Positions 1 to 64,000 of a stretch of 64,000 bases of DNA are shown piece after piece. The position numbers were made by a program, and so were the translations under genes. The number at the start of each line of letters is the position of its first letter. Within the stretch, counting starts at the first letter, position 1. Under the pieces are notes generated by a model. It was not told the DNA's origin. It saw only the letters and a list, made by a program, of their open reading frames with translations, and did no database searches. This stretch comes from an uncultured Bacteroidales bacterium (GTDB lineage: Bacteria > Bacteroidota > Bacteroidia > Bacteroidales > UBA3663), in contig CAJOLH010000026.1 of NCBI GenBank assembly GCA_905235375.1, positions 1 to 64,000 on the forward strand, given 5' to 3'.

Positions 1-1
1 A

Positions 2-2335
2 AGTAATACGATATTCGATTCACGCGATAATTGTAATGCAATCATTGAAACATCTACAAACGAGTTAATCGCAGGATGTAAAAATACGGTTGTCCCGAAC
101 GGCGTGACCTCCATCGGCGACTATGCTTTCTTTGATTGTGAAGGTCTGACCTCTATAACTATCCCGAACAGTGTGACCTCCATCGGAAATTCTGCTTTCT
201 CTGGCTGTACTGGCTTGACTACCCTCACCATGGAGAGCGATGTGCCTCTTTCGATTGAGCAATATACATTCGATGGAGTTGATAAATCCACCTGCACCCT
301 CTACGTTCCCTACGGCAGCAGATCTGCCTACGAGAGTGCAGAGTACTGGAGCGAGTTCGAGAACCTCGTTGAGTATGTGTATGGTGAGAATGGAGAGATG
401 CTTGAAGTCCTCGCCACAGGTTCCTGCGGAGACGATGTGACCTACACCATCTATTCGGATATGTCGATGGTGATTTCAGGTTCGGGTGCAATGATGGATT
501 ATGATGATGACATACATATTAATAATGATTATTATAGCTCCATCGAGAAAGTGATTATCGAAGAAGGTGTGACCTCCATCGGCCCCTCTGCTTTCTTTGA
601 TTGTGAAGGTCTGACCTCTGTAACAATCCCGAACAGTGTGACCTCCATCGGCGATTGGGCTTTCTATGCTTGTAAAGGTCTGACCTCTGTAACAATCCCG
701 AACAGTGTGACCTCCATCGGCGAATCTGCTTTCCTTGGTTGTACTGGTCTGACCTCTGTAACAATCCCGAACAGTGTGACCTCCATCGGCGACTATGCTT
801 TCCATAGTTGTACTGGTCTGACCTCTGTAACAATCCCGAACAGTGTGACCTCCATCGGCGGAAATGCTTTCGAAGGTTGTACTGGTCTGACCTCTGTCAC
901 TATCCCGAACAGTGTAACCTCTATCGGCGACAGTGCTTTCTCTGGATGTACTGGTCTGACCTCTGTAACAATCCCGAACAGCGTGACCTCCATCGGCGAC
1001 TATGCTTTCTTTGATTGTGAAGGTCTGACCTCTGTAACAATCCCGAACAGTGTGACCTCCATCGGCAGTTCTGCTTTCTCTGCCTGTTATTCCCTCGCTT
1101 CAATTATTGTGGAACAAGGAAACACAATGTATGATTCACGCGATAATTGTAATGCAATCATTGAAACATCTACAAACGAGTTAATCTCAGGATGTAATAA
1201 CACGGTGATCCCGAACAGTGTGACCTCCATCGGCGACTATGCTTTCGCTGATTGTACTGGTCTGACCTCTGTCACTATCCCGAACAGTGTGACCTCCATC
1301 GGCGACGGTGCTTTCAGGTTTTGTTATGGTCTGACCTCTGTCACTATCCCGAACAGTGTGACCTCCATCGGCCCCTCTGCTTTCTTTGATTGTGAAGGTC
1401 TGACCTCTGTAACTATCCCGAACAGTGTGACCTCCATCGGCGACTATGCTTTCTATTTTTGTACTGGTCTGACCTCTGTAATTATCCCGAACAGTGTGAC
1501 CTCCATCGGAAATTCTACTTTCTCTGGCTGTACTGGCTTGACTACCCTCACCATGGAGAGCGATGTTCCTCTTTCGATTGAGCAATATACATTCGATGGG
1601 GTTGATAAATCCACCTGCACCCTCTACGTCCCCTACGGCAGCAAGTCTGCCTACGAGAGTGCAGAGTACTGGAGCGAGTTTGTGAACATCGTTGAATATG
1701 ACCCAGAATCTGACACCGACATCTCTGCCCTCGAAAACGCCATCTATGTAGAGCAGACTGATGGACGCATTGGCGGCACAAAGGATATTCCTGTGATGCT
1801 GAAGAACAGTTATCCCGTTCGAGGCTTCCAGTTTACTTTGGAGCTGCCCGAAGGCGTGACCATCAACAGCTGGTCACTGAGCGAAGCTCGTATGCCGGAG
1901 GGCGCAACGATGAGCGACAAGATTTCGACGCAGAAGATTGAGGGCAATAAGATTGCCGTGGCTTGTTCGTTGAACTATGGAAATGCTACTTTCGTGGGTG
2001 ACGATGGCGAGATAGCCACGGTCAATGTGACATTTGCTAATGACATGGAAGTCGGTGAATATCCAATTTATCTGACCGCATGTGACATTGCGGATGCAGA
2101 AGGTACGGACAATAAGCTGAACGATATCAAAGCTACGCTTGTCCTCGAAGACTATGTGGTAGGTGATGCCAACGGCGACGGAGAGGTACTCATCGGCGAT
2201 GTTATTGCCATATTGAACCATATTGTGGGCGTGACCTCAGAAAATTTCAACGAGAAGGCAGCAGATGTCAATGGTGACGGAGAAATCCTTATCGGTGATG
2301 TTATTGCAGTGCTGAACATCATCGTGGGCCAGTAG
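2..2335 (+). CDS. BspA-like LRR surface protein with cohesin-like and dockerin domains (5' end outside window)
   Basis: The frame is open from base 2 and the opening sequence matches the middle of the same protein, so the true start lies upstream; the GTG at 104 is internal. Order of parts: a short LRR block (about nt 92-235), a closing motif with TCTLYVPYGS (about 280-375), a hinge, a long LRR block of 23-residue TIPNSVTSIG repeats (about 569-1545) broken by an island near 1093-1215, a second closing motif, a cohesin-like beta domain (about 1728-2150), then two dockerin type I calcium loops (DANGDGEVLIGD and DVNGDGEILIGD). BspA-type LRRs usually mediate surface adhesion. Dockerins bind cohesins, so a surface complex is possible but inferred. 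The LRR DNA is unusually uniform, suggesting recent duplication or gene conversion. Confidence 0.85.
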   Translation, partial: SNTIFDSRDNCNAIIETSTNELIAGCKNTVVPNGVTSIGDYAFFDCEGLTSITIPNSVTSIGNSAFSGCTGLTTLTMESDVPLSIEQYTFDGVDKSTCTLYVPYGSRSAYESAEYWSEFENLVEYVYGENGEMLEVLATGSCGDDVTYTIYSDMSMVISGSGAMMDYDDDIHINNDYYSSIEKVIIEEGVTSIGPSAFFDCEGLTSVTIPNSVTSIGDWAFYACKGLTSVTIPNSVTSIGESAFLGCTGLTSVTIPNSVTSIGDYAFHSCTGLTSVTIPNSVTSIGGNAFEGCTGLTSVTIPNSVTSIGDSAFSGCTGLTSVTIPNSVTSIGDYAFFDCEGLTSVTIPNSVTSIGSSAFSACYSLASIIVEQGNTMYDSRDNCNAIIETSTNELISGCNNTVIPNSVTSIGDYAFADCTGLTSVTIPNSVTSIGDGAFRFCYGLTSVTIPNSVTSIGPSAFFDCEGLTSVTIPNSVTSIGDYAFYFCTGLTSVIIPNSVTSIGNSTFSGCTGLTTLTMESDVPLSIEQYTFDGVDKSTCTLYVPYGSKSAYESAEYWSEFVNIVEYDPESDTDISALENAIYVEQTDGRIGGTKDIPVMLKNSYPVRGFQFTLELPEGVTINSWSLSEARMPEGATMSDKISTQKIEGNKIAVACSLNYGNATFVGDDGEIATVNVTFANDMEVGEYPIYLTACDIADAEGTDNKLNDIKATLVLEDYVVGDANGDGEVLIGDVIAILNHIVGVTSENFNEKAADVNGDGEILIGDVIAVLNIIVGQ
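569..1545 (+). repeat. 69-bp tandem repeats encoding 23-residue BspA LRRs
   Basis: The unit begins with GTGACCTCCATCGG and recurs every 69 bp at about 569, 638, 707, 776, 845, 914, 983 and 1052, then again at about 1217, 1286, 1355, 1424 and 1493. Only the few codons around the AF..C motif vary. Near-identity at DNA level makes copy-number change by slippage or recombination likely, and makes assembly of this gene error-prone. Confidence 0.9.
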
Positions 2336-2381
2336 TTTAGTAGATTGAAGAAAGAAGAATATAAATACAATTATAGTACGA

Positions 2382-4067
2382 ATGAAAAGAAAAATGATTT
2401 CAAGCCTTGTCCTTGCAGGTATGGTCGCCTTCGGAGCACAGGCAGAGGACTTTACAGGCAGCATCTATATCAAGGATGCCACCATAGCTCCTGGTGGGAA
2501 AGCTACACTTTCTGTCCAGTTGGAGAATAGTGTAGGTGTTGCAGGTTTCCAATTTAATATGAAGTTGCCCGATGGAATCAACTACAGCAATTGGGGGCTC
2601 AGCGAGGAGCGTTTGCCGTCGGGCGCTACGACGGGAGATTGTGTCAAGAGTCAGACCTTCGTGGATCAATTGTTCAAAGGTGCGTTGGCTCTGAACTATG
2701 GCCAAGGCGCTGTTTTCTCAGGAACTTCGGGTGAAGTCGCAACTATCACCATTGAAGCAGATGCAGCTATTGCAGAGGGCACTTACATTGTTAATCTGGA
2801 AAATGTGGTAGTGGGTTTGCCTTCGAGTGAGGATATAAGAATCGAGGGGACAAGCTTTACTCTCACTGTCGGAGCTATCAGCTATGACGAGGGTTATAAA
2901 GTGGAGATTCTTCCAATTTCATTAACTGATGAGAGCACTTTCCCTTTCTTGATAGATAATGAAACAAATTTAAATGCATTTGAATTTGACATCGTTTTAC
3001 CTTCTCTTATATTAAGTGAATTGTACGATGGCATTACATTTGATCTTTCACGATTTGATACTGATGCTCAAAATAATAATGGGACAATCCATGTAACAGC
3101 CTCTTCCACTAGAAGAACAATTGCTGCTGGCACTGGAACGACATGTGCTACCTTGAAACTCTATTATGAAGAAGGCCTTGTTGAAACTGGTGTCTATCCC
3201 ATCCTCATTAAGAACATTACTATGACTGACGAGGGCGGCAACACCTACTTGGCTGCGCCCTACACGACTGAGATTTTTGTGGGCGATGCACCAAAGGCCA
3301 CTGTCACCGATGGTGTGGCTGCCTTCCACGGCAACTATGGCGGTGCTACAGAGTTTGCATTGCTGAAGGCTGCGCTGCCCACAGGTGCCACCATCGACCT
3401 GACGGAAGTCAGTGCCACGGCTGAAGATGCTACCGCATTGCAGACCGACAATGTGATTGTGACAGCCGATGCCGTGGCTTACGGACGCACTGTTGCCAAC
3501 GAATGGGGCACCCTGTGCCTGCCTTTCGCCATCGAAACCAATGACAATATCCAGCTCTATGAAATGTCGGGAGCAAGCAGCACCGCCTTGACGTTCGAGA
3601 AAGTGGCTTCTGCTGCTGCCAATACCCCACTGGTCTTCAAGGCATCGGGCGATGGCTTCACCGTCAAGACTGCGAATGACGGAACATTCGAAACGGGCTT
3701 TGCAGCCTCCAAACCAACGGTCGAGATCACACCAAGCGTTGACGGCTGGGTCGTTAATGGCTCCTACGTCGAAAAGTCGATTGATGTGAGCAACCTGCAG
3801 GCATACGCACTCAACAGCGGCGAGTTCCACAGGGTGCTAAGCAGGATCAATGTGAAGGCTTTCCGTGCCTGGTTGCAGAACGATGGTGCTCCGATGGGTG
3901 CAGCTATCCGCATCGAGGAGGGAACTGATGGCATCGACATCATTGAGCAGGAGGACAGCAGCATCAAGCTGATCTACGACCTGCAGGGCCGTCTGCTCAA
4001 GAATGGCGGACAGCAGCCGATTTACATTGAGGATGGAAAGAAAGTGGTTCCGGTCAACAATAAATAA
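2382..4067 (+). CDS. Secreted protein with cohesin-like domains and C-terminal GRxL/IYI tail
   Basis: 561 residues. The start is followed by a clear signal peptide (MKRKMISSLVLAGMVAFGAQA, positively charged then hydrophobic, probable cleavage after AQA). Residues about 24-165 align by eye with the cohesin-like domain of the preceding gene (GFQFNMKLPDG..., LSEERLPSGAT, ALNYG). A second similar beta domain follows at about 172-305. The later part contains WGTLCLPF and a conserved FRAWLQ element also present in the protein at 16524-18599. It ends in YDLQGRLL...IYIEDGKKV, a tail common in secreted Prevotella proteins and resembling T9SS sorting tails. It lies 46 bp after the dockerin-bearing gene, so the two may be co-expressed. 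No catalytic motif is seen; a structural or binding role is inferred. Confidence 0.75.
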   Translation: MKRKMISSLVLAGMVAFGAQAEDFTGSIYIKDATIAPGGKATLSVQLENSVGVAGFQFNMKLPDGINYSNWGLSEERLPSGATTGDCVKSQTFVDQLFKGALALNYGQGAVFSGTSGEVATITIEADAAIAEGTYIVNLENVVVGLPSSEDIRIEGTSFTLTVGAISYDEGYKVEILPISLTDESTFPFLIDNETNLNAFEFDIVLPSLILSELYDGITFDLSRFDTDAQNNNGTIHVTASSTRRTIAAGTGTTCATLKLYYEEGLVETGVYPILIKNITMTDEGGNTYLAAPYTTEIFVGDAPKATVTDGVAAFHGNYGGATEFALLKAALPTGATIDLTEVSATAEDATALQTDNVIVTADAVAYGRTVANEWGTLCLPFAIETNDNIQLYEMSGASSTALTFEKVASAAANTPLVFKASGDGFTVKTANDGTFETGFAASKPTVEITPSVDGWVVNGSYVEKSIDVSNLQAYALNSGEFHRVLSRINVKAFRAWLQNDGAPMGAAIRIEEGTDGIDIIEQEDSSIKLIYDLQGRLLKNGGQQPIYIEDGKKVVPVNNK

Positions 4068-4110
4068 TCAGCAATTACGTTAGTTGTAAATAACACGTTA
4101 TAATTATAAG

Positions 4111-4269
4111 ATGAAAAAGACATATATTATTCCTATCGTTCGTTTGCATGATGTTCATGCATCCGACGTTATCATTACTTCAGATAACGTCCCCATCGGT
4201 GATGACGTGAACGAGACTTCCACCGATGCTCCCCGCCGAGCCAGTGATTGGTCGGACTATAACGGATAA
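4111..4269 (+). CDS. Small peptide, 52 residues, unknown function
   Basis: An intact frame runs from ATG (MKKTYIIPIVRLHDVHASDV...) to TAA, ending in an acidic/aromatic tail (RRASDWSDYNG). It follows the cohesin-like gene by 43 bp and precedes a strong terminator. Short proteins with an MKKTY start, a hydrophobic early segment and an acidic tail recur in Prevotella and Bacteroides genomes (established only as a pattern; function unknown). The protein is short enough to be missed by automatic callers. The coding call rests on the start context, the position between a gene and a terminator, and the resemblance to this class. Confidence 0.6.
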   Translation: MKKTYIIPIVRLHDVHASDVIITSDNVPIGDDVNETSTDAPRRASDWSDYNG

Positions 4270-4290
4270 CAATTTGCTTTTTATCTAATT

Positions 4291-4332
4291 TGAGGGCGTG
4301 TAAGAAGGTTATTTCCCTTTTACACGCCCTCA
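4291..4332. terminator. Bidirectional terminator between convergent genes
   Basis: A perfect 13-bp inverted repeat (TGAGGGCGTGTAA at 4291-4303 and its complement at 4320-4332) with a 16-nt loop lies between the small peptide gene (+) and the SGNH-like gene (-). Confidence 0.8.
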
Positions 4333-4335
4333 TAC

Positions 4336-5259
4336 TTATTCTTTGTCGCTAAATAATCTATGTAAGTCTTCTATAATCGTCTGTGTTCGGATAATCGCTC
4401 CTTCTGGAGTCATGTGACATGGAGTGTCGAAGTACAAGGAATCGTCGAAGGAATAATTTGATGGAGCGGATTGCAATGGGACTCCATTTGCCTCTAAGCA
4501 GTATGCAAGCGAGTCAATCTGCCCAGCACAAATGTTGAAATTACTCCTCATGAATGTCGGAGGAAGGAATGCAAGTTTAATTCCCTTTGATTTGGTAAAG
4601 TCGTGAATATATTTGAAATAATCTATTAGTTCACCATCCATTACGCCTGATAAAGAATAATAATGTATGGAGTCTTTGTGCTCTCTTTCCCATTCTAAGT
4701 CGCCATATTCGTTTATGGCATTGGCAGAATATGGATCGTCAAATTCACCAATATCTTTATGCACCGACGACCCGAGATTATGGATTCCAATGAATTGGTA
4801 GATATTAAGCCATTGGCGTAAAGTAATCTTTCGATATGCTTCCGGCAGATGAGTGCTTAATATCCTCAATAGATTGTAGCCTCCATACAATCGCTCTTTC
4901 CCACCACCATACTCTGGGGTCAATATCACAATATCACCTTCGCGAAGCATATCCTTGTACGTTTCAAACTGCATTCTGAGTCCGATAGAAGCATGAGTAC
5001 ACGTATTGACAACCGGGAGATTAAATGCTTCATGAAGCAACCTTGAGTTGATGCCAAAGGCTCCATTTGATCCTCCTATGATGACAATCTTGTTGGAATC
5101 GTTCAATGCCTTCAGCCGATAGTAGGCGAGCGAAAAGTTGCGTTCATGAGAATAGTAGCTCAGATTGTCAACTTTTCGAAGTATAGCGATGTCAATAAGC
5201 ACAGTCATCACAAATGAAACAACCGCTATTATGGATACTTTTAACAAGAACTGTTTCAT
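4336..5259 (-). CDS. Membrane-anchored SGNH/AlgJ-DltD-like acyltransferase partner
   Basis: 307 residues. One N-terminal membrane segment (about 5-27) leads to an extracytoplasmic domain. The block IIGGSNGAFGIN near residues 60-71 resembles the nucleophile block of AlgJ/AlgX/DltD-type SGNH proteins, and a late DTPCHMTPEG segment supplies a D...H pair as in that fold. Its start codon overlaps the stop of the upstream MBOAT gene (TAATG), which indicates translational coupling. Together the pair probably O-acylates a cell-surface polysaccharide or envelope polymer; the acceptor cannot be told from sequence. Confidence 0.75.
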   Translation of the reverse strand: MKQFLLKVSIIAVVSFVMTVLIDIAILRKVDNLSYYSHERNFSLAYYRLKALNDSNKIVIIGGSNGAFGINSRLLHEAFNLPVVNTCTHASIGLRMQFETYKDMLREGDIVILTPEYGGGKERLYGGYNLLRILSTHLPEAYRKITLRQWLNIYQFIGIHNLGSSVHKDIGEFDDPYSANAINEYGDLEWEREHKDSIHYYSLSGVMDGELIDYFKYIHDFTKSKGIKLAFLPPTFMRSNFNICAGQIDSLAYCLEANGVPLQSAPSNYSFDDSLYFDTPCHMTPEGAIIRTQTIIEDLHRLFSDKE

Positions 5260-6710
5260 TAGAATTGGAAATATATGAATGGACTATTGTCGTAAAAGCG
5301 TTCCATATATGCAACATACGACATGCCAATTATTATGAGGTAAATAGCCCATCTGACAACCCTATAATTAAATGGCTTCGTATTCGTAAATTGCAGCGCA
5401 TGCTGCTTGTCTCTCTGAACCCACTCTATCATCAAAAATAGCATACACCACATGGTTGCCTTCCCAAATCGCATACCCCCCGATATAAAGGGATTGGTAA
5501 ACATGTGCGCAAAATAGTCTATTGCTTGAGTCATGGATTCCGCACGGAAGATAATCCATCCAACGACAGCCAGGCAAAACGTTAATGTCATCTGAAGTAA
5601 TTCCTTGATGCTGGGCAGGAATTTGCCATAAGCAACTACATGATCGTACTTTGTGTTGATGCCGAATATGTTGTAAATGGCAAGCAGAGTTGCATGGAAC
5701 AATCCCCAGCATACGAAATGCCAGCTTGCCCCATGCCATAGGCCGCTGATGGCCCAGACTATATAGACATTGCGAAGAATCTTCCACTTGTCACACCGAC
5801 TGCCTCCCAATGGGAAATAGATGTAGTCGCGGAACCACGTGGTTAGTGATATGTGCCAGCGCCTCCAAAACTCGGGAATGCTGCGAGAGAAATAGGGATA
5901 GTTAAAATTGCGCATCAGGTTAATTCCGAATAACCTGGCGCATCCGATTGCTATGTCTGAATAACCCGAGAAGTCACAATAGATTTGTATTGTAAATAGG
6001 ACTCCAAGCAAGAAAAGGCTCATACCCGAGAGCCCTTGGTACTGATTCCAGCATTCATTGACTATATCGCCACAGAATTCTGCTATTACAATCTTCTTGA
6101 AGAAACCACAGAGCATTTGCCTGCAGCCATCCACCGCTTTGACATAGTCGAACTGCCGGTTGCGTTGGAATTGAGGAAGCAGATTCGTTGCTCGTTCAAT
6201 AGGACCTGCCACCAGTTGCGGAAAGAAACTGATGTAGGCGAAGAATTCCACAATATCATGCGTAGCTGGCAATTTCTTCTGATAGACATCAATGGAATAA
6301 CTGAGTGCCTGGAATGTATAGAACGAAATGCCTACGGGAAGTATAATATTCATCGACACCCAGTCAAGGTGGAAGCCCATCATCCTGAAAAGCGCATCCA
6401 GATTCTCGACAAAGAAGTTGTAGTATTTGAAGATGCCAAGAATAGCAAGATTGATGATGATATTTGTTGCACTGACCGCCTTTTGCATTTTCCGTTGCCC
6501 TTCATATCGCTCCATCAGCAATCCGCTGATGAAACTGAATAGCGAAGTCAGGGCAATCAGAATCAGGAATCGCCAATCCCACCAGCTATAGAAAACATAA
6601 CTTGCTACGACAACAAACAGATTCCGCCACCATCGGCGGCGGAACACAAACCAATAGAACAGGAAGACTATTGGCAGGAAAATCAGAAACTCGAACGAAT
6701 TGAACAGCAT
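5259..6710 (-). CDS. MBOAT family membrane O-acyltransferase (AlgI-like)
   Basis: 483 residues with about ten hydrophobic segments. Diagnostic blocks are YCDFSGYSDIAIG, PEFWRRWHISLTTWFRDYIY and the catalytic-histidine region SGLWHGASWHF. The length matches AlgI/PatA-type enzymes (about 470-500). These proteins move acyl, usually acetyl, groups across the membrane to a partner that modifies exported glycans. It sits 15 bp after hepT on the same strand; without the toxin-antitoxin insertion it would directly follow nadB. It is coupled to the SGNH-like gene downstream. Confidence 0.9.
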   Translation of the reverse strand: MLFNSFEFLIFLPIVFLFYWFVFRRRWWRNLFVVVASYVFYSWWDWRFLILIALTSLFSFISGLLMERYEGQRKMQKAVSATNIIINLAILGIFKYYNFFVENLDALFRMMGFHLDWVSMNIILPVGISFYTFQALSYSIDVYQKKLPATHDIVEFFAYISFFPQLVAGPIERATNLLPQFQRNRQFDYVKAVDGCRQMLCGFFKKIVIAEFCGDIVNECWNQYQGLSGMSLFLLGVLFTIQIYCDFSGYSDIAIGCARLFGINLMRNFNYPYFSRSIPEFWRRWHISLTTWFRDYIYFPLGGSRCDKWKILRNVYIVWAISGLWHGASWHFVCWGLFHATLLAIYNIFGINTKYDHVVAYGKFLPSIKELLQMTLTFCLAVVGWIIFRAESMTQAIDYFAHMFTNPFISGGMRFGKATMWCMLFLMIEWVQRDKQHALQFTNTKPFNYRVVRWAIYLIIIGMSYVAYMERFYDNSPFIYFQF

Positions 6711-6725
6711 TTAATACTCTTTCTT

Positions 6726-7145
6726 TCAGGACCCCTCGATCCCACGGTCAGCGGGCGGGTAGTCGATGGAGTAGTGGCTTACATCCGAAATTATCCGAGC
6801 AACAACATCCTTCATTTGTGGTATGTCTTCACGGATAGTTCTGAAGACGACTTCTGTGTCTATCTCGAAATAATGATGGGCTATCTTGTCGCGCATCCTC
6901 ATTACTCCGCTCCAATATACTTCGGGATAGTTTGGAAGTAATTCTCCTCGTGATTGTTTGTCAAGACCTTTGACTGCTTCTCCTAATACGATTAGGTTCA
7001 TGCATAAAGCATCTAACCGCATCATTCCTTCTGGTGAGCAAAGCAATTCATTGGGGTCATCCACGACGGAACTTCGCTCTATTATGATTTCGATGGCATT
7101 GCTTATCTTATGCAAGCTATCCATTACAATCTCTTTGTCATACAT
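6726..7145 (-). CDS. hepT: HepT-like RNase toxin (DUF86) with a NadB-derived C-terminal tail
   Basis: 139 residues, all-helical HepT/HEPN type. The RNase motif R-x4-H-x-Y is present as RDKIAHHY near residues 83-90. It overlaps mntA by 8 bp in the usual antitoxin-first order. In known pairs MntA AMPylates HepT near this motif to silence it. Oddity: the last 16 or so residues (HYSIDYPPADRGIEGS) are not HepT sequence but repeat the end of the neighbouring NadB, because a 48-bp direct repeat of the nadB 3' end lies here. Whether the tail alters toxicity is unknown. Confidence 0.85.
   Translation of the reverse strand: MYDKEIVMDSLHKISNAIEIIIERSSVVDDPNELLCSPEGMMRLDALCMNLIVLGEAVKGLDKQSRGELLPNYPEVYWSGVMRMRDKIAHHYFEIDTEVVFRTIREDIPQMKDVVARIISDVSHYSIDYPPADRGIEGS
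6731..6778. repeat. 48-bp direct repeat, copy fused to hepT
   Basis: Identical over 48 bp to 7465-7512, the end of nadB. It forms the 3' end of hepT. The two copies bound the mntA-hepT pair like an attachment-site or insertion duplication. Confidence 0.9.
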
Positions 7146-7431
7146 AAAGACCTTCCTTTTGAATACGTTGTTTTAGAAGGGTATTCATGCCCTCGCGAAC
7201 CCGCACCATATCGACATGACAACCAAATAATTGTTCAAGTTCGGTTTGGATGAGGTCGAGTGTGAGGAGCGAGGGTGCTTTACCTTCATAGAAAACGTCC
7301 ACATCGCTGCCTTCTTTCTGTTCTCCACGTGCCACCGAGCCGAAAATCCCAATTTTGGTCAAACCATATTGATTTATCGCTTTGGGCTTAAATTGGGTCA
7401 GCAAATATAGAATTTCACTTTTAGTTTTCAT
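7138..7431 (-). CDS. mntA: MntA-like minimal nucleotidyltransferase antitoxin
   Basis: 97 residues when started at the ATG at 7431 (MKTKSEILYLL); a longer frame to 7479 would run into the nadB repeat and is unlikely. The nucleotidyltransferase signature is GSVARGEQKEGSDVDV (GSx-R-G then DxD), as in MNT/MntA antitoxins. Established MntA proteins transfer AMP to HepT. It overlaps hepT by 8 bp and lies directly after the nadB stop. Confidence 0.85.
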   Translation of the reverse strand: MKTKSEILYLLTQFKPKAINQYGLTKIGIFGSVARGEQKEGSDVDVFYEGKAPSLLTLDLIQTELEQLFGCHVDMVRVREGMNTLLKQRIQKEGLYV

Positions 7432-7459
7432 TAGATTGAAATTTGGTAATAATTCATCT

Positions 7460-9046
7460 TTAGAACCCCTCGATCCCACGGTCAGCGGGCGGGTAGTCGA
7501 TGGAGTAGTGGCAGCCGCGACTTTCCTTGCGCTCCATGGCCTGACGCATGATGATGTAGCCGGTGTTGATCATGTTGCGCAGTTCGCAGATGTCCATGTT
7601 GACCTTCGAACGGAGGAAGAGCTTCTCGGTCTCCTCGTAGAGGTTGTCGAGGCGGGTCCAGGCACGCTTCAGGCGGAGCTTCGAGCGAACGATGCCGACA
7701 TAGGTCTGCATGATCTGCTGCACTTCGGTCTTCGAGTCGGAGATGAGGTAGAGCTCCTCCTGGCGTACGATGCCGGTATCTATCCAATCGGGAATGTCGG
7801 TGCGATAGGTGAGTTCGTTGATGCGCGGGATGCTGTGCTTGGCAGCCAGGTCGGCATAGACGATGGCCTCGATGAGGGAATTGGAGGCAAGGCGGTTGCC
7901 ACCATGCAGACCTGTGCACGAACATTCGCCGGCAGCATAGAGGCGGTTGATGGATGATTGTCCGTCGTAATCGACCTTGATGCCGCCGCACATATAATGA
8001 TGGCAGGGCACGATGGGGATGCACTCCTTTGTGATGTCGATACCGATGGAGAGGCACTTCTTGTAGATGTTGGGGAAGTGGTGCTTGGTCTCCTCAGGAT
8101 CCTTGTGGGTCACGTCGAGCAGTTCGTGGTCTTCGCCGCGTTGCTTCATCTCGTTGAAGATGGCGCGTGCCGTGATGTCACGCGGCGCGAGCGAGAGGCG
8201 CGGGTCGTATTTGTGCATAAATTCCTTTCCGTCCAAGGTGCGCAGAATGCCGCCATAGCCGCGCATCGCTTCGGTGATGAGGAAGTTCTGATGGTCGCCG
8301 GGATGATAGAGGGCAGTAGGATGGAACTGCACAAATTCCATGCCCTCCACCGTGCCTTTGGCGCGATAGACCATGGCCGTGCCGTCGCCTGTGGCAATGG
8401 GTGGGTTGGTGGTGTTCTGATAGACCTGGCCAATGCCGCCGGTAGCCATCATGGTCACTTTCGATAGATATGTATCGATATGGCCCGTCTTTTCGTCGAA
8501 TACGTAGGCACCGAAACACTCGATGTCGGGTGTGCGGCGTGTCACCTCTATGCCGAGATGATGCTGGGTAAGGATCTCGATGGCGAAATGACGCTCCAGC
8601 ACCTCGATGTTGGGATGCTTCCTGACTGCCTCGATGAGTGCGCTCTGTATGGCATGGCCGGTATTGTCGGCATGATGGAGGATGCGGAATTCGGAATGTC
8701 CGCCTTCGCGATGCAGGTCGTATTCTCCATTTTCATTCTTGTCGAAATCTACGCCCCACTCCACGAGCTGACGAATCTGTTCGGGAGCTTTGGTGACGAC
8801 GAGTTCCACCGCCTTCGGGTCGGAGAGCCAGTCGCCCGCCACCATTGTGTCGTGGATATGCTTCTCGAAATTATCAAGTTTGAGGTTGGTTACCGACGAA
8901 ACACCGCCCTGGGCAAGGTCGGTGTTCGATTCCTGTAGTTCACTCTTGCAGATCAGTGCCACTTTTCCTGCATGAGCCACCTTGAGGGCGTAGCTCATGC
9001 CTGCTATTCCTGAACCGATGACCAGAAAGTCGTAATACTTTTGCAT
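7460..9046 (-). CDS. nadB: L-aspartate oxidase
   Basis: About 528 residues; flavoprotein that oxidises L-aspartate to iminoaspartate, the first step of de novo NAD synthesis. The N-terminal FAD-binding motif is DFLVIGSGIAGMSYAL. Further blocks are SNTDLAQGGVSSV, a REGGHSEFRILH segment and AAGECSCTGLHGGNRLASNS near the end. Start: ATG at 9046 (MQKYYDF) is preferred because the -7 element at 9067-9074 puts the transcript start near 9061; ATG at 9055 would leave almost no leader. No nadA or nadC is adjacent. The 3' end is duplicated behind hepT. Confidence 0.92.
   Translation of the reverse strand: MQKYYDFLVIGSGIAGMSYALKVAHAGKVALICKSELQESNTDLAQGGVSSVTNLKLDNFEKHIHDTMVAGDWLSDPKAVELVVTKAPEQIRQLVEWGVDFDKNENGEYDLHREGGHSEFRILHHADNTGHAIQSALIEAVRKHPNIEVLERHFAIEILTQHHLGIEVTRRTPDIECFGAYVFDEKTGHIDTYLSKVTMMATGGIGQVYQNTTNPPIATGDGTAMVYRAKGTVEGMEFVQFHPTALYHPGDHQNFLITEAMRGYGGILRTLDGKEFMHKYDPRLSLAPRDITARAIFNEMKQRGEDHELLDVTHKDPEETKHHFPNIYKKCLSIGIDITKECIPIVPCHHYMCGGIKVDYDGQSSINRLYAAGECSCTGLHGGNRLASNSLIEAIVYADLAAKHSIPRINELTYRTDIPDWIDTGIVRQEELYLISDSKTEVQQIMQTYVGIVRSKLRLKRAWTRLDNLYEETEKLFLRSKVNMDICELRNMINTGYIIMRQAMERKESRGCHYSIDYPPADRGIEGF
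7465..7512. repeat. 48-bp direct repeat, native copy at nadB 3' end
   Basis: Encodes the last residues of NadB. It is identical to 6731-6778, 734 bp away. The copy also contains one AACCCCTCG word (7464-7472), which recurs elsewhere in the window. Confidence 0.9.
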
Positions 9047-9066
9047 ATATCTCATTTTTAGTGCTG

Positions 9067-9074
9067 CAAATTTA
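9067..9074 (-). promoter_or_regulatory. Putative -7 element of nadB
   Basis: TAAATTTG on the minus strand matches the Bacteroidetes TAnnTTTG element. No clear TTTG -33 box is seen at the expected distance. Confidence 0.4.
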
Positions 9075-9165
9075 TGAAAAAAAGAAATAGGATGGTAAAT
9101 GGAGGGCGCTTTTTGTGCTGATTTTCGGCAAATAAATTCAAATTATACCGTTTATGTTCTAAAAT

Positions 9166-9197
9166 TTTGGCATTATCGTGTCTTTTTTGTATCTTTG
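9166..9197 (+). promoter_or_regulatory. Promoter of the polysaccharide export lipoprotein gene
   Basis: TTTG (9166-9169), 20 nt, TATCTTTG (9190-9197): a complete Bacteroidetes-type promoter. The start near 9203 leaves a leader of about 18 nt before ATG 9221. Confidence 0.65.
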
Positions 9198-9220
9198 TGG
9201 CCGATAATCATGAAAGAAAA

Positions 9221-10027
9221 ATGAAACAAGCTGTTCTATCACTTCTCGCTGTCATCATGGTGACGGTGATGCTATGCGGATGTCATAGCAGGGAGAAGAT
9301 TGTTTATGTGCAGGGAGCTGATGCGGTCGGTTCCTTCCAGAACCCGACACCCTACGAGGCCCGCATAGCCAAGGATAACCAACTGTCCATACTGGTGACC
9401 TGCAGCGACCTGCTGTTGGCCGTGCCTTTCAATCTTCAACGTCCTCAGGCTTCGATGCAGGAGGGCGGCGGCAGCTATAGCACCAACATCAACGACAACG
9501 ATAACCTCTATTATCGCGTAGATTCGAATGGCGACATCCTCTTCCCGACCATCGGCAAGTTGCACGTCGAGGGCATGACGCGCGGAGAACTCTCGGACTA
9601 CCTGACCAATTACCTGAGCTCGAAAGGCTACATCAGCGACCCGATTGTCAATGTCTCTTTCACGGGGGCACACTATTCGGTGATAGGAGAGGTGAACAGT
9701 CCCGGCATGATTCCGATGACGCAGGATCGTGTCACCCTCTTCGAGGCGTTGGCGTCGGCGCACGACATGACCATCTTCGGCGAACGTGACAAGGTGCAGC
9801 TGATACGCGAGGAGAATGGCACACAGAAGGTGATACGTCTCAATCTTAAGGATCCGCAGATCATCTCCAGTCCCTATTATTTCGTGAAGAACGGCGACGT
9901 GCTTTATGTGGAGCCAAGCGGTACCCGTGCGGCTAACCGTGAGGTCTCGAATCTTTCGACGTTCGCCATTTCCATCACTTCCATCCTCATCACCATCGCC
10001 AGCCTGATCATTACGGTGACGAAGTAA
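9221..10027 (+). CDS. Polysaccharide biosynthesis/export outer-membrane lipoprotein (Wza-like)
   Basis: 268 residues. The start at 9221 gives a lipoprotein signal with lipobox MLCGC; the frame upstream runs into the promoter. A Poly_export-type domain follows (FPTIGKLHVEGMTRGELSDYL), then an SLBB-like segment (SVIGEVNSPGMIPM...TLFEAL), and a C-terminal hydrophobic helix (about 246-265), the pattern of Wza-family proteins. Wza forms the outer-membrane pore for capsule or exopolysaccharide. No Wzc-like kinase or glycosyltransferase is adjacent, so the partner machinery must be elsewhere. Confidence 0.88.
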   Translation: MKQAVLSLLAVIMVTVMLCGCHSREKIVYVQGADAVGSFQNPTPYEARIAKDNQLSILVTCSDLLLAVPFNLQRPQASMQEGGGSYSTNINDNDNLYYRVDSNGDILFPTIGKLHVEGMTRGELSDYLTNYLSSKGYISDPIVNVSFTGAHYSVIGEVNSPGMIPMTQDRVTLFEALASAHDMTIFGERDKVQLIREENGTQKVIRLNLKDPQIISSPYYFVKNGDVLYVEPSGTRAANREVSNLSTFAISITSILITIASLIITVTK

Positions 10028-10079
10028 CCCCTTGAACCCCTCGAACCCCTCGAACCCCTCGAACCCCTCGAACCCCTCG
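10026..10079. repeat. 9-bp tandem repeat AACCCCTCG, six units
   Basis: Six head-to-tail copies (the first with one mismatch) fill almost the whole gap between the export lipoprotein gene and ychF. The same word or close variants occur at 7464-7472, about 34560-34610 and 40219-40280. Confidence 0.9.
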
Positions 10080-10101
10080 AACCTTTTTAACCCCAAATAT
10101 A

Positions 10102-11205
10102 ATGGCTTTACAATGTGGTATCGTCGGATTGCCTAACGTGGGCAAATCCACTCTTTTCAACTGTCTGTCGAGCGCAAAGGCTCAGGCAGCTAATTTCCCT
10201 TTTTGTACCATCGATCCTCAGGTGGGCATCATCACTGTGCCCGATGAGCGACTGAATAAACTTGCCGAACTTGTCCATCCCGGGCGCATCGTCCCTGCAA
10301 CGGTCGAGATAGTAGATATTGCCGGTCTTGTCAAAGGGGCCTCGAAGGGCGAAGGCCTTGGCAACAAGTTCCTCGCCAATATCCGCGAGACGGATGCCAT
10401 CATCCACGTGCTTCGTTGCTTTGACGACGACAATGTGGTGCATGTGGATGGCTCGGTCGATCCTATCCGCGACAAGGAAATCATCGACACGGAACTTCAG
10501 CTCAAGGATCTGGAGACCATCGAGACACGTCTGCCCAAGGTTGCCAAACTTGCCCAAGTAGGCTCGGACAAGGATGCCAAGGTGCAGTACAACCTGATGA
10601 TGCGCATCAAAGATGCGTTGTCGCAAGGCAAGTCTGCCCGCACGGTGCAGCCTGAGAATCCTGATGAGGAGCGTGCCTATCATGACCTTTTCCTCCTGAC
10701 GAGCAAGCCGATCCTTTATGTCTGCAATGTAGATGAGGCATCGGCAAAGGATGGCAATGCCTACGTCGAGCGGGTACGCGAAGCTGTGAAGGACGAGGAG
10801 GCTGAGGTGCTGGTCATTTCGGCAAAGATAGAGTCGGAGATTGCCGAGTTCGAAAGCTACGACGAACGTCAGATGTTCCTCGAAGAACTCGGACTGGAGG
10901 AGTCGGGCGTCAATCGCCTGATTCATGCGGCTTTCAAGCTCCTTGGCCTGCAGACCTACATCACTGCCGGACCAATGGAAGTGAAGGCTTGGACTTATCG
11001 CAAAGGCATGAAGGCTCCGCAGTGTGCGGGCATCATCCACGGCGACTTCGAGAAGGGATTCATCCGCGCCGAGGTCATCAAGTACGACGATTACCTCAAG
11101 TATGGCAGCGAAGCCGCTGTGAAGGAGGCTGGCAAGATGGGCGTCGAAGGCAAGGATTATGTCGTGCAGGATGGCGACATCATGCACTTCCGCTTCAATG
11201 TCTGA
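10102..11205 (+). CDS. ychF: Ribosome-binding ATPase YchF/Obg-family GTPase-like protein
   Basis: 367 residues, the normal YchF length. The P-loop is GLPNVGKST at the N-terminus, followed by the switch region [16 protein letters not shown] with G-L-G-N-K-F, a helical coiled-coil arm, and a C-terminal TGS domain ([11 protein letters not shown]-like region, ending DIMHFRFNV). YchF binds ribosomes and hydrolyses ATP rather than GTP. The gene stands alone behind the 9-bp repeat array. Confidence 0.95.
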
Positions 11206-11215
11206 CGTATTTTAA

Positions 11216-11855
11216 GGTCGGCCTTCGGCCTCAAAATTATAAAAAAATTGAATTAAAAAATTATAAGAACTGATGGATTTGATTCAAGAATATAATGAAA
11301 AATTCAATTTTTTCAAAGAAATAACTGGCGAGGCAATGCTTGTGCATCGTAAGTATCATAGCGGTTTGCTTGAATCTGCCTATGAAGCTGCGCTGAAATA
11401 TCTTTTGGAATTAAAGGGATACAAAGTGGAGCGACAGGTTTTTCTTCCAATTTATTGGGATGATGTGCAGCTCGACCAAACTTATCGCATGGATTTGGTA
11501 GTCAATAATGATATTATTCTTGAACTCAAAACCGTGAAATTCGTTGATAAAGAGCATCGTCGCCAACTTTTCAATTATATGCATCTGACGCATATACCCT
11601 ATGGCATGATCATTAATTTCGGGAGTGACAGCCTATTCTCTGAGTGGTATCACCGAGACCAAATGACCGGTGAAATTGAAAAAGTCAAACTTTTGTGACA
11701 ATGATTGGTCGGCCTTCGGCCTCAAAATTATAAGAAAATTAATTATAAAAATTATCAAAAAAGGATGCCCTCAAAAAACAGCTGAGATGAATGCACCCCC
11801 GTTTTTCTTAGAATTTTATGATTCAATTTTTTGATAATTTTGAGCGTAGCGACCC
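11216..11855. mobile_element. Putative small element with imperfect terminal inverted repeats, carrying a GxxExxY gene
   Basis: The left end reads GGTCGGCCTTCGGCCTCAAA then ATTAT (11216-11240); the right end (11825-11856), reverse-complemented, reads GGTCG-CTACG-CTCAAAATTAT, so the ends are imperfect inverted repeats with a shared GGTCG and CTCAAAATTAT. A second left end lies inside at 11707-11731. A gene-less copy with the same ends follows at 11887-11991. No transposase is present. The element call is inferred from end symmetry and from the adjacent internally deleted copy. Confidence 0.55.
11273..11698 (+). CDS. GxxExxY protein (PD-(D/E)XK nuclease-like)
   Basis: 141 residues. The family signature GLLESAY is near residues 29-35. 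The PD-(D/E)XK-like core follows: MDLVVNNDIILELKTVK supplies D...E-x-K. The family (TIGR04256-type, often multicopy in Bacteroidetes) has no established function. The gene is flanked on both sides by hairpin-forming GGCCTTCGGCC repeats, and its codon use is more AT-rich than the ychF and polA neighbours, both consistent with mobility. Confidence 0.85.
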   Translation: MDLIQEYNEKFNFFKEITGEAMLVHRKYHSGLLESAYEAALKYLLELKGYKVERQVFLPIYWDDVQLDQTYRMDLVVNNDIILELKTVKFVDKEHRRQLFNYMHLTHIPYGMIINFGSDSLFSEWYHRDQMTGEIEKVKLL

Positions 11856-11886
11856 ATGAATCAGGTTCGCAAAATAAATACTAATC

Positions 11887-11991
11887 GCTTGGCCTTCGGC
11901 CTCAATATTATTAAACATTGAATTAAAAATCTAAGAACTGTTTTGATAATTTTTAATATAATTTTTTGATAATTTTGAGCGTAGCGACCCA
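11887..11991. mobile_element. Gene-less copy of the GxxExxY-associated element
   Basis: It has the left end GGCCTTCGGCCTCAA at 11891, the leader segment ATTGAATTAAAAA...TAAGAACTG that precedes the GxxExxY start, and then directly the right end, which is identical over 32 bp to 11825-11856. It looks like the larger element with the gene deleted. It ends 10 bp before the polA start, so it forms the polA leader. The bases between the two elements (11857-11886) show nothing else. Confidence 0.55.
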
Positions 11992-12001
11992 ATAATATAT
12001 T

Positions 12002-15000
12002 ATGAAACGACTGTTCCTTTTGGATGCCTACGCGCTGATATTTCGCGCGTATTACGGATTCATCAACAAGCCGCTTGTGAACAGCAAGGGGCAGGTCACA
12101 TCCGCCATCTATGGATTCACCAAGACCCTGCAGGACGTGTTGGGAGGCCAGAAGATGCCCGATGCCAATCCCGCATGGCTCGATGAGTCGGGACTCCTTC
12201 GCCCCGACTGCATAGCCGTGTGCTTCGACCCCAAAGGGGGCACGTTCCGCCATAAGCAGTTCCCCTCCTACAAGGCGCAGCGCCAAGCCACACCCGAGGA
12301 CATCACCTCCGCCGTGCCGTGGATCAAGAAGATCATCGAAGCCTATCGCATCCCCATCATCGAAGTGCCTAACTACGAAGCCGACGATGTGGTGGGCACC
12401 ATGTCGCGCCTCGCCGATGAGAGCGGACAGTTCGAGACGTTCCTGATGAGTCCCGACAAGGATTATGCCCAGCTCGTCACCGACCATAGCGTCATCTTCA
12501 AGCCGAAATCCTTTGGCCCCGGGTATGAGATTCTCGATCGGGAGGCAGTGCTCAAGAAATATGGCCTGAAGCGAACCTCGCAGGTCATCGACATGCTTGG
12601 TCTTCAAGGTGACTCGGCTGACAACATCCCGGGCTGTCCGGGCGTCGGACCGAAGACCGCGCAGAAGCTTATCGAGGACTTCGATAGCGTGGAGAATATG
12701 ATTGCTGCTGTAGAGGCAGCCGTCGCCGAAGGCAAGAAGGAGCTTCCCAACCTTAAAAAGGGTATGTTTGCCAAGGTGGCAGAGAATGTTCAGCAGATCA
12801 AGGATTCGAAATACCTTGCTACCATCTGCCTTGACGTGCCGGGCACCGTGCTTGATGCCGAAGCACTCAAGGTGGAGACACCCGACTATGCCAAGCTTGC
12901 CGAGATCTTTGGCGAACTCGAATTTCGCAAGATGCGTGAAGAAGTCCAGGCAAAGATAAGCAATACTTCCCTTCTTGCAGGACAGTCCGCACTCGTCACT
13001 ACGGCTGCACAGGGAACTGCCCTCGCTGCCTCCGTTGGTCCATCCGCGTCCTCGTCTCAGCCAAGTTTGGCTGAGGAAAATGATGCAGACAACCGCCCCT
13101 CTCCGACGGTTCCCGATGGAGTACCCGCCGCGCCCCAATCCTTACAGACCATTCGCGACATCAAGACCGACTACATCATCGCCGATACGCCTGATAAGCG
13201 ACAGGACCTGGTGTCAGAGCTTTTCTGGACCGCAGAATGGGCGTTCGACACCGAGACGACCAGCTTGAATATCATCGATGCAGAGCTTGTGGGCATATCG
13301 TTCGCCGTAGCCGACCACAAGGCATGGTATGTGCCCATCCCTGCCGATCAGGTCGCGGCGAAAGCCATCGTGGAGGAACTCCGCCCCATCTTCGAGAACG
13401 ATGCGGCACTCAAGATTGCGCAGAATGCGAAGTATGACTATTCCATCCTGAAGCGTTTTGGCGTGGAGGTGGCTTATCCACTCTTCGACACGATGATAGC
13501 ACACTATCTGCTCGAACCTGAGCAGCCTCACAACATGGACTATCTGTCGGAGGTCTATCTGGGCTACACCCCCATACCGACCAGTGCGCTCATCGACACC
13601 GGCAAAAAGAAGAAGGCAGCTGAGGCCAACCTCGACCTCTTCGCCATGATGGATGCCGCCGATGACGAAGACAGACCGAAAACCATGCGCGACTGTCCGG
13701 TGGCGCAGGTGGCAGAATATTGTTGCGAAGATAGCGACGTGACCTATCAGCTTGCGCAGAAGTTGCGTCCGATGTTGAAGAACGAAAACCTGCTCAGGCT
13801 CTTCACCGAGATTGAAATGCCGCTTGTGCGTGTGCTGGCAGATATGGAACTCACGGGTGTGCGTATAGATGTCAGCGCACTCACCGAGTCGAAGGAAATC
13901 CTGGAGGAGGAGCAGAAGCGTCTGGAGCAACGACTGGGAGAGATTGCAGGTCATCCATTCAATCCGCTTTCACCCAAGGTCGTGGCACAGGTGATTTTCG
14001 ATGAATTGCGTCTCGACCCGAAATCGAAGAACCGCAGCACTGCCGAAGATGTGCTCGTGCAACTCAAGGGCAGGATTGACAATCCGTTGCATCTCGAACT
14101 TATCGACGGCATACTGAGTTATCGTGGCAACAAGAAGCTGCTGGGCACCTACATCGAGGCATTGCCCCAGGAGATCAATCCCCGTACACATCGCATCCAT
14201 TGCCAGTTCAATCAGGCGGTCACCGCCACGGGCCGACTTTCGAGCAGCAATCCCAACCTGCAGAATATCCCGATTCGCGATGCCGTAGGCCGTGAGCTGC
14301 GCAAGGCTTTCGTGCCCGACGAGGGCGAGGTCTTCTTCAGCGCCGACTATAGCCAGATCGAGCTTCGGCTTATGGCTCATCTGAGCCAGGATCCGAACAT
14401 GGTGGAGGCATTCCTTGAGGGCGACGACATTCACCGTGCCACCGCAGCCAAGATCTATCATGTGCCCCTCGACGAGGTGACAAAAATCGAACGTACCAAG
14501 GCCAAGACAGCCAATTTCGGAATCATCTATGGAATCTCGACCTTCGGACTGGCTTCACGTCTGAACATCCCGCGTGGCGAAGCCAAGCAACTCATCGATG
14601 GATACTTCTCCACCTATCCGCGCATTCGCGAATATATGGACGAAAGCATCCGCATAGCTCGTGACAAGGGATATGTGGAGACCCTGTTCGGACGGCGTCG
14701 TATGCTCAAGGACATCCACTCGGCCAATGCCACCGTGCGCGGTTATGCCGAGCGAAACGCCATCAATGCGCCCATCCAGGGCACGGCTGCCGACATCATC
14801 AAGATTGCCATGGTGCGCATCTGGGAACGTATTCGGCGCGAGAAGCTTCATGCCAAGCTGTTGATCCAGGTACACGACGAATTGAATTTCTCCGTGCCTC
14901 CACAGGAATTGGAACGCCTGAAGGCCGTGGTGCTCGAAGAGATGTCGGGTGTTGTCAAACTCTCCGTCCCGCTCATCGCTGATTGTGGCACCGGCCCCAA

Positions 15001-15019
15001 CTGGCTTGCTGCCCATTGA
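12002..15019 (+). CDS. polA: DNA polymerase I
   Basis: 1005 residues, somewhat longer than E. coli Pol I (928). The N-terminal 5' nuclease domain includes EADDVVGT, SPDKDYAQLV and GDSADNIPGCPGVGPKTA. A low-complexity Ala/Ser/Pro linker sits near residues 325-380. The 3'-5' exonuclease domain appears intact (FDTETT; YCCEDSDVTY). Polymerase motifs are DYSQIELRLMAHLSQD (A), RTKAKTANFGIIYG (B) and QVHDELNF (C). It fills gaps and removes RNA primers in replication and repair. Its leader is occupied by a repeat element, and the next gene begins 3 bp after its stop. Confidence 0.97.
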   Translation: MKRLFLLDAYALIFRAYYGFINKPLVNSKGQVTSAIYGFTKTLQDVLGGQKMPDANPAWLDESGLLRPDCIAVCFDPKGGTFRHKQFPSYKAQRQATPEDITSAVPWIKKIIEAYRIPIIEVPNYEADDVVGTMSRLADESGQFETFLMSPDKDYAQLVTDHSVIFKPKSFGPGYEILDREAVLKKYGLKRTSQVIDMLGLQGDSADNIPGCPGVGPKTAQKLIEDFDSVENMIAAVEAAVAEGKKELPNLKKGMFAKVAENVQQIKDSKYLATICLDVPGTVLDAEALKVETPDYAKLAEIFGELEFRKMREEVQAKISNTSLLAGQSALVTTAAQGTALAASVGPSASSSQPSLAEENDADNRPSPTVPDGVPAAPQSLQTIRDIKTDYIIADTPDKRQDLVSELFWTAEWAFDTETTSLNIIDAELVGISFAVADHKAWYVPIPADQVAAKAIVEELRPIFENDAALKIAQNAKYDYSILKRFGVEVAYPLFDTMIAHYLLEPEQPHNMDYLSEVYLGYTPIPTSALIDTGKKKKAAEANLDLFAMMDAADDEDRPKTMRDCPVAQVAEYCCEDSDVTYQLAQKLRPMLKNENLLRLFTEIEMPLVRVLADMELTGVRIDVSALTESKEILEEEQKRLEQRLGEIAGHPFNPLSPKVVAQVIFDELRLDPKSKNRSTAEDVLVQLKGRIDNPLHLELIDGILSYRGNKKLLGTYIEALPQEINPRTHRIHCQFNQAVTATGRLSSSNPNLQNIPIRDAVGRELRKAFVPDEGEVFFSADYSQIELRLMAHLSQDPNMVEAFLEGDDIHRATAAKIYHVPLDEVTKIERTKAKTANFGIIYGISTFGLASRLNIPRGEAKQLIDGYFSTYPRIREYMDESIRIARDKGYVETLFGRRRMLKDIHSANATVRGYAERNAINAPIQGTAADIIKIAMVRIWERIRREKLHAKLLIQVHDELNFSVPPQELERLKAVVLEEMSGVVKLSVPLIADCGTGPNWLAAH

Positions 15020-15022
15020 TCT

Positions 15023-15868
15023 ATGCTTTGCGACAAGATTCTGGAAGACCGCGATTTCGGCCATCTCTACATCATCGTCAATCGGCGCGCCGTGCGTTAT
15101 ACTTTCCGCCCTGCCAATGATGGCACGCCAACGGTCGGTATCCGTGTAACGGTTCCGCCTCATTATGACGTGAAGGATGTGCTACGTGCGGTCGAGACGA
15201 ATCGCCCTCAGCTGCTTTCGATGCTGCAGGTTAGTCAGACGGCCAAAGACAAGAAAAAGCCGTCGTTGCGTATCGACTGGGATTTTCGCATCGAAACCGA
15301 TTGCCTAATTGTTTCGTTGGTCAAAGGCGTGGGTACAAAGTTTATGCTGCATCGTCTGCCGGCTCAAATCGCGAAGGATGCACAGGGCGAGGACATCATT
15401 GTGAAGCCTGCCGTGCTGGAGATACATTGTCCACCCGATTGCGACTTTGAAAAGGATGGAATGCAGGCATTTCTCGAACGTGCGATAGTCGAAGGCATCC
15501 GCAATCATGCCAAGGCGCAGTTGCTTCCGCGTTTGCTCGGGTATGCCAAGCGCTATGGCATTCAGCTGAACGTGGTGAAGGTGAATAGCAGCAAGGGAAG
15601 ATGGGGAAGTTGTTCCCAGCACAAGCAGAGAACTCTTCTCAATAACAAGAAGTGCTTCAACATCAATCTTTCGCTCTTCACGTTGCTCTTGCCCATGCGT
15701 CTGCAGAAGCTGATACTCCTTCATGAGCTCACTCACACAATCTACATGGATCACAGTCCCGCTTTTCATGCGCACCTTAATGCTTGGCTCGGAGGAAAGG
15801 AGGCTGCGCTCGAAAAGGAACTGAAGAATTACAATACTTCGATATTTCCGTTCGTCAAAAAAGAATAA
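15023..15868 (+). CDS. YgjP-like (DUF45) zinc metallopeptidase-domain protein
   Basis: 281 residues. The C-terminal part has the HExxH motif in LLHELTHTIYMDHSPAFHAHL, with a further downstream histidine, preceded by SSKGRWGSCSQHKQRTLLN, which is characteristic of the YgjP/WLM-like family. The start ATG at 15023 is nearly contiguous with polA, so it is probably co-transcribed. Substrate and role are not established for this family. A terminator follows directly. Confidence 0.85.
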   Translation: MLCDKILEDRDFGHLYIIVNRRAVRYTFRPANDGTPTVGIRVTVPPHYDVKDVLRAVETNRPQLLSMLQVSQTAKDKKKPSLRIDWDFRIETDCLIVSLVKGVGTKFMLHRLPAQIAKDAQGEDIIVKPAVLEIHCPPDCDFEKDGMQAFLERAIVEGIRNHAKAQLLPRLLGYAKRYGIQLNVVKVNSSKGRWGSCSQHKQRTLLNNKKCFNINLSLFTLLLPMRLQKLILLHELTHTIYMDHSPAFHAHLNAWLGGKEAALEKELKNYNTSIFPFVKKE

Positions 15869-15880
15869 ATTGCATAAAAG

Positions 15881-15912
15881 AATACACCCCGAAACAGGAT
15901 GTATTTTTTTTT
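15881..15912 (+). terminator. Rho-independent terminator after the polA operon
   Basis: AATACA...TGTATT stem followed by a run of nine or more T. Confidence 0.7.
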
Positions 15913-15920
15913 ATTGCCTC

Positions 15921-16340
15921 GGTCCAATTCGCTAAAGTAAATTGGACTCATCCGATAGTGTTGGTCCAATTCGCTAAAGTAAATTGGACTCATCCAATTG
16001 TGTTGGTCCAATTCCCTAAAGTAAATTGGACCCATCCAATCGCGTCGGTCCAATTCGCTGAAGTAAATTGGACTCATCCAAACGTGCCGGTCCAATTCGC
16101 TAAAGTAAATTGGCCCCATCCAATCGCGTCAGTCCAATTCGCTGAAGTAAAATGGACCCATCCAATCGTGTCGGTCCAATTCGCTAAAGTAAATTGGACT
16201 CATCCGATCGTGCCGGTCCAATTCTCTAAAGTAAATTGGACTCATCCAATCGTGTCAGTCCAATTCTCTAAAGTAAAATGGACTCATCCAATCGTGTCAG
16301 TCCAATTCACTAAAGTAAAATGGACCCATCCAAACGCGGC
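15921..16340. repeat. Array 1: ten tandem 42-bp units, each with a 26-nt hairpin
   Basis: Units start at 15921, 15963, 16005, 16047, 16089, 16131, 16173, 16215, 16257 and 16299 with no gaps. Each contains GTCCAATT, 10 nt, AATTGGAC, then a 16-nt spacer. The 5' arm is the same in all ten; the 3' arm varies in four (AATTGGCC once, AAATGGAC three times). The array starts 8 bp after a terminator and ends at another hairpin. A reading frame crosses it only because 42 is divisible by 3. Function unknown. The rest of 15869-16523 holds the two terminator-like hairpins and a promoter. Confidence 0.95.
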
Positions 16341-16373
16341 ATGACCAATCTTCGCCAAGATCGGTCATGCCGC
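16336..16373. other. Long hairpin at the end of array 1
   Basis: An 11-bp perfect stem (GCGGCATGACC / GGTCATGCCGC) encloses an inner ATCTT/AAGAT stem, separated by one mismatch. There is no T run, so it is not a standard terminator. Confidence 0.7.
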
Positions 16374-16482
16374 TGTTGGAGAAGCAAAATTAACAATATG
16401 AATCTGGCTGTTCGTGGACGGAATGGACAGTTTGATGTTAAAAAATAGTTAAATCTTCGGATCCAAAGAATGTATTATTTTG

Positions 16483-16490
16483 TATCTTTG
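16483..16490 (+). promoter_or_regulatory. -7 element upstream of the GLUG-motif gene
   Basis: TATCTTTG lies 33 bp before ATG 16524. No exact TTTG box is seen at about 20 nt upstream. Confidence 0.5.
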
Positions 16491-16523
16491 TCCCCATTAT
16501 TACTGACTAATACGTAACACAAA

Positions 16524-18599
16524 ATGGATATGAACAAGGTTTCAAAGATCTTTTTTTCTTCACTGCTGCTCTTTTTTGTGGCAGGCGTTGTTCCAGCTCT
16601 GGCATACGCAGCATGGGTTGGCAATAGTGCTATTCACGTGAATAGTACATGGTATTATGCTGGCAATAGTGATGTATTTCCTGGAACTCAATGCCCCTCA
16701 TTCAATGATGCAGATCTCGGGTCCTTCTATGGTAGTTTTCTCATATCCGGTCTGTCCCATGTGCGTGATGAAAATAATATTCAATGGGAGGATGGCGCTA
16801 CCATGCAGATGTGTTATAAGTTTGATAATAGCGAGACCTATGAAACCCTTTATTTGACCATTGATAATTCGTCATGGAATTATCCTGATATGGAATTCAA
16901 ATCGGGAGGAAGCAATTTGAATCCTAAACGAATTGATATTTCAGGGCTTTCAGCAGGGCAACATACAATCTCAATTTGGTTCTGTAGTGACGGAGTTTAT
17001 GATAGCAATAATAATGCTAATTATGTCGCCAGATTCAACAAGGTATTTGACGGAGGTGGAACTGAGAACAGCCCATTTACCCTCAGTTCGACAGCTGAAT
17101 TTGAAAGTTTCGCCACCTTGGTAAACGCTGGCTCAATCAGCGTTAATGATGTATATTTCAAGCTGAATGAAGACCTTGACTTTCCGGGTAATACGGGTAA
17201 GTCCTTTACTCCAATTGGAACAGAGAGCCGGCCTTTCAAATTCCATTTTGATGGGAATGGAAAGACCATCAAAGGTGTCGAGCTTGTGGGAACCAATTAT
17301 GTAGGTATTTTTGGCTACATTGATGGGAGTGGTACCGTTGAAAACCTGAAAGTAGAAGATTGCTCTTTCGAAGGGGTTGAGTATGTAGGTGGAATCGCTG
17401 GTAAATCTGAAGGTAAGATCGCTGGTTGTATTTGTAATTCCACTGTCACTGGTGATAATTCTGTTGGAGGTATAGTGGGTTATTTAGATTCAGAAGCTTC
17501 CATGCAAGCTTGCCTCTTTTCAGGTCAGCTGAATGTCGGTGATGGAATCGAGGATAGTAGTGTCGGAGCCCTTATCGGTTATGTCGCTTCGTCAGATGCC
17601 GAAGCTCCAAGACGAAACATAGTTTTGACACAAAATGAAGAGGATTCTAAAGATGGTTCATCACTTAAGAACAATTATTATATCGGTGACTTTACATTCA
17701 ATGGTGCAAATGGGGATGATTTAGAAGAAAATGATGGTGCTGTACGTGGATATGTCTTCTCGGCAAAGCCCAAAACTGAAGCTATTGGGGAAGTAGAATA
17801 TTCATTCAACAATGGCATTACGTGCTACGAGAATGGTCTTCAATATGGTGAAAATTCCTTCGTCATGAGCTTTGTGCCTCTTTACGATAAAGAGAATAAC
17901 GATGGTGTGCTGGAACAACCTAATGAAGAAACAGCAACTGTCAAGCTCGTTGGCCGCACGCTTTACACCGATGGGTATTGGAATACCTTGTGTTTGCCAT
18001 TCTCCCTTAGTAGCCTCGAAGGCACGCCGCTCGAAGACGCCACTGTAAGGACTCTTGAGTCTTCAGCCTTTGACTCAGAGACGGGAACATTGACGTTGAC
18101 TTTTACTGATGAGAATCTGACTTCCATCGAGGCAGGCTGGCCTTACATCGTGAAGTGGCAGAGAGGAGATGAAGAGAGTGAACTGTTGGAGAATATCGTT
18201 GATCCAAAGTTCAGCAATGTTACGATTTCGAATGAACTGAATAATATTTCTACGGACAAAGTCGATTTCATGGGCTGCTTCAACCCAGAGCCATTTGGCC
18301 CAGATCCGAATACCCTCTACCTGGGAGCAAATAACACGCTATATTATCCCAGCGCGTCAATGACAATCAATGCTTTCCGTGCTTACTTCAAGCTGCATCT
18401 TGATGACGAGGACTCTTCCAGCCAGATTAAGACATTCAATCTTAACTTCGGCGACGAGGAGATGGGCATCCAATCTGTTTCTGCTGACTCGAAGGACTTC
18501 GGCGCATGGTATTCACTCGATGGCCGTCGATTGAACGAGAAGCCTGCGGTAAGCGGAATCTACATCCACAATGGCAGCAAGGCAGTGATCAGGTATTGA
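16524..18599 (+). CDS. Secreted GLUG-motif protein with GRRL/IYI C-terminal tail
   Basis: 691 residues with a signal peptide (about 1-29, ending ALAYA). The N-terminal part (about 30-175) is an unassigned beta domain. Then comes a GLUG-type beta-helix: ENSPFTLSSTAEFESFATLV, followed by repeats such as GGIAGKSEGKIAGC and VGGIVGYLDSEASMQAC. The C-terminal half has WNTLCLPFSL and TINAFRAYFKL, shared in type with the protein at 2382-4067, and ends SLDGRRL...SGIYIHNGSKAVIRY, a sorting-like tail. GLUG repeats occur in bacterial surface adhesins and some proteases. No catalytic motif is seen, so an adhesin or surface role is inferred. Confidence 0.75.
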   Translation: MDMNKVSKIFFSSLLLFFVAGVVPALAYAAWVGNSAIHVNSTWYYAGNSDVFPGTQCPSFNDADLGSFYGSFLISGLSHVRDENNIQWEDGATMQMCYKFDNSETYETLYLTIDNSSWNYPDMEFKSGGSNLNPKRIDISGLSAGQHTISIWFCSDGVYDSNNNANYVARFNKVFDGGGTENSPFTLSSTAEFESFATLVNAGSISVNDVYFKLNEDLDFPGNTGKSFTPIGTESRPFKFHFDGNGKTIKGVELVGTNYVGIFGYIDGSGTVENLKVEDCSFEGVEYVGGIAGKSEGKIAGCICNSTVTGDNSVGGIVGYLDSEASMQACLFSGQLNVGDGIEDSSVGALIGYVASSDAEAPRRNIVLTQNEEDSKDGSSLKNNYYIGDFTFNGANGDDLEENDGAVRGYVFSAKPKTEAIGEVEYSFNNGITCYENGLQYGENSFVMSFVPLYDKENNDGVLEQPNEETATVKLVGRTLYTDGYWNTLCLPFSLSSLEGTPLEDATVRTLESSAFDSETGTLTLTFTDENLTSIEAGWPYIVKWQRGDEESELLENIVDPKFSNVTISNELNNISTDKVDFMGCFNPEPFGPDPNTLYLGANNTLYYPSASMTINAFRAYFKLHLDDEDSSSQIKTFNLNFGDEEMGIQSVSADSKDFGAWYSLDGRRLNEKPAVSGIYIHNGSKAVIRY

Positions 18600-18661
18600 G
18601 CAAGATTGTGAATTCGTCGGTTTCGTCAGGTGTGATGGCCTTGTAAATCTTCGCTTCAAAT

Positions 18662-18704
18662 AAAAAGCTGTGTCAAAAGGTTTGTCCTTCGACACAGCTT
18701 TTTT
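18662..18704. terminator. Bidirectional terminator between convergent genes
   Basis: AAAAAGCTGTGTC (18662-18674) pairs with GACACAGCTTTTTT (18691-18704), with T runs on both strands. It serves the GLUG gene (+) and the GH43 gene (-). Confidence 0.9.
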
Positions 18705-18741
18705 TATTTGGCAAGTTCCGCTGATGCGGAAGCTGCAGGGT

Positions 18742-21405
18742 TCATCGGATGATGATCTTCTTACCGTTCACGATGTTGATGCCCTTCTGGAAACCGTTGA
18801 GGCGGCGGCCATCGGGAGCAAAGATGAGGTTCGAATGGTTCGGGTGGTTCGAAGCGTCCATCTGCACATCCTCGATGCCAAGGCTTTCGCCGTTAGGACC
18901 GTCAGGACCGATGTAAGCGGCTTCGGTGACGAAGAAGAGCACTATTTGTGCAGGGCGTGTGCTGATGGTCTTCTTGTAGGAATAATTATAAACGACGCCG
19001 GTCTTGGTGGTAATGGTCGATTTCATTTCGAATGTGCCATTAGAGGCGAGGCTGCACGTCATATCGACCAGCGATCCATCCATGTCGGTCTTGAAGGTGT
19101 TCCAGTTGTAGTTGCTTGTGCAACCTGTGTTCGAGCCGGTGGTGTTGTCCCAGTTGTCGCAGCGTACGCCGAAGTATTCGTTGGTGATGTTGCCATTGCT
19201 GAATGCCGAGCATCCGTAGAGCACCCAGTTCTGCCAGTTCTGTTCACCCTTGGTGTAGTTGTAGAACTTGAAGTTGCATTGTGAACCAGCCTTGAGCGTG
19301 TAAGTCGGCGAGAACGTCTGCCACCAGCCGTTGCTGAAGTCCTTGGCGCCACATTCGGGGAAATAGGTTGGGGTGGATTCTCCATCGACGGTGACAGCGA
19401 AGGCCTTGGTATAGACATAGCCGTCCTTGCGGATGGCGGCAGTCAGTGTGGCCTGGCCGTTGCTGACAATCTTGCCCTCGCTGGTGATGACGTTGGGGTT
19501 GCTCGAAGTCCATTCGATTGTAGCGCCGAGCTTGCCGGAGGGCAGGGTGAGGTCGGCGTTGACTGTGGCGCTGAGGCTAACCTTGTCGAGGGTATATTTG
19601 ATGGCAGCCTTGGCATCGGCCTTGCTGCCCCAAACCTGCAGACCACGGGACTGGTTGGATGTCGAAACATAGCCATTGCTTGAGCTGAGGGCGGTGAAGC
19701 AAAGGGCAGGGATGTCTGTAAAGTCGATGGACTGACGAGTCAGCACACCCTTGAACTCGACTAAGTTGGCACCTGTGCGGACACCCTTGAGCGAGATGTT
19801 GATGTAGCTGGTGCCCTCGACGAGCTGCCATGTGCCAGTGTATTGGCCCGTGACGGTGCCGTCGCTGTTCAGGTGGATAGTGGCGGGCACTTCGTAAGCC
19901 TTGTTGTCGGTGTCCTGGTTGTAGGGATGGGTGATGAGCTGGTAGTCGCCTTCCACTTCGCTGGCGCTATAAAGCTGCGAGGTGGCGATGTCGGCTGTCG
20001 AGACAGTCTCGCCGCTGAATTCGTAAGGAGCTGTGACGAGCCATCCGTCCTCGTTGACAAACATCTGATGGACGCGCACCTGATGTCCCTCGGTGCCGTT
20101 GTTGAAGCGGGTGTGATAGACAAGCAGGGCACGACCCTCATGATCGACGATGGCCGAGTTGTGACCCTGGGCAAGCTCTGCGGTAGGCATGGTGTCCCAC
20201 TGGTAGTTGGAGAGGATCTTTACGCCGATGCAGCGACCGATGTTGCGTCCGTAGTTGAGGATATAGCTGTTGTAGATGGCAGATTGTCCAGCGGCGGTGC
20301 AGCAGTCCTTGTAGGGGCCGTCGGGTTTCTCGCTGCGGAAGACGCGTATCTGGTAGCCACCGTTGGCAACCAGTCCGCCATAGCTCATGAAGAGGTAGTA
20401 GTAGCCGCCAATGTACTCGATATAGGAGGCCTCACCCGAGACGTAGTAGCCGCCGGCAATCTTCTTGCCGAAGTAGGGGTCGCAGGTCATGTCCTTCGAA
20501 GCAATCTGGGAAGTGGAGTTGACGCCGTTGATCTGCAGGGGATAGTTCACGGTGTAGTCGCGCAGACCCGTGTTCTCGTCAAGTTCGATGATGAAGATGC
20601 CACCCGACCACGAGCCGTAGCTCATCCAGAGCTTGCCCTCCTCGTCGTAGAAGACGCAGGGGTCGATGCAGTTGGGGTAATACTGTCCCCAGTTGCTTGA
20701 GACGTTGTATCGGGCGGGGAGGCTGGACTGTTCGCCGATGGCAATCTCCAGGTCGGTGTGCTTGTAGTCCTTCGTGCGGTCGTAGCCATTGTGGTCGTAA
20801 GTGCCCTGGAACCCTGAAAAGACTACGGGACCCTGGTAGATCCACGGACCCTGAGGCGAGTCGGAAGTCATGCAGACGATGACCGAGGCCCAGCGGTCGC
20901 CATTGATGCTCATATACATCAGCCACTTCTTCATCGTCGGGTTGTAGATCACGTCGGGAGCCCACTGGTTGCCCTGGATGTTGAAGCCTTTGTACTGCCA
21001 GTCGTGGGCATTGAAGTTGCCGAAATCGACTTCGGTGCCCTGGTAGTTCTTCACTTTCTTGATGGCGTGCGTATTGTAAGCACTGGAAAAGTTGACGCGA
21101 TTGCCGTTGAGGTCGGCAAAAAGGTTGCAGTTGCTGGTCTCGCCATTGCCGAAAGCGGTCCAGTTCTGGTAGTCGCTGGTGGGGGAGGTGTAGCCTGCAC
21201 CGAGGTGTGAGCCGTAGATGTAGTAGCGTGGAGAGGTCTTCGAATAGTTGATAGTGTCCATGAAGACCGAGGGATCGTGGCAGACGATGCGCTGTCCGTA
21301 GCTCTTGGTGTGATAGGCTCCCACGAGGTCGGCATCGGTGAGGACGGTGTCGGCCAACGTCGGCAGCGCAGCGGCTGAGAGTGCAAGGATTAAGAGATGT
21401 TTCAT
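18742..21405 (-). CDS. GH43 arabinanase-like enzyme with a C-terminal Trp-rich module
   Basis: 887 residues. Start at 21405 (MKHLLILALSAAALPTLAD, signal peptide) rather than the longer frame to 21456. GH43 residues visible: Asp in VCHDPSVF (about 44), Asp in WAPDVIYNP (about 150), and Glu in SGEASYIEY (about 322). A beta domain typical of endo-arabinanases follows, then an Ig-like domain (EWTSSNPNVITSEG), then a Trp-rich module (about 675-835; GWWQTF, QNWVLYG, VRCDNWDN) that matches the three modules of the lipoprotein at 27266-29182, then a GRRL...INIVNGKKIIIR tail. It probably cleaves alpha-1,5-arabinan. It lies 25 bp after GH51. Confidence 0.88.
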   Translation of the reverse strand: MKHLLILALSAAALPTLADTVLTDADLVGAYHTKSYGQRIVCHDPSVFMDTINYSKTSPRYYIYGSHLGAGYTSPTSDYQNWTAFGNGETSNCNLFADLNGNRVNFSSAYNTHAIKKVKNYQGTEVDFGNFNAHDWQYKGFNIQGNQWAPDVIYNPTMKKWLMYMSINGDRWASVIVCMTSDSPQGPWIYQGPVVFSGFQGTYDHNGYDRTKDYKHTDLEIAIGEQSSLPARYNVSSNWGQYYPNCIDPCVFYDEEGKLWMSYGSWSGGIFIIELDENTGLRDYTVNYPLQINGVNSTSQIASKDMTCDPYFGKKIAGGYYVSGEASYIEYIGGYYYLFMSYGGLVANGGYQIRVFRSEKPDGPYKDCCTAAGQSAIYNSYILNYGRNIGRCIGVKILSNYQWDTMPTAELAQGHNSAIVDHEGRALLVYHTRFNNGTEGHQVRVHQMFVNEDGWLVTAPYEFSGETVSTADIATSQLYSASEVEGDYQLITHPYNQDTDNKAYEVPATIHLNSDGTVTGQYTGTWQLVEGTSYINISLKGVRTGANLVEFKGVLTRQSIDFTDIPALCFTALSSSNGYVSTSNQSRGLQVWGSKADAKAAIKYTLDKVSLSATVNADLTLPSGKLGATIEWTSSNPNVITSEGKIVSNGQATLTAAIRKDGYVYTKAFAVTVDGESTPTYFPECGAKDFSNGWWQTFSPTYTLKAGSQCNFKFYNYTKGEQNWQNWVLYGCSAFSNGNITNEYFGVRCDNWDNTTGSNTGCTSNYNWNTFKTDMDGSLVDMTCSLASNGTFEMKSTITTKTGVVYNYSYKKTISTRPAQIVLFFVTEAAYIGPDGPNGESLGIEDVQMDASNHPNHSNLIFAPDGRRLNGFQKGINIVNGKKIIIR

Positions 21406-21430
21406 ATTATATATATGTAATAATTCATTT

Positions 21431-23470
21431 TTATTTCTTGACAATATATACAGCAAAGGTCTTGGCCTTCAGTTTCACGTTGATGACATCGCCATTGGCG
21501 GAGATGCTGCTTTCCTCGGGCACGATTTTCTCGGGTTCGTCGAGCGTGTTGTCGGCATCGAGGTCGTCGCTGTGGAGCAGGATCTGACGGGCAGAGGAGA
21601 TGCCTTCGAGGTCGTTGAAGCGTACGGAAAGCGACTGGTCGAAATTGCTGGTGTTTGCCACCTTGACGATGTATTCGCCGGTTCCCTTGTCAACGACAGC
21701 TGAGGCGAAGAGTCCGTTCTGGTATTCGTCACCAGCCACAACCTTGCCATCGAGGGTGATGGGCAGCACGTTGGTGCCCTTGTGGTGGCAGTAGAGCTGC
21801 TGTACGTAGTAGGACACGGACTTCATCGAGCGGAGACCATCGAACCAAATCATGTCGGGACGCCACTGCCAGCCCTTGACGTGGGCGAAGAGGGGAGCAT
21901 AGGTAGCCATGTGGACGATGTCGGCGTTGCGCTCGATGCCAGTCATGTGGGCGGCTTCGTAGAGGGAGGTCTCGAAGTGATTCCACTTCTTGCCTTTGCC
22001 GTGGCATGCATATTCGCCAGCGAAGACTGCCGGACCCTCACGGTCGTAGTTGTCGTAACGATGGCCGTGGCTGAGGAACCACTCTTCGTTGCGATAATAG
22101 TGCTCGTCGTAAAGATCGACCTTGAGCTCCTTCATGCGAGGCTGCAGGAGGTCAAAGTCCCAGCCTTCGGAGTTGGGACCCGTAGTGCCGATGAGCTTGA
22201 GGTCGGGGTAAGCGGCACGCAGGGCATCGCTGAAGAGCTTGAGGCGAGAGGTGAAGGCAGGATTGTCGCCGCCATGTGCCTCGTCATAGTCCCACTGCTC
22301 GTTGCCTACGCCCAGATAATGGAGGTTGAAGGGTTCGGGATGCCCCATTTCGGCGCGAACCTTGCCCCACTTGGTGTCAGCCGAACCATTGGCAAACTCC
22401 ACGAGGTCGAGCGCGTCCTGGATGTAGGGCTTGAGGTCGCGGAGAGCCACATGCACCTTGGCCTCGTCCTTGATCTCATTCTGGAACTGGCAGGCCAGAC
22501 CGCAGCTGATGACGGGCAGCGGCTCGCAGCCGAAGTCCTCGCAAAGCTGGAAGAACTCGAAGAATCCGAGACCGTACGACTGGTGATAGTCGGGATAGAG
22601 GCGATGGGGGAAGGTGTTCTCCCAGCGGTTCTCGTTGATGGGACGGTTCTCGACGGGGCCTACGGAGTTCTTCCACTGGTAGCGCTGCTCAAGGTTGGTA
22701 CCTTCGACGATGCAGCCGCCCGGGAAGCGGAACACACCGGGCTTCAGGTCGCAGAGCGCTTGGGCAAGGTCGGCACGCATTCCGTTCTCACGTCCTTTCC
22801 AAGTGTCCTTCGGGAACATCGAGATATGTTCGAGGTCGGTAGCCACAATAGGCTCCTTCTCGTCGAAGCCGCGCAGGAAGATGCGGAAGGCGAGGTCGTC
22901 GGCGGTCACCTTGGCGGTGATTTCGGTGGAGTATTTCTTCCACTCCTTGCCCTCCACGTCAATGCGGGCAGAGGCGGTCTCCTGGGTCTCGCCCATCGAG
23001 TCGTTGTCGGTAAGCCAGATGAGCAGGGTGCTCTTTCCTCCGTTTGGGCAACGTGCCCATAGACTGATGCGATAGGTGGCGTCGGCTTTGGTGGCAATGC
23101 CGAAGAATCCTTCGTTTTCGATGCCGGTGCGCTTGTGGGGATGGCCTGGATCGGAAAGACGTACGTAATGCGGATTGCGCTTGAACGGACCGTCGTTGCG
23201 CACCTCGACCTTGCCGAAAGCCTGCCAGCCCATCAGGGCTTGGGGAAATTCGAACGAACGGTTCTTGATCATTTCGGCGTAAAGACCGCCGTCGGCAGCG
23301 TAATTGATGTCCTCGAAGAAGATGCCATACATCGTGTTCTTGATTTCTGCGCCCGGCTGATTGGCCTCGACCAGCAATTCGCTGATAGGCTCGGCAGGCT
23401 GATTGTCACAAGAAGCGAGTGTCATTGCCCCAAGGGCCAGGACGGCAAAAGAAGCAAAATTAGTTTTCAT
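21431..23470 (-). CDS. GH51 alpha-L-arabinofuranosidase, lipoprotein
   Basis: 679 residues. The signal ends in lipobox LASC near residue 20, so it is probably a surface or periplasmic lipoprotein. The GH51 acid/base is in GVGNEQWDYDE (near 390) and the nucleophile in VFAGEYACHG (near 485). The C-terminal beta domain typical of the family is present. It releases terminal arabinofuranose from arabinan or arabinoxylan side chains and complements the GH43 enzyme downstream in the same operon. The promoter lies at about 23551. Confidence 0.92.
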   Translation of the reverse strand: MKTNFASFAVLALGAMTLASCDNQPAEPISELLVEANQPGAEIKNTMYGIFFEDINYAADGGLYAEMIKNRSFEFPQALMGWQAFGKVEVRNDGPFKRNPHYVRLSDPGHPHKRTGIENEGFFGIATKADATYRISLWARCPNGGKSTLLIWLTDNDSMGETQETASARIDVEGKEWKKYSTEITAKVTADDLAFRIFLRGFDEKEPIVATDLEHISMFPKDTWKGRENGMRADLAQALCDLKPGVFRFPGGCIVEGTNLEQRYQWKNSVGPVENRPINENRWENTFPHRLYPDYHQSYGLGFFEFFQLCEDFGCEPLPVISCGLACQFQNEIKDEAKVHVALRDLKPYIQDALDLVEFANGSADTKWGKVRAEMGHPEPFNLHYLGVGNEQWDYDEAHGGDNPAFTSRLKLFSDALRAAYPDLKLIGTTGPNSEGWDFDLLQPRMKELKVDLYDEHYYRNEEWFLSHGHRYDNYDREGPAVFAGEYACHGKGKKWNHFETSLYEAAHMTGIERNADIVHMATYAPLFAHVKGWQWRPDMIWFDGLRSMKSVSYYVQQLYCHHKGTNVLPITLDGKVVAGDEYQNGLFASAVVDKGTGEYIVKVANTSNFDQSLSVRFNDLEGISSARQILLHSDDLDADNTLDEPEKIVPEESSISANGDVINVKLKAKTFAVYIVKK

Positions 23471-23550
23471 TGTGCTTTTTTGGAATTTAATGTGCGTGAT
23501 ATTTTTTAGTATGATGTTTCGTGCTCAACCTTTTCGGTGAATTGTCGATG

Positions 23551-23558
23551 CAAAGATA
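23551..23558 (-). promoter_or_regulatory. -7 element of the GH51-GH43 operon
   Basis: TATCTTTG on the minus strand, about 80 bp before the GH51 start. A -33 box is not clear. The rest of 23471-23664 holds no recognised feature. Confidence 0.45.
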
Positions 23559-23664
23559 ATGTTTTTTGGGGGAATTCTAATAAAAATTCACTGAGAAAAT
23601 GCTGTTTTGAAGTCAAATAGTTGAATTATCAGCTGTTGGTTCGGCAGATGTTGATCTCCTTGGT

Positions 23665-25395
23665 ATGTTTGGCGTTGAGAGCAAGAACCACAAACTGAGC
23701 TATAAGATCAACCTTTCCTACAGCAAGACGCATGCACAGGACAAGACCTGGGTGGCCGCATGGATCCAAAGTAATCGTGTCTATCTTGACAAGAGCAATG
23801 AACGTCTTACGAAAAACAGCCGCACCTATTCGGATGCACTGATCGAGAACACGTTGACCTATGACGGCACTTTCGGACTCAACCACGTCAACCTCGTGGT
23901 CGGCCAAACCTACGAGGAGGAGAACACCAATGAGCTGAACAGCTGGGGCGTGAATCTCTCGGAGCCATATTTCCTACAGATTCAGAATGCAGGAACGCGC
24001 GATGGTTCGTCGTACGAGTACAAGCATGCCCTCGCTTCCTACATTGCCCGTCTGAATTATGACTATGACGGACGTTATCTGATTTCGGCCATTGTGCGTC
24101 GTGACGGCAGCTCGCGCCTAAAGAAGGACAACCGCTGGGACACCTTCCCCTCGGTTTCAGTCGGCTGGCGTATCGACCGCGAGCCTTGGTTCAAGGTCAG
24201 CAAGAACCTCATCAACCTCCTGAAGCTCCGTGGCAGTTACGGTGTGCTCGGCAACGAGAACATCGGCGAGTATCAGTACCAGGCCACCATGCGTCGTAAG
24301 AACATGACCTATAACTTCGGCAATGTTCCCGTGCTGGGTTCAGCGTTGACCACTTTCGTCAACGAGAACATCGCCTGGGAGAAGAAGAAGACTTCCAATG
24401 CCGGCATCGACATTGCCATGTTCAACAACCGCATCGAGTTTACTGCCGAGTGGTATAAGAACGTCAGCGAGGATCTGCTCTACAATGTTCCCGTTCCTGC
24501 CAATGGAGGCTTTGCCAACACGAGTGTGACGATGAATGCTGCTTCGATGGAAAACAGCGGTCTTGAGTTCTCGCTCACCTACCGCAACCACGACCATCCG
24601 TTGAAGTATGACATCAGTGCCAACCTGAGCACTCTGAAGAATGAGGTGACTTCTCTCGGATTCGGCACCGATAAGTTTATCACGGGTGCCTATGCCACCT
24701 ATGTGGGTGAGGAGATTGGTAAGTTCTACGGATGGGTCTATGAAGGCATAGCCCGCACCCAGGAAGAACTTGATGCGCACAACGCTGTGGCTCGTCAAGA
24801 CGGTGCCAACGTGGGCGACTGCCTCTATAAGGACCTGAACGGTGACGGCATCGTGAACGGTGACGACCAGACCGTGCTTGGCAGCGGACTGCCAAAGATC
24901 AATTTCGGTTTGAGCGTTCATCTGGATTACAAGCGTGTGGATCTCAGCATCTCGACGTTCGGTGCTCTTGATTATCACGTGTCGGACGACATCTACAATA
25001 GCCTCAACTCCTGCTATAACTACAGTAACAAGTCGGTGGATATGCTCGATGCCAACCGTTGGGAAGGTTCGACCTACGTTTCTGACGTTCCTCGCACTTA
25101 CCTTTCGAACAACGCTTCACTGGCTTGGAACGACCTCTTCAGCGATCGCAAGATCCAGAATGCTGCCTATTGGAAGATTGCAAACATTGAGCTTGGTTTC
25201 AACATGCCCGACAAGTGGTTCGGCGGTTATGTCACTGGTGTGCGCGTCTATGCTTCTGCCCAGAACCTCTACACTTTCACGGGCTATCATGGCTATAATG
25301 TCGATTACGCTGGCGGCACCTTCACTCCGGGCTACAACTTCTGTTCGTTCCCAACGCCTCGTACGTTTATGGGTGGAATCCTCTTCTCATTCTAA
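23665..25395 (+). pseudogene. 5'-truncated SusC/RagA-type TonB-dependent receptor
   Basis: The frame (open from 23611, first ATG at 23665) encodes only about 576 residues of a SusC protein, which normally has about 1000. It keeps the outer half of the beta-barrel (RYLISAIVRRDGSSRLKKDNRWDTFPS split across strands, LKLRGSYGVLGNENIGEYQY, DLNGDGIVNGDDQTVLGSGLPK, final FMGGILFSF). Signal peptide, CarboxypepD-like domain, TonB box, plug and early strands are missing, so it cannot be exported or transport as it stands. Either a real deletion next to the GH51 promoter or an assembly join within multicopy susC genes. It is followed 42 bp later by susD. Confidence 0.8.
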
Positions 25396-25437
25396 TCCTT
25401 TCATGCCACAGAATGAATCATCAAATATTAGAAGAAT

Positions 25438-27225
25438 ATGAAACTATATAGAATTTCCTTTGCACTATTGTTGGGTCTCGGCATGATGACTTCATGCGAT
25501 GACAAGCTGGATTTGGTCAATCCCAACCAGCAGACTACAGAAACCTGGGGCAACACTGCCGCCGATCTGGAGGAAGCCGTGATTGCTGCCTACAACCACA
25601 TCCGCATGGAGGGAACATACGCCCGTGTGGGGTATAATATCGACGTGTGCCGTGGTGACGAAGTCTGGAACTCCTCTCAGGTGTGGTATATGCCATTTGA
25701 TGACCTTAACGAACCTATCACTGACGAAATCGGACAGTGGTCGTGGCGTGACTGGTACTACACCATCACCGTCTGCAACTACGTCATCACAAAATGCGGC
25801 AGTGACAACAATGCTCTCAACGAGCAGTACAAGCGCATCAAGGGTCAGGTGCTCTTCCTCCGTGGCCTTGCCTATTTCAATCTGGCCAACTACTATCAGA
25901 ACCCTGCGCTGATTACCGACTTCGGTGCCTATTCGACACTTGAAGGTCTCTATGCAGCCAACGTGCAAGAAGGCGAAACAGATGGTTTCGCACAGTATGA
26001 CCGCGTGCTCGACCAGGTGGAGGCTGATTTCCAGGAGGCCATGACGCTCCTGCCAACCCGCGACCTTGGCGGTGAATGGTCCAAGGGACGTGCCACCAGT
26101 GGCGCAGCCGCCGGCTATTATGCCCGCACCCTTATGCAGCGTCATAAGTACAGCGAGGCGCTTGCCGTGCTCAAGGACATCATCGGCAAACGCTACGGCA
26201 GCTACAAGCTGATGGAGAACTACGGTGACAACTTCCGCGAGGGTCCTGCCTACGAGAACAACGAGGAGAGCCTCTTCGAGGTGCAGTTCCTCGACCACGA
26301 TTCGCAGGGCACCGACGACGAGTGGACTCCTGTCAACACCAGCGCCAATGCCACACAGGGCTCTGCCATCGAGAGTAACTTCGGTCCAGGCGACTTCGGC
26401 GGATGGGCTGACCTTTCGGCTGCTCCTTGGCTCTACAACCTCTTCAAGTCTGAGCGCACCACCAATGGTAACCTCGACCCACGTCTTTATTGGACTATCG
26501 GCACCTACGAGCCCGAATGGGATGGCTTCGAATATGGCAATGTCTGCTATACTGTGCCCATGTCGGCCGACGTATTCATCGTGACCAACAACAATTTCGG
26601 TGGTCTCCCGATTGCCAAGTGGACCAACCTCCGCACCGGCCTCTATGACAAGGTGGTTACCGGTCTGCACGATGGCATCAACCTCCGCATGATGCGTTAT
26701 TCAGATGTGCTGCTTCGTGCCGCCGAGTGCGAGAACGAAGTGAATGGTCCTACCCAGCAGGCTATCGATTGGATTAACGAGGTTCGCACCCGCGCTGGTC
26801 TCGTTGGCCTCAATTTGGCCGACTTCAATTCTAAGGACAAACTCTTTGAGCAGATTGCCAACGTGGAGCGTCCGAAGGAGTTCGGTTGCGAATATGGCCG
26901 TGGTCTTGACCTCATCCGCTGGGGCTTCTTCTACGATGCCGGCCGTATGGCTCAAATCAAGCAGCATGCCGCTGTCAACTTCTGGACCAAGTCTGACTAT
27001 GAATCTGGCACCTGCGCTTATACCCCCAAGGATCCCGTCAGCTACGATGGATGTTCGAAGAGTTCGTTTGACACGTTCGTCGATGGTCATGAGTACCTGC
27101 CCATCTATCAGGGTACGCTCAACGACAACCCGAACCTCGTGGGCAACTCTGCCAACAACAGCACTTCGAATGCTTCTTACTTCTCAAGCAAAGGTTGGAC
27201 TGTTCATCCGGTCGTTGACCTCTAA
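25438..27225 (+). CDS. SusD/RagB family outer-membrane glycan-binding lipoprotein
   Basis: 595 residues with lipobox MMTSC near residue 20. SusD features: NPNQQTTETWGNTAADLEEAV at the N-terminus (split here by family variation), the TPR-like segment GQVLFLRGLAYFNLANYYQ, and late RYSDVLLRAAECENEV and the ECGCEYGRG-like loop (EFGCEYGRGLDLIRWG). SusD proteins cap SusC and capture oligosaccharides. Next to GH43 and GH51, arabinan oligosaccharides are the likely ligand. Its SusC partner here is truncated, so function would need another SusC. Confidence 0.93.
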   Translation: MKLYRISFALLLGLGMMTSCDDKLDLVNPNQQTTETWGNTAADLEEAVIAAYNHIRMEGTYARVGYNIDVCRGDEVWNSSQVWYMPFDDLNEPITDEIGQWSWRDWYYTITVCNYVITKCGSDNNALNEQYKRIKGQVLFLRGLAYFNLANYYQNPALITDFGAYSTLEGLYAANVQEGETDGFAQYDRVLDQVEADFQEAMTLLPTRDLGGEWSKGRATSGAAAGYYARTLMQRHKYSEALAVLKDIIGKRYGSYKLMENYGDNFREGPAYENNEESLFEVQFLDHDSQGTDDEWTPVNTSANATQGSAIESNFGPGDFGGWADLSAAPWLYNLFKSERTTNGNLDPRLYWTIGTYEPEWDGFEYGNVCYTVPMSADVFIVTNNNFGGLPIAKWTNLRTGLYDKVVTGLHDGINLRMMRYSDVLLRAAECENEVNGPTQQAIDWINEVRTRAGLVGLNLADFNSKDKLFEQIANVERPKEFGCEYGRGLDLIRWGFFYDAGRMAQIKQHAAVNFWTKSDYESGTCAYTPKDPVSYDGCSKSSFDTFVDGHEYLPIYQGTLNDNPNLVGNSANNSTSNASYFSSKGWTVHPVVDL

Positions 27226-27265
27226 ACAAATAAGAATTAATTGACACTTATTTATTTAAAAGAAC

Positions 27266-29182
27266 ATGAGACATCTTAATAAATTAGCATCCCTTTTCGG
27301 CGTAGCAGCTCTCGGTCTGGCTCTGACGGGTTGTGAGGGCGGTGACCTTTATAACATCGATGCTCCCGACTGGATTGCCGAAAGAGCTGACTCGATTGCC
27401 AACTCTAAGTCCAACGAGCCGCAGGAAGAGCTCGAGGGCATGGAGGAGGATGTATATACCATTGGCGCTACTGATTATTCCACAGGCTGGTGGGCCGCTT
27501 TCTCGAAGTATTATCAGATTCCCGATGGCGAGACATTCAACGCTGTGTTCAACCTGAACATCAACCCCAATGCCTCCAACACCTACAAGAACTTTGCCCT
27601 CATCCTCTGCAACGACGAGGATCGTGGCGCCGGCAACTACAGGGAATATGGTGCCATCCGTTATGACAACCAGCCCAGTGGTAACTCAGAGTGGGGCGAC
27701 TACATCGACCGCGATTGTGTAGAGAGTACACTCACTTTTGGCAGCGATACTGATGCCGGTGTGGAGAAACTTGGTGGACGTGTCACTCTGACTATCGACC
27801 GCTCGGATCCAAGCACATTCGTCGTGAAGATGACCAATGGTACTGTCACCAAGACCTACAAGGCCAAGTCGGCTCTTCCGAACCTGAATGCCGACGAGTC
27901 GAACAACAAGATCCGTGCATTCCTCGTTCCCGAGGGCTCCTACATCAACTGGTTGCAGTCGAACATCGAGCCTATCGGTGGCTACACTTCTGCTGAGGAC
28001 AAGCAGCCGATTGCATTGACACTGAGTGGCCTGCCACGCAAGGTGCTCCAGGGCACTGAATTCGAGAGTCTGTTGGGCAACCTTACCGCTACTGTCGATT
28101 TCGAGCAGCAGGTTTCGAAGACTGTCACTGCCGAGGATCTCACGATCGAGGTTATTCCCGAGCTCTCTTCGTTGGGCATCAAGACACTCGTGGCTGCTTA
28201 TAGCAAGACCTTCAAGGGCGAGAATGCTGCACAGCCAGTCATCGGCTATGCACAGTTTGAGGTGGTCGATAAGCTCTATACCAGCGTGGGCGCTACCGAC
28301 AATTCGACGCCATTCTGGGGCGCTCACAGTGAGAACTTCAAGGTGGCTCCATACGAGACCTTCGTTTCGACGTTCACCAACTATACCAGCGGCGTTTCCA
28401 ACTGGAACAACTTCGTCGTTGTCCTTTGTGCAGCCGATGCTTCGGAATATGCTGTCGTTCGTGCCGACAACTATGGTTGGGGCAATGGTTATGGCGGCTG
28501 CGTGACCAGCGGCGGTCAGGCCGATTGGGGCGCATGGCTCGCTGCTATGGACGGCGCCAAGGTAACCACCTTTGTCACCAACAATGGCGATGGCACTGCT
28601 GACGTGAGGTGCATCATGGTGGGTAACGATGGCAATACCTACTACCAGGATTACATCGGCATCAACACCATCAACCCCGATGACCTCTATTTCAACTTCA
28701 CCGTTGACGGCAGTCACATCGAGTTCGACAATGTGATTGGCGAAGAAGACAATTCATCTCCATTCTGGGGCGCTCACTCGGAGTATGTCAACGTGCCTGC
28801 CGGACGTACCTACACCACGCGCTTCAAAAACTTCACCAATGGCGTATCCAACTGGAACAACTTCTGCGTAGTCCTCACCCGTCTGGATGCTTCCGAATAT
28901 GCAGTAGTACGTGCCGACAACTTTGGTTGGGGCAACAGCTACGGCGCCTGCATCACGAGCGGCGGACAGGTCGATTGGGGTGCTTGGCTTGCAGCCATGG
29001 ATGAGGCTATGGTAACCGTTTCGGTAACCAACGTGGGCGACGGTACTGCCGACGTGAGGTGCATCATGGTGGGTAACGATGGCAATACCTACTACCAGGA
29101 TTACATCGGTATCAGCCCCATCGACGTGGAGGACTTCTACTTCCACTTCACCATCGATGGAAGCCATCTGATATTCGAGTAA
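27266..29182 (+). CDS. Surface lipoprotein with three tandem Trp-rich modules (SusE/F position)
   Basis: 638 residues with lipobox LTGC near residue 23. Three related modules are at about 68-235 (DYSTGWWAAF), 340-490 (NSTPFWGAHSENF) and 495-638 (NSSPFWGAHSEYV). They are joined by an Ig-like stretch (about 240-335; KQPIALTLSGLPRKVL). Modules 2 and 3 share VSNWNNF, ASEYAVVRADN(Y/F)GWGN, GACITSGG/GGCVTSGG and a 61-bp identical DNA stretch. The same module ends the GH43 enzyme. The position after susD and the conserved Trp residues suggest a glycan-binding protein; the module is not one I can name. A terminator follows. Confidence 0.8.
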   Translation: MRHLNKLASLFGVAALGLALTGCEGGDLYNIDAPDWIAERADSIANSKSNEPQEELEGMEEDVYTIGATDYSTGWWAAFSKYYQIPDGETFNAVFNLNINPNASNTYKNFALILCNDEDRGAGNYREYGAIRYDNQPSGNSEWGDYIDRDCVESTLTFGSDTDAGVEKLGGRVTLTIDRSDPSTFVVKMTNGTVTKTYKAKSALPNLNADESNNKIRAFLVPEGSYINWLQSNIEPIGGYTSAEDKQPIALTLSGLPRKVLQGTEFESLLGNLTATVDFEQQVSKTVTAEDLTIEVIPELSSLGIKTLVAAYSKTFKGENAAQPVIGYAQFEVVDKLYTSVGATDNSTPFWGAHSENFKVAPYETFVSTFTNYTSGVSNWNNFVVVLCAADASEYAVVRADNYGWGNGYGGCVTSGGQADWGAWLAAMDGAKVTTFVTNNGDGTADVRCIMVGNDGNTYYQDYIGINTINPDDLYFNFTVDGSHIEFDNVIGEEDNSSPFWGAHSEYVNVPAGRTYTTRFKNFTNGVSNWNNFCVVLTRLDASEYAVVRADNFGWGNSYGACITSGGQVDWGAWLAAMDEAMVTVSVTNVGDGTADVRCIMVGNDGNTYYQDYIGISPIDVEDFYFHFTIDGSHLIFE

Positions 29183-29230
29183 ATCGTTGAGCCTCTTCGC
29201 CATTCGTGGCAAGAGAAGGAATATAAATTG

Positions 29231-29273
29231 GAAGACCGAAGTGACAAACGGAACACTTCGGCCTTCTTTTTTT
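29231..29273 (+). terminator. Terminator after the susCD-lipoprotein operon
   Basis: GAAGACCGAAGTG (29231-29243) pairs with CACTTCGGCCTTC (29254-29266), followed by T8. Confidence 0.88.
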
Positions 29274-29326
29274 CTGCACAATTGTTAATTGTCAATTTTT
29301 AATTATAATTTTCTATTTAAATTTCG

Positions 29327-29334
29327 TAACTTTG
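29327..29334 (+). promoter_or_regulatory. -7 element of rpsA
   Basis: TAACTTTG lies 45 bp before the rpsA start. The short leader contains a small hairpin (TGCCC/GGGCA, about 29345-29360). Confidence 0.55.
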
Positions 29335-29379
29335 CGCCGCTTTTGCCCACTAAAGGGCAGGCTTAACGAAATTTTTTAT

Positions 29380-31170
29380 ATGTCTAACAATTTAAAGAAC
29401 ACCGCTATCGAAGACTTCGATTGGGAAGCTTACGAGAACGGCGAGACCCTTACCTCGGCAAGTAAGGAAGAGCAGGCCGCTGAGTACGACAAGACCCTCA
29501 GCAGCATCAATGCTAACGAAGTGGTCAAAGGTACTGTAACCGCCATCAACAAGCGTGAGGTTATCGTAAACGTTGGCTACAAGAGCGAGGGCGTAATCCC
29601 AGCATCAGAGTTCCGCTACAATCCCGACCTGAAGGAAGGTGATGAGGTGGAGGTTTACATCGATTCTCCCGAGAATCGTGCAGGTCAGCTCGTGCTCTCA
29701 CACAAGAAGGCTCGCGCCACTACTTCTTGGGCCCGTGTCAACGAGGCTCTCGAAAACCAGGAGATTGTCACTGGTTTCGTGAAGTGTCGCACCAAGGGTG
29801 GTATGATTGTTGATGTCTTTGGCATCGAGGCATTCCTCCCAGGTTCACAGATTGACGTCAAGCCAATCCGTGACTATGACGTTTTCGTCAACAAGACAAT
29901 GGAATTCAAGGTTGTGAAGATCAACCAGGAGTACCGCAATGTCGTTGTCAGCCACAAGGTGCTCATCGAGGCCGAGAACGAGGAGAAGCGCAAGAAGCTC
30001 ATCTCGCAGCTCCAGAAGGGCCAGATCATCGAGGGTACTGTCAAGAACATCACCTCTTATGGTGTATTCGTTGACCTCGGCGGCGTGGACGGTCTCATCC
30101 ACATCACAGACCTCAGCTGGGGCCGCGTAAGCGATCCGAAGGAGGTTGTGCAGATCGACCAGAAGATCAATGTCGTTATTCTCGACTTCGACGAGGAGAA
30201 GAAGCGCATCGCCCTGGGTCTGAAGCAGCTCTCTGCTCATCCATGGGATGCCCTTGATGCTGACCTCAAGGTCGGTGACAAGGTGAAGGGCAAGGTTGTC
30301 GTCATGACCGACTATGGTGCATTCGTTGAGATTGCTCCAGGCGTTGAGGGTCTGATCCACGTTTCTGAGATGAGCTGGAGCCAGCACGTACGTTCGGCCA
30401 ACGACCTGCTTAAGGTCGGTGACGAAGTGGAGGCTGTTATCCTTACGCTCAGCCGTGAGGAGCGCAAGATGTCGCTCGGTCTGAAGCAGCTGAAGGAGGA
30501 TCCATGGTCAAGCATCGAGCTGAGGTATCCTATCGGCTCCGATCATGATGCCAAGGTTCGCAACTTCACCAACTTCGGTGTATTTGTTGAGCTTGAGGAT
30601 GGCGTTGAGGGTCTGATCCACATCAGCGACCTCTCTTGGACCAAGAAGGTTAAGCATCCTTCTGAGTTCACCCAGATTGGCGCTCCTATCTCAGTGCGCG
30701 TGCTTGAGATTGACAAGGAGAACCGTCGTCTCAGCCTTGGTCACAAGCAGCTCGAGGAGAATCCTTGGAATGCTATCGAGGAGAAATATACCGTTGGTTC
30801 GATCCACAATGGCACTATTGCCGAGCTTATCGACAAGGGCGCAGTCATCAGCCTTGAAGAGGGCGTTGAGGGCTTCGCTACTCCCAAGCACCTCCAGAAG
30901 AAGGATGGCTCACAGCCTAAGTTGGGCGAGGCTCTCGACTTCAAGGTGATCGAGTTCAAGAAGGACAACCGTCGTATCATCCTCTCTCACTCTCGTATCT
31001 TCGAGGATGAGCAGAAGGCTGAGCAGCGCAAGGCCAACGCCGAGAAGCGTGCTGCTGCCAAGGCTGCTGCTGCCGAGAAGGCTGCTACTCCGATGCCAGC
31101 CATCGAGAAGACTACCCTCGGTGACATCGACGCTCTTGCAGCACTTCGCGACAAGCTCGCCGGCAAGTAA
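29380..31170 (+). CDS. rpsA: 30S ribosomal protein S1
   Basis: 596 residues from ATG 29380 (MSNNLKNTAIEDFDWEAY); the longer frame to 29332 runs into the promoter. Six S1/OB repeats are visible, several with the GVFVDLGGVDGLIHITDLSW-type core (repeats 3-5 are the most alike). A basic Ala/Lys-rich tail follows. It binds mRNA at the 30S subunit and helps start translation, which matters in Bacteroidetes because Shine-Dalgarno sequences are rare. Confidence 0.96.
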   Translation: MSNNLKNTAIEDFDWEAYENGETLTSASKEEQAAEYDKTLSSINANEVVKGTVTAINKREVIVNVGYKSEGVIPASEFRYNPDLKEGDEVEVYIDSPENRAGQLVLSHKKARATTSWARVNEALENQEIVTGFVKCRTKGGMIVDVFGIEAFLPGSQIDVKPIRDYDVFVNKTMEFKVVKINQEYRNVVVSHKVLIEAENEEKRKKLISQLQKGQIIEGTVKNITSYGVFVDLGGVDGLIHITDLSWGRVSDPKEVVQIDQKINVVILDFDEEKKRIALGLKQLSAHPWDALDADLKVGDKVKGKVVVMTDYGAFVEIAPGVEGLIHVSEMSWSQHVRSANDLLKVGDEVEAVILTLSREERKMSLGLKQLKEDPWSSIELRYPIGSDHDAKVRNFTNFGVFVELEDGVEGLIHISDLSWTKKVKHPSEFTQIGAPISVRVLEIDKENRRLSLGHKQLEENPWNAIEEKYTVGSIHNGTIAELIDKGAVISLEEGVEGFATPKHLQKKDGSQPKLGEALDFKVIEFKKDNRRIILSHSRIFEDEQKAEQRKANAEKRAAAKAAAAEKAATPMPAIEKTTLGDIDALAALRDKLAGK

Positions 31171-31226
31171 TTGCCTCTGTCATTCCCCCAGTTTTGGGGG
31201 ATGACTTTATGCTTAAGACAAAATTT

Positions 31227-31260
31227 CAGGCGCTATCCCGATTAGGGTAGCGCCTGTTTT
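31227..31260 (+). terminator. Terminator after rpsA
   Basis: CAGGCGCTATCCC pairs with GGGTAGCGCCTG (one bulge), then TTTT. A second hairpin (CATTCCCCC/GGGGGATG, 31181-31203) lies between it and the stop codon. Confidence 0.8.
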
Positions 31261-31355
31261 GGCTTTCATCCTGAATTAACGAATTGTCGAATTGTGGACA
31301 TTCGTCGAGCGAAGGCAAGATATGTCTCTAAATCGATAATTCGTGATGAAGAGAG

Positions 31356-32705
31356 TTAAACTATTTCTCCGAGCAGGGTGGCTGAGGAAGCATCGGTGAC
31401 GCGTACCATCACCAGGTCGCCAGGCTTGGCATTCCCTTTGGGGAAGACAATCATCTTGTTCTGCTGCGAGCGGCCGCACATCTGCTCACGGCTGCGTTTC
31501 GAGAAACCTTCGACGAGCACTTCGAAGGTCTTGCCGATGTCGCGTCTGTTGCTTTCGAGGCTGAGTTCGTTCTGCAGGGCGATGATCTCGTTGAGACGGC
31601 GTATCTTTTCCTCCTCGGGGACGTCGTCGGCATAATGTCGTGCTGCGAATGTGCCAGGACGTTCGCTGTACTTGAACATGAATGCCGAGTCGTAGCCCAC
31701 TTCGCGCATCAGGCTGAGTGTCTCGGCATGGTCGTCGAGCGTCTCGCCGCAGAAGCCGCAGAACACGTCGGTCGAGAGTCCGCAGTCGGGGATGATGCGT
31801 CGGACGGCTGCAATGCGGTCGAGGTACCACTGGCGGTCGTACTTGCGATTCATCTTTTTGAGCACAGCCGAAGAGCCTGACTGGACGGGCAGGTGAAGGT
31901 GGTGACAGATGTTCTTGTGGGCAGCCATTGCCTCCAGGATCTTGTCGCTCATGTCCTCGGGGTTGCTGGTCGAAAAGCGGATGCGCATCCCGGGTGCAGC
32001 ATCGGCAACGATGCCAAGAAGGTCGGCGAAGTCGATTCCCTCCTGTTTCTCAGCATCGCAGTATCGGTAGCTGTTGACATTCTGTCCCAACAGGGTCACT
32101 TCCTTGAATCCCTTTCGCTCAAGGTCGTGAAGCTCGTTGAGGATCGAACCGACTTCGCGCGAACGCTCACGACCACGGGTATAGGGTACGATGCAGTAGG
32201 AGCAGAAGTTGTTGCATCCGCGCATGATCGAGATGAATCCGCTGATGCGGCTGTTGCCCACGCGGCTCGGAATGATGTCCTTGTAGGTCTCGGTGGTCGA
32301 AAGTTGCACATTGACGGCCTTCTCGCCAGCTTCTGCAGCTGCCACGAGATTGGGAAGGTCAAGGTAGGAGTCAGGTCCTGCTACGAGGTCGGCTCCATGC
32401 TCGAAGAGTCCGTCGCGTACACGCTCGGCCATGCATCCCAGCACGCCTACGATGAGCGGGTTGCGCTTGCCGCTGTCCTTCGGACTTTTGACCCGCTTGT
32501 TCTTCACGCTTTGGAAGAATTGCAATCGTCCGTATATCTTCTGTTCGGCATTGTCGCGCACCGAGCAGGTGTTCATAAAGACGGCATCAGCTTCGTCAAT
32601 GTCACCGCACAACTCATAGCCGATGGTCTGCATGACGCTGGCTACAACCTCACTGTCAGCTACATTCATTTGGCATCCGTAGGTCTCTATATATAGTTTC
32701 TTCAT
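31356..32705 (-). CDS. miaB: tRNA-2-methylthio-N6-dimethylallyladenosine synthase
   Basis: 449 residues. The N-terminal UPF0004 domain has cluster cysteines in YIETYGCQMN, NTCSVRDNA and LGCMAERV. The radical SAM domain has MRGCNNFCSYCIVPYTRGRERSR (CxxxCxxC), and a C-terminal TRAM domain ends the protein. MiaB adds the methylthio group to i6A37 in tRNAs reading UNN codons. The gene stands alone on the minus strand. Confidence 0.96.
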   Translation of the reverse strand: MKKLYIETYGCQMNVADSEVVASVMQTIGYELCGDIDEADAVFMNTCSVRDNAEQKIYGRLQFFQSVKNKRVKSPKDSGKRNPLIVGVLGCMAERVRDGLFEHGADLVAGPDSYLDLPNLVAAAEAGEKAVNVQLSTTETYKDIIPSRVGNSRISGFISIMRGCNNFCSYCIVPYTRGRERSREVGSILNELHDLERKGFKEVTLLGQNVNSYRYCDAEKQEGIDFADLLGIVADAAPGMRIRFSTSNPEDMSDKILEAMAAHKNICHHLHLPVQSGSSAVLKKMNRKYDRQWYLDRIAAVRRIIPDCGLSTDVFCGFCGETLDDHAETLSLMREVGYDSAFMFKYSERPGTFAARHYADDVPEEEKIRRLNEIIALQNELSLESNRRDIGKTFEVLVEGFSKRSREQMCGRSQQNKMIVFPKGNAKPGDLVMVRVTDASSATLLGEIV

Positions 32706-32754
32706 GCCTTATTTGTTAAATTATGTTTATAAATGACACTTTGTTGTCAAAAAA

Positions 32755-32786
32755 TTTGGCAAATGGATGAAAAGATTATATCTTTG
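32755..32786 (+). promoter_or_regulatory. Promoter of candidate small RNA 1
   Basis: TTTG (32755-32758), exactly 20 nt, TATCTTTG (32779-32786). It points away from miaB into the gap and is followed by a terminator, not a gene. Confidence 0.65.
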
Positions 32787-32791
32787 CAGCG

Positions 32792-32860
32792 AAAATTTAT
32801 CATAGTTAAGGTTTAGGTTAATACAACAAGCGAGCCTGTGAAGGTAAGCTTGTTTTTTTA
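32792..32860 (+). ncRNA. Candidate small RNA 1 (about 68 nt)
   Basis: Bounded by the promoter above and a terminator hairpin (AACAAGC 32825-32831, GCTTGTT 32848-32854, then a T run). It contains AAGGTTTAGGTTAATA, similar to AAGGTTT...GTTAATA in the second candidate at 55357. No plausible small reading frame is seen. The next gene has its own promoter at 32931. The family is not recognised. Confidence 0.55.
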
Positions 32861-32930
32861 TGTCATTCGCTTTACAGGTTGACCAAAAAAGGACAAAAAA
32901 GGAGGGATATGTTGAATTTCCCCCAAAATA

Positions 32931-32962
32931 TTTGTCTTTTTCAGCAAAATTCTGTAAATTTG
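32931..32962 (+). promoter_or_regulatory. Promoter of the CoA-transferase gene
   Basis: TTTG (32931-32934), 20 nt, TAAATTTG (32955-32962), about 46 bp before ATG 33009. Confidence 0.65.
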
Positions 32963-33008
32963 CGCCGCAAATATAGCCATTATTTTTCAAAATCGCAAGA
33001 AAATTGTT

Positions 33009-34499
33009 ATGAATTATACGAAAATGACCCCCGAAGAGGCTGCTGCGCTCATCCAAGATGGCGATACACTCAGCTTTAGCGGCTTCTCTTCGACAGGTAC
33101 ACCTCGAGTTGTTACCGAAGCGTTGGCCAAGAGAGCCGAAGCCGAACATGCCGCTGGCCGTCCTTTCAAGGTTAGTCTTTTTACGGGAGCTATTACGAGC
33201 GAAAAGCTTGATGATGCCTTGGCCAATGCCCATGCCGTTGATCGTCGAATGCCATTCAATGGTTCACCTGTGATGCGCAAAGCTATTAATAGTGGAGAGG
33301 TAGATTATCTCGATATGCACCTCTCGTTGGTTGGACAATATGTGCGCTATGGATTCCTTGGCAAGGTCGATTGGTGCATCATCGAGGCTGTCGAGGTGTC
33401 TGACTTGGGCGAGATAACACTTGCAGGTTGCATTGGTTGTGTGGATACATACGCCCGTGCAGCCGACAAGATTATCATTGAACTTAATTCGGCATACGAC
33501 CATAGTATTCGAGGAATGCATGATATTTACACGGTGGCAGATCCTCCTTGCCGAGATGTTATCCCCATCTATAAGCCCTCCGATCGCATTGGTAGTCCTG
33601 TCCTGAAGGTAGATCCTAAGAAGATTGCTGCCATTGTGCCTTGTCATTATCACCACAATGTGCCGCCATTCACGCCTCTTGACGAGATGACTACTAAGCT
33701 CGGTAGAAATGTCGTCGACTTCCTGTCGAAGGAGATTCGTGAGGGTCATCTCCATTCCAGCCGCCTGCCCATCCAATCGGGTGTGGGCAACGTGTCGAAT
33801 GCTGTGCTTGAGGCATTGAAGGATGCCCCCGATATTCCTCCTTTCACACTCTATACCGAGGTGCTGCAGGACAAGGGCCTCGAACTGATTGACTTGGGCC
33901 GCTGCACATTTGCATCGACAGGTTCGCTTTACCTGAGTGATGCATATTATGATAAGGTGAGAAATAACGTCGACTTCTATAAGGAACACATTATCCTGCG
34001 CCCCTATGAGTTGTCGAACAATCCAGAGGTTGTGCGCCGACTTGGTGTCATCGCCATCAATACTGCACTGGAAGTGGATATCTATGGAAATGTCAATTCT
34101 ACACATGTCATTGGTACCAAGATGATGAATGGTATCGGTGGATCGGCCGACTTTGCACGCAATGCCTACTTGTCCATCTTCATCTGTCCCTCCATCGCAA
34201 AGAAAGGCGCCATCTCGGCCATTGTGCCATACGTAACCCATATTGATAGTTCCGAACATTCGGTGATGGTGGTTATTACCGATCAGGGTGTTGCCGACCT
34301 GCGTGGCAAGTCACCGCGTCAGCGTGCGGAGGCCATCATCGAAAACTGTGCACATCCAAGCTATCGCCCCTTGCTGCGCAAGTATCTTGAATTGGCACTC
34401 AAGGAAGGCGGGCACACTCCCATGTCGCTCGAACATTGTTTCGACTTCCACAAGGAGTTTATGAAGTCCGGCGATATGCACAACACCACTTTTGATTGA
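33009..34499 (+). CDS. Acetyl-CoA hydrolase/transferase family, probable succinyl-CoA:acetate CoA-transferase
   Basis: 496 residues, the usual length for the family. The class I CoA-transferase fold is indicated by GDTLSFSGFSSTGTPRVV at the N-terminus, the active-site Glu region LYTEVLQDKGLELIDLG, GIGGSADFARNAYLS and the late VVITDQGVADLRGKSPRQRA. In Bacteroidetes such enzymes exchange CoA between succinate (or propionate) and acetate in fermentation. The substrate cannot be fixed from sequence; linkage in the same window to OadGAB fits a succinate/propionate pathway. Confidence 0.88.
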   Translation: MNYTKMTPEEAAALIQDGDTLSFSGFSSTGTPRVVTEALAKRAEAEHAAGRPFKVSLFTGAITSEKLDDALANAHAVDRRMPFNGSPVMRKAINSGEVDYLDMHLSLVGQYVRYGFLGKVDWCIIEAVEVSDLGEITLAGCIGCVDTYARAADKIIIELNSAYDHSIRGMHDIYTVADPPCRDVIPIYKPSDRIGSPVLKVDPKKIAAIVPCHYHHNVPPFTPLDEMTTKLGRNVVDFLSKEIREGHLHSSRLPIQSGVGNVSNAVLEALKDAPDIPPFTLYTEVLQDKGLELIDLGRCTFASTGSLYLSDAYYDKVRNNVDFYKEHIILRPYELSNNPEVVRRLGVIAINTALEVDIYGNVNSTHVIGTKMMNGIGGSADFARNAYLSIFICPSIAKKGAISAIVPYVTHIDSSEHSVMVVITDQGVADLRGKSPRQRAEAIIENCAHPSYRPLLRKYLELALKEGGHTPMSLEHCFDFHKEFMKSGDMHNTTFD

Positions 34500-34521
34500 C
34501 CATCAATCGAAAGGATCCTGT

Positions 34522-34591
34522 TTTGAAAGGTCAAGAAAGGTTCGAAAGGCCGTTTGGTCATCAACCCCCTCAAACTCTTCGACCTTTCAAA
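34522..34591. repeat. Inverted degenerate repeat in the aspS leader
   Basis: TTTGAAAGGTC (34522-34532) and GACCTTTCAAA (34581-34591) are perfect 11-bp inverted arms. The arms are embedded in GAAAGG-type repeats on the left and CTCAAAC/TTCAAACCC-type repeats on the right (to about 34611). Confidence 0.75.
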
Positions 34592-34637
34592 CTCCTCAAA
34601 CTTCAAACCCTTTTGAATTCCTTACCATCCAATAACT

Positions 34638-36452
34638 ATGTATCGTAAACAAACCTGTGGCGAGCTTCGTCTTGCCAATGTAGGCCAGGAAGTAACGCTG
34701 GCCGGATGGGTACAGCGCGTCCGCAAGATGGGCGGCCTTACCTTCGTTGATCTTCGTGACCGTTATGGTATCACCCAACTCGTTTTCGATGAGAGCGAGG
34801 CAGATGCAGCTCTTTGCGACAAGGCTACTCACTTGGGACGTGAATATGTCATCCAGGTGATTGGTGTGGTGCGCGAACGTGAAAGCAAAAACAAGAATAT
34901 ACCTACTGGCGATGTTGAGATCGTGGCCAAGGAGCTGAACGTGATCTCGGTTTCCGAGGTTCCACCCTTCACCATCGAGGATAAGACCGATGGTGGCGAT
35001 GACCTCCGTATGCAGTATCGTTATCTCGACTTGCGTCGTCCGATGGTGCGCAAGAATCTGGAACTTCGCCACAAGTTGGCTTTCGAGGTGCGTCGTTATC
35101 TCGATGCTCAGAACTTTCTTGAGGTGGAGACCCCGATGCTCATCAAATCTACGCCTGAGGGCGCACGCGACTTCGTGGTTCCTTCCCGCATGAACCCCGG
35201 ACAGTTCTATGCCCTCCCGCAGTCGCCGCAGCAGTTCAAGCAGCTTCTCATGGTGGCTGGTTTCGACCGTTACTTCCAAATCGTCAAGTGTTTCCGCGAC
35301 GAGGACCTTCGTGCCGACCGTCAGCCTGAATTCACGCAGATCGACTGTGAGATGTCGTTTGTTGAGCAGGATGATGTAATCGAGATGTTCGAAGGCATGA
35401 TGAAGCACCTCTTCAAGGAGCTGAAGGGCATAGAGTTCGACAAGTTCCCCCGCATGACGTGGGAGGATGCCATGAAATATTATGGCTCCGACAAGCCCGA
35501 CGTTCGTTTCGGCATGAAGTTTGTCGAACTGAAGAATATGTCACCATTGCGGGCTTACGTCCAGGGTGCCGACACCAGTGGAGTAGGGCAGAGTGTCTTC
35601 CCCGAGGGACAGTTCACGGTGTTCGACAGCGTGCCCTACGTGGCAGGCATCAATGCCAAGGGCTGTGCCGGCTATACGCGCAAGCAGATTGACGGGCTCA
35701 CCGACTTCGTGAAGCGTTCGCAGATTGGTGCCAAGGGTCTTATCTGGGTTCGCAAGAATGACGATGGCTCCCTCAAGTCGAGCATCGACAAGTTCTATGC
35801 ACCAGAGGTCATCGAGGCCATCTGTCAGAAGTTTGAGGCTGAGCCTGGCGACCTGATGCTTATCCTTTGCGGTGAGATGCGCCGTACGCAGAAGCAGCTT
35901 TGCGCCCTCCGTTTGGAGATGGGCCAGCGTCTCGGCTTCCGCGATCCTTCGGTCTATGTGCCCCTTTGGGTCATCGACTTCCCGCTCTTCGAATGGGATG
36001 AGGAGACACAGCGCTACTATGCGACCCATCACCCCTTCACCAGCCCCAATCCCGACGATGTGCCGCTTCTCGACACCGATCAGGGCAAGGTTCGCTCGTG
36101 GGCTTACGACTGCGTCATGAACGGTGTGGAGCTCGGTGGCGGTTCGGTGCGTATTCACGACTCAAAGCTGCAGGAGAAGATGTTCGAACTCCTTGGCTTC
36201 ACCGAAGAGAAGGCCATGGAGCAGTTCGGCTGCCTGATCAATGCCTTCAAGTATGGTGCACCTCCTCATGCAGGTCTTGCTTTCGGCCTCGACCGCGTAG
36301 TGTCGATGTTCGCCGAAATCGACTCCATCCGCGACACCATCGCCTTCCCCAAGAATAACCAGGGACGCGACGTGATGATTGATGCACCTTGTGCTATCGA
36401 TCAGGCCCAGCTCGACGAGCTCCAGATTGCCTTGAACCTCAAGGAGGAATAA
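34638..36452 (+). CDS. aspS: Aspartyl-tRNA synthetase
   Basis: 604 residues, the bacterial-type length with a GAD insertion. An N-terminal OB-fold anticodon-binding domain ([30 protein letters not shown]) precedes the class II core: motif 2 [18 protein letters not shown] and motif 3 [10 protein letters not shown]. It charges tRNA-Asp; whether it also charges tRNA-Asn cannot be said here. A terminator follows. Confidence 0.96.
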
Positions 36453-36470
36453 TCTGCTCCGATTCCCATA

Positions 36471-36516
36471 GAAAGGAATGGAAACCTGTGTCGTTTCCAT
36501 CCCTTTCTTCTTTTTC
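36471..36516 (+). terminator. Terminator after aspS
   Basis: GAAAGGAATGGAAAC pairs with GTTTCCATCCCTTTC (one mismatch), followed by a T-rich run. Confidence 0.8.
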
Positions 36517-36535
36517 CGCTTACATACATGATCTT

Positions 36536-36607
36536 TTAACTTTTATCACCATCTTAACTTTTATCACCATCTTAACTTTTATCACCATCTTAACTTTTAT
36601 CACCATC
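36536..36607. repeat. 18-bp tandem repeat TTAACTTTTATCACCATC, four units
   Basis: Four perfect head-to-tail copies end 5 bp before the GH105 start codon, so they occupy its leader and ribosome-binding region. Confidence 0.95.
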
Positions 36608-36612
36608 CACAC

Positions 36613-37998
36613 ATGAAAAGACACCTATTATTCATCCTCACTGTCCTTACGCTCGTCAGCACAGCTGATGCCAAGAAGAAGCCCAAGGGACCCAGTAATC
36701 TTATTGATGATCCGAAGGAGATGGCCGTTCAGTTTGCCGAGAGCGAACTGAAGCGCTTTCCCAGCCTATATCTCTACGACTATGGCCGCGTACCGTTCTT
36801 CGGCTACACGCAGGGCGTGGGTGGCACATCCTTCCTCTATATGTACCGCAAGACGGGCGACCGTCGCTACTTCCAGTATGCCGAAGAGTGGTGCGACACA
36901 CTCTGCATGGACGATGGGACCATCCAGAAGCGTGCTATGGAGTCCTACAACCTTGACCTGATACGTGGCGGCTGGGTGGTTTGTGAGGTGTATAATCTGA
37001 TCAAGGAGAACCCCGACCTGGTGGGTGGCGAGGCTGTTGCCCGCAGGAAGCTGGAGAAGTACAGAAAGTGCATGGAGATGCAGCTCATCAAGCAGCTGCA
37101 GAACCATCCAAAGACGTGCGACGGAGGCTATTGGCATAAGCTGGTCTATCCTCATCAGATGTGGCTCGATGGCATCTATATGGCATCTCCCTTCATGGCC
37201 ATCTATGGGCAGACATTCAATCATCCCGAGTGGCAGGCCGAAGCATTGCAGCAGGTCATCACTTGCTGGCATCACACCTATGACTCTCGTACCGGCCTTC
37301 TTCATCACGCTTGGGACGAGAGCGCGTCGCAACGTTGGAGCGATGCCGAAGGTCACTCGCCCAACTTCTGGGGACGTTCCGTTGGGTGGTACCTGATGGC
37401 CATGGTCGATATTCTCGACTACATCCCCGAGGGTTTCACCACAAGGTTCAACTGCGGACGCAAGGACACCATCCAGATCTCTGGTCGCGACACGCTCATT
37501 GCCTATATCAACCAGCTCGTCGATGCCCTGCCCCAGTATCAGCGCGGTGGCCTCTGGTACCAGGTGCTCGATTGTCCCGATAGGGCAGGTAATTGGCCCG
37601 AAGCTACCGTCACTGTGCAGTTTATGTATGCCATCGCCAAGGCGGTCAACAAGGGCTATCTCCCCGCCGACCGCATCAAGATTGCTTGGGATGCGTACAA
37701 TGGCCTGCAGCAGACCGTCCTCAACGATTGCCGTCAGGTCGATGCCGAAGGCAGGGTCGTGGGCGACCGGCGTGATCCGATGACCTACGAATACGGTCCC
37801 CAGCATACGATGGTGGTGCGTCTGTCCGATGGAACCTATTCGCTCACGCAATGCTGTGCCGTGGGAGGTCTTGGCGGCAATAAGTACCGCGACGGTTCGT
37901 TCGAGTATTATATCGGCGAACGTGTGCGTGACAACGACGGAAAGGGGTCTGGCATCTACGTCATGGGGTGCTGGGAACTCGGTGAAAATGTGAAGTAA
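36613..37998 (+). CDS. GH105 unsaturated rhamnogalacturonyl hydrolase (YteR-like)
   Basis: 461 residues with a signal peptide (about 1-20, ending ADA). The (alpha/alpha)6 barrel pattern of GH105/GH88 is seen, with the catalytic Asp in YPHQMWLDGIYM (near residue 192), GGYWHKLVYP before it and NFWGRSVGWYLMAMVDILDYIP after it. Such enzymes remove unsaturated galacturonate from rhamnogalacturonan oligosaccharides made by lyases. It pairs functionally with the second GH105 at 52927 but is not clustered with it. The leader is the 18-bp repeat array. Confidence 0.9.
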   Translation: MKRHLLFILTVLTLVSTADAKKKPKGPSNLIDDPKEMAVQFAESELKRFPSLYLYDYGRVPFFGYTQGVGGTSFLYMYRKTGDRRYFQYAEEWCDTLCMDDGTIQKRAMESYNLDLIRGGWVVCEVYNLIKENPDLVGGEAVARRKLEKYRKCMEMQLIKQLQNHPKTCDGGYWHKLVYPHQMWLDGIYMASPFMAIYGQTFNHPEWQAEALQQVITCWHHTYDSRTGLLHHAWDESASQRWSDAEGHSPNFWGRSVGWYLMAMVDILDYIPEGFTTRFNCGRKDTIQISGRDTLIAYINQLVDALPQYQRGGLWYQVLDCPDRAGNWPEATVTVQFMYAIAKAVNKGYLPADRIKIAWDAYNGLQQTVLNDCRQVDAEGRVVGDRRDPMTYEYGPQHTMVVRLSDGTYSLTQCCAVGGLGGNKYRDGSFEYYIGERVRDNDGKGSGIYVMGCWELGENVK

Positions 37999-38020
37999 AC
38001 GTCAATCCAATTGGGCAAAA

Positions 38021-38062
38021 TTGCCTTTTTATTGTCCAAAAAGGCAAAGGATTTGTTTTTTT
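38021..38062 (+). terminator. Terminator after the GH105 gene
   Basis: TTGCCTTTTT (38021-38030) and AAAAAGGCAA (38038-38047) form a perfect 10-bp stem; a T run follows at about 38055. Confidence 0.75.
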
Positions 38063-38073
38063 GTGCCTTCAAA

Positions 38074-38105
38074 TTTGGTGGCTTGGGCAAAATGCAATAA
38101 TTTTG
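38074..38105 (+). promoter_or_regulatory. Promoter of the activase-like gene
   Basis: TTTG (38074-38077), 20 nt, TAATTTTG (38098-38105), 24 bp before ATG 38129. Confidence 0.65.
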
Positions 38106-38128
38106 TACGCTAAATATTATCTGAAGGT

Positions 38129-41100
38129 ATGAATCTGCAAAGATTGCGACTTGGTATCGACGTAGGCTCTACCACCACCAAGGTGGTGGCGTTGAATGAT
38201 GAGGGCCGCGTCGTTTTCGATACTTATATCCGTCATCTGGCCAGGGCTGTCGAGAGCGTCATCGATGTGCTCTCCGACATGAAGACCCGTCTCGGCGATG
38301 CCTTTGAGGTGTCTCTCCGAGTCACGGGTTCTATTGGTATGGGTATAGCCGAAAGAGTTGGTCTGCCGTTTGTGCAGGAGGTTGTCGCAGCCTCCAAATG
38401 CATACAGATGAAATATCGTGATGTCAGGTCGATGATCGACATCGGTGGCGAGGATGCCAAGGTGGTCTTTTTCCACAATGGCGAGGCACGTGATCTTCGT
38501 ATGAATGGTCAGTGTGCGGGTGGCACCGGTGCTTTTATCGACCAGATGGCGATTATCCTGGGTTGCTCGGTGGACGAGCTCAATCAGCTTGCCTTGCAGT
38601 CCAAGCAGGTCTATCCCATCGCTTCGCGTTGTGGCGTCTTCTGCAAGACTGATATTCAGAACCTCATAGCAAAGAACGTTTCGCGTGAGGACATCGCTGC
38701 CTCCATCTTCCGTGCTGTTGCCGTGCAGACAGTCATGACGTTGGCTCATGGCTGCGAGATTGAGCGTCCCTTGCTCTTCTGCGGTGGCCCGTTGACCTAT
38801 ATCCCCGCCTTGCGCAAGGCATTTGTCGATTATATGCACCTCGACGACCAGGAAGTGGTCCTTCCAGAGCGTGGAACCTTGCTGCCTGCCGAAGGTGCGG
38901 CTCTGGCAGACATCCCCTCGGAGGAATATCTGAGCATCGATGCTCTCATCAGCAAGATTCGCGCTGCCTACAACGTGAAAGGCATAACGTCTGCCGGTGC
39001 CATGGCTCCTATATTCAAGGATGACAGCGACTTTCAGGCATGGCAGGCAAGGATGTCGCAAAGCAAACTGCCGACAGCCGACCTCGACAAGCTGATTGCC
39101 CAAGCCAAGCCCCTGGAGCAGAATCTGGGTGAAGCTGAAGCCGAATCAGGGAAGGACGTTGCCATCCTCGATGCATTTCTCGGTATTGACTCCGGTTCCA
39201 CCACCACCAAGATTGTGGTGCTTGATACCGAAGGCCGCATCATCTACGATTACTATGCGCCCAATGGCGGTAATCCGATTCATGCGGTGGAGGAGGGGCT
39301 GAAGCGCCTTAATGCCCGTATCACTTCGTCCAACGCCCGTCTGCGCATCCTCGGCTCGGGCAGCACAGGCTATGGAGAGGATCTCATCAAGGCCGCCTTC
39401 CAGCTCGATCATGGCATCATCGAGACCATCGCCCACTTCCTTTCAGCCCATCATATCGACAAGGATGTGAGCTTTATCCTCGACATCGGAGGTCAGGACA
39501 TGAAGGCCATCTTTGTGCAGAATGGCGTCATCAATCGCATTGAGATCAACGAGGCCTGCTCGTCGGGTTGCGGCTCGTTCCTTTCCACCTTTGCCACCAG
39601 TCTGGGCTACAATGTCTCCGACTTCGCGGCACAGGCACGCCAGAGCCTCGCTCCCTGCGACCTGGGTACACGTTGCACCGTCTTCATGAATTCGAAGGTG
39701 AAGCAGGTGCTTCGCGAAGGAGCTTCTGTTGCCGACCTGTCGGCAGGTCTGGCCTATTCGGTGGTGCGTAATTGCCTGTATAAGGTGCTGAAGCTGAAGA
39801 ACACCAAGGAACTGGGCAGCCATATCGTCGTGCAGGGTGGTACCATGCGCAACGATGCCGTGGTGCGTGCCCTCGAACTGCTCTCAGGTGCCCAGGTGAG
39901 CCGCTGCGACAAGCCTGAACTGATGGGAGCCTTCGGCTGTGCGCTCTTTGCGATGGGCCATGTTGAAAAGAAGGCTGACCAGGCTCCGTTCCTCGAAGAC
40001 TTGCTCCAGAAGTCGTCCTATACGCAGAAGAACGTCTATTGCCACGGTTGCGAGAACCAGTGTCTCGTCTCGACCTACAAGTTCGCAGGCGGCAAGACCT
40101 ACTTCAGCGGCAACCGTTGCGAGAAGGTGTTCGTCAATGGTGGCGAAGCCAAGCGTAAGGGTCTCAACGTCTATGACCAGAAGCTTCACGAACTCTTTGA
40201 CCGCGCTTCAAAGGGCAACCCCTCGAACCTTTCGAACCCCTCAAACTTCTCAAACTCCTCAAACCCCTCAGCCCCCTCTCTTGGCATCCCCCGTGGCTTG
40301 AACCAGTTCGAGGAGTTCCCTTTCTGGTATGCTCTTTTCACCCATGCTGGCATCAATGTTGTCCTTTCGTCTCCTTCCAACTATCGCAAGTACGAGCGTG
40401 ACGCCGGTATGGTGATGAGCGACAACATCTGTTTCCCTGCCAAACTGATGCACAGCCACATCCGCGACCTGGTGGAGCGTGGTGTCAAGCGTATCTTCCT
40501 ACCCTTCGTCATCTACGAGCGGCCCAATGGCGGACAGAACAGTTTCAACTGCCCCATCGTCAGTGGCTACAGCGAGGTCATCAAGTCGGTGCAGGGGTCA
40601 ATGGCCGAATTCATCTCGCCGACCATCTCGTTCAAGGACGAGAAGCTCTTGCGCAAACAGTGCCAGCAACTGCTGAAAGATCTCGGTGTGAAGGGAAGCA
40701 AATTGATCAACGATGCCATCGACCAAGCCATCTATGCGCAGAATCGTTACGAGCAGCGCTTGACCTACTTCTGCGAGGATGTGCTGCGCGAAGCTCGCAA
40801 CAATCATCGGCTCGTCATCATGCTCGTGGGGCGTCCTTACCACAGCGATCCACTTATCCAGCATCAGGTGGCAGACCTCATTTCGGGCATGGGCATCGAC
40901 ATCATCACCGATGACTATGTGCGCGACAAGGACATCGACCTCCACGATGTGCATCATCTCGCCCAATGGGCATATCCTACACGCATCCTCAAGGCTGCCA
41001 AGTGGTGCGCCGAGCAGGGCAACGATGTGCATCTCGTGCAGTTCACCTCGTTCGGCTGTGGTCCCGATGCCTTCCTCGTCGATGAGGTGCGTGACCTCAT

Positions 41101-42472
41101 GGTGCGTCACCATAAGAGCCTTACCCTGCTCAAGCTCGACGATATTAACAACGTGGGTTCGATGAAGCTCCGCATCCGTTCGCTCATCGAGTCGCTCAAA
41201 CTGGCTTCGGGCCTCGATGAGAAACGTAAGGCTGAGAAGTTCGTCACCACGCCCATCTTCGACGAGACGATGCGCGGACGCAAGATTCTGGCTCCCTATT
41301 TCACGCAGTTCATTTCGCCACTTATTCCGTCCATCGTAAAGCTTGTAGGGCTCGACGTGGAGTGTCTGCCGCTCAGCGACAAGATTTCAGGTGACATGGG
41401 TCTGCGTTATGCCAACAACGAGGTCTGTTATCCGGCCACACTTGTGGTGGGCGATTTTGTCAAGGCATTCCGCGAGGGGCGCTACGACCCCGACAAGACG
41501 GCTGTGGTCATGTCACAGACGGGAGGACAGTGCCGTGCCTCCAACTATATCTCGCTCATCAAGAAGGCGCTTGTCGATTCGGGCTTCCCACAGGTGCCCG
41601 TCATCAGCCTGACGTTTGGCGAAGACATGGGCAATGTGCAGCCCGGCTTCGAGGTCCCTTGGCGCAAGATCATCGTCATTGCGTTCTTCGCCGTGCTCTA
41701 CAGCGACTTCATCGCCAAGCTCTATTATCCCACTGCTGTGCGCGAACGTGAACCTGGCATTGCCCAGCGGCTCAAGGACAAGTACCTGCAGTTGGGTTGC
41801 GAAGCCATCGAACGTCGCAGTTCCAGACAGCTGACGCAGCTTGCCGAACAGGCTGCTGCCGAGTTCGATGCGGCGTGCATCGATCGTGAGACGGCGAAGG
41901 TGGGTGTCGTGGGCGAGATCTTCCTCAAGTTCCATCCGTTTGCCCAACTCCATGTCGTCGATTGGCTGATGGAGCGTGGCATCGAGGTGGCTCCTCCCGT
42001 CTTGCTCGACTTCTTTGCGCAGAGCTTCGTCAATCGCAAGGTGAATCTTGCTACCAAGGTTGAGCGATCCAATGTGCCCGACTTCATCGTTGATACGGTC
42101 TATCTGCTCATCCGTCGCCAGTTGGGCAAGTACAATCGTATAGGCCGTCGCTTCCGTTACTATCTGCCGTTCCACGACATTATGGAGGAGGCGCGCGTCA
42201 GCCAGGAGATTGTCACCCTCTCAGCCCAGTTTGGCGAAGGCTGGCTTCTTCCTGCCGAGGTGGCCGAATATGCACGTCAGGGCATCAATCACGTTGTCTC
42301 GCTTCAACCTTTCGGTTGCATTGCCAACCATATCGTGGCTCGTGGCGTCGAGCGTCGCATCAAGCAGGTTTATCCCGACATGAATCTCCTCTCGCTCGAT
42401 TTTGACTCCGGCGTTTCCGAGGTCAATATCACCAACCGCCTGCTGCTCTTCATCGACAGTCTCAAGAAGTGA
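38129..42472 (+). CDS. Acyl-CoA dehydratase activase-related protein (two BadF/BcrAD ATPase domains, DUF2229 and HgdB-like parts)
   Basis: 1447 residues. Two ASKHA ATPase domains: the first from RLGIDVGSTTTKVVALN, the second (near 350) from LGIDSGSTTTKIVVLDTEGR. Each carries cysteine cluster ligands of activases (QCAGGTGAF; ACSSGCGSFLS). A Cys-bearing segment (CHGCENQCLV) follows, then DUF2229/HgdB-like domains (CFPAKLMHSHI, GRPYHSDPLIQHQVADLI). Related activases drive electron transfer to 2-hydroxyacyl-CoA dehydratases or benzoyl-CoA reductases; this giant Bacteroidetes form has no proven substrate. Oddity: near residues 692-712 a Ser/Pro/Asn stretch (SNLSNPSNFSNSSNPS) is encoded by AACCCCTC-type repeats also found between genes. 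Confidence 0.88.
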   Translation: MNLQRLRLGIDVGSTTTKVVALNDEGRVVFDTYIRHLARAVESVIDVLSDMKTRLGDAFEVSLRVTGSIGMGIAERVGLPFVQEVVAASKCIQMKYRDVRSMIDIGGEDAKVVFFHNGEARDLRMNGQCAGGTGAFIDQMAIILGCSVDELNQLALQSKQVYPIASRCGVFCKTDIQNLIAKNVSREDIAASIFRAVAVQTVMTLAHGCEIERPLLFCGGPLTYIPALRKAFVDYMHLDDQEVVLPERGTLLPAEGAALADIPSEEYLSIDALISKIRAAYNVKGITSAGAMAPIFKDDSDFQAWQARMSQSKLPTADLDKLIAQAKPLEQNLGEAEAESGKDVAILDAFLGIDSGSTTTKIVVLDTEGRIIYDYYAPNGGNPIHAVEEGLKRLNARITSSNARLRILGSGSTGYGEDLIKAAFQLDHGIIETIAHFLSAHHIDKDVSFILDIGGQDMKAIFVQNGVINRIEINEACSSGCGSFLSTFATSLGYNVSDFAAQARQSLAPCDLGTRCTVFMNSKVKQVLREGASVADLSAGLAYSVVRNCLYKVLKLKNTKELGSHIVVQGGTMRNDAVVRALELLSGAQVSRCDKPELMGAFGCALFAMGHVEKKADQAPFLEDLLQKSSYTQKNVYCHGCENQCLVSTYKFAGGKTYFSGNRCEKVFVNGGEAKRKGLNVYDQKLHELFDRASKGNPSNLSNPSNFSNSSNPSAPSLGIPRGLNQFEEFPFWYALFTHAGINVVLSSPSNYRKYERDAGMVMSDNICFPAKLMHSHIRDLVERGVKRIFLPFVIYERPNGGQNSFNCPIVSGYSEVIKSVQGSMAEFISPTISFKDEKLLRKQCQQLLKDLGVKGSKLINDAIDQAIYAQNRYEQRLTYFCEDVLREARNNHRLVIMLVGRPYHSDPLIQHQVADLISGMGIDIITDDYVRDKDIDLHDVHHLAQWAYPTRILKAAKWCAEQGNDVHLVQFTSFGCGPDAFLVDEVRDLMVRHHKSLTLLKLDDINNVGSMKLRIRSLIESLKLASGLDEKRKAEKFVTTPIFDETMRGRKILAPYFTQFISPLIPSIVKLVGLDVECLPLSDKISGDMGLRYANNEVCYPATLVVGDFVKAFREGRYDPDKTAVVMSQTGGQCRASNYISLIKKALVDSGFPQVPVISLTFGEDMGNVQPGFEVPWRKIIVIAFFAVLYSDFIAKLYYPTAVREREPGIAQRLKDKYLQLGCEAIERRSSRQLTQLAEQAAAEFDAACIDRETAKVGVVGEIFLKFHPFAQLHVVDWLMERGIEVAPPVLLDFFAQSFVNRKVNLATKVERSNVPDFIVDTVYLLIRRQLGKYNRIGRRFRYYLPFHDIMEEARVSQEIVTLSAQFGEGWLLPAEVAEYARQGINHVVSLQPFGCIANHIVARGVERRIKQVYPDMNLLSLDFDSGVSEVNITNRLLLFIDSLKK

Positions 42473-42473
42473 T

Positions 42474-45041
42474 ATGAAATCGGCCATTCTCTCCAGCTTC
42501 GCGTTGCTGCTTTCCGTGGTCTCCCTTTCGGCCAAAGATTCGACTTCGGTCATAACCACCCCCATCGAAAGGTTCCTCTATGCCGGCCCTGTGGTGATGC
42601 AGACTCCTGTGATGCTCGACACTGTCGATGCCGAATTGAAGGGCTTCGATCCAAAGTCGCTGCTCGATTGCGCCCTTTCGCCCGATGCCGTCAACCATGG
42701 CACGACATGGCGAGAAAAGGAGCTGCCCGGCACTCCCGAAGGAGCTGCTTACGCCTTGCATCAGCTGGGCTTCACGCTCAGGTCCACTTCTTTCGTCAAA
42801 GGAAGTCTCAAACTCGAAAAGGCTCCTGCCAACTACCAGCTATTCTGTGATGGTCAGAAGACTGCTGCGGGCGAACTGTCCCTTGAGCCGGGTGACCATG
42901 ATTTTGTCATCAAGTATCTCAGCTCTTCCAGTGCGGAGCATCCTGACAGCCTTGCGTTGGCTTTCGAGTCCTCGTCGCAGGTCGTTGTGGACCTCCCCGA
43001 CAATGCCGATCGGCTCTATACCATCACACGCATGATGGAGTCACGTCTGTGCTATGGACTTTCGCTTTCTCCCAAGGGCGACTACCTGCTCATCACCGAG
43101 GGTCAGCGTGCTCCCAAGCAGAATCACCGTTGGTACTATCTGCAGAACCGTCTGACGGGTCAGCGCACCCAGCTCAGCCAGGGCGTGACGTGGATGCCGC
43201 GCTCCAATCGCTATTACTACACGCGCACGGGCAACGAGGGTCTTGAGCTCGTCACCGTCGATCCCGCCACGGGAAGCGAAGAGGTTCTTTGCCGCCATTT
43301 GCCCGAAGGCAGTTTCAGATTCTTGCCTGATGAGCAGTCCCTCGTCTTCTTTGTCAATAAGGAAGGCCCCAAGGAGATCAACAAGGATGTTTACGAAGTG
43401 CTTAACCCCGAGGATCGCCAGTCACGTTGGCGCGATCGTTATGCGATGGCCCTCTACGACATCCGGTCGGGTGTGCTTCGTCCACTCACCTTCGGCTACA
43501 ACAACTGCTATGTCACCGACATCAGTCAGGATGGCCGCTATGCGCTGCTCTCCAAGAGTGAGCATACGTTCAAGCCACTTGGCGAAGCCGTGCCTGTCGA
43601 TCGTCCTCAGCGTCCACATGAGTTCAGTTCGCTCTATCGACTCAATCTCGAGACCTTGTCGCTCGACACGCTCATCCACCAGGATGGTTTCGTTTATGGC
43701 GGCACCTTCTCGCCCGATGGTCGTCAGGTGCTCGTTCAGGGTTCTCCCGAGGCTTTTGGCCGTGTAGGCTGCACCCTGCCTGCCGATGTCATTCCTTCGA
43801 TGTTCGACTATCAGGCCTACATCATCGATGTCGATGACCATGAGGTGCATCCCGTGACCCGCGACTTCGATCCCAGCATCTCCTCAATGGAGTGGAACCT
43901 CTACGATGGCCAGATCTATCTTACTTGCGAGAATCGCGATTCGGTGAGCCTCTATCGCCTCAATCCTGCTACGGGCGATATCCGTATGCTGCCTCTTCCC
44001 GAAGAGTGCGTCAAGGGGATCACTTTCGCTTCGCAGGCTCCCGTGATGGCGTGGTACGGACAGTCGTCGATGAACAGCGACCGCCTCTATACCGTCGATT
44101 TGACCAAGGTCAAGACGGACAGGAAGACGGGCCAGCTGACGTGCCCTGCAACCTGCTTCGAGGATCTTTCGGCCCAGACGCTTCGCGACGTGCAGGTAGC
44201 CGAGTGCCACCCTTGGCATTTTACCAACAGCAATGGTGACGACGTGCTTTGCCGCTACTATCTGCCCGTCGGCTTCAACGACGAGGCCCCCGACCTCAAC
44301 GCAGTTTATCCGATGATCACCTATTATTATGGCGGATGCAGTCCCACGGGTCGCAACTTCGAGTCGAGTTATCCTTGGCAGTGTTGGGCTGCCTTGGGCT
44401 ATGTGGTCCTTGTCGTGCAGCCCAGTGGTGCTGCCGGCTTCGGTCAGGAGTGGGCTTCGCGCCATGTCAATACTGCGGGTGTAGATCCTGCTCGCGACAT
44501 CACCGAGGCGGTGCGCGAGTTCTGTCGCACGCACGCGTATATTAATAAGGAGAAGGTGGGCTGCTGCGGCGCCTCCTACGGCGGCTTCATGACGCAGTAT
44601 CTACAGACCTTGTCCGACTGTCCTTTCGCTTGTGCCATCAGTCATGCCGGCATTTCCGACCACACCACTTATTGGGGTTATGGTTATTGGGGCTATAGCT
44701 ACAGCGAAGTATCTATGGCAAATAGTTATCCCTGGAGCGAAACCGACCTCTATGTGAAGAATTCTCCCATCTACAACGTCGATAAGATTCACACGCCCAT
44801 CCTCTTCCTCCATGGCACCAAGGACGTCAATGTTCCCATCAACAATTCCATCCAGATGTTCACTGCGCTGAAACTTCTCGGTCGCGAGACGGCGCTTGTC
44901 TGCATCGATGGCGAGGATCATGGCGTCGTCGATTACGACAAACGCATGGCCTGGCTCCGCACCCAGCTCGCCTGGTTCCAGAAGTATCTCAAGGACGATT
45001 CCTCCTGGTGGGATGCTCTGTATCCCAAGAAGGCGCTCTAA
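42474..45041 (+). CDS. S9 family (prolyl oligopeptidase-type) peptidase
   Basis: 855 residues from ATG 42474, one base after the stop of the activase gene. A signal peptide is seen (MKSAILSSFALLLSVVSLSA). A WD/beta-propeller-like middle leads to the alpha/beta hydrolase catalytic domain: nucleophile Ser in GCCGASYGGFMTQ, Asp in FLHGTKDVNVP, His in DGEDHGVV. Probably a periplasmic dipeptidyl- or oligopeptidase. The close spacing suggests co-transcription with the activase gene, without an obvious functional link. Confidence 0.9.
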   Translation: MKSAILSSFALLLSVVSLSAKDSTSVITTPIERFLYAGPVVMQTPVMLDTVDAELKGFDPKSLLDCALSPDAVNHGTTWREKELPGTPEGAAYALHQLGFTLRSTSFVKGSLKLEKAPANYQLFCDGQKTAAGELSLEPGDHDFVIKYLSSSSAEHPDSLALAFESSSQVVVDLPDNADRLYTITRMMESRLCYGLSLSPKGDYLLITEGQRAPKQNHRWYYLQNRLTGQRTQLSQGVTWMPRSNRYYYTRTGNEGLELVTVDPATGSEEVLCRHLPEGSFRFLPDEQSLVFFVNKEGPKEINKDVYEVLNPEDRQSRWRDRYAMALYDIRSGVLRPLTFGYNNCYVTDISQDGRYALLSKSEHTFKPLGEAVPVDRPQRPHEFSSLYRLNLETLSLDTLIHQDGFVYGGTFSPDGRQVLVQGSPEAFGRVGCTLPADVIPSMFDYQAYIIDVDDHEVHPVTRDFDPSISSMEWNLYDGQIYLTCENRDSVSLYRLNPATGDIRMLPLPEECVKGITFASQAPVMAWYGQSSMNSDRLYTVDLTKVKTDRKTGQLTCPATCFEDLSAQTLRDVQVAECHPWHFTNSNGDDVLCRYYLPVGFNDEAPDLNAVYPMITYYYGGCSPTGRNFESSYPWQCWAALGYVVLVVQPSGAAGFGQEWASRHVNTAGVDPARDITEAVREFCRTHAYINKEKVGCCGASYGGFMTQYLQTLSDCPFACAISHAGISDHTTYWGYGYWGYSYSEVSMANSYPWSETDLYVKNSPIYNVDKIHTPILFLHGTKDVNVPINNSIQMFTALKLLGRETALVCIDGEDHGVVDYDKRMAWLRTQLAWFQKYLKDDSSWWDALYPKKAL

Positions 45042-45196
45042 AATGTTACGAATAATGCGCTAAAAAGGTCATTTTTGCATAAAGCCTTGCACGTTTCATC
45101 AAAAATCGCTTACTTTGCATCGATTAATTCTGCATTCCATAGTGTTTGACAGAATTAATTCTATAATTCTCAAATTCGTGATAAAAGAAAATTGTT

Positions 45197-46345
45197 ATGC
45201 GTAGCATTCGTACCCTCTGCTGCCTCCTGTGCAGCCTCGTCGTGCTCGGTTTCGTCTCCTGCCAGAAGCAGCCCGAGCCACAGAAAATCGCTTTCCTCGC
45301 CATTGGTCAGTCCAACATGGTAGGTATCGGCGATATATCTTCGCCCGAAGACACCATCGTCTCGCCCCGATTCCTCAATCTCGCTTCCACCGAAAACGAA
45401 GACCGCAAGGTGGGAGAGTGGCGTGTAGCCAAGCCGGGCAACTGCCGTCCTGGTTATCATCGTCCCAACTACTTGTCGCCCACCGATTATTTCGGACGTA
45501 CTGTCCTTGAGCACCTTTCGCCCATCGACTCAGTAGCTATTATTCAGGTGGCAGTCGATGGTTGCCCCATGCGTCTCTTCGATAAGGATCTCTATCAGGG
45601 CTTCGTCGATAGTTGTCAGATGGATTGGATGAAGAACGAGATTGCAGCCTACGACGGCAATCCCTACGGTCGTCTCATCACTTTGGCCAAGCAGGCACAG
45701 GCCCAAGGCTGGGTCATCCGTGGCCTGCTCATCCATCAGGGTGAAACCGATGCCTACGGTCCCCATTGGCCTGCTCAGGTGAACCGTATCTATCAGAACA
45801 TCCTTGCCGACCTCAACCTGAAGGCCGAAGATGTGCCCGTGCTCGCTGGCGAAGCTGTCGGCCTCGACCAGAACGGCGTTTGCGCCCATGCCAACCCCAC
45901 CATCGACCAGCTCCACGACTACATCCCCACGGCCTACACCATCTCGTCGCGTGCCTGCAAGGTGAGTCGCGACAACCTCCACTTCGCAGGTGTGGGCTAT
46001 CGTCGTCTCGGCACCCGTTATGCCATCAAGTGGCTTCAGCTCAATGGCTACGACGTTGCCGATGACACCGATTCCCAGCTGCAGAGCGAGACAGGCAATC
46101 CTGGCGATGCTTTCACGGTCGATGCCTTCATCCGTGAGCAGGACAACAAGCTCATGGTGGCTGCTGCCGTGTCGCTCGCTTCGGTCGATATCGTCAGTTA
46201 TTCGGGCGCTACCCTTGCCACTGTTCAGGCCGAAGGCAACCGCACCTTGGAAATTGACGTTACGCCATACGTTGGCGAGGATCGCCTTGTGCTCAACATC
46301 CATGCTGCCGATGGCAAAGTAGTCAATCGTCAGGTCAACCGATAA
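45197..46345 (+). CDS. SASA/SGNH-type carbohydrate esterase lipoprotein
   Basis: 382 residues with lipobox GFVSC near residue 22. The nucleophile block is FLAIGQSNMVG; HQGETDAYGP is the mid-block typical of sialate O-acetylesterase/CE6-like enzymes; DNLHFAGVGYRRLG supplies the Asp-His pair. A small C-terminal beta domain follows. Probable acetyl esterase on plant or host glycans. The 155-bp gap before it has a TTACTTTG near-match to a -7 element and repeated ATTAATTCT words. The next gene starts 7 bp after its stop. Confidence 0.85.
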   Translation: MRSIRTLCCLLCSLVVLGFVSCQKQPEPQKIAFLAIGQSNMVGIGDISSPEDTIVSPRFLNLASTENEDRKVGEWRVAKPGNCRPGYHRPNYLSPTDYFGRTVLEHLSPIDSVAIIQVAVDGCPMRLFDKDLYQGFVDSCQMDWMKNEIAAYDGNPYGRLITLAKQAQAQGWVIRGLLIHQGETDAYGPHWPAQVNRIYQNILADLNLKAEDVPVLAGEAVGLDQNGVCAHANPTIDQLHDYIPTAYTISSRACKVSRDNLHFAGVGYRRLGTRYAIKWLQLNGYDVADDTDSQLQSETGNPGDAFTVDAFIREQDNKLMVAAAVSLASVDIVSYSGATLATVQAEGNRTLEIDVTPYVGEDRLVLNIHAADGKVVNRQVNR

Positions 46346-46352
46346 TATCCCC

Positions 46353-46877
46353 ATGGCAGAACCCATCCTCAACGAACACAACAAACGCGAGTACGAGCCT
46401 GCGCACACCGCTGAGCATATCCTTAACCAGACCATGGTGAGGATGTTCGGTTGTGAGCGTTCGCGCAATACACACGTCGAACGTAAGAAGAGCAAGCTCA
46501 ACTACGAACTGCCTCTGTGCCCCTCGCCCGAGCAGATTGCCGAGGTGGAGCGTCGTGTCAACGAGGTCATCCAGGCTGATATGCCAGTGACGATGGAGTA
46601 TGTGACGCGCGACCAGATTCCGCCCGAGGTATCCCTCGCCAAGCTGCCTGACGATGCGTCCGAGACGCTTCGTCTGGTTCGCGTCGGCGATTACGATGTC
46701 TGTGCCTGCCTCGGCTTCCATGTTGAGCACACCCTCGAATGTGGTCATTTCCGCATCTCCTCTACGTCATGGACACCTTTCGTGCCTGCCACGCCGCCGC
46801 CCTATCCGCAGGAGGCACCCATAGGCGGTTCCTTCCGCATCGTCTTCCGTCTCGACGGCCCATCCGACAAATATTAG
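46353..46877 (+). CDS. Free-standing alanyl-tRNA editing (AlaX-like) domain protein
   Basis: 174 residues. Zinc/editing motifs are HTAEHIL near the N-terminus (HxxxH) and CLGFHVEHTLECGHF later (C...H), as in the second additional domain of Thr/AlaRS. Such proteins hydrolyse mischarged Ser- or Gly-tRNA-Ala. The start ATG 46353 lies 7 bp after the esterase gene. The protein is shorter than AlaX-M, lacks a full N-terminal beta-barrel, and has an unusual Pro-rich end (PATPPPYPQEAP), so its activity is inferred. Confidence 0.75.
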   Translation: MAEPILNEHNKREYEPAHTAEHILNQTMVRMFGCERSRNTHVERKKSKLNYELPLCPSPEQIAEVERRVNEVIQADMPVTMEYVTRDQIPPEVSLAKLPDDASETLRLVRVGDYDVCACLGFHVEHTLECGHFRISSTSWTPFVPATPPPYPQEAPIGGSFRIVFRLDGPSDKY

Positions 46878-46884
46878 GCCCAAA

Positions 46885-46921
46885 ATTAAGCCCCTTCCGT
46901 CATTGGAAGAGGCTTAATATT
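46885..46921. terminator. Bidirectional terminator between convergent genes
   Basis: ATTAAGCC...TTCC, loop, GGAA..GGCTTAAT, then ATTTT. Confidence 0.8.
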
Positions 46922-46969
46922 TTAGGGATTGTCCTTTCAGAACCTTTCAGATTCTAATAGAATCCTTCC

Positions 46970-47380
46970 TTAGTAGGTAATCAGTGGCTTCAGCTCCTTG
47001 GCCTGGGCAATCATGCGCTCAACTTCGCTCAGCGAAGGAACTCGGTTGCAGAGGTTCTTCTCCTCCTCGTTGACAGCAACGAGCTTTGGCTGGAGGTTGG
47101 CGGGAACACGATGACGGAACTCCTTCACGGTGTCAACGCCAGCAGCTTCAAGCAGCTCCGAGAACTGGCCGGCGATGCCGTTGATGCGCATCAGGTCAGC
47201 GTGGTTGGTCCACTTCAGGATGAGTTTGCGGCTGATGCCTGTAGCCTCGGCTATGGCAATGCGGCCCTTAGCTGCTGCGCATTTCTCCAGAAGGTCGTCA
47301 GTAGTAGCAATACCAGCAGCGATGAGTTTCTCGGCGTAAACCTCGCCGATGCCCTCGATTTGATCAATCTTGTAAGCCAT
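46970..47380 (-). CDS. DUF4332 helix-hairpin-helix protein
   Basis: 136 residues. Two HhH-like halves are seen: IDQIEGIGEVYAEKLIAAGI at the N-terminus and MRINGIAGQFSELLEAAGV in the middle, each followed by a helix (TTDDLLEK; TVKEFRHR). DUF4332 proteins resemble the nucleic-acid-binding HhH regions of polymerases and are common in Bacteroidetes. DNA or RNA binding is inferred; the cellular role is unknown. It stands alone on the minus strand. Confidence 0.85.
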   Translation of the reverse strand: MAYKIDQIEGIGEVYAEKLIAAGIATTDDLLEKCAAAKGRIAIAEATGISRKLILKWTNHADLMRINGIAGQFSELLEAAGVDTVKEFRHRVPANLQPKLVAVNEEEKNLCNRVPSLSEVERMIAQAKELKPLITY

Positions 47381-47575
47381 GTTGTTTGGTGTTTAAAAGG
47401 TTATTGTTGTTGTTTATGCGTCATGGTCGTTTTTCATTCGGCATTTCACGGTGCAAATGTAGCAATTCTAAATGAAATAAACAACAATTTTTGCAAAAAA
47501 ATGAAGTGCAAATGTCAATTTTTAACCAAATATTGTCGTTTTATGCTCGAAAACGAAAAAATTACATCAAATTAT

Positions 47576-47606
47576 TTTGCCGTATCAGGAAAAATGTCTA
47601 TCTTTG
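47576..47606 (+). promoter_or_regulatory. Promoter of rplU-rpmA
   Basis: TTTG (47576-47579), 19 nt, TATCTTTG (47599-47606). It leaves a leader of about 119 nt before rplU. The rest of 47381-47575 is AT-rich with no recognised feature. Confidence 0.65.
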
Positions 47607-47611
47607 CGCGC

Positions 47612-47730
47612 TGATTCCGATGTAGGCACAATAAGTAATGACCATCGGGGCAAGGTGGCAGTGATGCCAGCCCTCCACGATAAGAGCCATTCGCCTTGCG
47701 GAGAAATATTTTAAAAATATTTTTTGTACA
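47612..47730 (+). promoter_or_regulatory. Structured 5' leader of rplU (candidate ribosomal protein leader)
   Basis: The leader folds by eye into an outer stem GCAAGG (47650-47655) / CCTTGC (47694-47699) enclosing a perfect TGGCA-GTGA-TGCCA hairpin (47656-47669). An AT-only hairpin with a T run (about 47704-47725) lies just before the start codon. Such leaders often bind their own ribosomal protein or act by attenuation; neither is shown. Confidence 0.5.
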
Positions 47731-48048
47731 ATGTACGCTATTGTTGAAATCCAGGGCCAGCAGTTCAACGTTGAGCCCGACCAGAAGATCTGCGTGCTCA
47801 ACATCGCAGGTGCTAAGGTAGGTGACGAGGTAGTATGCGACAAGGTTCTCCTCGTTAACAATGACGGTGTTATCATCGTTGGCACTCCCACTGTCGAGGG
47901 TGCAAAAGTTATTTTCGAAGTCTCTCAGGTAGAACTTCGCGGTAAGAAGATCAAGGTGTTCCACAAGATCCGTCGCAAGGGCTTTGATAAGCTCGTCGGT
48001 TCTCGTCAGCATTTTACCGAAGTGTTAGTTAAGTCGATTGTTGCATAA
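47731..48048 (+). CDS. rplU: 50S ribosomal protein L21
   Basis: 105 residues, full length. Starts MYAIVEIQGQQFNVEPDQKI, with the L21 core GAKVIFEVSQVELRGKKIKVFHKIRRKG (seen in two parts) and the end GHR-like QHFTEVLVKSI. Binds 23S rRNA with L20. Directly followed by rpmA, the standard order. Confidence 0.97.
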   Translation: MYAIVEIQGQQFNVEPDQKICVLNIAGAKVGDEVVCDKVLLVNNDGVIIVGTPTVEGAKVIFEVSQVELRGKKIKVFHKIRRKGFDKLVGSRQHFTEVLVKSIVA

Positions 48049-48084
48049 GCGAATCCGCTATTAAAAAGAAAGGAAACAAGCACT

Positions 48085-48342
48085 ATGGCACACAAAAAAG
48101 GTGTAGGTAGTTCGAAGAACGGCCGTGAGTCTCACAGCAAGCGACTCGGTGTGAAGAAGTTTGGTGGCGAAATCGTGAAGGCTGGCAACATCCTCGTTCG
48201 TCAGCGTGGCACCAAGCACAACCCAGGCCTCAATGTAGGCATTGGCAAGGACGATACCCTCTACGCGCTCATCGACGGCAAGGTAGTATTTACCAAGAAG
48301 CGCGAGAACAAGAGCTACGTCTCAGTTGAGCCACTGGCTTAA
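48085..48342 (+). CDS. rpmA: 50S ribosomal protein L27
   Basis: 85 residues. [20 protein letters not shown] at the N-terminus shows no Firmicutes-type cleavable extension; [20 protein letters not shown] follows. L27 lies near the peptidyl transferase centre. It is co-transcribed with rplU (36-bp gap) and closed by a terminator. Confidence 0.97.
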
Positions 48343-48369
48343 GCCCTTGGCCAACCGCTTAAAAGAATT

Positions 48370-48420
48370 ACAGGGCATCTGACAACCCCATGGTTGCCAC
48401 ATGTCCTGTTTTTGTTTTTT
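48370..48420 (+). terminator. Terminator after rpmA
   Basis: A long imperfect stem (ACAGG.CAT.TG.CAACC / GGTTG.CA.ATG.CCTGT, about 48370-48409) is followed by a T-rich run. Confidence 0.85.
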
Positions 48421-48453
48421 AAGGGATTCCCATTGTCGCTAAAGTTAGCAAAC

Positions 48454-48510
48454 GTCCCTTTTACTCCCCTTTTACTACTCTTTTACTCCCTTTTTACTCC
48501 CCTTTTACTG
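48454..48510. repeat. TTTTACTCCC-type degenerate repeats in the serS leader
   Basis: Five or six copies of CCTTTTACTCC-like words lie just before the serS start. The same words form the right arm at 60461-60510. Confidence 0.85.
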
Positions 48511-48520
48511 CCTACCATAC

Positions 48521-49843
48521 ATGTTAACATTGAAACTCATCACCGAGCAATACGACCGCGTCATTGCCGGTTTGAACAAGAAGCATTTCGAAGGCGCACG
48601 CGAAGCCATCGATGCCGTCATCGCCAAGGATCAGGAGCGTCGCCAGACACAGAAGACCCTCGATGACAACCTCGCCGAAGCCAACCGCCTCTCCAAGAGC
48701 ATCGGTATGCTCATGAAGAACGGTCAGCGCGCCGAAGCCGAGGCAGCCAAGGCTCGTGTCGCCGAACTCAAGGCCATCAACAAGCAGCTCGACGAGAAGA
48801 AGGCCGCTTGCGAGGCCGAGATGACCGATATGCTCTGCCAGATACCCAACATCCCCTACGACGAGGTGCCCGAAGGAAAGGCTGCCGAGGACAACTGGGT
48901 AGTTAAGTCCAACCTCAAGGAATGTGTCCTGGGTCAGGACACCGTAGGCAACTGGACCTGCAATCCCGAAGTTCCTACCGCCAAACTTCCCCACTGGGAG
49001 CTTGCCAAGAACCTCAACCTCATCGACTTCGACCTCGGTGTCAAGATCACCGGTGCTGGATTCCCCGTCTATCGCGGTCTCGGCGCACGTCTGCAGCGTG
49101 CCCTCATCAACTTCTTCCTCACCGAAGCCGCCAAAGCCGGCTATGAGGAGATCATGCCGCCCACCGTCGTCAACAAGGAGTCGGGCTACGGCACAGGTCA
49201 GTTGCCCGACAAGGAAGGTCAGATGTACCACTGCGAGATTGACGATTTCTATCTCATCCCAACTGCCGAAGTGCCCGTCACCAACATCTATCGTGACGTC
49301 ATCATCGACGAGAAGGATCTCCCCATCAAGAATTGCGCCTACACCCAGTGCTTCCGTCGTGAAGCTGGCTCGTATGGAAAGGATGTGCGTGGACTGAATC
49401 GTCTGCACGAGTTCTCGAAGATTGAGATTGTGCGTATCGACACTCCCGAACATTCTGCCGAGTCTCATCGTGAGATGCTCGCCCATGTCGAAGGTCTGCT
49501 CCAGAAGCTCGAACTGCCCTACCGCATCCTTCGTCTTTGCGGCGGCGACCAAAGCTTCACCAGTGCCATCTGCTACGACTTCGAGGTTTATTCCGAGGCC
49601 CAGAAGCGCTGGCTCGAGGTATCGTCAGTCTCCAACTTCGACACTTATCAGGCCAACCGCCTCAAGTGCCGCTATCGTCGTGCCGACAACAAGAAGGTCG
49701 AGCTTTGCCACACCCTCAACGGTTCCGCTCTCGCCCTCCCGCGCATCGTCGCTGCCATCATCGAGAACTATCAGCAGCCCGACGGCACGATAAAAGTTCC
49801 CACCGTCCTTAAACCTTGGATGGGTGTCGATGTCATAAAGTAA
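48521..49843 (+). CDS. serS: Seryl-tRNA synthetase
   Basis: 440 residues. The N-terminal long coiled-coil arm (about 30-105, rich in Lys/Glu/Ala) binds the tRNA-Ser variable arm. The class II core has QCFRREAGSYGKDVRGLNRLHEF (motif 2, in two parts) and NGSALALPRIVAAIIENYQQ (motif 3). Standard bacterial length. It follows rplU-rpmA behind a terminator and a repeat leader. Confidence 0.96.
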   Translation: MLTLKLITEQYDRVIAGLNKKHFEGAREAIDAVIAKDQERRQTQKTLDDNLAEANRLSKSIGMLMKNGQRAEAEAAKARVAELKAINKQLDEKKAACEAEMTDMLCQIPNIPYDEVPEGKAAEDNWVVKSNLKECVLGQDTVGNWTCNPEVPTAKLPHWELAKNLNLIDFDLGVKITGAGFPVYRGLGARLQRALINFFLTEAAKAGYEEIMPPTVVNKESGYGTGQLPDKEGQMYHCEIDDFYLIPTAEVPVTNIYRDVIIDEKDLPIKNCAYTQCFRREAGSYGKDVRGLNRLHEFSKIEIVRIDTPEHSAESHREMLAHVEGLLQKLELPYRILRLCGGDQSFTSAICYDFEVYSEAQKRWLEVSSVSNFDTYQANRLKCRYRRADNKKVELCHTLNGSALALPRIVAAIIENYQQPDGTIKVPTVLKPWMGVDVIK

Positions 49844-49924
49844 ATCTGGATGACATCCACCGATAACTCCGATAATCCCGCTAACTCTAAAACACTATAT
49901 TAACCCTTTAAAAAACGAACACCT

Positions 49925-50635
49925 ATGAAGAATTTCGCAAAGCACGTGCTCCTCGCTGTCTTCATCGCAGCTCCAGCACTTTCGTTCGCACAGAATGACG
50001 CCAAGAAGAGCAATGAAGAGCTCAGCTCGCAGTACAAGTACGAGATTGATGCCCTCTCTGCCGAGCTTAAGGCCAACAAGAAGCATCAGAAGGCTAACCC
50101 CAGCGATGTAACTCTCAAGACCGAAGAGCAGACCAAGAAGGCTCAGCTTGCTACTCTCAAGGAGAAGAAGAAGGCTGTCGATAAGGCAATCTCTTCCGAG
50201 AAGAAGAATGTAAAGGCTCAGAAGCAGTCCCAGAAGGCTCAGGAAGATGCCGAGAAGGCCATCGCAAAGTCAAAGGCTGCCAACGAGAACGCCAAGAAAG
50301 CCGTTGCAGATGCCAATCCCGAGAACAAGAGTTGGGATCAGCTGAGTGATCAGTATAAGCATGAGATTGATGCCCTCGAGGCAGAGATCAAGGCCAACAA
50401 GAGCCGTCAGAAGGCCAACCCGACCGATGCTAATCTCAAGACTGAAGAGCAGAACAAGAAAGCCCAGCTCGCTACCCTCAAGGAGCGCAAGAAGGCTGTA
50501 GATGCTGCCGTCAGCGCCGAGAAGGCCAGCCAAAGTGCACAAAAGAAGGCCGACAATCGCCAGGAGGATGCTGCAAATGCGAAGGAGAAGGCCAAGTCGC
50601 ACGCCAAGGCTGCCGACCGCGCCGTAGGCCGTTGA
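49925..50635 (+). CDS. Secreted coiled-coil protein with an internal duplication
   Basis: 236 residues. Signal peptide 1-21 (ALSFA before QND). The mature part is almost wholly Lys/Ala/Glu-rich helix. Two copies of one block are clear: LSSQYKYEIDALSAELKANK at about 35 and LSDQYKHEIDALEAEIKANK at about 141, each followed by KANP...LKTEEQ.KKAQLATLKE.KKA. The copies are similar at DNA level. No enzyme motif is seen; a periplasmic structural or binding role is inferred. A terminator follows. Confidence 0.75.
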   Translation: MKNFAKHVLLAVFIAAPALSFAQNDAKKSNEELSSQYKYEIDALSAELKANKKHQKANPSDVTLKTEEQTKKAQLATLKEKKKAVDKAISSEKKNVKAQKQSQKAQEDAEKAIAKSKAANENAKKAVADANPENKSWDQLSDQYKHEIDALEAEIKANKSRQKANPTDANLKTEEQNKKAQLATLKERKKAVDAAVSAEKASQSAQKKADNRQEDAANAKEKAKSHAKAADRAVGR

Positions 50636-50667
50636 TTTTCTCCGACATCATTTGCTGTAAATAAATT

Positions 50668-50705
50668 CACCGTTGCCACCCTTTTGGTAGCAACGGTGAT
50701 TATTT
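50668..50705 (+). terminator. Terminator after the coiled-coil gene
   Basis: CACCGTTGCCACC pairs with GGTAGCAACGGTG (one mismatch), then ATTATTTT. Confidence 0.82.
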
Positions 50706-50760
50706 TGAACGTATCGACTTTTACGACACGGATGTTACAAGGTTTTCAACGCATATAGCG

Positions 50761-52812
50761 ATGCACAAGACTTTACGAATCCTATTCATCCTGCTTCTCG
50801 TGTCGCTTCACCTTGACGCATGGGGCGAAGGGAAGGTGAGGTTGCAGTCACGGTTGTTCACCTTTGAGGAGCAGACCACCGGCGAGGGATTTTCCCTCAG
50901 TTTCGACATCAGTGGCACACCTGTTATCGGGACACGACTCATGGAGATTCCCGGTGCCGTCAGTATCGACTTCATCGACGGGCGGCGCAAGGGCGACGAC
51001 TATGGGCAGAACTATGAAGCTTGTCCGATGCCTGATGGCAGCGTGCCGGTCATGGAGGCGACGCTGAGTCTTCGGCTGCCAACCGACGGACAGCGCGTTG
51101 AGCAGATGCGTGTGGGTGTGCCTATGGCTGCCCTGCCGCAATCTGGCACTGACCTCCATGTCGTACTCTCCTACACGGGAGCCAGCTTCACTCTTTACGT
51201 TGACGGTCAGTTGGCAGACAACGACTACCCCTTCGGTGAGCCTGCGGCTGTAGTGGGCGAGTCTCGGCTGCTGGTCAATAACTTCGCTGTACGTAACGTG
51301 CATCTCAGCCGTCCTGCACTCAAGCCATGCCGTGTGGCAACGGCAGAGGAGAACGAACTGCCCGTCCAGTACTTCACTCCTGTGGGTCACAATGCTTGGG
51401 TGGGTGACGTTGCCACCTGCTACTACCGTGGCCGCTACCATCTGTTTTATCTCTACGATCGTCGTGGACACCGCAGCAAATTGGGGCGCGGAGGACACTA
51501 CTTTGAACATCTTTCGACAGCCGATTTCCTGACGTGGACGGAGCATCCCGCCGCCACACCCATCGAAGAGGCATGGGAGGCCATCGGCACAGGAGTGCCC
51601 TTCGTGCTCCACGACAGCCTCTTCCTCAGCTATGGTCTCCACACGTCGCGACTCTATCCTGCCGAGCGCACGTCCACTCCTGCGCAGTGGGACAGCATCC
51701 GAACTCTCGGTCACAGCAGTGCCATCCCCTTCGATGCACTCAAGGAGGGCATCTTCCCCTCTGGCTCCACCTATAGTATTGCCGAGGACGAACTTGGCAA
51801 TCACTTCCGCAAGTCGCGCATCCTCATACACCCCGCTGAAAATCCCACCATCTACACTGATGACGGACAGCTGATGATGCTGGCCAACTATGGCGCACGC
51901 GGCACCTGGACTTCCGACTGTCTGAACGGCGGGTGGCGTTGTGTCAGCGAGGACTTCCCACCGGGTGGCGACTGCACGTTCATCTTCCCCTGGGGCGACT
52001 ACGACTATATTGTCGGTGGATTCACCCACCACTGGATGAAGCGTCACTCTGAACCCATCTCAGCCTATCGCGACCTTGTGGCCGAGGGACGCGACCTCTA
52101 CGACGGACTCAGCGTCCCTGCCATCACGTCCCTGCCCGATGGACGTCACATCATGGCAGGATGGATGACAGTCAATCGCCATTGGGGTGGTGTGCTGGTG
52201 CTGCGCGAACTGGTGCAACTGTCCGACGGCACCCTCGGCTCATGCTGGATGCCCGAACTGATGCCCCAATGCGGCAAGGCACGTACACTTCCTGCAAAAC
52301 CTTTTCAGCCCTTGTCAATCGTTAAGCCCGACACAGAGGGGTCGCATCGCCTGACGCAATCAGAAGCCCCCGACAGCTTGTTCCTGCTCTCATTCCAAGT
52401 CACATCCACGGGTGTAGGCAAGGAGGGCCACCGTCTGCGTCTGGTCCTTCTGCCTGAGGAGAGCGAAGCCGCCGCTTGCGAATGGAGCATCGACTTGGAC
52501 AGTCTTCGGTCGCAGTTCGCTCCCGGCAACACACAAATTGCCGCCCCTCGACAGAAGTCTCTGCGCGAAGGAGGCTCGCCCAACGGGGCTGTAGATTATG
52601 CCATAGAGCACCTGCCGCTGTCTGCTGGCAAGAGCATCGGCATCAAACTTATAGCTACCTGGAATCCCAAATTGGGCGGCACCGTGCTTGATGCAGAAAT
52701 CGATGGACAGCGCACCATGATATGCTATCGGCGCAACCTCCATCCCGCGCGCCTGATGTTCTGTCCTGAAGGCACTCGGGTAACCAATGTGAAAATTGCT
52801 TATAATCAGTAA
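50761..52812 (+). CDS. GH32-like five-bladed propeller protein, secreted
   Basis: 683 residues with a signal peptide (about 1-23). An N-terminal LamG-like beta-sandwich (about 25-185) precedes a GH32-like propeller (about 198-530: VGDVATCYYRGRYHLFYLYD, HLSTADFLTWTEHPAATP, DLYDGLSVPAITSLPDGRHIMAGWM), then a C-terminal beta-sandwich. Family GH32 normally has WMNDPNG and an ECP acid/base; here the first site reads HNAWVGD and the second seems to be GGDCTFIF, Asp in place of Glu. So fructan hydrolysis is uncertain; it may be a divergent enzyme or a binding protein. Convergent with the GH105 gene downstream. Confidence 0.7.
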   Translation: MHKTLRILFILLLVSLHLDAWGEGKVRLQSRLFTFEEQTTGEGFSLSFDISGTPVIGTRLMEIPGAVSIDFIDGRRKGDDYGQNYEACPMPDGSVPVMEATLSLRLPTDGQRVEQMRVGVPMAALPQSGTDLHVVLSYTGASFTLYVDGQLADNDYPFGEPAAVVGESRLLVNNFAVRNVHLSRPALKPCRVATAEENELPVQYFTPVGHNAWVGDVATCYYRGRYHLFYLYDRRGHRSKLGRGGHYFEHLSTADFLTWTEHPAATPIEEAWEAIGTGVPFVLHDSLFLSYGLHTSRLYPAERTSTPAQWDSIRTLGHSSAIPFDALKEGIFPSGSTYSIAEDELGNHFRKSRILIHPAENPTIYTDDGQLMMLANYGARGTWTSDCLNGGWRCVSEDFPPGGDCTFIFPWGDYDYIVGGFTHHWMKRHSEPISAYRDLVAEGRDLYDGLSVPAITSLPDGRHIMAGWMTVNRHWGGVLVLRELVQLSDGTLGSCWMPELMPQCGKARTLPAKPFQPLSIVKPDTEGSHRLTQSEAPDSLFLLSFQVTSTGVGKEGHRLRLVLLPEESEAAACEWSIDLDSLRSQFAPGNTQIAAPRQKSLREGGSPNGAVDYAIEHLPLSAGKSIGIKLIATWNPKLGGTVLDAEIDGQRTMICYRRNLHPARLMFCPEGTRVTNVKIAYNQ

Positions 52813-52926
52813 GGACAAGCGGGATTCGTGCCCATTTGAGCCATCTGTGTGCCCTATCGCTGCCCCCGCTGCCACTATAATCGTATGGTTTGATAGAGAA
52901 CGGGAAGTCGTCTAATTATGTGTTAA

Positions 52927-54393
52927 TCATCTGATACCATGCTTCCGTTCGTACTCCGTGGCAGCGAGGATAAACGCACCATAGACCTTGCCCTCGGTGT
53001 AGTCCGTGATGCGTGTCACGTCGTTGCCCAGCAGGTAGTATGCAGCCGAGCCGTCGCGCACACCCCAGCTGGCACCACCCAGACCTGCCGAAGCGCAGTC
53101 GTCAATCAGCGTCCATGTGCCGTTGTCTTCACGCACGCGGAGGAACTGCTTCACCACGCCCTTCATGGCCACCTCGGCATTGTTCTCGTACTTCTCCTTC
53201 GGGAGCAACCCTAAGCGGATTCCCTTCAGCAGTGTGGCCGTGAAGATGCACGAAGCCGACGACTCCAGATAGTTCGAAACCGGCTCGTAGGTCTTCCCCT
53301 GATATTCGCTCACCGTGAACGAACCGTCGTGGGCGAGCAGCTGGTACCAGCAGCCCGTCTCCTTGTCCTGGCGGCGCACCAGTCCTTCGGCGAGGGTGTT
53401 CAGGTAGTAGAGCAATCGTTCGCGGCAGTCAGAGCTAAGGCCGCGCAGGGTGCTTTGAGTGGGTTTCAATGTGATGCCTTCGGGGATGAACTCCAGTACA
53501 TCCACCAGGGCGAGGAAATACCAGCCGCAGGCGCGACCCCAGTATTCCTGCGAGCGACCCGTCTTGGGGTCGGCCCAGAGGCGAGCCTTTTCGCCCTTGG
53601 GGTCGGCGCTGAAGGCGTGCCACAGCAGCTGTTCCTTGGGGTCCCACAGCTTGTGCCAGGTGATGTCGAACTGTCGGGTGATGGTTTTCCAGTCCTCCTC
53701 CGCGCCGTCGATGGTGTAGCCGTAGTGGATCATCTGGGCGAGCAGGGCAGGCCCCATATATTGGCCGTCGCACCACATCTGGTTCGGATAGACCTCCTTG
53801 TGCCACCATCCTCCTGCGCACTCCTTGCTCAGCGATGCGGGGATGCTGTAGTGCTCCTTCACGTCTTTCAGTCCCTGGATGGCGCGTTCCATCGCCATCT
53901 TGGCGTTGGCGTGGGTTTCGGGTTTGGCGATGTCACGGAATGCGCCCGTTTCGGGGTCGGTGAGGTCGTATAGGGCGAAGTACATCTTCGTGGCGTTGAG
54001 GTCGTCGAGGCTGCGGCCGGTGGTGGGTACGCTTTGGGCACAGCGGTTGGCATAGTCCTCCACGCTGTAGAACCAGCTCTTGGCAAATCCGGAGTTCGAG
54101 TTGGCTTGGGCAGCCTCGATGATGGCCTTAGCCACGAGACCAGGCACGTAGTCGAATTTCAGGTTGTCGCCGCCCTGGTTGGGTGTCATCACCGCACCCT
54201 GCAGGTTGTAGAGGTTCAGACCCATGAGCTTCTTGTTGGCGTAGAAGTCGGCGATGCGGTATTGGATGATGGGGATGAGGAGGTGATCGCCGGGTTGCCA
54301 TCCTTCGAGTGGGTGGAGTTGCGCACAAGCACATGAGGGCATGAGTGATGCGATGCCGATGGCAAGTGTCCTGATCAGTTGTTTCGCTTTCAT
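52927..54393 (-). CDS. GH105 glycoside hydrolase, second copy
   Basis: 488 residues with a signal peptide (cleaved near CACAQ; the SCACA region makes a lipoprotein signal possible). GH105 blocks: GGWWHKEVYPNQMWCDGQYM (catalytic Asp near 220) and YWGRACGWYFLALVDVLEFIP, then CASAGLGGASWGVRDGSAAYYL near the end. Probably an unsaturated glucuronyl/galacturonyl hydrolase. It shares the fold with the GH105 at 36613 but differs in sequence, so a distinct substrate is likely. Confidence 0.88.
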   Translation of the reverse strand: MKAKQLIRTLAIGIASLMPSCACAQLHPLEGWQPGDHLLIPIIQYRIADFYANKKLMGLNLYNLQGAVMTPNQGGDNLKFDYVPGLVAKAIIEAAQANSNSGFAKSWFYSVEDYANRCAQSVPTTGRSLDDLNATKMYFALYDLTDPETGAFRDIAKPETHANAKMAMERAIQGLKDVKEHYSIPASLSKECAGGWWHKEVYPNQMWCDGQYMGPALLAQMIHYGYTIDGAEEDWKTITRQFDITWHKLWDPKEQLLWHAFSADPKGEKARLWADPKTGRSQEYWGRACGWYFLALVDVLEFIPEGITLKPTQSTLRGLSSDCRERLLYYLNTLAEGLVRRQDKETGCWYQLLAHDGSFTVSEYQGKTYEPVSNYLESSASCIFTATLLKGIRLGLLPKEKYENNAEVAMKGVVKQFLRVREDNGTWTLIDDCASAGLGGASWGVRDGSAAYYLLGNDVTRITDYTEGKVYGAFILAATEYERKHGIR

Positions 54394-54592
54394 AGGGATA
54401 TTTTTTTGAACATCGAAAAAGGCAGAAATGACTAAAAAATATTTTCGGACTTTTTCGGAATAACATCTATCGTATTTTAGGATTCCGAAAACTACGAAAA
54501 CATCGAAATCAACGAAAACTTTATTGTCTCAGCTTTTCGAGTTTTAGATGTTATTATTCGCTTTTGTTTTCGATATGTCGAAATGCTCGCTG

Positions 54593-54600
54593 CAAATATA
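54593..54600 (-). promoter_or_regulatory. -7 element upstream of the second GH105
   Basis: TATATTTG on the minus strand, about 200 bp before the start, with no clear -33 box. The leader (54394-54592) contains several CGAAAA-type words and no gene. Confidence 0.35.
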
Positions 54601-54719
54601 AACAAAATTTCTGAGATAACCTTCATCCACCATCAAAAAATAAGCTGAATGATGTGATTTTTCTTTATTATTGTTTCGATTCTCGACCTTTTAGACCAAT
54701 TTATCAATAAAAGTTGTAG

Positions 54720-55219
54720 CAAGCACTCTCTCGCGCGACAGCGTGCTTTATCCCGCGTCATCAAGCACTCTGTCGCGCATCAGCGTGCTTTATCCCGCAT
54801 CATCAAGCATTCTGTCGCGCGTCAGCGTGCTCTATTCGGCAGCATCAAGCATTCTGTCGCGCGTCAAAGTGCTCTATTCCGCATCATCAAGCACTCTGTT
54901 GCGCGTCAAAGTGCTCTATTCTGTATCATCAAGCACTCTGTTGCGCGTCAAAGTGCTCTATTCCGCATCATCAAGCACTCTGTTGCGCGTCAAAGTGCTC
55001 TATTCCGCATCATCAAGCACTCTGTTGCGCGTCAAAGTGCTCTATTCTGTATCATCAAGCATTCTGTTGCGCGTCAAAGTGCTCTATCCTGCATCATCAA
55101 GCACTCTGTCGCGCGTCAAAGTGCTCTATTCTGTATCATCAAGCATTCTGTCGCGCGTCAAAGTGCTCTATTCCACATCATGAAGCATTCTGTCGCGCGT
55201 CAAGATGCTTTATCACATT
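54720..55219. repeat. Array 2: twelve tandem 42-bp units, each with a 26-28 nt hairpin
   Basis: Units start every 42 bp from 54720 (54762, 54804, ... 55182); the last is partial. Most carry AGCAYT, 14 nt, AGTGCT, then a 16-nt spacer ending ATCATCA. Outer arms covary: AAGCAC/GTGCTT in units 1-2, AAGCAT/ATGCTT in unit 12, with T-G wobble between. The sequence is unrelated to array 1 but has the same period, hairpin length and spacer length. The frame across it is not coding. The remaining 55220-55319 contains further GTCGC words but no gene. Confidence 0.95.
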
Positions 55220-55319
55220 ATTTTTGCTCTTCGACGCGACAGATTTTGCAGGGGTTAGCCTGTTTTGTCGCTATTTAGTGGTTGTGTCGCTATGTCCCCA
55301 TCAAATAATGAGAAAATAG

Positions 55320-55351
55320 TTTGCAGGCCTGCGAAATTCACCCTATCTTTG
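55320..55351 (+). promoter_or_regulatory. Promoter of candidate small RNA 2
   Basis: TTTG (55320-55323), exactly 20 nt, TATCTTTG (55344-55351). A terminator hairpin follows within 90 nt. Confidence 0.65.
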
Positions 55352-55356
55352 CACTG

Positions 55357-55449
55357 TCAAAAAAAATAATTCATAAGAAGGTTTGGTTTTAGTTAATAAT
55401 ATGTGTGTGTGGAGCACTTCGGTATTCGCCGGAGTGCTTTATTGTTGTT
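55357..55449 (+). ncRNA. Candidate small RNA 2 (about 90 nt)
   Basis: It ends in a hairpin with arms AGCACT and AGTGCT 14 nt apart (55413-55438), followed by a modest T-rich tail. The arms and spacing equal those of array 2 units, which lie about 190 bp upstream. It shares AAGGTTT...GTTAATA with candidate 1. No convincing reading frame is seen, and bamD has its own promoter downstream. Confidence 0.55.
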
Positions 55450-55518
55450 GCAAAATGCTATGTAGATTATTAAATAATTCGAAAATTGAGTGAGAAATGT
55501 CAAGTAATGCTTAAAATA

Positions 55519-55550
55519 TTTGGTCATGTTGCGGGAAATTACTATATTTG
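55519..55550 (+). promoter_or_regulatory. Promoter of bamD
   Basis: TTTG (55519-55522), 20 nt, TATATTTG (55543-55550), 26 bp before ATG 55577. It rules out the longer frame starting at 55520. Confidence 0.68.
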
Positions 55551-55576
55551 CGCCCAAATTCGATAAATATCGCAAA

Positions 55577-56395
55577 ATGAGAATCAAGCATATCGTTTTA
55601 TATCTGAGTTTCAGTATGGTTGCGCTCTGTTCGTGCGGGGAATACAACAGATTGCTGAAGAGCAATGACCCTGACGAGAAATACGACTATGCCAAGGTCT
55701 ATTATGAGCAGGGGAAATATTCCAAGGCTGCAACATTGCTGACAGATGTAGTTCCGATTTACCGAGGCACAGAAGATGCCGAGAATGCGCTTTGGCTACT
55801 GGCAATGAGCTATTTCAAGCAGAAGGATTATCTTTCAGCTGGTGAGTATTTCGTTCGTTATGCCAACAACTATCCAAGGGGAGAGCATGCAATGGAGTCC
55901 CGCTTCAATGTGGCATACGGTGACTATAAGGATTCGCCCGATGCCCGCTTGGATCAGGAGATCACCCGCCGAGCCGTCAAGGAGATTGATTCGTTTGTCG
56001 ATGTCTATCCTCACAGTTCTCTCGCCGATAGTGCTGCCATCATGCGCTTGGAACTGACCGATAAACTCTGCTACAAGGAGTATTTGAGTGCAAAACTCTA
56101 TCTGAACCTTGGAAGCTATATGGGCAACAACTACGAGTCGGCGGTTATCACTGCACGTAACGCCCAGAATGAGTATCCCTACAGCAAGTATCGTGAGGAT
56201 TTGGCCTACATCATCTTCCGTGCGCGTTATGAGGCTGCCATGAATTCGGTTGACGAAAAGGCTGAGGACCGTCTGCGTGAAGCTTCGGACGAGTACTACA
56301 CTTTCATTAACGATTATCCTGAAGGCAAATACTCGAAAGAGGTGAACAAGCTGAACGAGCGAATCCAGAAGAAGCTTGCGGCTTACATCGATTGA
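55577..56395 (+). CDS. bamD: Outer membrane assembly lipoprotein BamD
   Basis: 272 residues from ATG 55577, with lipobox ALCSC near residue 18 after a short hydrophobic signal. TPR-like repeats typical of BamD/YfiO: YYEQGKYSKAATLLTDVVPIYRGTEDAENALW (in parts), SYFKQKDYLSAGEYFVRYAN and YPYSKYREDLAYIIFRARYE. BamD is the essential lipoprotein of the beta-barrel assembly complex. Bacteroidetes versions sit upstream of the omega-like rpoZ gene and DUF4293, as here. Confidence 0.92.
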   Translation: MRIKHIVLYLSFSMVALCSCGEYNRLLKSNDPDEKYDYAKVYYEQGKYSKAATLLTDVVPIYRGTEDAENALWLLAMSYFKQKDYLSAGEYFVRYANNYPRGEHAMESRFNVAYGDYKDSPDARLDQEITRRAVKEIDSFVDVYPHSSLADSAAIMRLELTDKLCYKEYLSAKLYLNLGSYMGNNYESAVITARNAQNEYPYSKYREDLAYIIFRARYEAAMNSVDEKAEDRLREASDEYYTFINDYPEGKYSKEVNKLNERIQKKLAAYID

Positions 56396-56440
56396 TTTTC
56401 TTTATCAAGAATTAGAATTAGAGAATTTTTTGCTTTTTCT

Positions 56441-56463
56441 TTTTCTGTCACGAATTAGAGAAT
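56441..56463. repeat. 23-bp inverted repeat, left arm
   Basis: The exact reverse complement lies at 57605-57627, 1.1 kb away. Together they bound the omega-like gene and DUF4293. The surrounding 56396-56557 is rich in GAATTAGAGAA-type words. Confidence 0.85.
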
Positions 56464-56557
56464 AAGAGAATTTTTTCAAGATTCGGGATAATGAAAGAGA
56501 GAAGAAGAGAGAGAATTAGAGATTTTTTGTAGAAACTAATATATAAAAACGGAATAA

Positions 56558-56905
56558 ATGGATTATAAGAAGACAAATGCGCCAAGCAACACTGTGACGC
56601 GCGACATCATCGCCCTGTGCGAGGATACTGGTAACATCTACGAAACCGTCGAGATCATCGCTCGTCGTGCCAATCAGATTGGCGGCGAAATGAAGCACGA
56701 CTTGGACAAGAAGCTCCAGGAGTTTGCTACCAACACGGATAACCTTGATGAGGTGTTTGAGAACCGTGAGCAGATTGAGATCAGCCGCTACTATGAGAAG
56801 CTGCCAAAACCGACCCTCATCGCTACTCAGGAATATTCTGATGGCAATGTCTATTGGCGCTTGAATCAGAATAAGGACGAGCAGAGCGGCGCACAGCGTT
56901 TCTAA
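56558..56905 (+). CDS. rpoZ: DNA-directed RNA polymerase omega-like subunit (Bacteroidetes Rpb6 type)
   Basis: 115 residues starting MDYKKTNAPSNTVTRDIIAL, with ETVEIIARRANQIGGEMKHDL matching the conserved omega/Rpb6 segment that clamps the beta' C-terminus. The Bacteroidetes form is longer than E. coli omega (91). It lies between bamD and DUF4293 and is followed 4 bp later by the latter, so they share a transcript. Confidence 0.88.
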   Translation: MDYKKTNAPSNTVTRDIIALCEDTGNIYETVEIIARRANQIGGEMKHDLDKKLQEFATNTDNLDEVFENREQIEISRYYEKLPKPTLIATQEYSDGNVYWRLNQNKDEQSGAQRF

Positions 56906-56909
56906 AGCT

Positions 56910-57392
56910 ATGATACAGCGCATACAGACCGTTTATATGCTGGCCAGTGTGATTGCCATCCTCACGATGCACTTCTTCTGGCTGGCATCTTTTGCAATAC
57001 CGGAGGCCACTTTCGAATTGAATTCGCTGGGCCTGGTGTGCCAAACAAAGGGTTTCGAGACCGACCGCATGGTGTGGGAACTCTTCATCGTGCTGCTCCT
57101 GATGGTGGCGCTGCCGCTCATCAACATCTTCCTCTATAAGAATCGCAAGGTGCAGCTGCGTGTGCTCATCTACACGATTGTGCTCAATGCCTTGTACTAT
57201 GGACTTTTCTTCTGGGAGTGTTCGCAGAAGAAGGGCGATGTGGCTGCCCTCTCGCAGAGCGGTGTGGTGGATGTGCACTACAATATCATGATGCTCGTCA
57301 TGCCTGCCGTCAGCATCTTCTCCCTGATCATGGCAGCACGCGGCGTGATCTTCGACATCGCGCTGATCAAGAGCCTCGAACGCCTGCGTTAA
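56910..57392 (+). CDS. DUF4293 membrane protein
   Basis: 160 residues with four hydrophobic segments (about 7-28, 50-72, 82-100, 122-146) starting MIQRIQTVYMLASVIAI, the family pattern. Function unknown; it is conserved in Bacteroidetes next to the omega-like gene. A strong terminator follows. Confidence 0.88.
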   Translation: MIQRIQTVYMLASVIAILTMHFFWLASFAIPEATFELNSLGLVCQTKGFETDRMVWELFIVLLLMVALPLINIFLYKNRKVQLRVLIYTIVLNALYYGLFFWECSQKKGDVAALSQSGVVDVHYNIMMLVMPAVSIFSLIMAARGVIFDIALIKSLERLR

Positions 57393-57414
57393 GCGCTCGC
57401 TAAAAGACAAAAGA

Positions 57415-57454
57415 ATAGCCCTCGAAACCGTCAAGGTTTCGGGGGCTATTTTTA
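57415..57454 (+). terminator. Terminator after DUF4293
   Basis: ATAGCCCTCGAAACC pairs with GGTTTCGGGGGCTAT (one G-T pair), then T5. Confidence 0.9.
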
Positions 57455-57510
57455 TCACGATGATATATTCTTTATCACGATGATATATTCTTTATCACGA
57501 TGATATATTC
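57451..57510. repeat. 20-bp tandem repeat TTTATCACGATGATATATTC, three units plus a partial
   Basis: Three exact copies are followed by a degraded fourth (to about 57530), then AATTCTCAAATTC-type words to 57600. Confidence 0.92.
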
Positions 57511-57604
57511 TTCATCACGAATTATCGAATTATAGAATTGAGTGACGAATTAAGAGGGACACATAAATAATTCTCAAATTCTCAAATTCGTGATAAAAAG
57601 AAAT

Positions 57605-57627
57605 ATTCTCTAATTCGTGACAGAAAA
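57605..57627. repeat. 23-bp inverted repeat, right arm
   Basis: Perfect reverse complement of 56441-56463. Part of the same word set (AATTCTCAAATTCGTGATAA) also occurs at about 45164-45186. Confidence 0.85.
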
Positions 57628-57633
57628 GAAAGA

Positions 57634-58887
<1,254 letters not shown>

Positions 58888-58892
58888 TTCTT

Positions 58893-59095
58893 GTTAGGGA
58901 TATTAGGGGATATTAAGGGATTTTTAGGGATATTAAGGGACGTTACCTTTGTGTCGAAGGGATATTAAGGGAATGTTAGGGATATTAAGGGATATTAAGG
59001 GACGTTACTGTTGCTTATCGAAAATTGGGCCAAAGGAACAATTGTCCCTTATAATCCCTTCGAATCCCTAAAATCCCTTAATATCCCTTAGAATC
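58893..59095. repeat. Large degenerate inverted repeat of GATATTAAGGG words
   Basis: About nine GGGATATTAAGG-type words run on the left (58893-59010), and their complement (CCCTTAATATCCC-type) fills the right (59041-59095). Together they could form a long imperfect hairpin filling the gap between oadB and the dehydrogenase gene. Confidence 0.85.
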
Positions 59096-59098
59096 ATC

Positions 59099-60352
59099 TT
59101 ATCCCAAGAACGAGATAAGCACACCGGCAGCGACTGCTGAGCCGATTACACCGGAGATGTTGGACGACATGCAGTAGTTGAGGATGTTGTTCTTGGGGTT
59201 GATGCTGGTGGCGATACCATTGGCTACACGGCTGGCCATTGGCACGGCGGAGAGACCACAGGCACCTACGAGCGGATTGATCTTCTTTTTCGAGAAGATG
59301 TTGAAGAGATAAACCAGACCGATGCCACCTGCGATGGACACAGCAAAAGCGAGGAAGCCACCGACAACGATACCAAGTGTGGTCAGGTTGAGGAATGACT
59401 CGACGGTCATCGTAGCACCTACTGAGAGACCCAGGAAGATGGTGCAGATGTTCATCAGTGCATTGGCAGCCGTGTCGGCAATACGGGCGGTGTCGGAACC
59501 AATCTCCTTGATGAGATTGCCGAACATCAGCATACCAATCAGGCTGACTGCCGAAGGCACGATGATGGCAACAAGGACGGTGACGAAGATGGGGAAGATG
59601 ATCTTGGCCACGCGCAGGTTCTTGATTTTAAGGGTGTCGGGATAGAGCTTGTCCATCTCTTTCATGTTGATCTCAAGATCCTTCTTGCGGCAGCAGAGCT
59701 TAACCACCATTGGGATGATGACGGGTACGAGGGCCATGTAGGAATAGGCTGCAATGGCGATAGGACCCAGAAGATGTGGCGCCAGTTTGATGGTGGTGAA
59801 GATGGCGGTAGGACCGTCGGCACCACCGATGATGCCAAGCGAACCAGCCTCCTGAGGAGTGAAGCCGAATACTCCGATGGCAACCAGAACTACGCTGAAG
59901 ATACCGAGCTGGGCAGCAGCGCCGAAGATGGCAAGCTTCAGGTTGCGGAGCATCGGACCGAAGTCGGTCATTGCACCCACACCCATGAAGATGAGCGGTG
60001 GGATGAGACCCGTCTTGATGAGCCAATAGTAGATCATATTCATCAGGCCAAGCTCGTGAGCTATCTCGGGCAATCCCATCTCATAGACGTGATAAGCTTT
60101 GCCGTTGGCATGAACGATGCCTTCGCCGTCGGCACCAAAAACACCCATTTCACCGCCGGGGAAGTTGGCCAGCAGGATACCCATCGCAATAGGGACGAGC
60201 AACAGTGGCTCATAATGCTTCGCAATGCCCAGATAGAGGAACAGGAAGCCAAGCAGATACATGATGATGAAGCGTGGATCAGCGGCAATGTCGCTGAACG
60301 CTGTCATGTTCCACAGGTTGGAGAATATTGTATTGATGAAATCCATTATCAA
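59099..60352 (-). CDS. oadB: Sodium ion-translocating decarboxylase, beta subunit
   Basis: 417 residues, multispanning. Family blocks: PPLIFMGVGAMTDFGPML, SLGIIGGADGPTAIF (conserved acidic sodium-site Asp) and, near the end, NPLVGACGLSAVPMASRVAN. It couples decarboxylation of carboxybiotin to sodium export. Downstream of oadG and oadA on the same strand. Substrate (oxaloacetate or methylmalonyl-CoA) not fixed by the sequence. It may start at the third codon (MDFIN). Confidence 0.94.
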   Translation of the reverse strand: MIMDFINTIFSNLWNMTAFSDIAADPRFIIMYLLGFLFLYLGIAKHYEPLLLVPIAMGILLANFPGGEMGVFGADGEGIVHANGKAYHVYEMGLPEIAHELGLMNMIYYWLIKTGLIPPLIFMGVGAMTDFGPMLRNLKLAIFGAAAQLGIFSVVLVAIGVFGFTPQEAGSLGIIGGADGPTAIFTTIKLAPHLLGPIAIAAYSYMALVPVIIPMVVKLCCRKKDLEINMKEMDKLYPDTLKIKNLRVAKIIFPIFVTVLVAIIVPSAVSLIGMLMFGNLIKEIGSDTARIADTAANALMNICTIFLGLSVGATMTVESFLNLTTLGIVVGGFLAFAVSIAGGIGLVYLFNIFSKKKINPLVGACGLSAVPMASRVANGIATSINPKNNILNYCMSSNISGVIGSAVAAGVLISFLG

Positions 60353-60363
60353 TTAATCTTTTA

Positions 60364-60510
60364 TGGTAGTAATAGGGTAGTAAAAGGGTAGTAAGTGCTT
60401 CACACGGTAGTAAAAGGGACAATGCCTTCGCCTTCAACATTCGGGTCTCATGGAACATTCGTCCCTTTTACTCCCCTTTTACTTCTTTTTTACTCCCCTT
60501 TATTTACTTA
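60364..60510. repeat. Inverted degenerate repeat between oadA and oadB
   Basis: Core arms AGTAAAAGGGAC (60409-60420) and GTCCCTTTTACT (60461-60472) are a perfect 12-bp inverted repeat with a 40-nt loop. Each arm extends into repeated GTAGTAAAAGGG or CTCCCCTTTTACT words. Confidence 0.88.
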
Positions 60511-60534
60511 CTAAAGTTGAGTAATTAACAATTG

Positions 60535-62370
60535 TCACTTGATCTTGAAGATGGGGTCGTCCTCGAAGACCTTGTCGCCAGGATTGGCAAGGATGGCAGT
60601 GATCTGACCGTCGCAGTCGGCAGCCACGGCGTTGTAGGTCTTCATAGCCTCGATGTAGCCGATGGTTTGTCCCTTCTTCACCATGTCGCCCACCTTGACA
60701 GGAACTTCAGAAGCGTTCTTGACAAGGAAGAACTTGCCTTCGAGCGGAGCCAGCACGTCGGCTCCTTCGCCAGCGGCAACGGGTGCAGCGCCAGCAGCAG
60801 GAGCTGCGGGAGCGGAGCCGTCGTTGGGCGCGATGCTTACGGTATATACCTCACCATTGACTGTGACCTTGAGCTCCTGGGCCTTGATTTCGCCCGAAGG
60901 AGCGTTCTTGGCAGCCTTGCGCTTGGCTAAGTCTTCCTCGAAGTCGGCCTTGGCCTTGCCGCTCTTGTAGGCTTCGTACTGCGATGGGTGCATGGCGTAT
61001 TCGAAGAGCTCCTCATCGTCCTGGCCGAGGTCCCAGCCATTGGCTTTCATCTTGGCGCGGAATTCGTCGAGGCAATCGGGGGCGTAGGTCTGTGGGTCTT
61101 CGGTCTCGAACTTACGACCCTGGCTCTTGGCAAGCTCGACCAATTCGGGAGCCACGGGACCAGGCAGCTGGCCCGACTTGCCGAGGATCATGTCCCAGAT
61201 GTTGTCGGCGATGAGGCTCCAGCGCTCCTTGCCCTTCTCCATCTGCATGACGTTCATGAGGGAGAGGTTCTTGACGTACTGGCTAAATGGGGTGACGAGG
61301 CAGGGATAGCCAACGCGAGGCCATACGTAAGCCACTTCGTCGAAGAGCTTGATGAGCAGATCGTCGGTTGTGAGCTTAGGCTGGTTGTTCTTCTCCTTCC
61401 AGCGGTTCAGACCTTCGAGGTTCTCCTCCAGGTCGGTCATCAGCGAACCCATCATGCCGCCGGGGAGTCCGGGCTTGACGAGCAGCGAGTTGTTGAGGTG
61501 GTTGAGGGCGGGGATATAGTAGCCGAGGAAATCGTCCATCATCTCCTGAATCTGGGTGCGCACTTCCATATAGGCCTTCATGTTGATGTCCTTCACCTTG
61601 AAGCCGGCATCCTTGAGCATTTCCTGTACGGTGATGATGTCGGCGTGGCCTGTGCCCCAAGAGAGTGGCGACATTCCGCAGTCGATATAGTCGCAGCCAG
61701 CCTTGCACACTTCGAGGATTGAAGCCACGTTGAAACCGGGTCCTGCATGAGAGTGGTACTGGATGATGATATCCTTCTTGTAGGCCTTGATGCCTGCCAC
61801 AATCTTGCCGAGGCTTTCTGGACGGCCAATACCAGCCATGTCCTTCAGACAGATTTCGTCAGCACCTGCCTCGATAAACTTCTTGGCGAGGTTGACGTAA
61901 TATTCAACGGTGTGGATGGGCGAGAATGTGATGCAAAGGGCGGCCTGGGCAATCATGCCAGCCTCCTTGGCATAGCCGATAGATGGGATGACGTTGCGCG
62001 GGTCGTTGAGGCCGCAGAAGATACGGGTGATGTCGGTGCCTTGCTTTTTCTTAACAACATAGAAGAGCTTGCGGAGATCCTTCGAGCATGGGAACATGCG
62101 GAGGGCATTGAGGGCACGATCGAGCATGTGGGTCTGGATGCCAGCCTCGTGGAAGGGCTTGGTCCATTCGCGAACCGAGCGGTTAGGATTCTCGCCATAG
62201 AGAAGGTTAACTTGCTCAAAGCCGCCGCCATTGGTTTCTACACGGTCCCAGCAGCCCATCTCAATAATCTTGGGGGCTACTTTAACGAGCTGGTCAACGC
62301 GAGGCTGGTACTTGCCAGCACTCTGCCACATGTCACGGAAGACAAGCGAAAACTTAACTTCTTTTGCCAT
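60535..62370 (-). CDS. oadA: Carboxyltransferase/biotin carrier alpha subunit of a decarboxylase
   Basis: 611 residues. The PYC/OadA carboxyltransferase domain has the metal-site YHSHAGPGFN and catalytic LCLKDMAG-like segment (EICLKDMAGIGRP). A conserved PYC_OADA middle and an Ala/Pro-rich hinge (about 515-540) lead to the biotinyl domain with EAMKT (lysine for biotin) near the C-terminus. Start MAKEVKFSLVFRDMWQS. It works with OadG and OadB as a sodium pump; methylmalonyl-CoA decarboxylation in propionate formation is an alternative to oxaloacetate. Confidence 0.94.
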   Translation of the reverse strand: MAKEVKFSLVFRDMWQSAGKYQPRVDQLVKVAPKIIEMGCWDRVETNGGGFEQVNLLYGENPNRSVREWTKPFHEAGIQTHMLDRALNALRMFPCSKDLRKLFYVVKKKQGTDITRIFCGLNDPRNVIPSIGYAKEAGMIAQAALCITFSPIHTVEYYVNLAKKFIEAGADEICLKDMAGIGRPESLGKIVAGIKAYKKDIIIQYHSHAGPGFNVASILEVCKAGCDYIDCGMSPLSWGTGHADIITVQEMLKDAGFKVKDINMKAYMEVRTQIQEMMDDFLGYYIPALNHLNNSLLVKPGLPGGMMGSLMTDLEENLEGLNRWKEKNNQPKLTTDDLLIKLFDEVAYVWPRVGYPCLVTPFSQYVKNLSLMNVMQMEKGKERWSLIADNIWDMILGKSGQLPGPVAPELVELAKSQGRKFETEDPQTYAPDCLDEFRAKMKANGWDLGQDDEELFEYAMHPSQYEAYKSGKAKADFEEDLAKRKAAKNAPSGEIKAQELKVTVNGEVYTVSIAPNDGSAPAAPAAGAAPVAAGEGADVLAPLEGKFFLVKNASEVPVKVGDMVKKGQTIGYIEAMKTYNAVAADCDGQITAILANPGDKVFEDDPIFKIK

Positions 62371-62410
62371 AATTTTCTTGTAAATGCAATTTCTTTTTGG
62401 AGTTCTTAAT

Positions 62411-62677
62411 TTAGCCCTTTGTAATCTTTGTTACCATTGCCTTTGGAGCTACTTGGGCAACGGCGGCCTTAATGGCGGCCTCAATGTTGGCAGGAACGGC
62501 AGCTGGAGCAGGAGCAGCAGCCCGCTTGGGCGCTACCTCTTCCTCAGGAGCGAACTTGTTAACGGCCATAATCATCAACTTCGAAAGGTAGATGATCAGG
62601 ATCAGAATAATGAACACAGTGCCCATGCCGACTATCATTAGCAGCAGGGCGGTTTCCATAGGCTGTAATCCTTCCAT
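62411..62677 (-). CDS. oadG: OadG-type gamma subunit of sodium-pump decarboxylase
   Basis: 88 residues from ATG 62677 (MEGLQPMETALLLMIVGMGT); the frame to 62731 runs into the promoter. One membrane segment (about 9-30), a short charged stretch, and an Ala/Pro-rich linker to a helical tail that contacts OadA. The order G-A-B is complete on the minus strand. Confidence 0.88.
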   Translation of the reverse strand: MEGLQPMETALLLMIVGMGTVFIILILIIYLSKLMIMAVNKFAPEEEVAPKRAAAPAPAAVPANIEAAIKAAVAQVAPKAMVTKITKG

Positions 62678-62728
62678 ATAGTATGTTTGTTTGAATATGA
62701 TTTGGAACGCTGTTATAAACTCAGTGTG

Positions 62729-62760
62729 CAAAGTTAATCAATCGAGGGTGATTTTACAAG
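62729..62760 (-). promoter_or_regulatory. Promoter of oadGAB
   Basis: On the minus strand, CTTG (near-match to TTTG, 62757-62760), 20 nt, TAACTTTG (62729-62736), about 52 bp before the oadG start. Confidence 0.55.
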
Positions 62761-62805
62761 AAAAACCGCGAAAAGCTTCGGAAATCTGCCTTTTTCGCGG
62801 TTTTT
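62761..62805 (-). terminator. Terminator after the serine hydrolase gene
   Basis: AAAAACCGCGAAAA and TTTTCGCGGTTTTT form a 14-bp perfect stem with T runs on both strands, placed just before the oadGAB promoter. Confidence 0.88.
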
Positions 62806-62828
62806 TTCTTTATTTTGCTTTCTCGATG

Positions 62829-64000
62829 TTAATTTTTCAGCGCATCGTAGATGGCCTGATGTATGCGTGGCCGCACATGCCCGTCGGTCCAGGCCTGATT
62901 GTCGCGCGTGGGGCAAACCTTGTTGGAGAGGAAGATGTAGATGAGGTCCTGCTTGGGATCGACCCAGAAGCAGGTGCCGGTGAATCCGGTATGACCCCAG
63001 GTTTGCGGACTGCACACATTGGGAATGTTCGGGTTGTCGAGCGCCTGGCTCTGGCGGTCAAAGCCCAGCCCACGGCGACTGTGGGACGAACGCTGCGTGG
63101 TGAACTGTCGGCAGGTCTCTTTCGACAAATAGCGTTTGCCGCCCAGTTCGCCGCCGTTGGCAATCATCTGGATGAGCGGTGCGATTGCTTCGGCTGAAGC
63201 GAAGAGCCCCGCATTGCCTTCGACACCCAATGCCCAGGCTCCCGTCTCGTCATGGACGGTGCCGTGGATGAAGCGATGGCGGACCACGTCGTCCTGTTCG
63301 GTGGGAGCAATGGCACCACGGTGGACACCGTGCTGCAAGGGATTATAGCAGCACCAGGGGCCGTAGAAGTCGGGCAAACGACTTTCGAGGAACTGGTCGA
63401 GCCGTTCGCCGGTCTCCCGCTCGACGATGTGACGAAGGAGAACGAAGCTCAGGTCGGAATAAAGATACCTGCCAATCTTGCGCTTGGGAGGCAGAGAGGC
63501 AATGGTCTGCAGCATCGTTTTGGCACGGAAGAGCGAATCGGGTGTCTCGGTGAGCTTGTAGAACGAATAGCCCGACATCAGTCCCGACTCGTGGTAGAGG
63601 AGATCCTGGATGGTGACTTTGGCATAGCGTGTGCCCTTGAGCTCGGGCAACCATTTGGTGATACGGTCGCGAAGCTTTATCTTGTGGTCATCGACCAGCA
63701 GCATGACGGCGGGCAGGGTGCCCAGCACCTTGCTGACCGAAGCGAGGTCGTACATGGTTTCGGCTGTGACGGGGCGATTGCCGTAGGGGTTCTGCTCAAG
63801 GGTGCCGCCCAACCGCCCGAACGTCTGGTCATAGACCACCTTGTCCTTGCGGATAACGATAATCTGGCAACCGGGTACGGCACCCGAGTTGACGAACTCA
63901 TTGGCGAGGCGCGACACTTCGCCAAGTCGGTTGGCATCCATGCCCACCTGTTGGGGAGTGGCCGTGGGTAGTGCGATGAGCGGGAATGGCGGCTCGAAGG
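62829..64000 (-). CDS. Beta-lactamase-fold serine hydrolase, C-terminal part of a larger protein (5' end outside window)
   Basis: The frame stays open to the window edge beyond the GTG at 63947 (FEPPFPLIALPTATPQQ precedes it), so this is a partial gene. Class C serine hydrolase motifs: SVSK (SxxK) in YDLASVSKVLGT, YSD in the YxN position, and HTG in WGHTGFTGT. The Pro-rich segment before the domain is a linker. In Bacteroidetes such domains are often fused behind a GH3 glycosidase in envelope or peptidoglycan metabolism; that fusion is likely here but not visible. Confidence 0.82.
   Translation of the reverse strand, partial: FEPPFPLIALPTATPQQVGMDANRLGEVSRLANEFVNSGAVPGCQIIVIRKDKVVYDQTFGRLGGTLEQNPYGNRPVTAETMYDLASVSKVLGTLPAVMLLVDDHKIKLRDRITKWLPELKGTRYAKVTIQDLLYHESGLMSGYSFYKLTETPDSLFRAKTMLQTIASLPPKRKIGRYLYSDLSFVLLRHIVERETGERLDQFLESRLPDFYGPWCCYNPLQHGVHRGAIAPTEQDDVVRHRFIHGTVHDETGAWALGVEGNAGLFASAEAIAPLIQMIANGGELGGKRYLSKETCRQFTTQRSSHSRRGLGFDRQSQALDNPNIPNVCSPQTWGHTGFTGTCFWVDPKQDLIYIFLSNKVCPTRDNQAWTDGHVRPRIHQAIYDALKN

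Follow-up and report, generated by a model that had tools for sequence, protein, structure and literature searches.

The locus and its two arrays

The window, that is the whole stretch of 64,000 nucleotides of uncultured Bacteroidales DNA analysed here, contains two tandem arrays. Array 2 occupies positions 54720-55223 (forward strand), in a divergent gap between a GH88-family gene on its left (52927-54393, reverse strand), whose 5' end is 327 bp away, and a bamD/YfiO-like lipoprotein gene on its right (55577-56395, forward strand), and is thus more than 300 bp from each gene start. It consists of twelve head-to-tail 42-bp units of a family called F1, each composed of AAGCAYTCTGTCGCGCGTCARAGTGCTY and the linker TATTCCGCATCATC; the linker of the last unit has diverged. 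TRF places the array at 54720-55203 (period 42, 11.5 copies, 92% matches), and this result and a reading of the units together bear out the twelve units of period 42 that a sequence-only reading had described. The hairpin AGCACT-14-AGTGCT (26 nt) and 16-nt spacer given in that reading are also correct for array 2; depending on the cut, the unit is a quasi-palindrome of 26-28 bp and a linker of 14-16 bp (28 + 14 or 26 + 16). Using the 28 + 14 cut, the first major dyad, AAGCACTCTCTCGCGCGACAGCGTGCTT, lies at 54721-54748 and recurs at 42-bp steps; the first linker, TATCCCGCGTCATC, lies at 54749-54762 (14 bp), and its midpoint falls at the half-period (~21 bp), which is a weak dyad axis throughout the family. 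Upstream of bamD (55320-55442) the sequence still has a promoter of the Bacteroidales type, TTTG-N20-TATCTTTG, as well as a terminator hairpin; the 31-aa ORF that lies between promoter and terminator in the related genome G003 is gone, apparently through a small deletion.

Array 1 (15919-16338, forward strand) contains ten 42-bp units of a second family, F2, with the form GTCCAATT-N10-AATTGGAC plus the linker TCATCCAATCGTGTCG, and ends in a lone F6-type palindrome (GCATGACCAATCTTCGCCAAGATCGGTCATGCC; 16339-16371, forward strand). It follows a gene pair consisting of polA and a ygjP-like metallopeptidase (12002-15868, forward strand), and a hairpin resembling an intrinsic terminator (ATACACCCCGAAACAGGATGTATTTTTTTTT; 15882-15913, forward strand) can be read in the sequence between the pair and the array. 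The palindromes of the two arrays are unrelated; the same 26/16 cut fits both, as had been claimed.

An F2-containing array, with 3-10 F2 units, is found 3' of polA-ygjP in 6/6 genomes of the clade; in genomes besides this one the orthologous array likewise ends in an F6-type unit, and at most of these loci a terminator precedes the array. Within the F2 arrays at this position (search tolerating one mismatch per arm; spacing reveals no skipped units in those arrays that are purely F2), the arms are near-invariant at 1.9-2.0 bits, compared with 1.3 bits for the centre and 1.1 bits for the linker, which has the conserved core TCCAATCG. The ygjP-like gene was considered as a 'transposase' of F2 and rejected, because vertical inheritance of polA, ygjP and array explains their linkage and other F2 arrays have different neighbours. 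One genome (G006; L243, L248) has two diverged polA-ygjP copies, each with a 3' F2 array, possibly reflecting a strain mixture in the MAG.

A dispersed class of 42-bp arrays

A BLAST search of its own genome with array 2 gives 71 matches, representing about 30 F1 arrays, and array 1 has four to five F2 relatives there; pooled with a TRF scan, these amount to at least 45 intergenic tandem arrays. The scan (period of at least 25, at least 3 copies) covered samples of genomes. In 837 kb of the own genome it found 27 longer-period arrays, of which 17 have a period of 42 and two a period of 84, a fraction that is not fully unbiased because some of the scanned stretches were picked for their BLAST hits; the arrays at other periods are chiefly LRR-type coding repeats and short satellites. 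Both of these kinds occur in the window: leucine-rich (BspA-like) type coding repeats of 69 bp, which congeners also have, lie at 567-1536, and short satellites, not of the 42-bp kind, lie at 10026-10083, 36536-36607, 57447-57520 and 58896-59095, with periods of 9, 18, 20 and 10 bp, respectively. In G003, 18/20 arrays have a period of 41-42 (in stretches partly picked on hits). The congeners G012 (5/5 arrays at 41-42) and G005 (2/5 at 41) retain the period and not the 26/16 cut, short stretches sampled from another four congeners, 223 kb in total, contain no 41-42-bp arrays, and a control scan of 309 kb of DNA from elsewhere in the order, outside this family, gives none. The suggestion that two unrelated arrays of one geometry are more than a coincidence is therefore supported by the number of array 2 matches and by the dominance of period 42, and the broad spread of periods that had been named as the argument against it is not seen; so narrow a distribution makes a mechanism shared by the arrays likely.

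F1 arrays were seen only in six closely related rumen Bacteroidales genomes, among which BamD identity is 94-96%; the BamD proteins of congeners without F1 are 66-70% identical. Neither F1 nor F2 was found outside the genus among ~790 other Bacteroidia (two samples), and in a collection of 84,980 species F1 occurs only in this rumen MAG group and on one contig filed as Pseudobutyrivibrio. The latter (L063) has an F1 array and LRR repeats and is probably a mis-binned Bacteroidales contig. A viral origin of F1 was rejected, since IMG/VR has no F1, as were protein-coding repeats, since 41-bp linker variants shift the frame and the arrays sit in intergenic gaps. All genomes compared are incomplete MAGs, and the arrays themselves probably break assembly, because the ends of a number of contigs of the own genome fall within arrays (C19 and C36, at L022 and L023, and also C14 and C52).

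Unrelated palindromes on one helical grid

This geometry is common to at least eight palindrome families (F1-F8) of unrelated sequence. An array has about ten dyads, and in mixed arrays F1 and F6, or F2 and F3, alternate in register with a super-period of 84 bp. Within 2 bp, 341 of 358 spacings between dyad centres are a multiple of 20.85 bp; the best quantum is 20.83 bp, with a mean resultant of 0.94. This quantum equals 2 x 10.42 bp, or two turns of B-DNA, and the 41- and 42-bp variants, which differ in linker length, average 41.5-41.7 bp, or four turns. The linker midpoint behaves as a weak dyad axis, with a complementarity of 0.40 versus ~0.24 at neighbouring offsets (823 linkers), although the values for F3 and F5 are inflated because their palindromes extend into the linker. 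Linkers are also related across families through a common TCCRATYGGA-like core. Since many unrelated palindromes hold one spacing, it is the geometry and not the sequence that seems to be conserved, and the fact that such palindromes keep to a single helical grid at no fewer than 45 loci indicates that selection or copying acts on geometry instead of sequence.

A neutral explanation would have a single ancestral 42-bp minisatellite scattered through the genome and drifting, leaving the period and the palindromes as relics. The relatedness of linkers across families agrees with such descent, as does the greater similarity of units within arrays (0.85) than between arrays (0.78). However, drift should break both phase and dyad symmetry, yet the spacings remain on the grid; in addition, the arms are kept while the centres change, and a single grid accommodates unrelated palindromes. 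We consider this explanation very unlikely.

Placement at the ends of genes

Arrays occupy convergent gaps more often than expected (35/82, versus 63/446 control gaps; P = 3e-8, an optimistic value because G003 stretches are represented twice at a few loci and orthologous loci do not count as independent). Gene ends within 120 bp of an array are 3' ends in 40 cases and 5' ends in 3. Thus the arrays avoid promoters and are concentrated at the 3' ends of genes and at convergent junctions. With respect to the 3' end of the neighbouring gene, F1 lies in either orientation (left/right, 19 versus 21), and its orientation relative to replication, judged by GC3 skew with the arrays masked, is not significant (31/77). 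No flanking gene is common to the arrays; their neighbours are all different.

A probable constraint on DNA rather than on a fold

A position close to the 3' ends of genes, together with the ability of single units to fold, would suit arrays of RNA hairpins transcribed within 3' UTRs, serving in termination, in mRNA protection or as a protein sponge. The predicted folds of array 2 units are moderate to weak (z of -0.8 to -1.6), and array 1 has a z of -3.7. The sequence-only reading had gone further, proposing that the outer arms of array 2 change in a paired way and that the fold is kept by these changes. The paired changes fail on testing, and the idea of a fold kept by them is not supported. 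At pair 6-23, array 2 has C-G seven times, T-G four times and T-A once, and consequently only one double change among its twelve units. Across the F1 family (638 units from 77 arrays, of which 461 are distinct), the arm pairs of the distinct units show no excess of Watson-Crick combinations over random re-pairing, and two pairs fall significantly below it (6-23, 177 versus 233; 7-22, 302 versus 323). G-T/T-G and A-C/C-A mismatches are about equally frequent in the arms; there is therefore no strand-specific wobble, and neither strand resembles an RNA stem. The dyads are also imperfect, with a T-T mismatch fixed at 11-18 and position 8-21 mostly unpaired.

The sole pair of F1 positions that covaries is formed by the axis bases, 14 and 15, which are CG or GC and are Watson-Crick in 49 of 58 array consensuses, compared with 29 expected. 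Adjacent bases at the axis cannot pair in a hairpin, but such symmetry is expected for a symmetric DNA site. Because the arm pairs lack covariation and only these unpairable bases covary, the constraint looks to be at the level of DNA. Other features also speak against RNA hairpin arrays: the strand of the array is independent of the adjoining gene, a terminator already lies ahead of the array at several loci, and an Rfam search of the window matched no known RNA family. Taken together, the evidence favours a phased lattice of DNA dyads over an RNA or hairpin fold, and we regard a function as transcribed hairpins as very unlikely.

Lability and the question of origin

Away from the polA-ygjP locus the arrays are labile. 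Two orthologous arrays (L058 and L048) differ in length by exactly one 42-bp unit, and at 3/4 orthologous sites compared the array is absent from at least some close relatives. At the L009 gene, relatives have no array. At the bamD site the F1 array is inverted between the own genome (G000) and G003, where the array is upstream of bamD, and the 3' end of a thiF-like gene is followed by F1 in G000 and by an F7-type array in G003, with no array there in G011.

These differences, together with dispersal, lineage specificity, intergenic location and avoidance of promoters, are compatible with selfish, non-autonomous elements resembling BIMEs, in which a putative enzyme (an HUH transposase, a recombinase or another) would recognise palindromes and copy or amplify them in 42-bp steps, so that the period would be the ruler of the enzyme and there would be no role for the host. 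BIMEs that combine REPs of two types are known (PMC2817692). Against this, F1 dyads are nearly confined to arrays (60 inside, 4 outside), unlike the singlets and dimers of REPs, and the arrays 3' of polA-ygjP are kept in every clade genome. Furthermore, the RAYT domain Y1_Tnp (PF01797) is missing from the array-rich G000, G003, G004 and G006 (incomplete MAGs, 77-90%), yet it is present in several array-poor congeners, as well as in the array-bearing G007 and G011; a RAYT/Y1 transposase was thus rejected as the mover of the arrays, its presence being uncorrelated with theirs. A selfish origin is the main rival to the reading as protein-binding sites developed below and, although we judge it somewhat unlikely as the explanation, it may be true in addition. 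It accounts for dispersal, but by itself would not account for unrelated dyads on one grid unless the enzyme imposes the grid.

Rows of putative dimer sites

The constant phase, the interchangeability of the palindromes, the symmetry at the axis, the indifference to strand and the placement at 3' ends are best fitted by rows of sites for dimeric proteins; their role and the protein partner are our inference. Array 2 is one of a clade-specific set of intergenic phased dyad arrays, and we think it about an even chance that these are sites of dimeric proteins and DNA-level elements akin in role to BIMEs. Each dyad would be a site for a dimeric DNA-binding protein, or for one of several paralogous proteins, one per palindrome family. 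If so, the dimers bound to an array would be lined up along a single face of the helix, and the array may act between transcription units as a nucleoid or topological element in a manner similar to BIMEs. Growth, shrinkage and mosaicism of the arrays could proceed by in-register recombination or slippage at the common linkers, and new arrays would arise at the 3' ends of genes by some further process. Several observations count against phased sites: most arrays do not keep their position among relatives, a behaviour that suits mobile or selfish DNA as well as it suits functional sites, the F1 dyads are imperfect, and the arrays of G005 and G012 lack the 26/16 cut.

A bolder form of the binding-site reading, which we regard as unlikely, is that the arrays constitute an undescribed chromosomal element, in which dyad lattices that are degenerate in sequence and constrained in geometry to a 20.8-bp grid are bound by a predicted family of dimeric proteins with differing sequence preferences, co-polymerising at the ends of transcription units. 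The partner, if found, would define either a new nucleoid/topology system of rumen Bacteroidales that are still uncultured or an enzyme of amplification whose built-in ruler measures 42 bp.

Relation to known repeats

A literature search found no account of such arrays. The closest comparison is with REP/BIME-2 elements, which are intergenic palindromes and linker motifs in mosaic arrays, number tens to hundreds per genome and include hybrid palindrome types; BIME-2 has been reported to bind DNA gyrase (PMC2817692). Binding of gyrase, IHF or Pol I is a further characteristic of REP/BIME elements. The arrays described here are likewise intergenic, lie 3' of genes and occur in many copies. However, they are head-to-tail, whereas REP/BIME units alternate in orientation as head-to-head or tail-to-tail dimers, and they differ further in the fixed 41-42-bp grid common to unrelated palindromes and in having almost no single copies. 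REPs are defined by a GTAG or CGTC tag (PMC3733652), and no constant tag was seen by eye in the F1-F8 consensus units and their flanks. Because tag, orientation and transposase all differ from those of REP/BIMEs, the phased palindrome arrays are filed as a variant near this group and outside it.

In Porphyromonas gingivalis, also a member of the Bacteroidales, the BrickBuilt MITE/minisatellite forms dispersed intergenic tandem arrays of a short unit whose number varies among strains, and tandem repeats of 41, 23 and 22 nt are mentioned for strain W83 (PMC4596501). BrickBuilt, however, has one 23-nt unit without spacers, flanked by a leader, a tail and terminal inverted repeats, and a family of unrelated palindromes on a common grid is not described there (PMC4596501); by eye, the flanks of 20 F1 arrays have no constant sequence in common, which does not fit a conserved leader and tail with terminal inverted repeats. 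The dRS3/NIME clusters of Neisseria (CGTC-1 REPs) also interleave palindromic repeats with other repeat families in intergenic DNA, but these are tagged REPs, and we found no account of constant helical phasing (PMC3733652). Finally, the arrays have the regular repeat-spacer appearance of CRISPR arrays, from which they differ in that their linkers are not unique, recurring within and between arrays, and in their unit of ~42 bp. A CRISPR array (repeat ACTTCGAGACCATCATCCATTACAACAAGGATTAAGAC) does occur at L011, positions 900-2714, where it ends ~165 bp from an F1 array.
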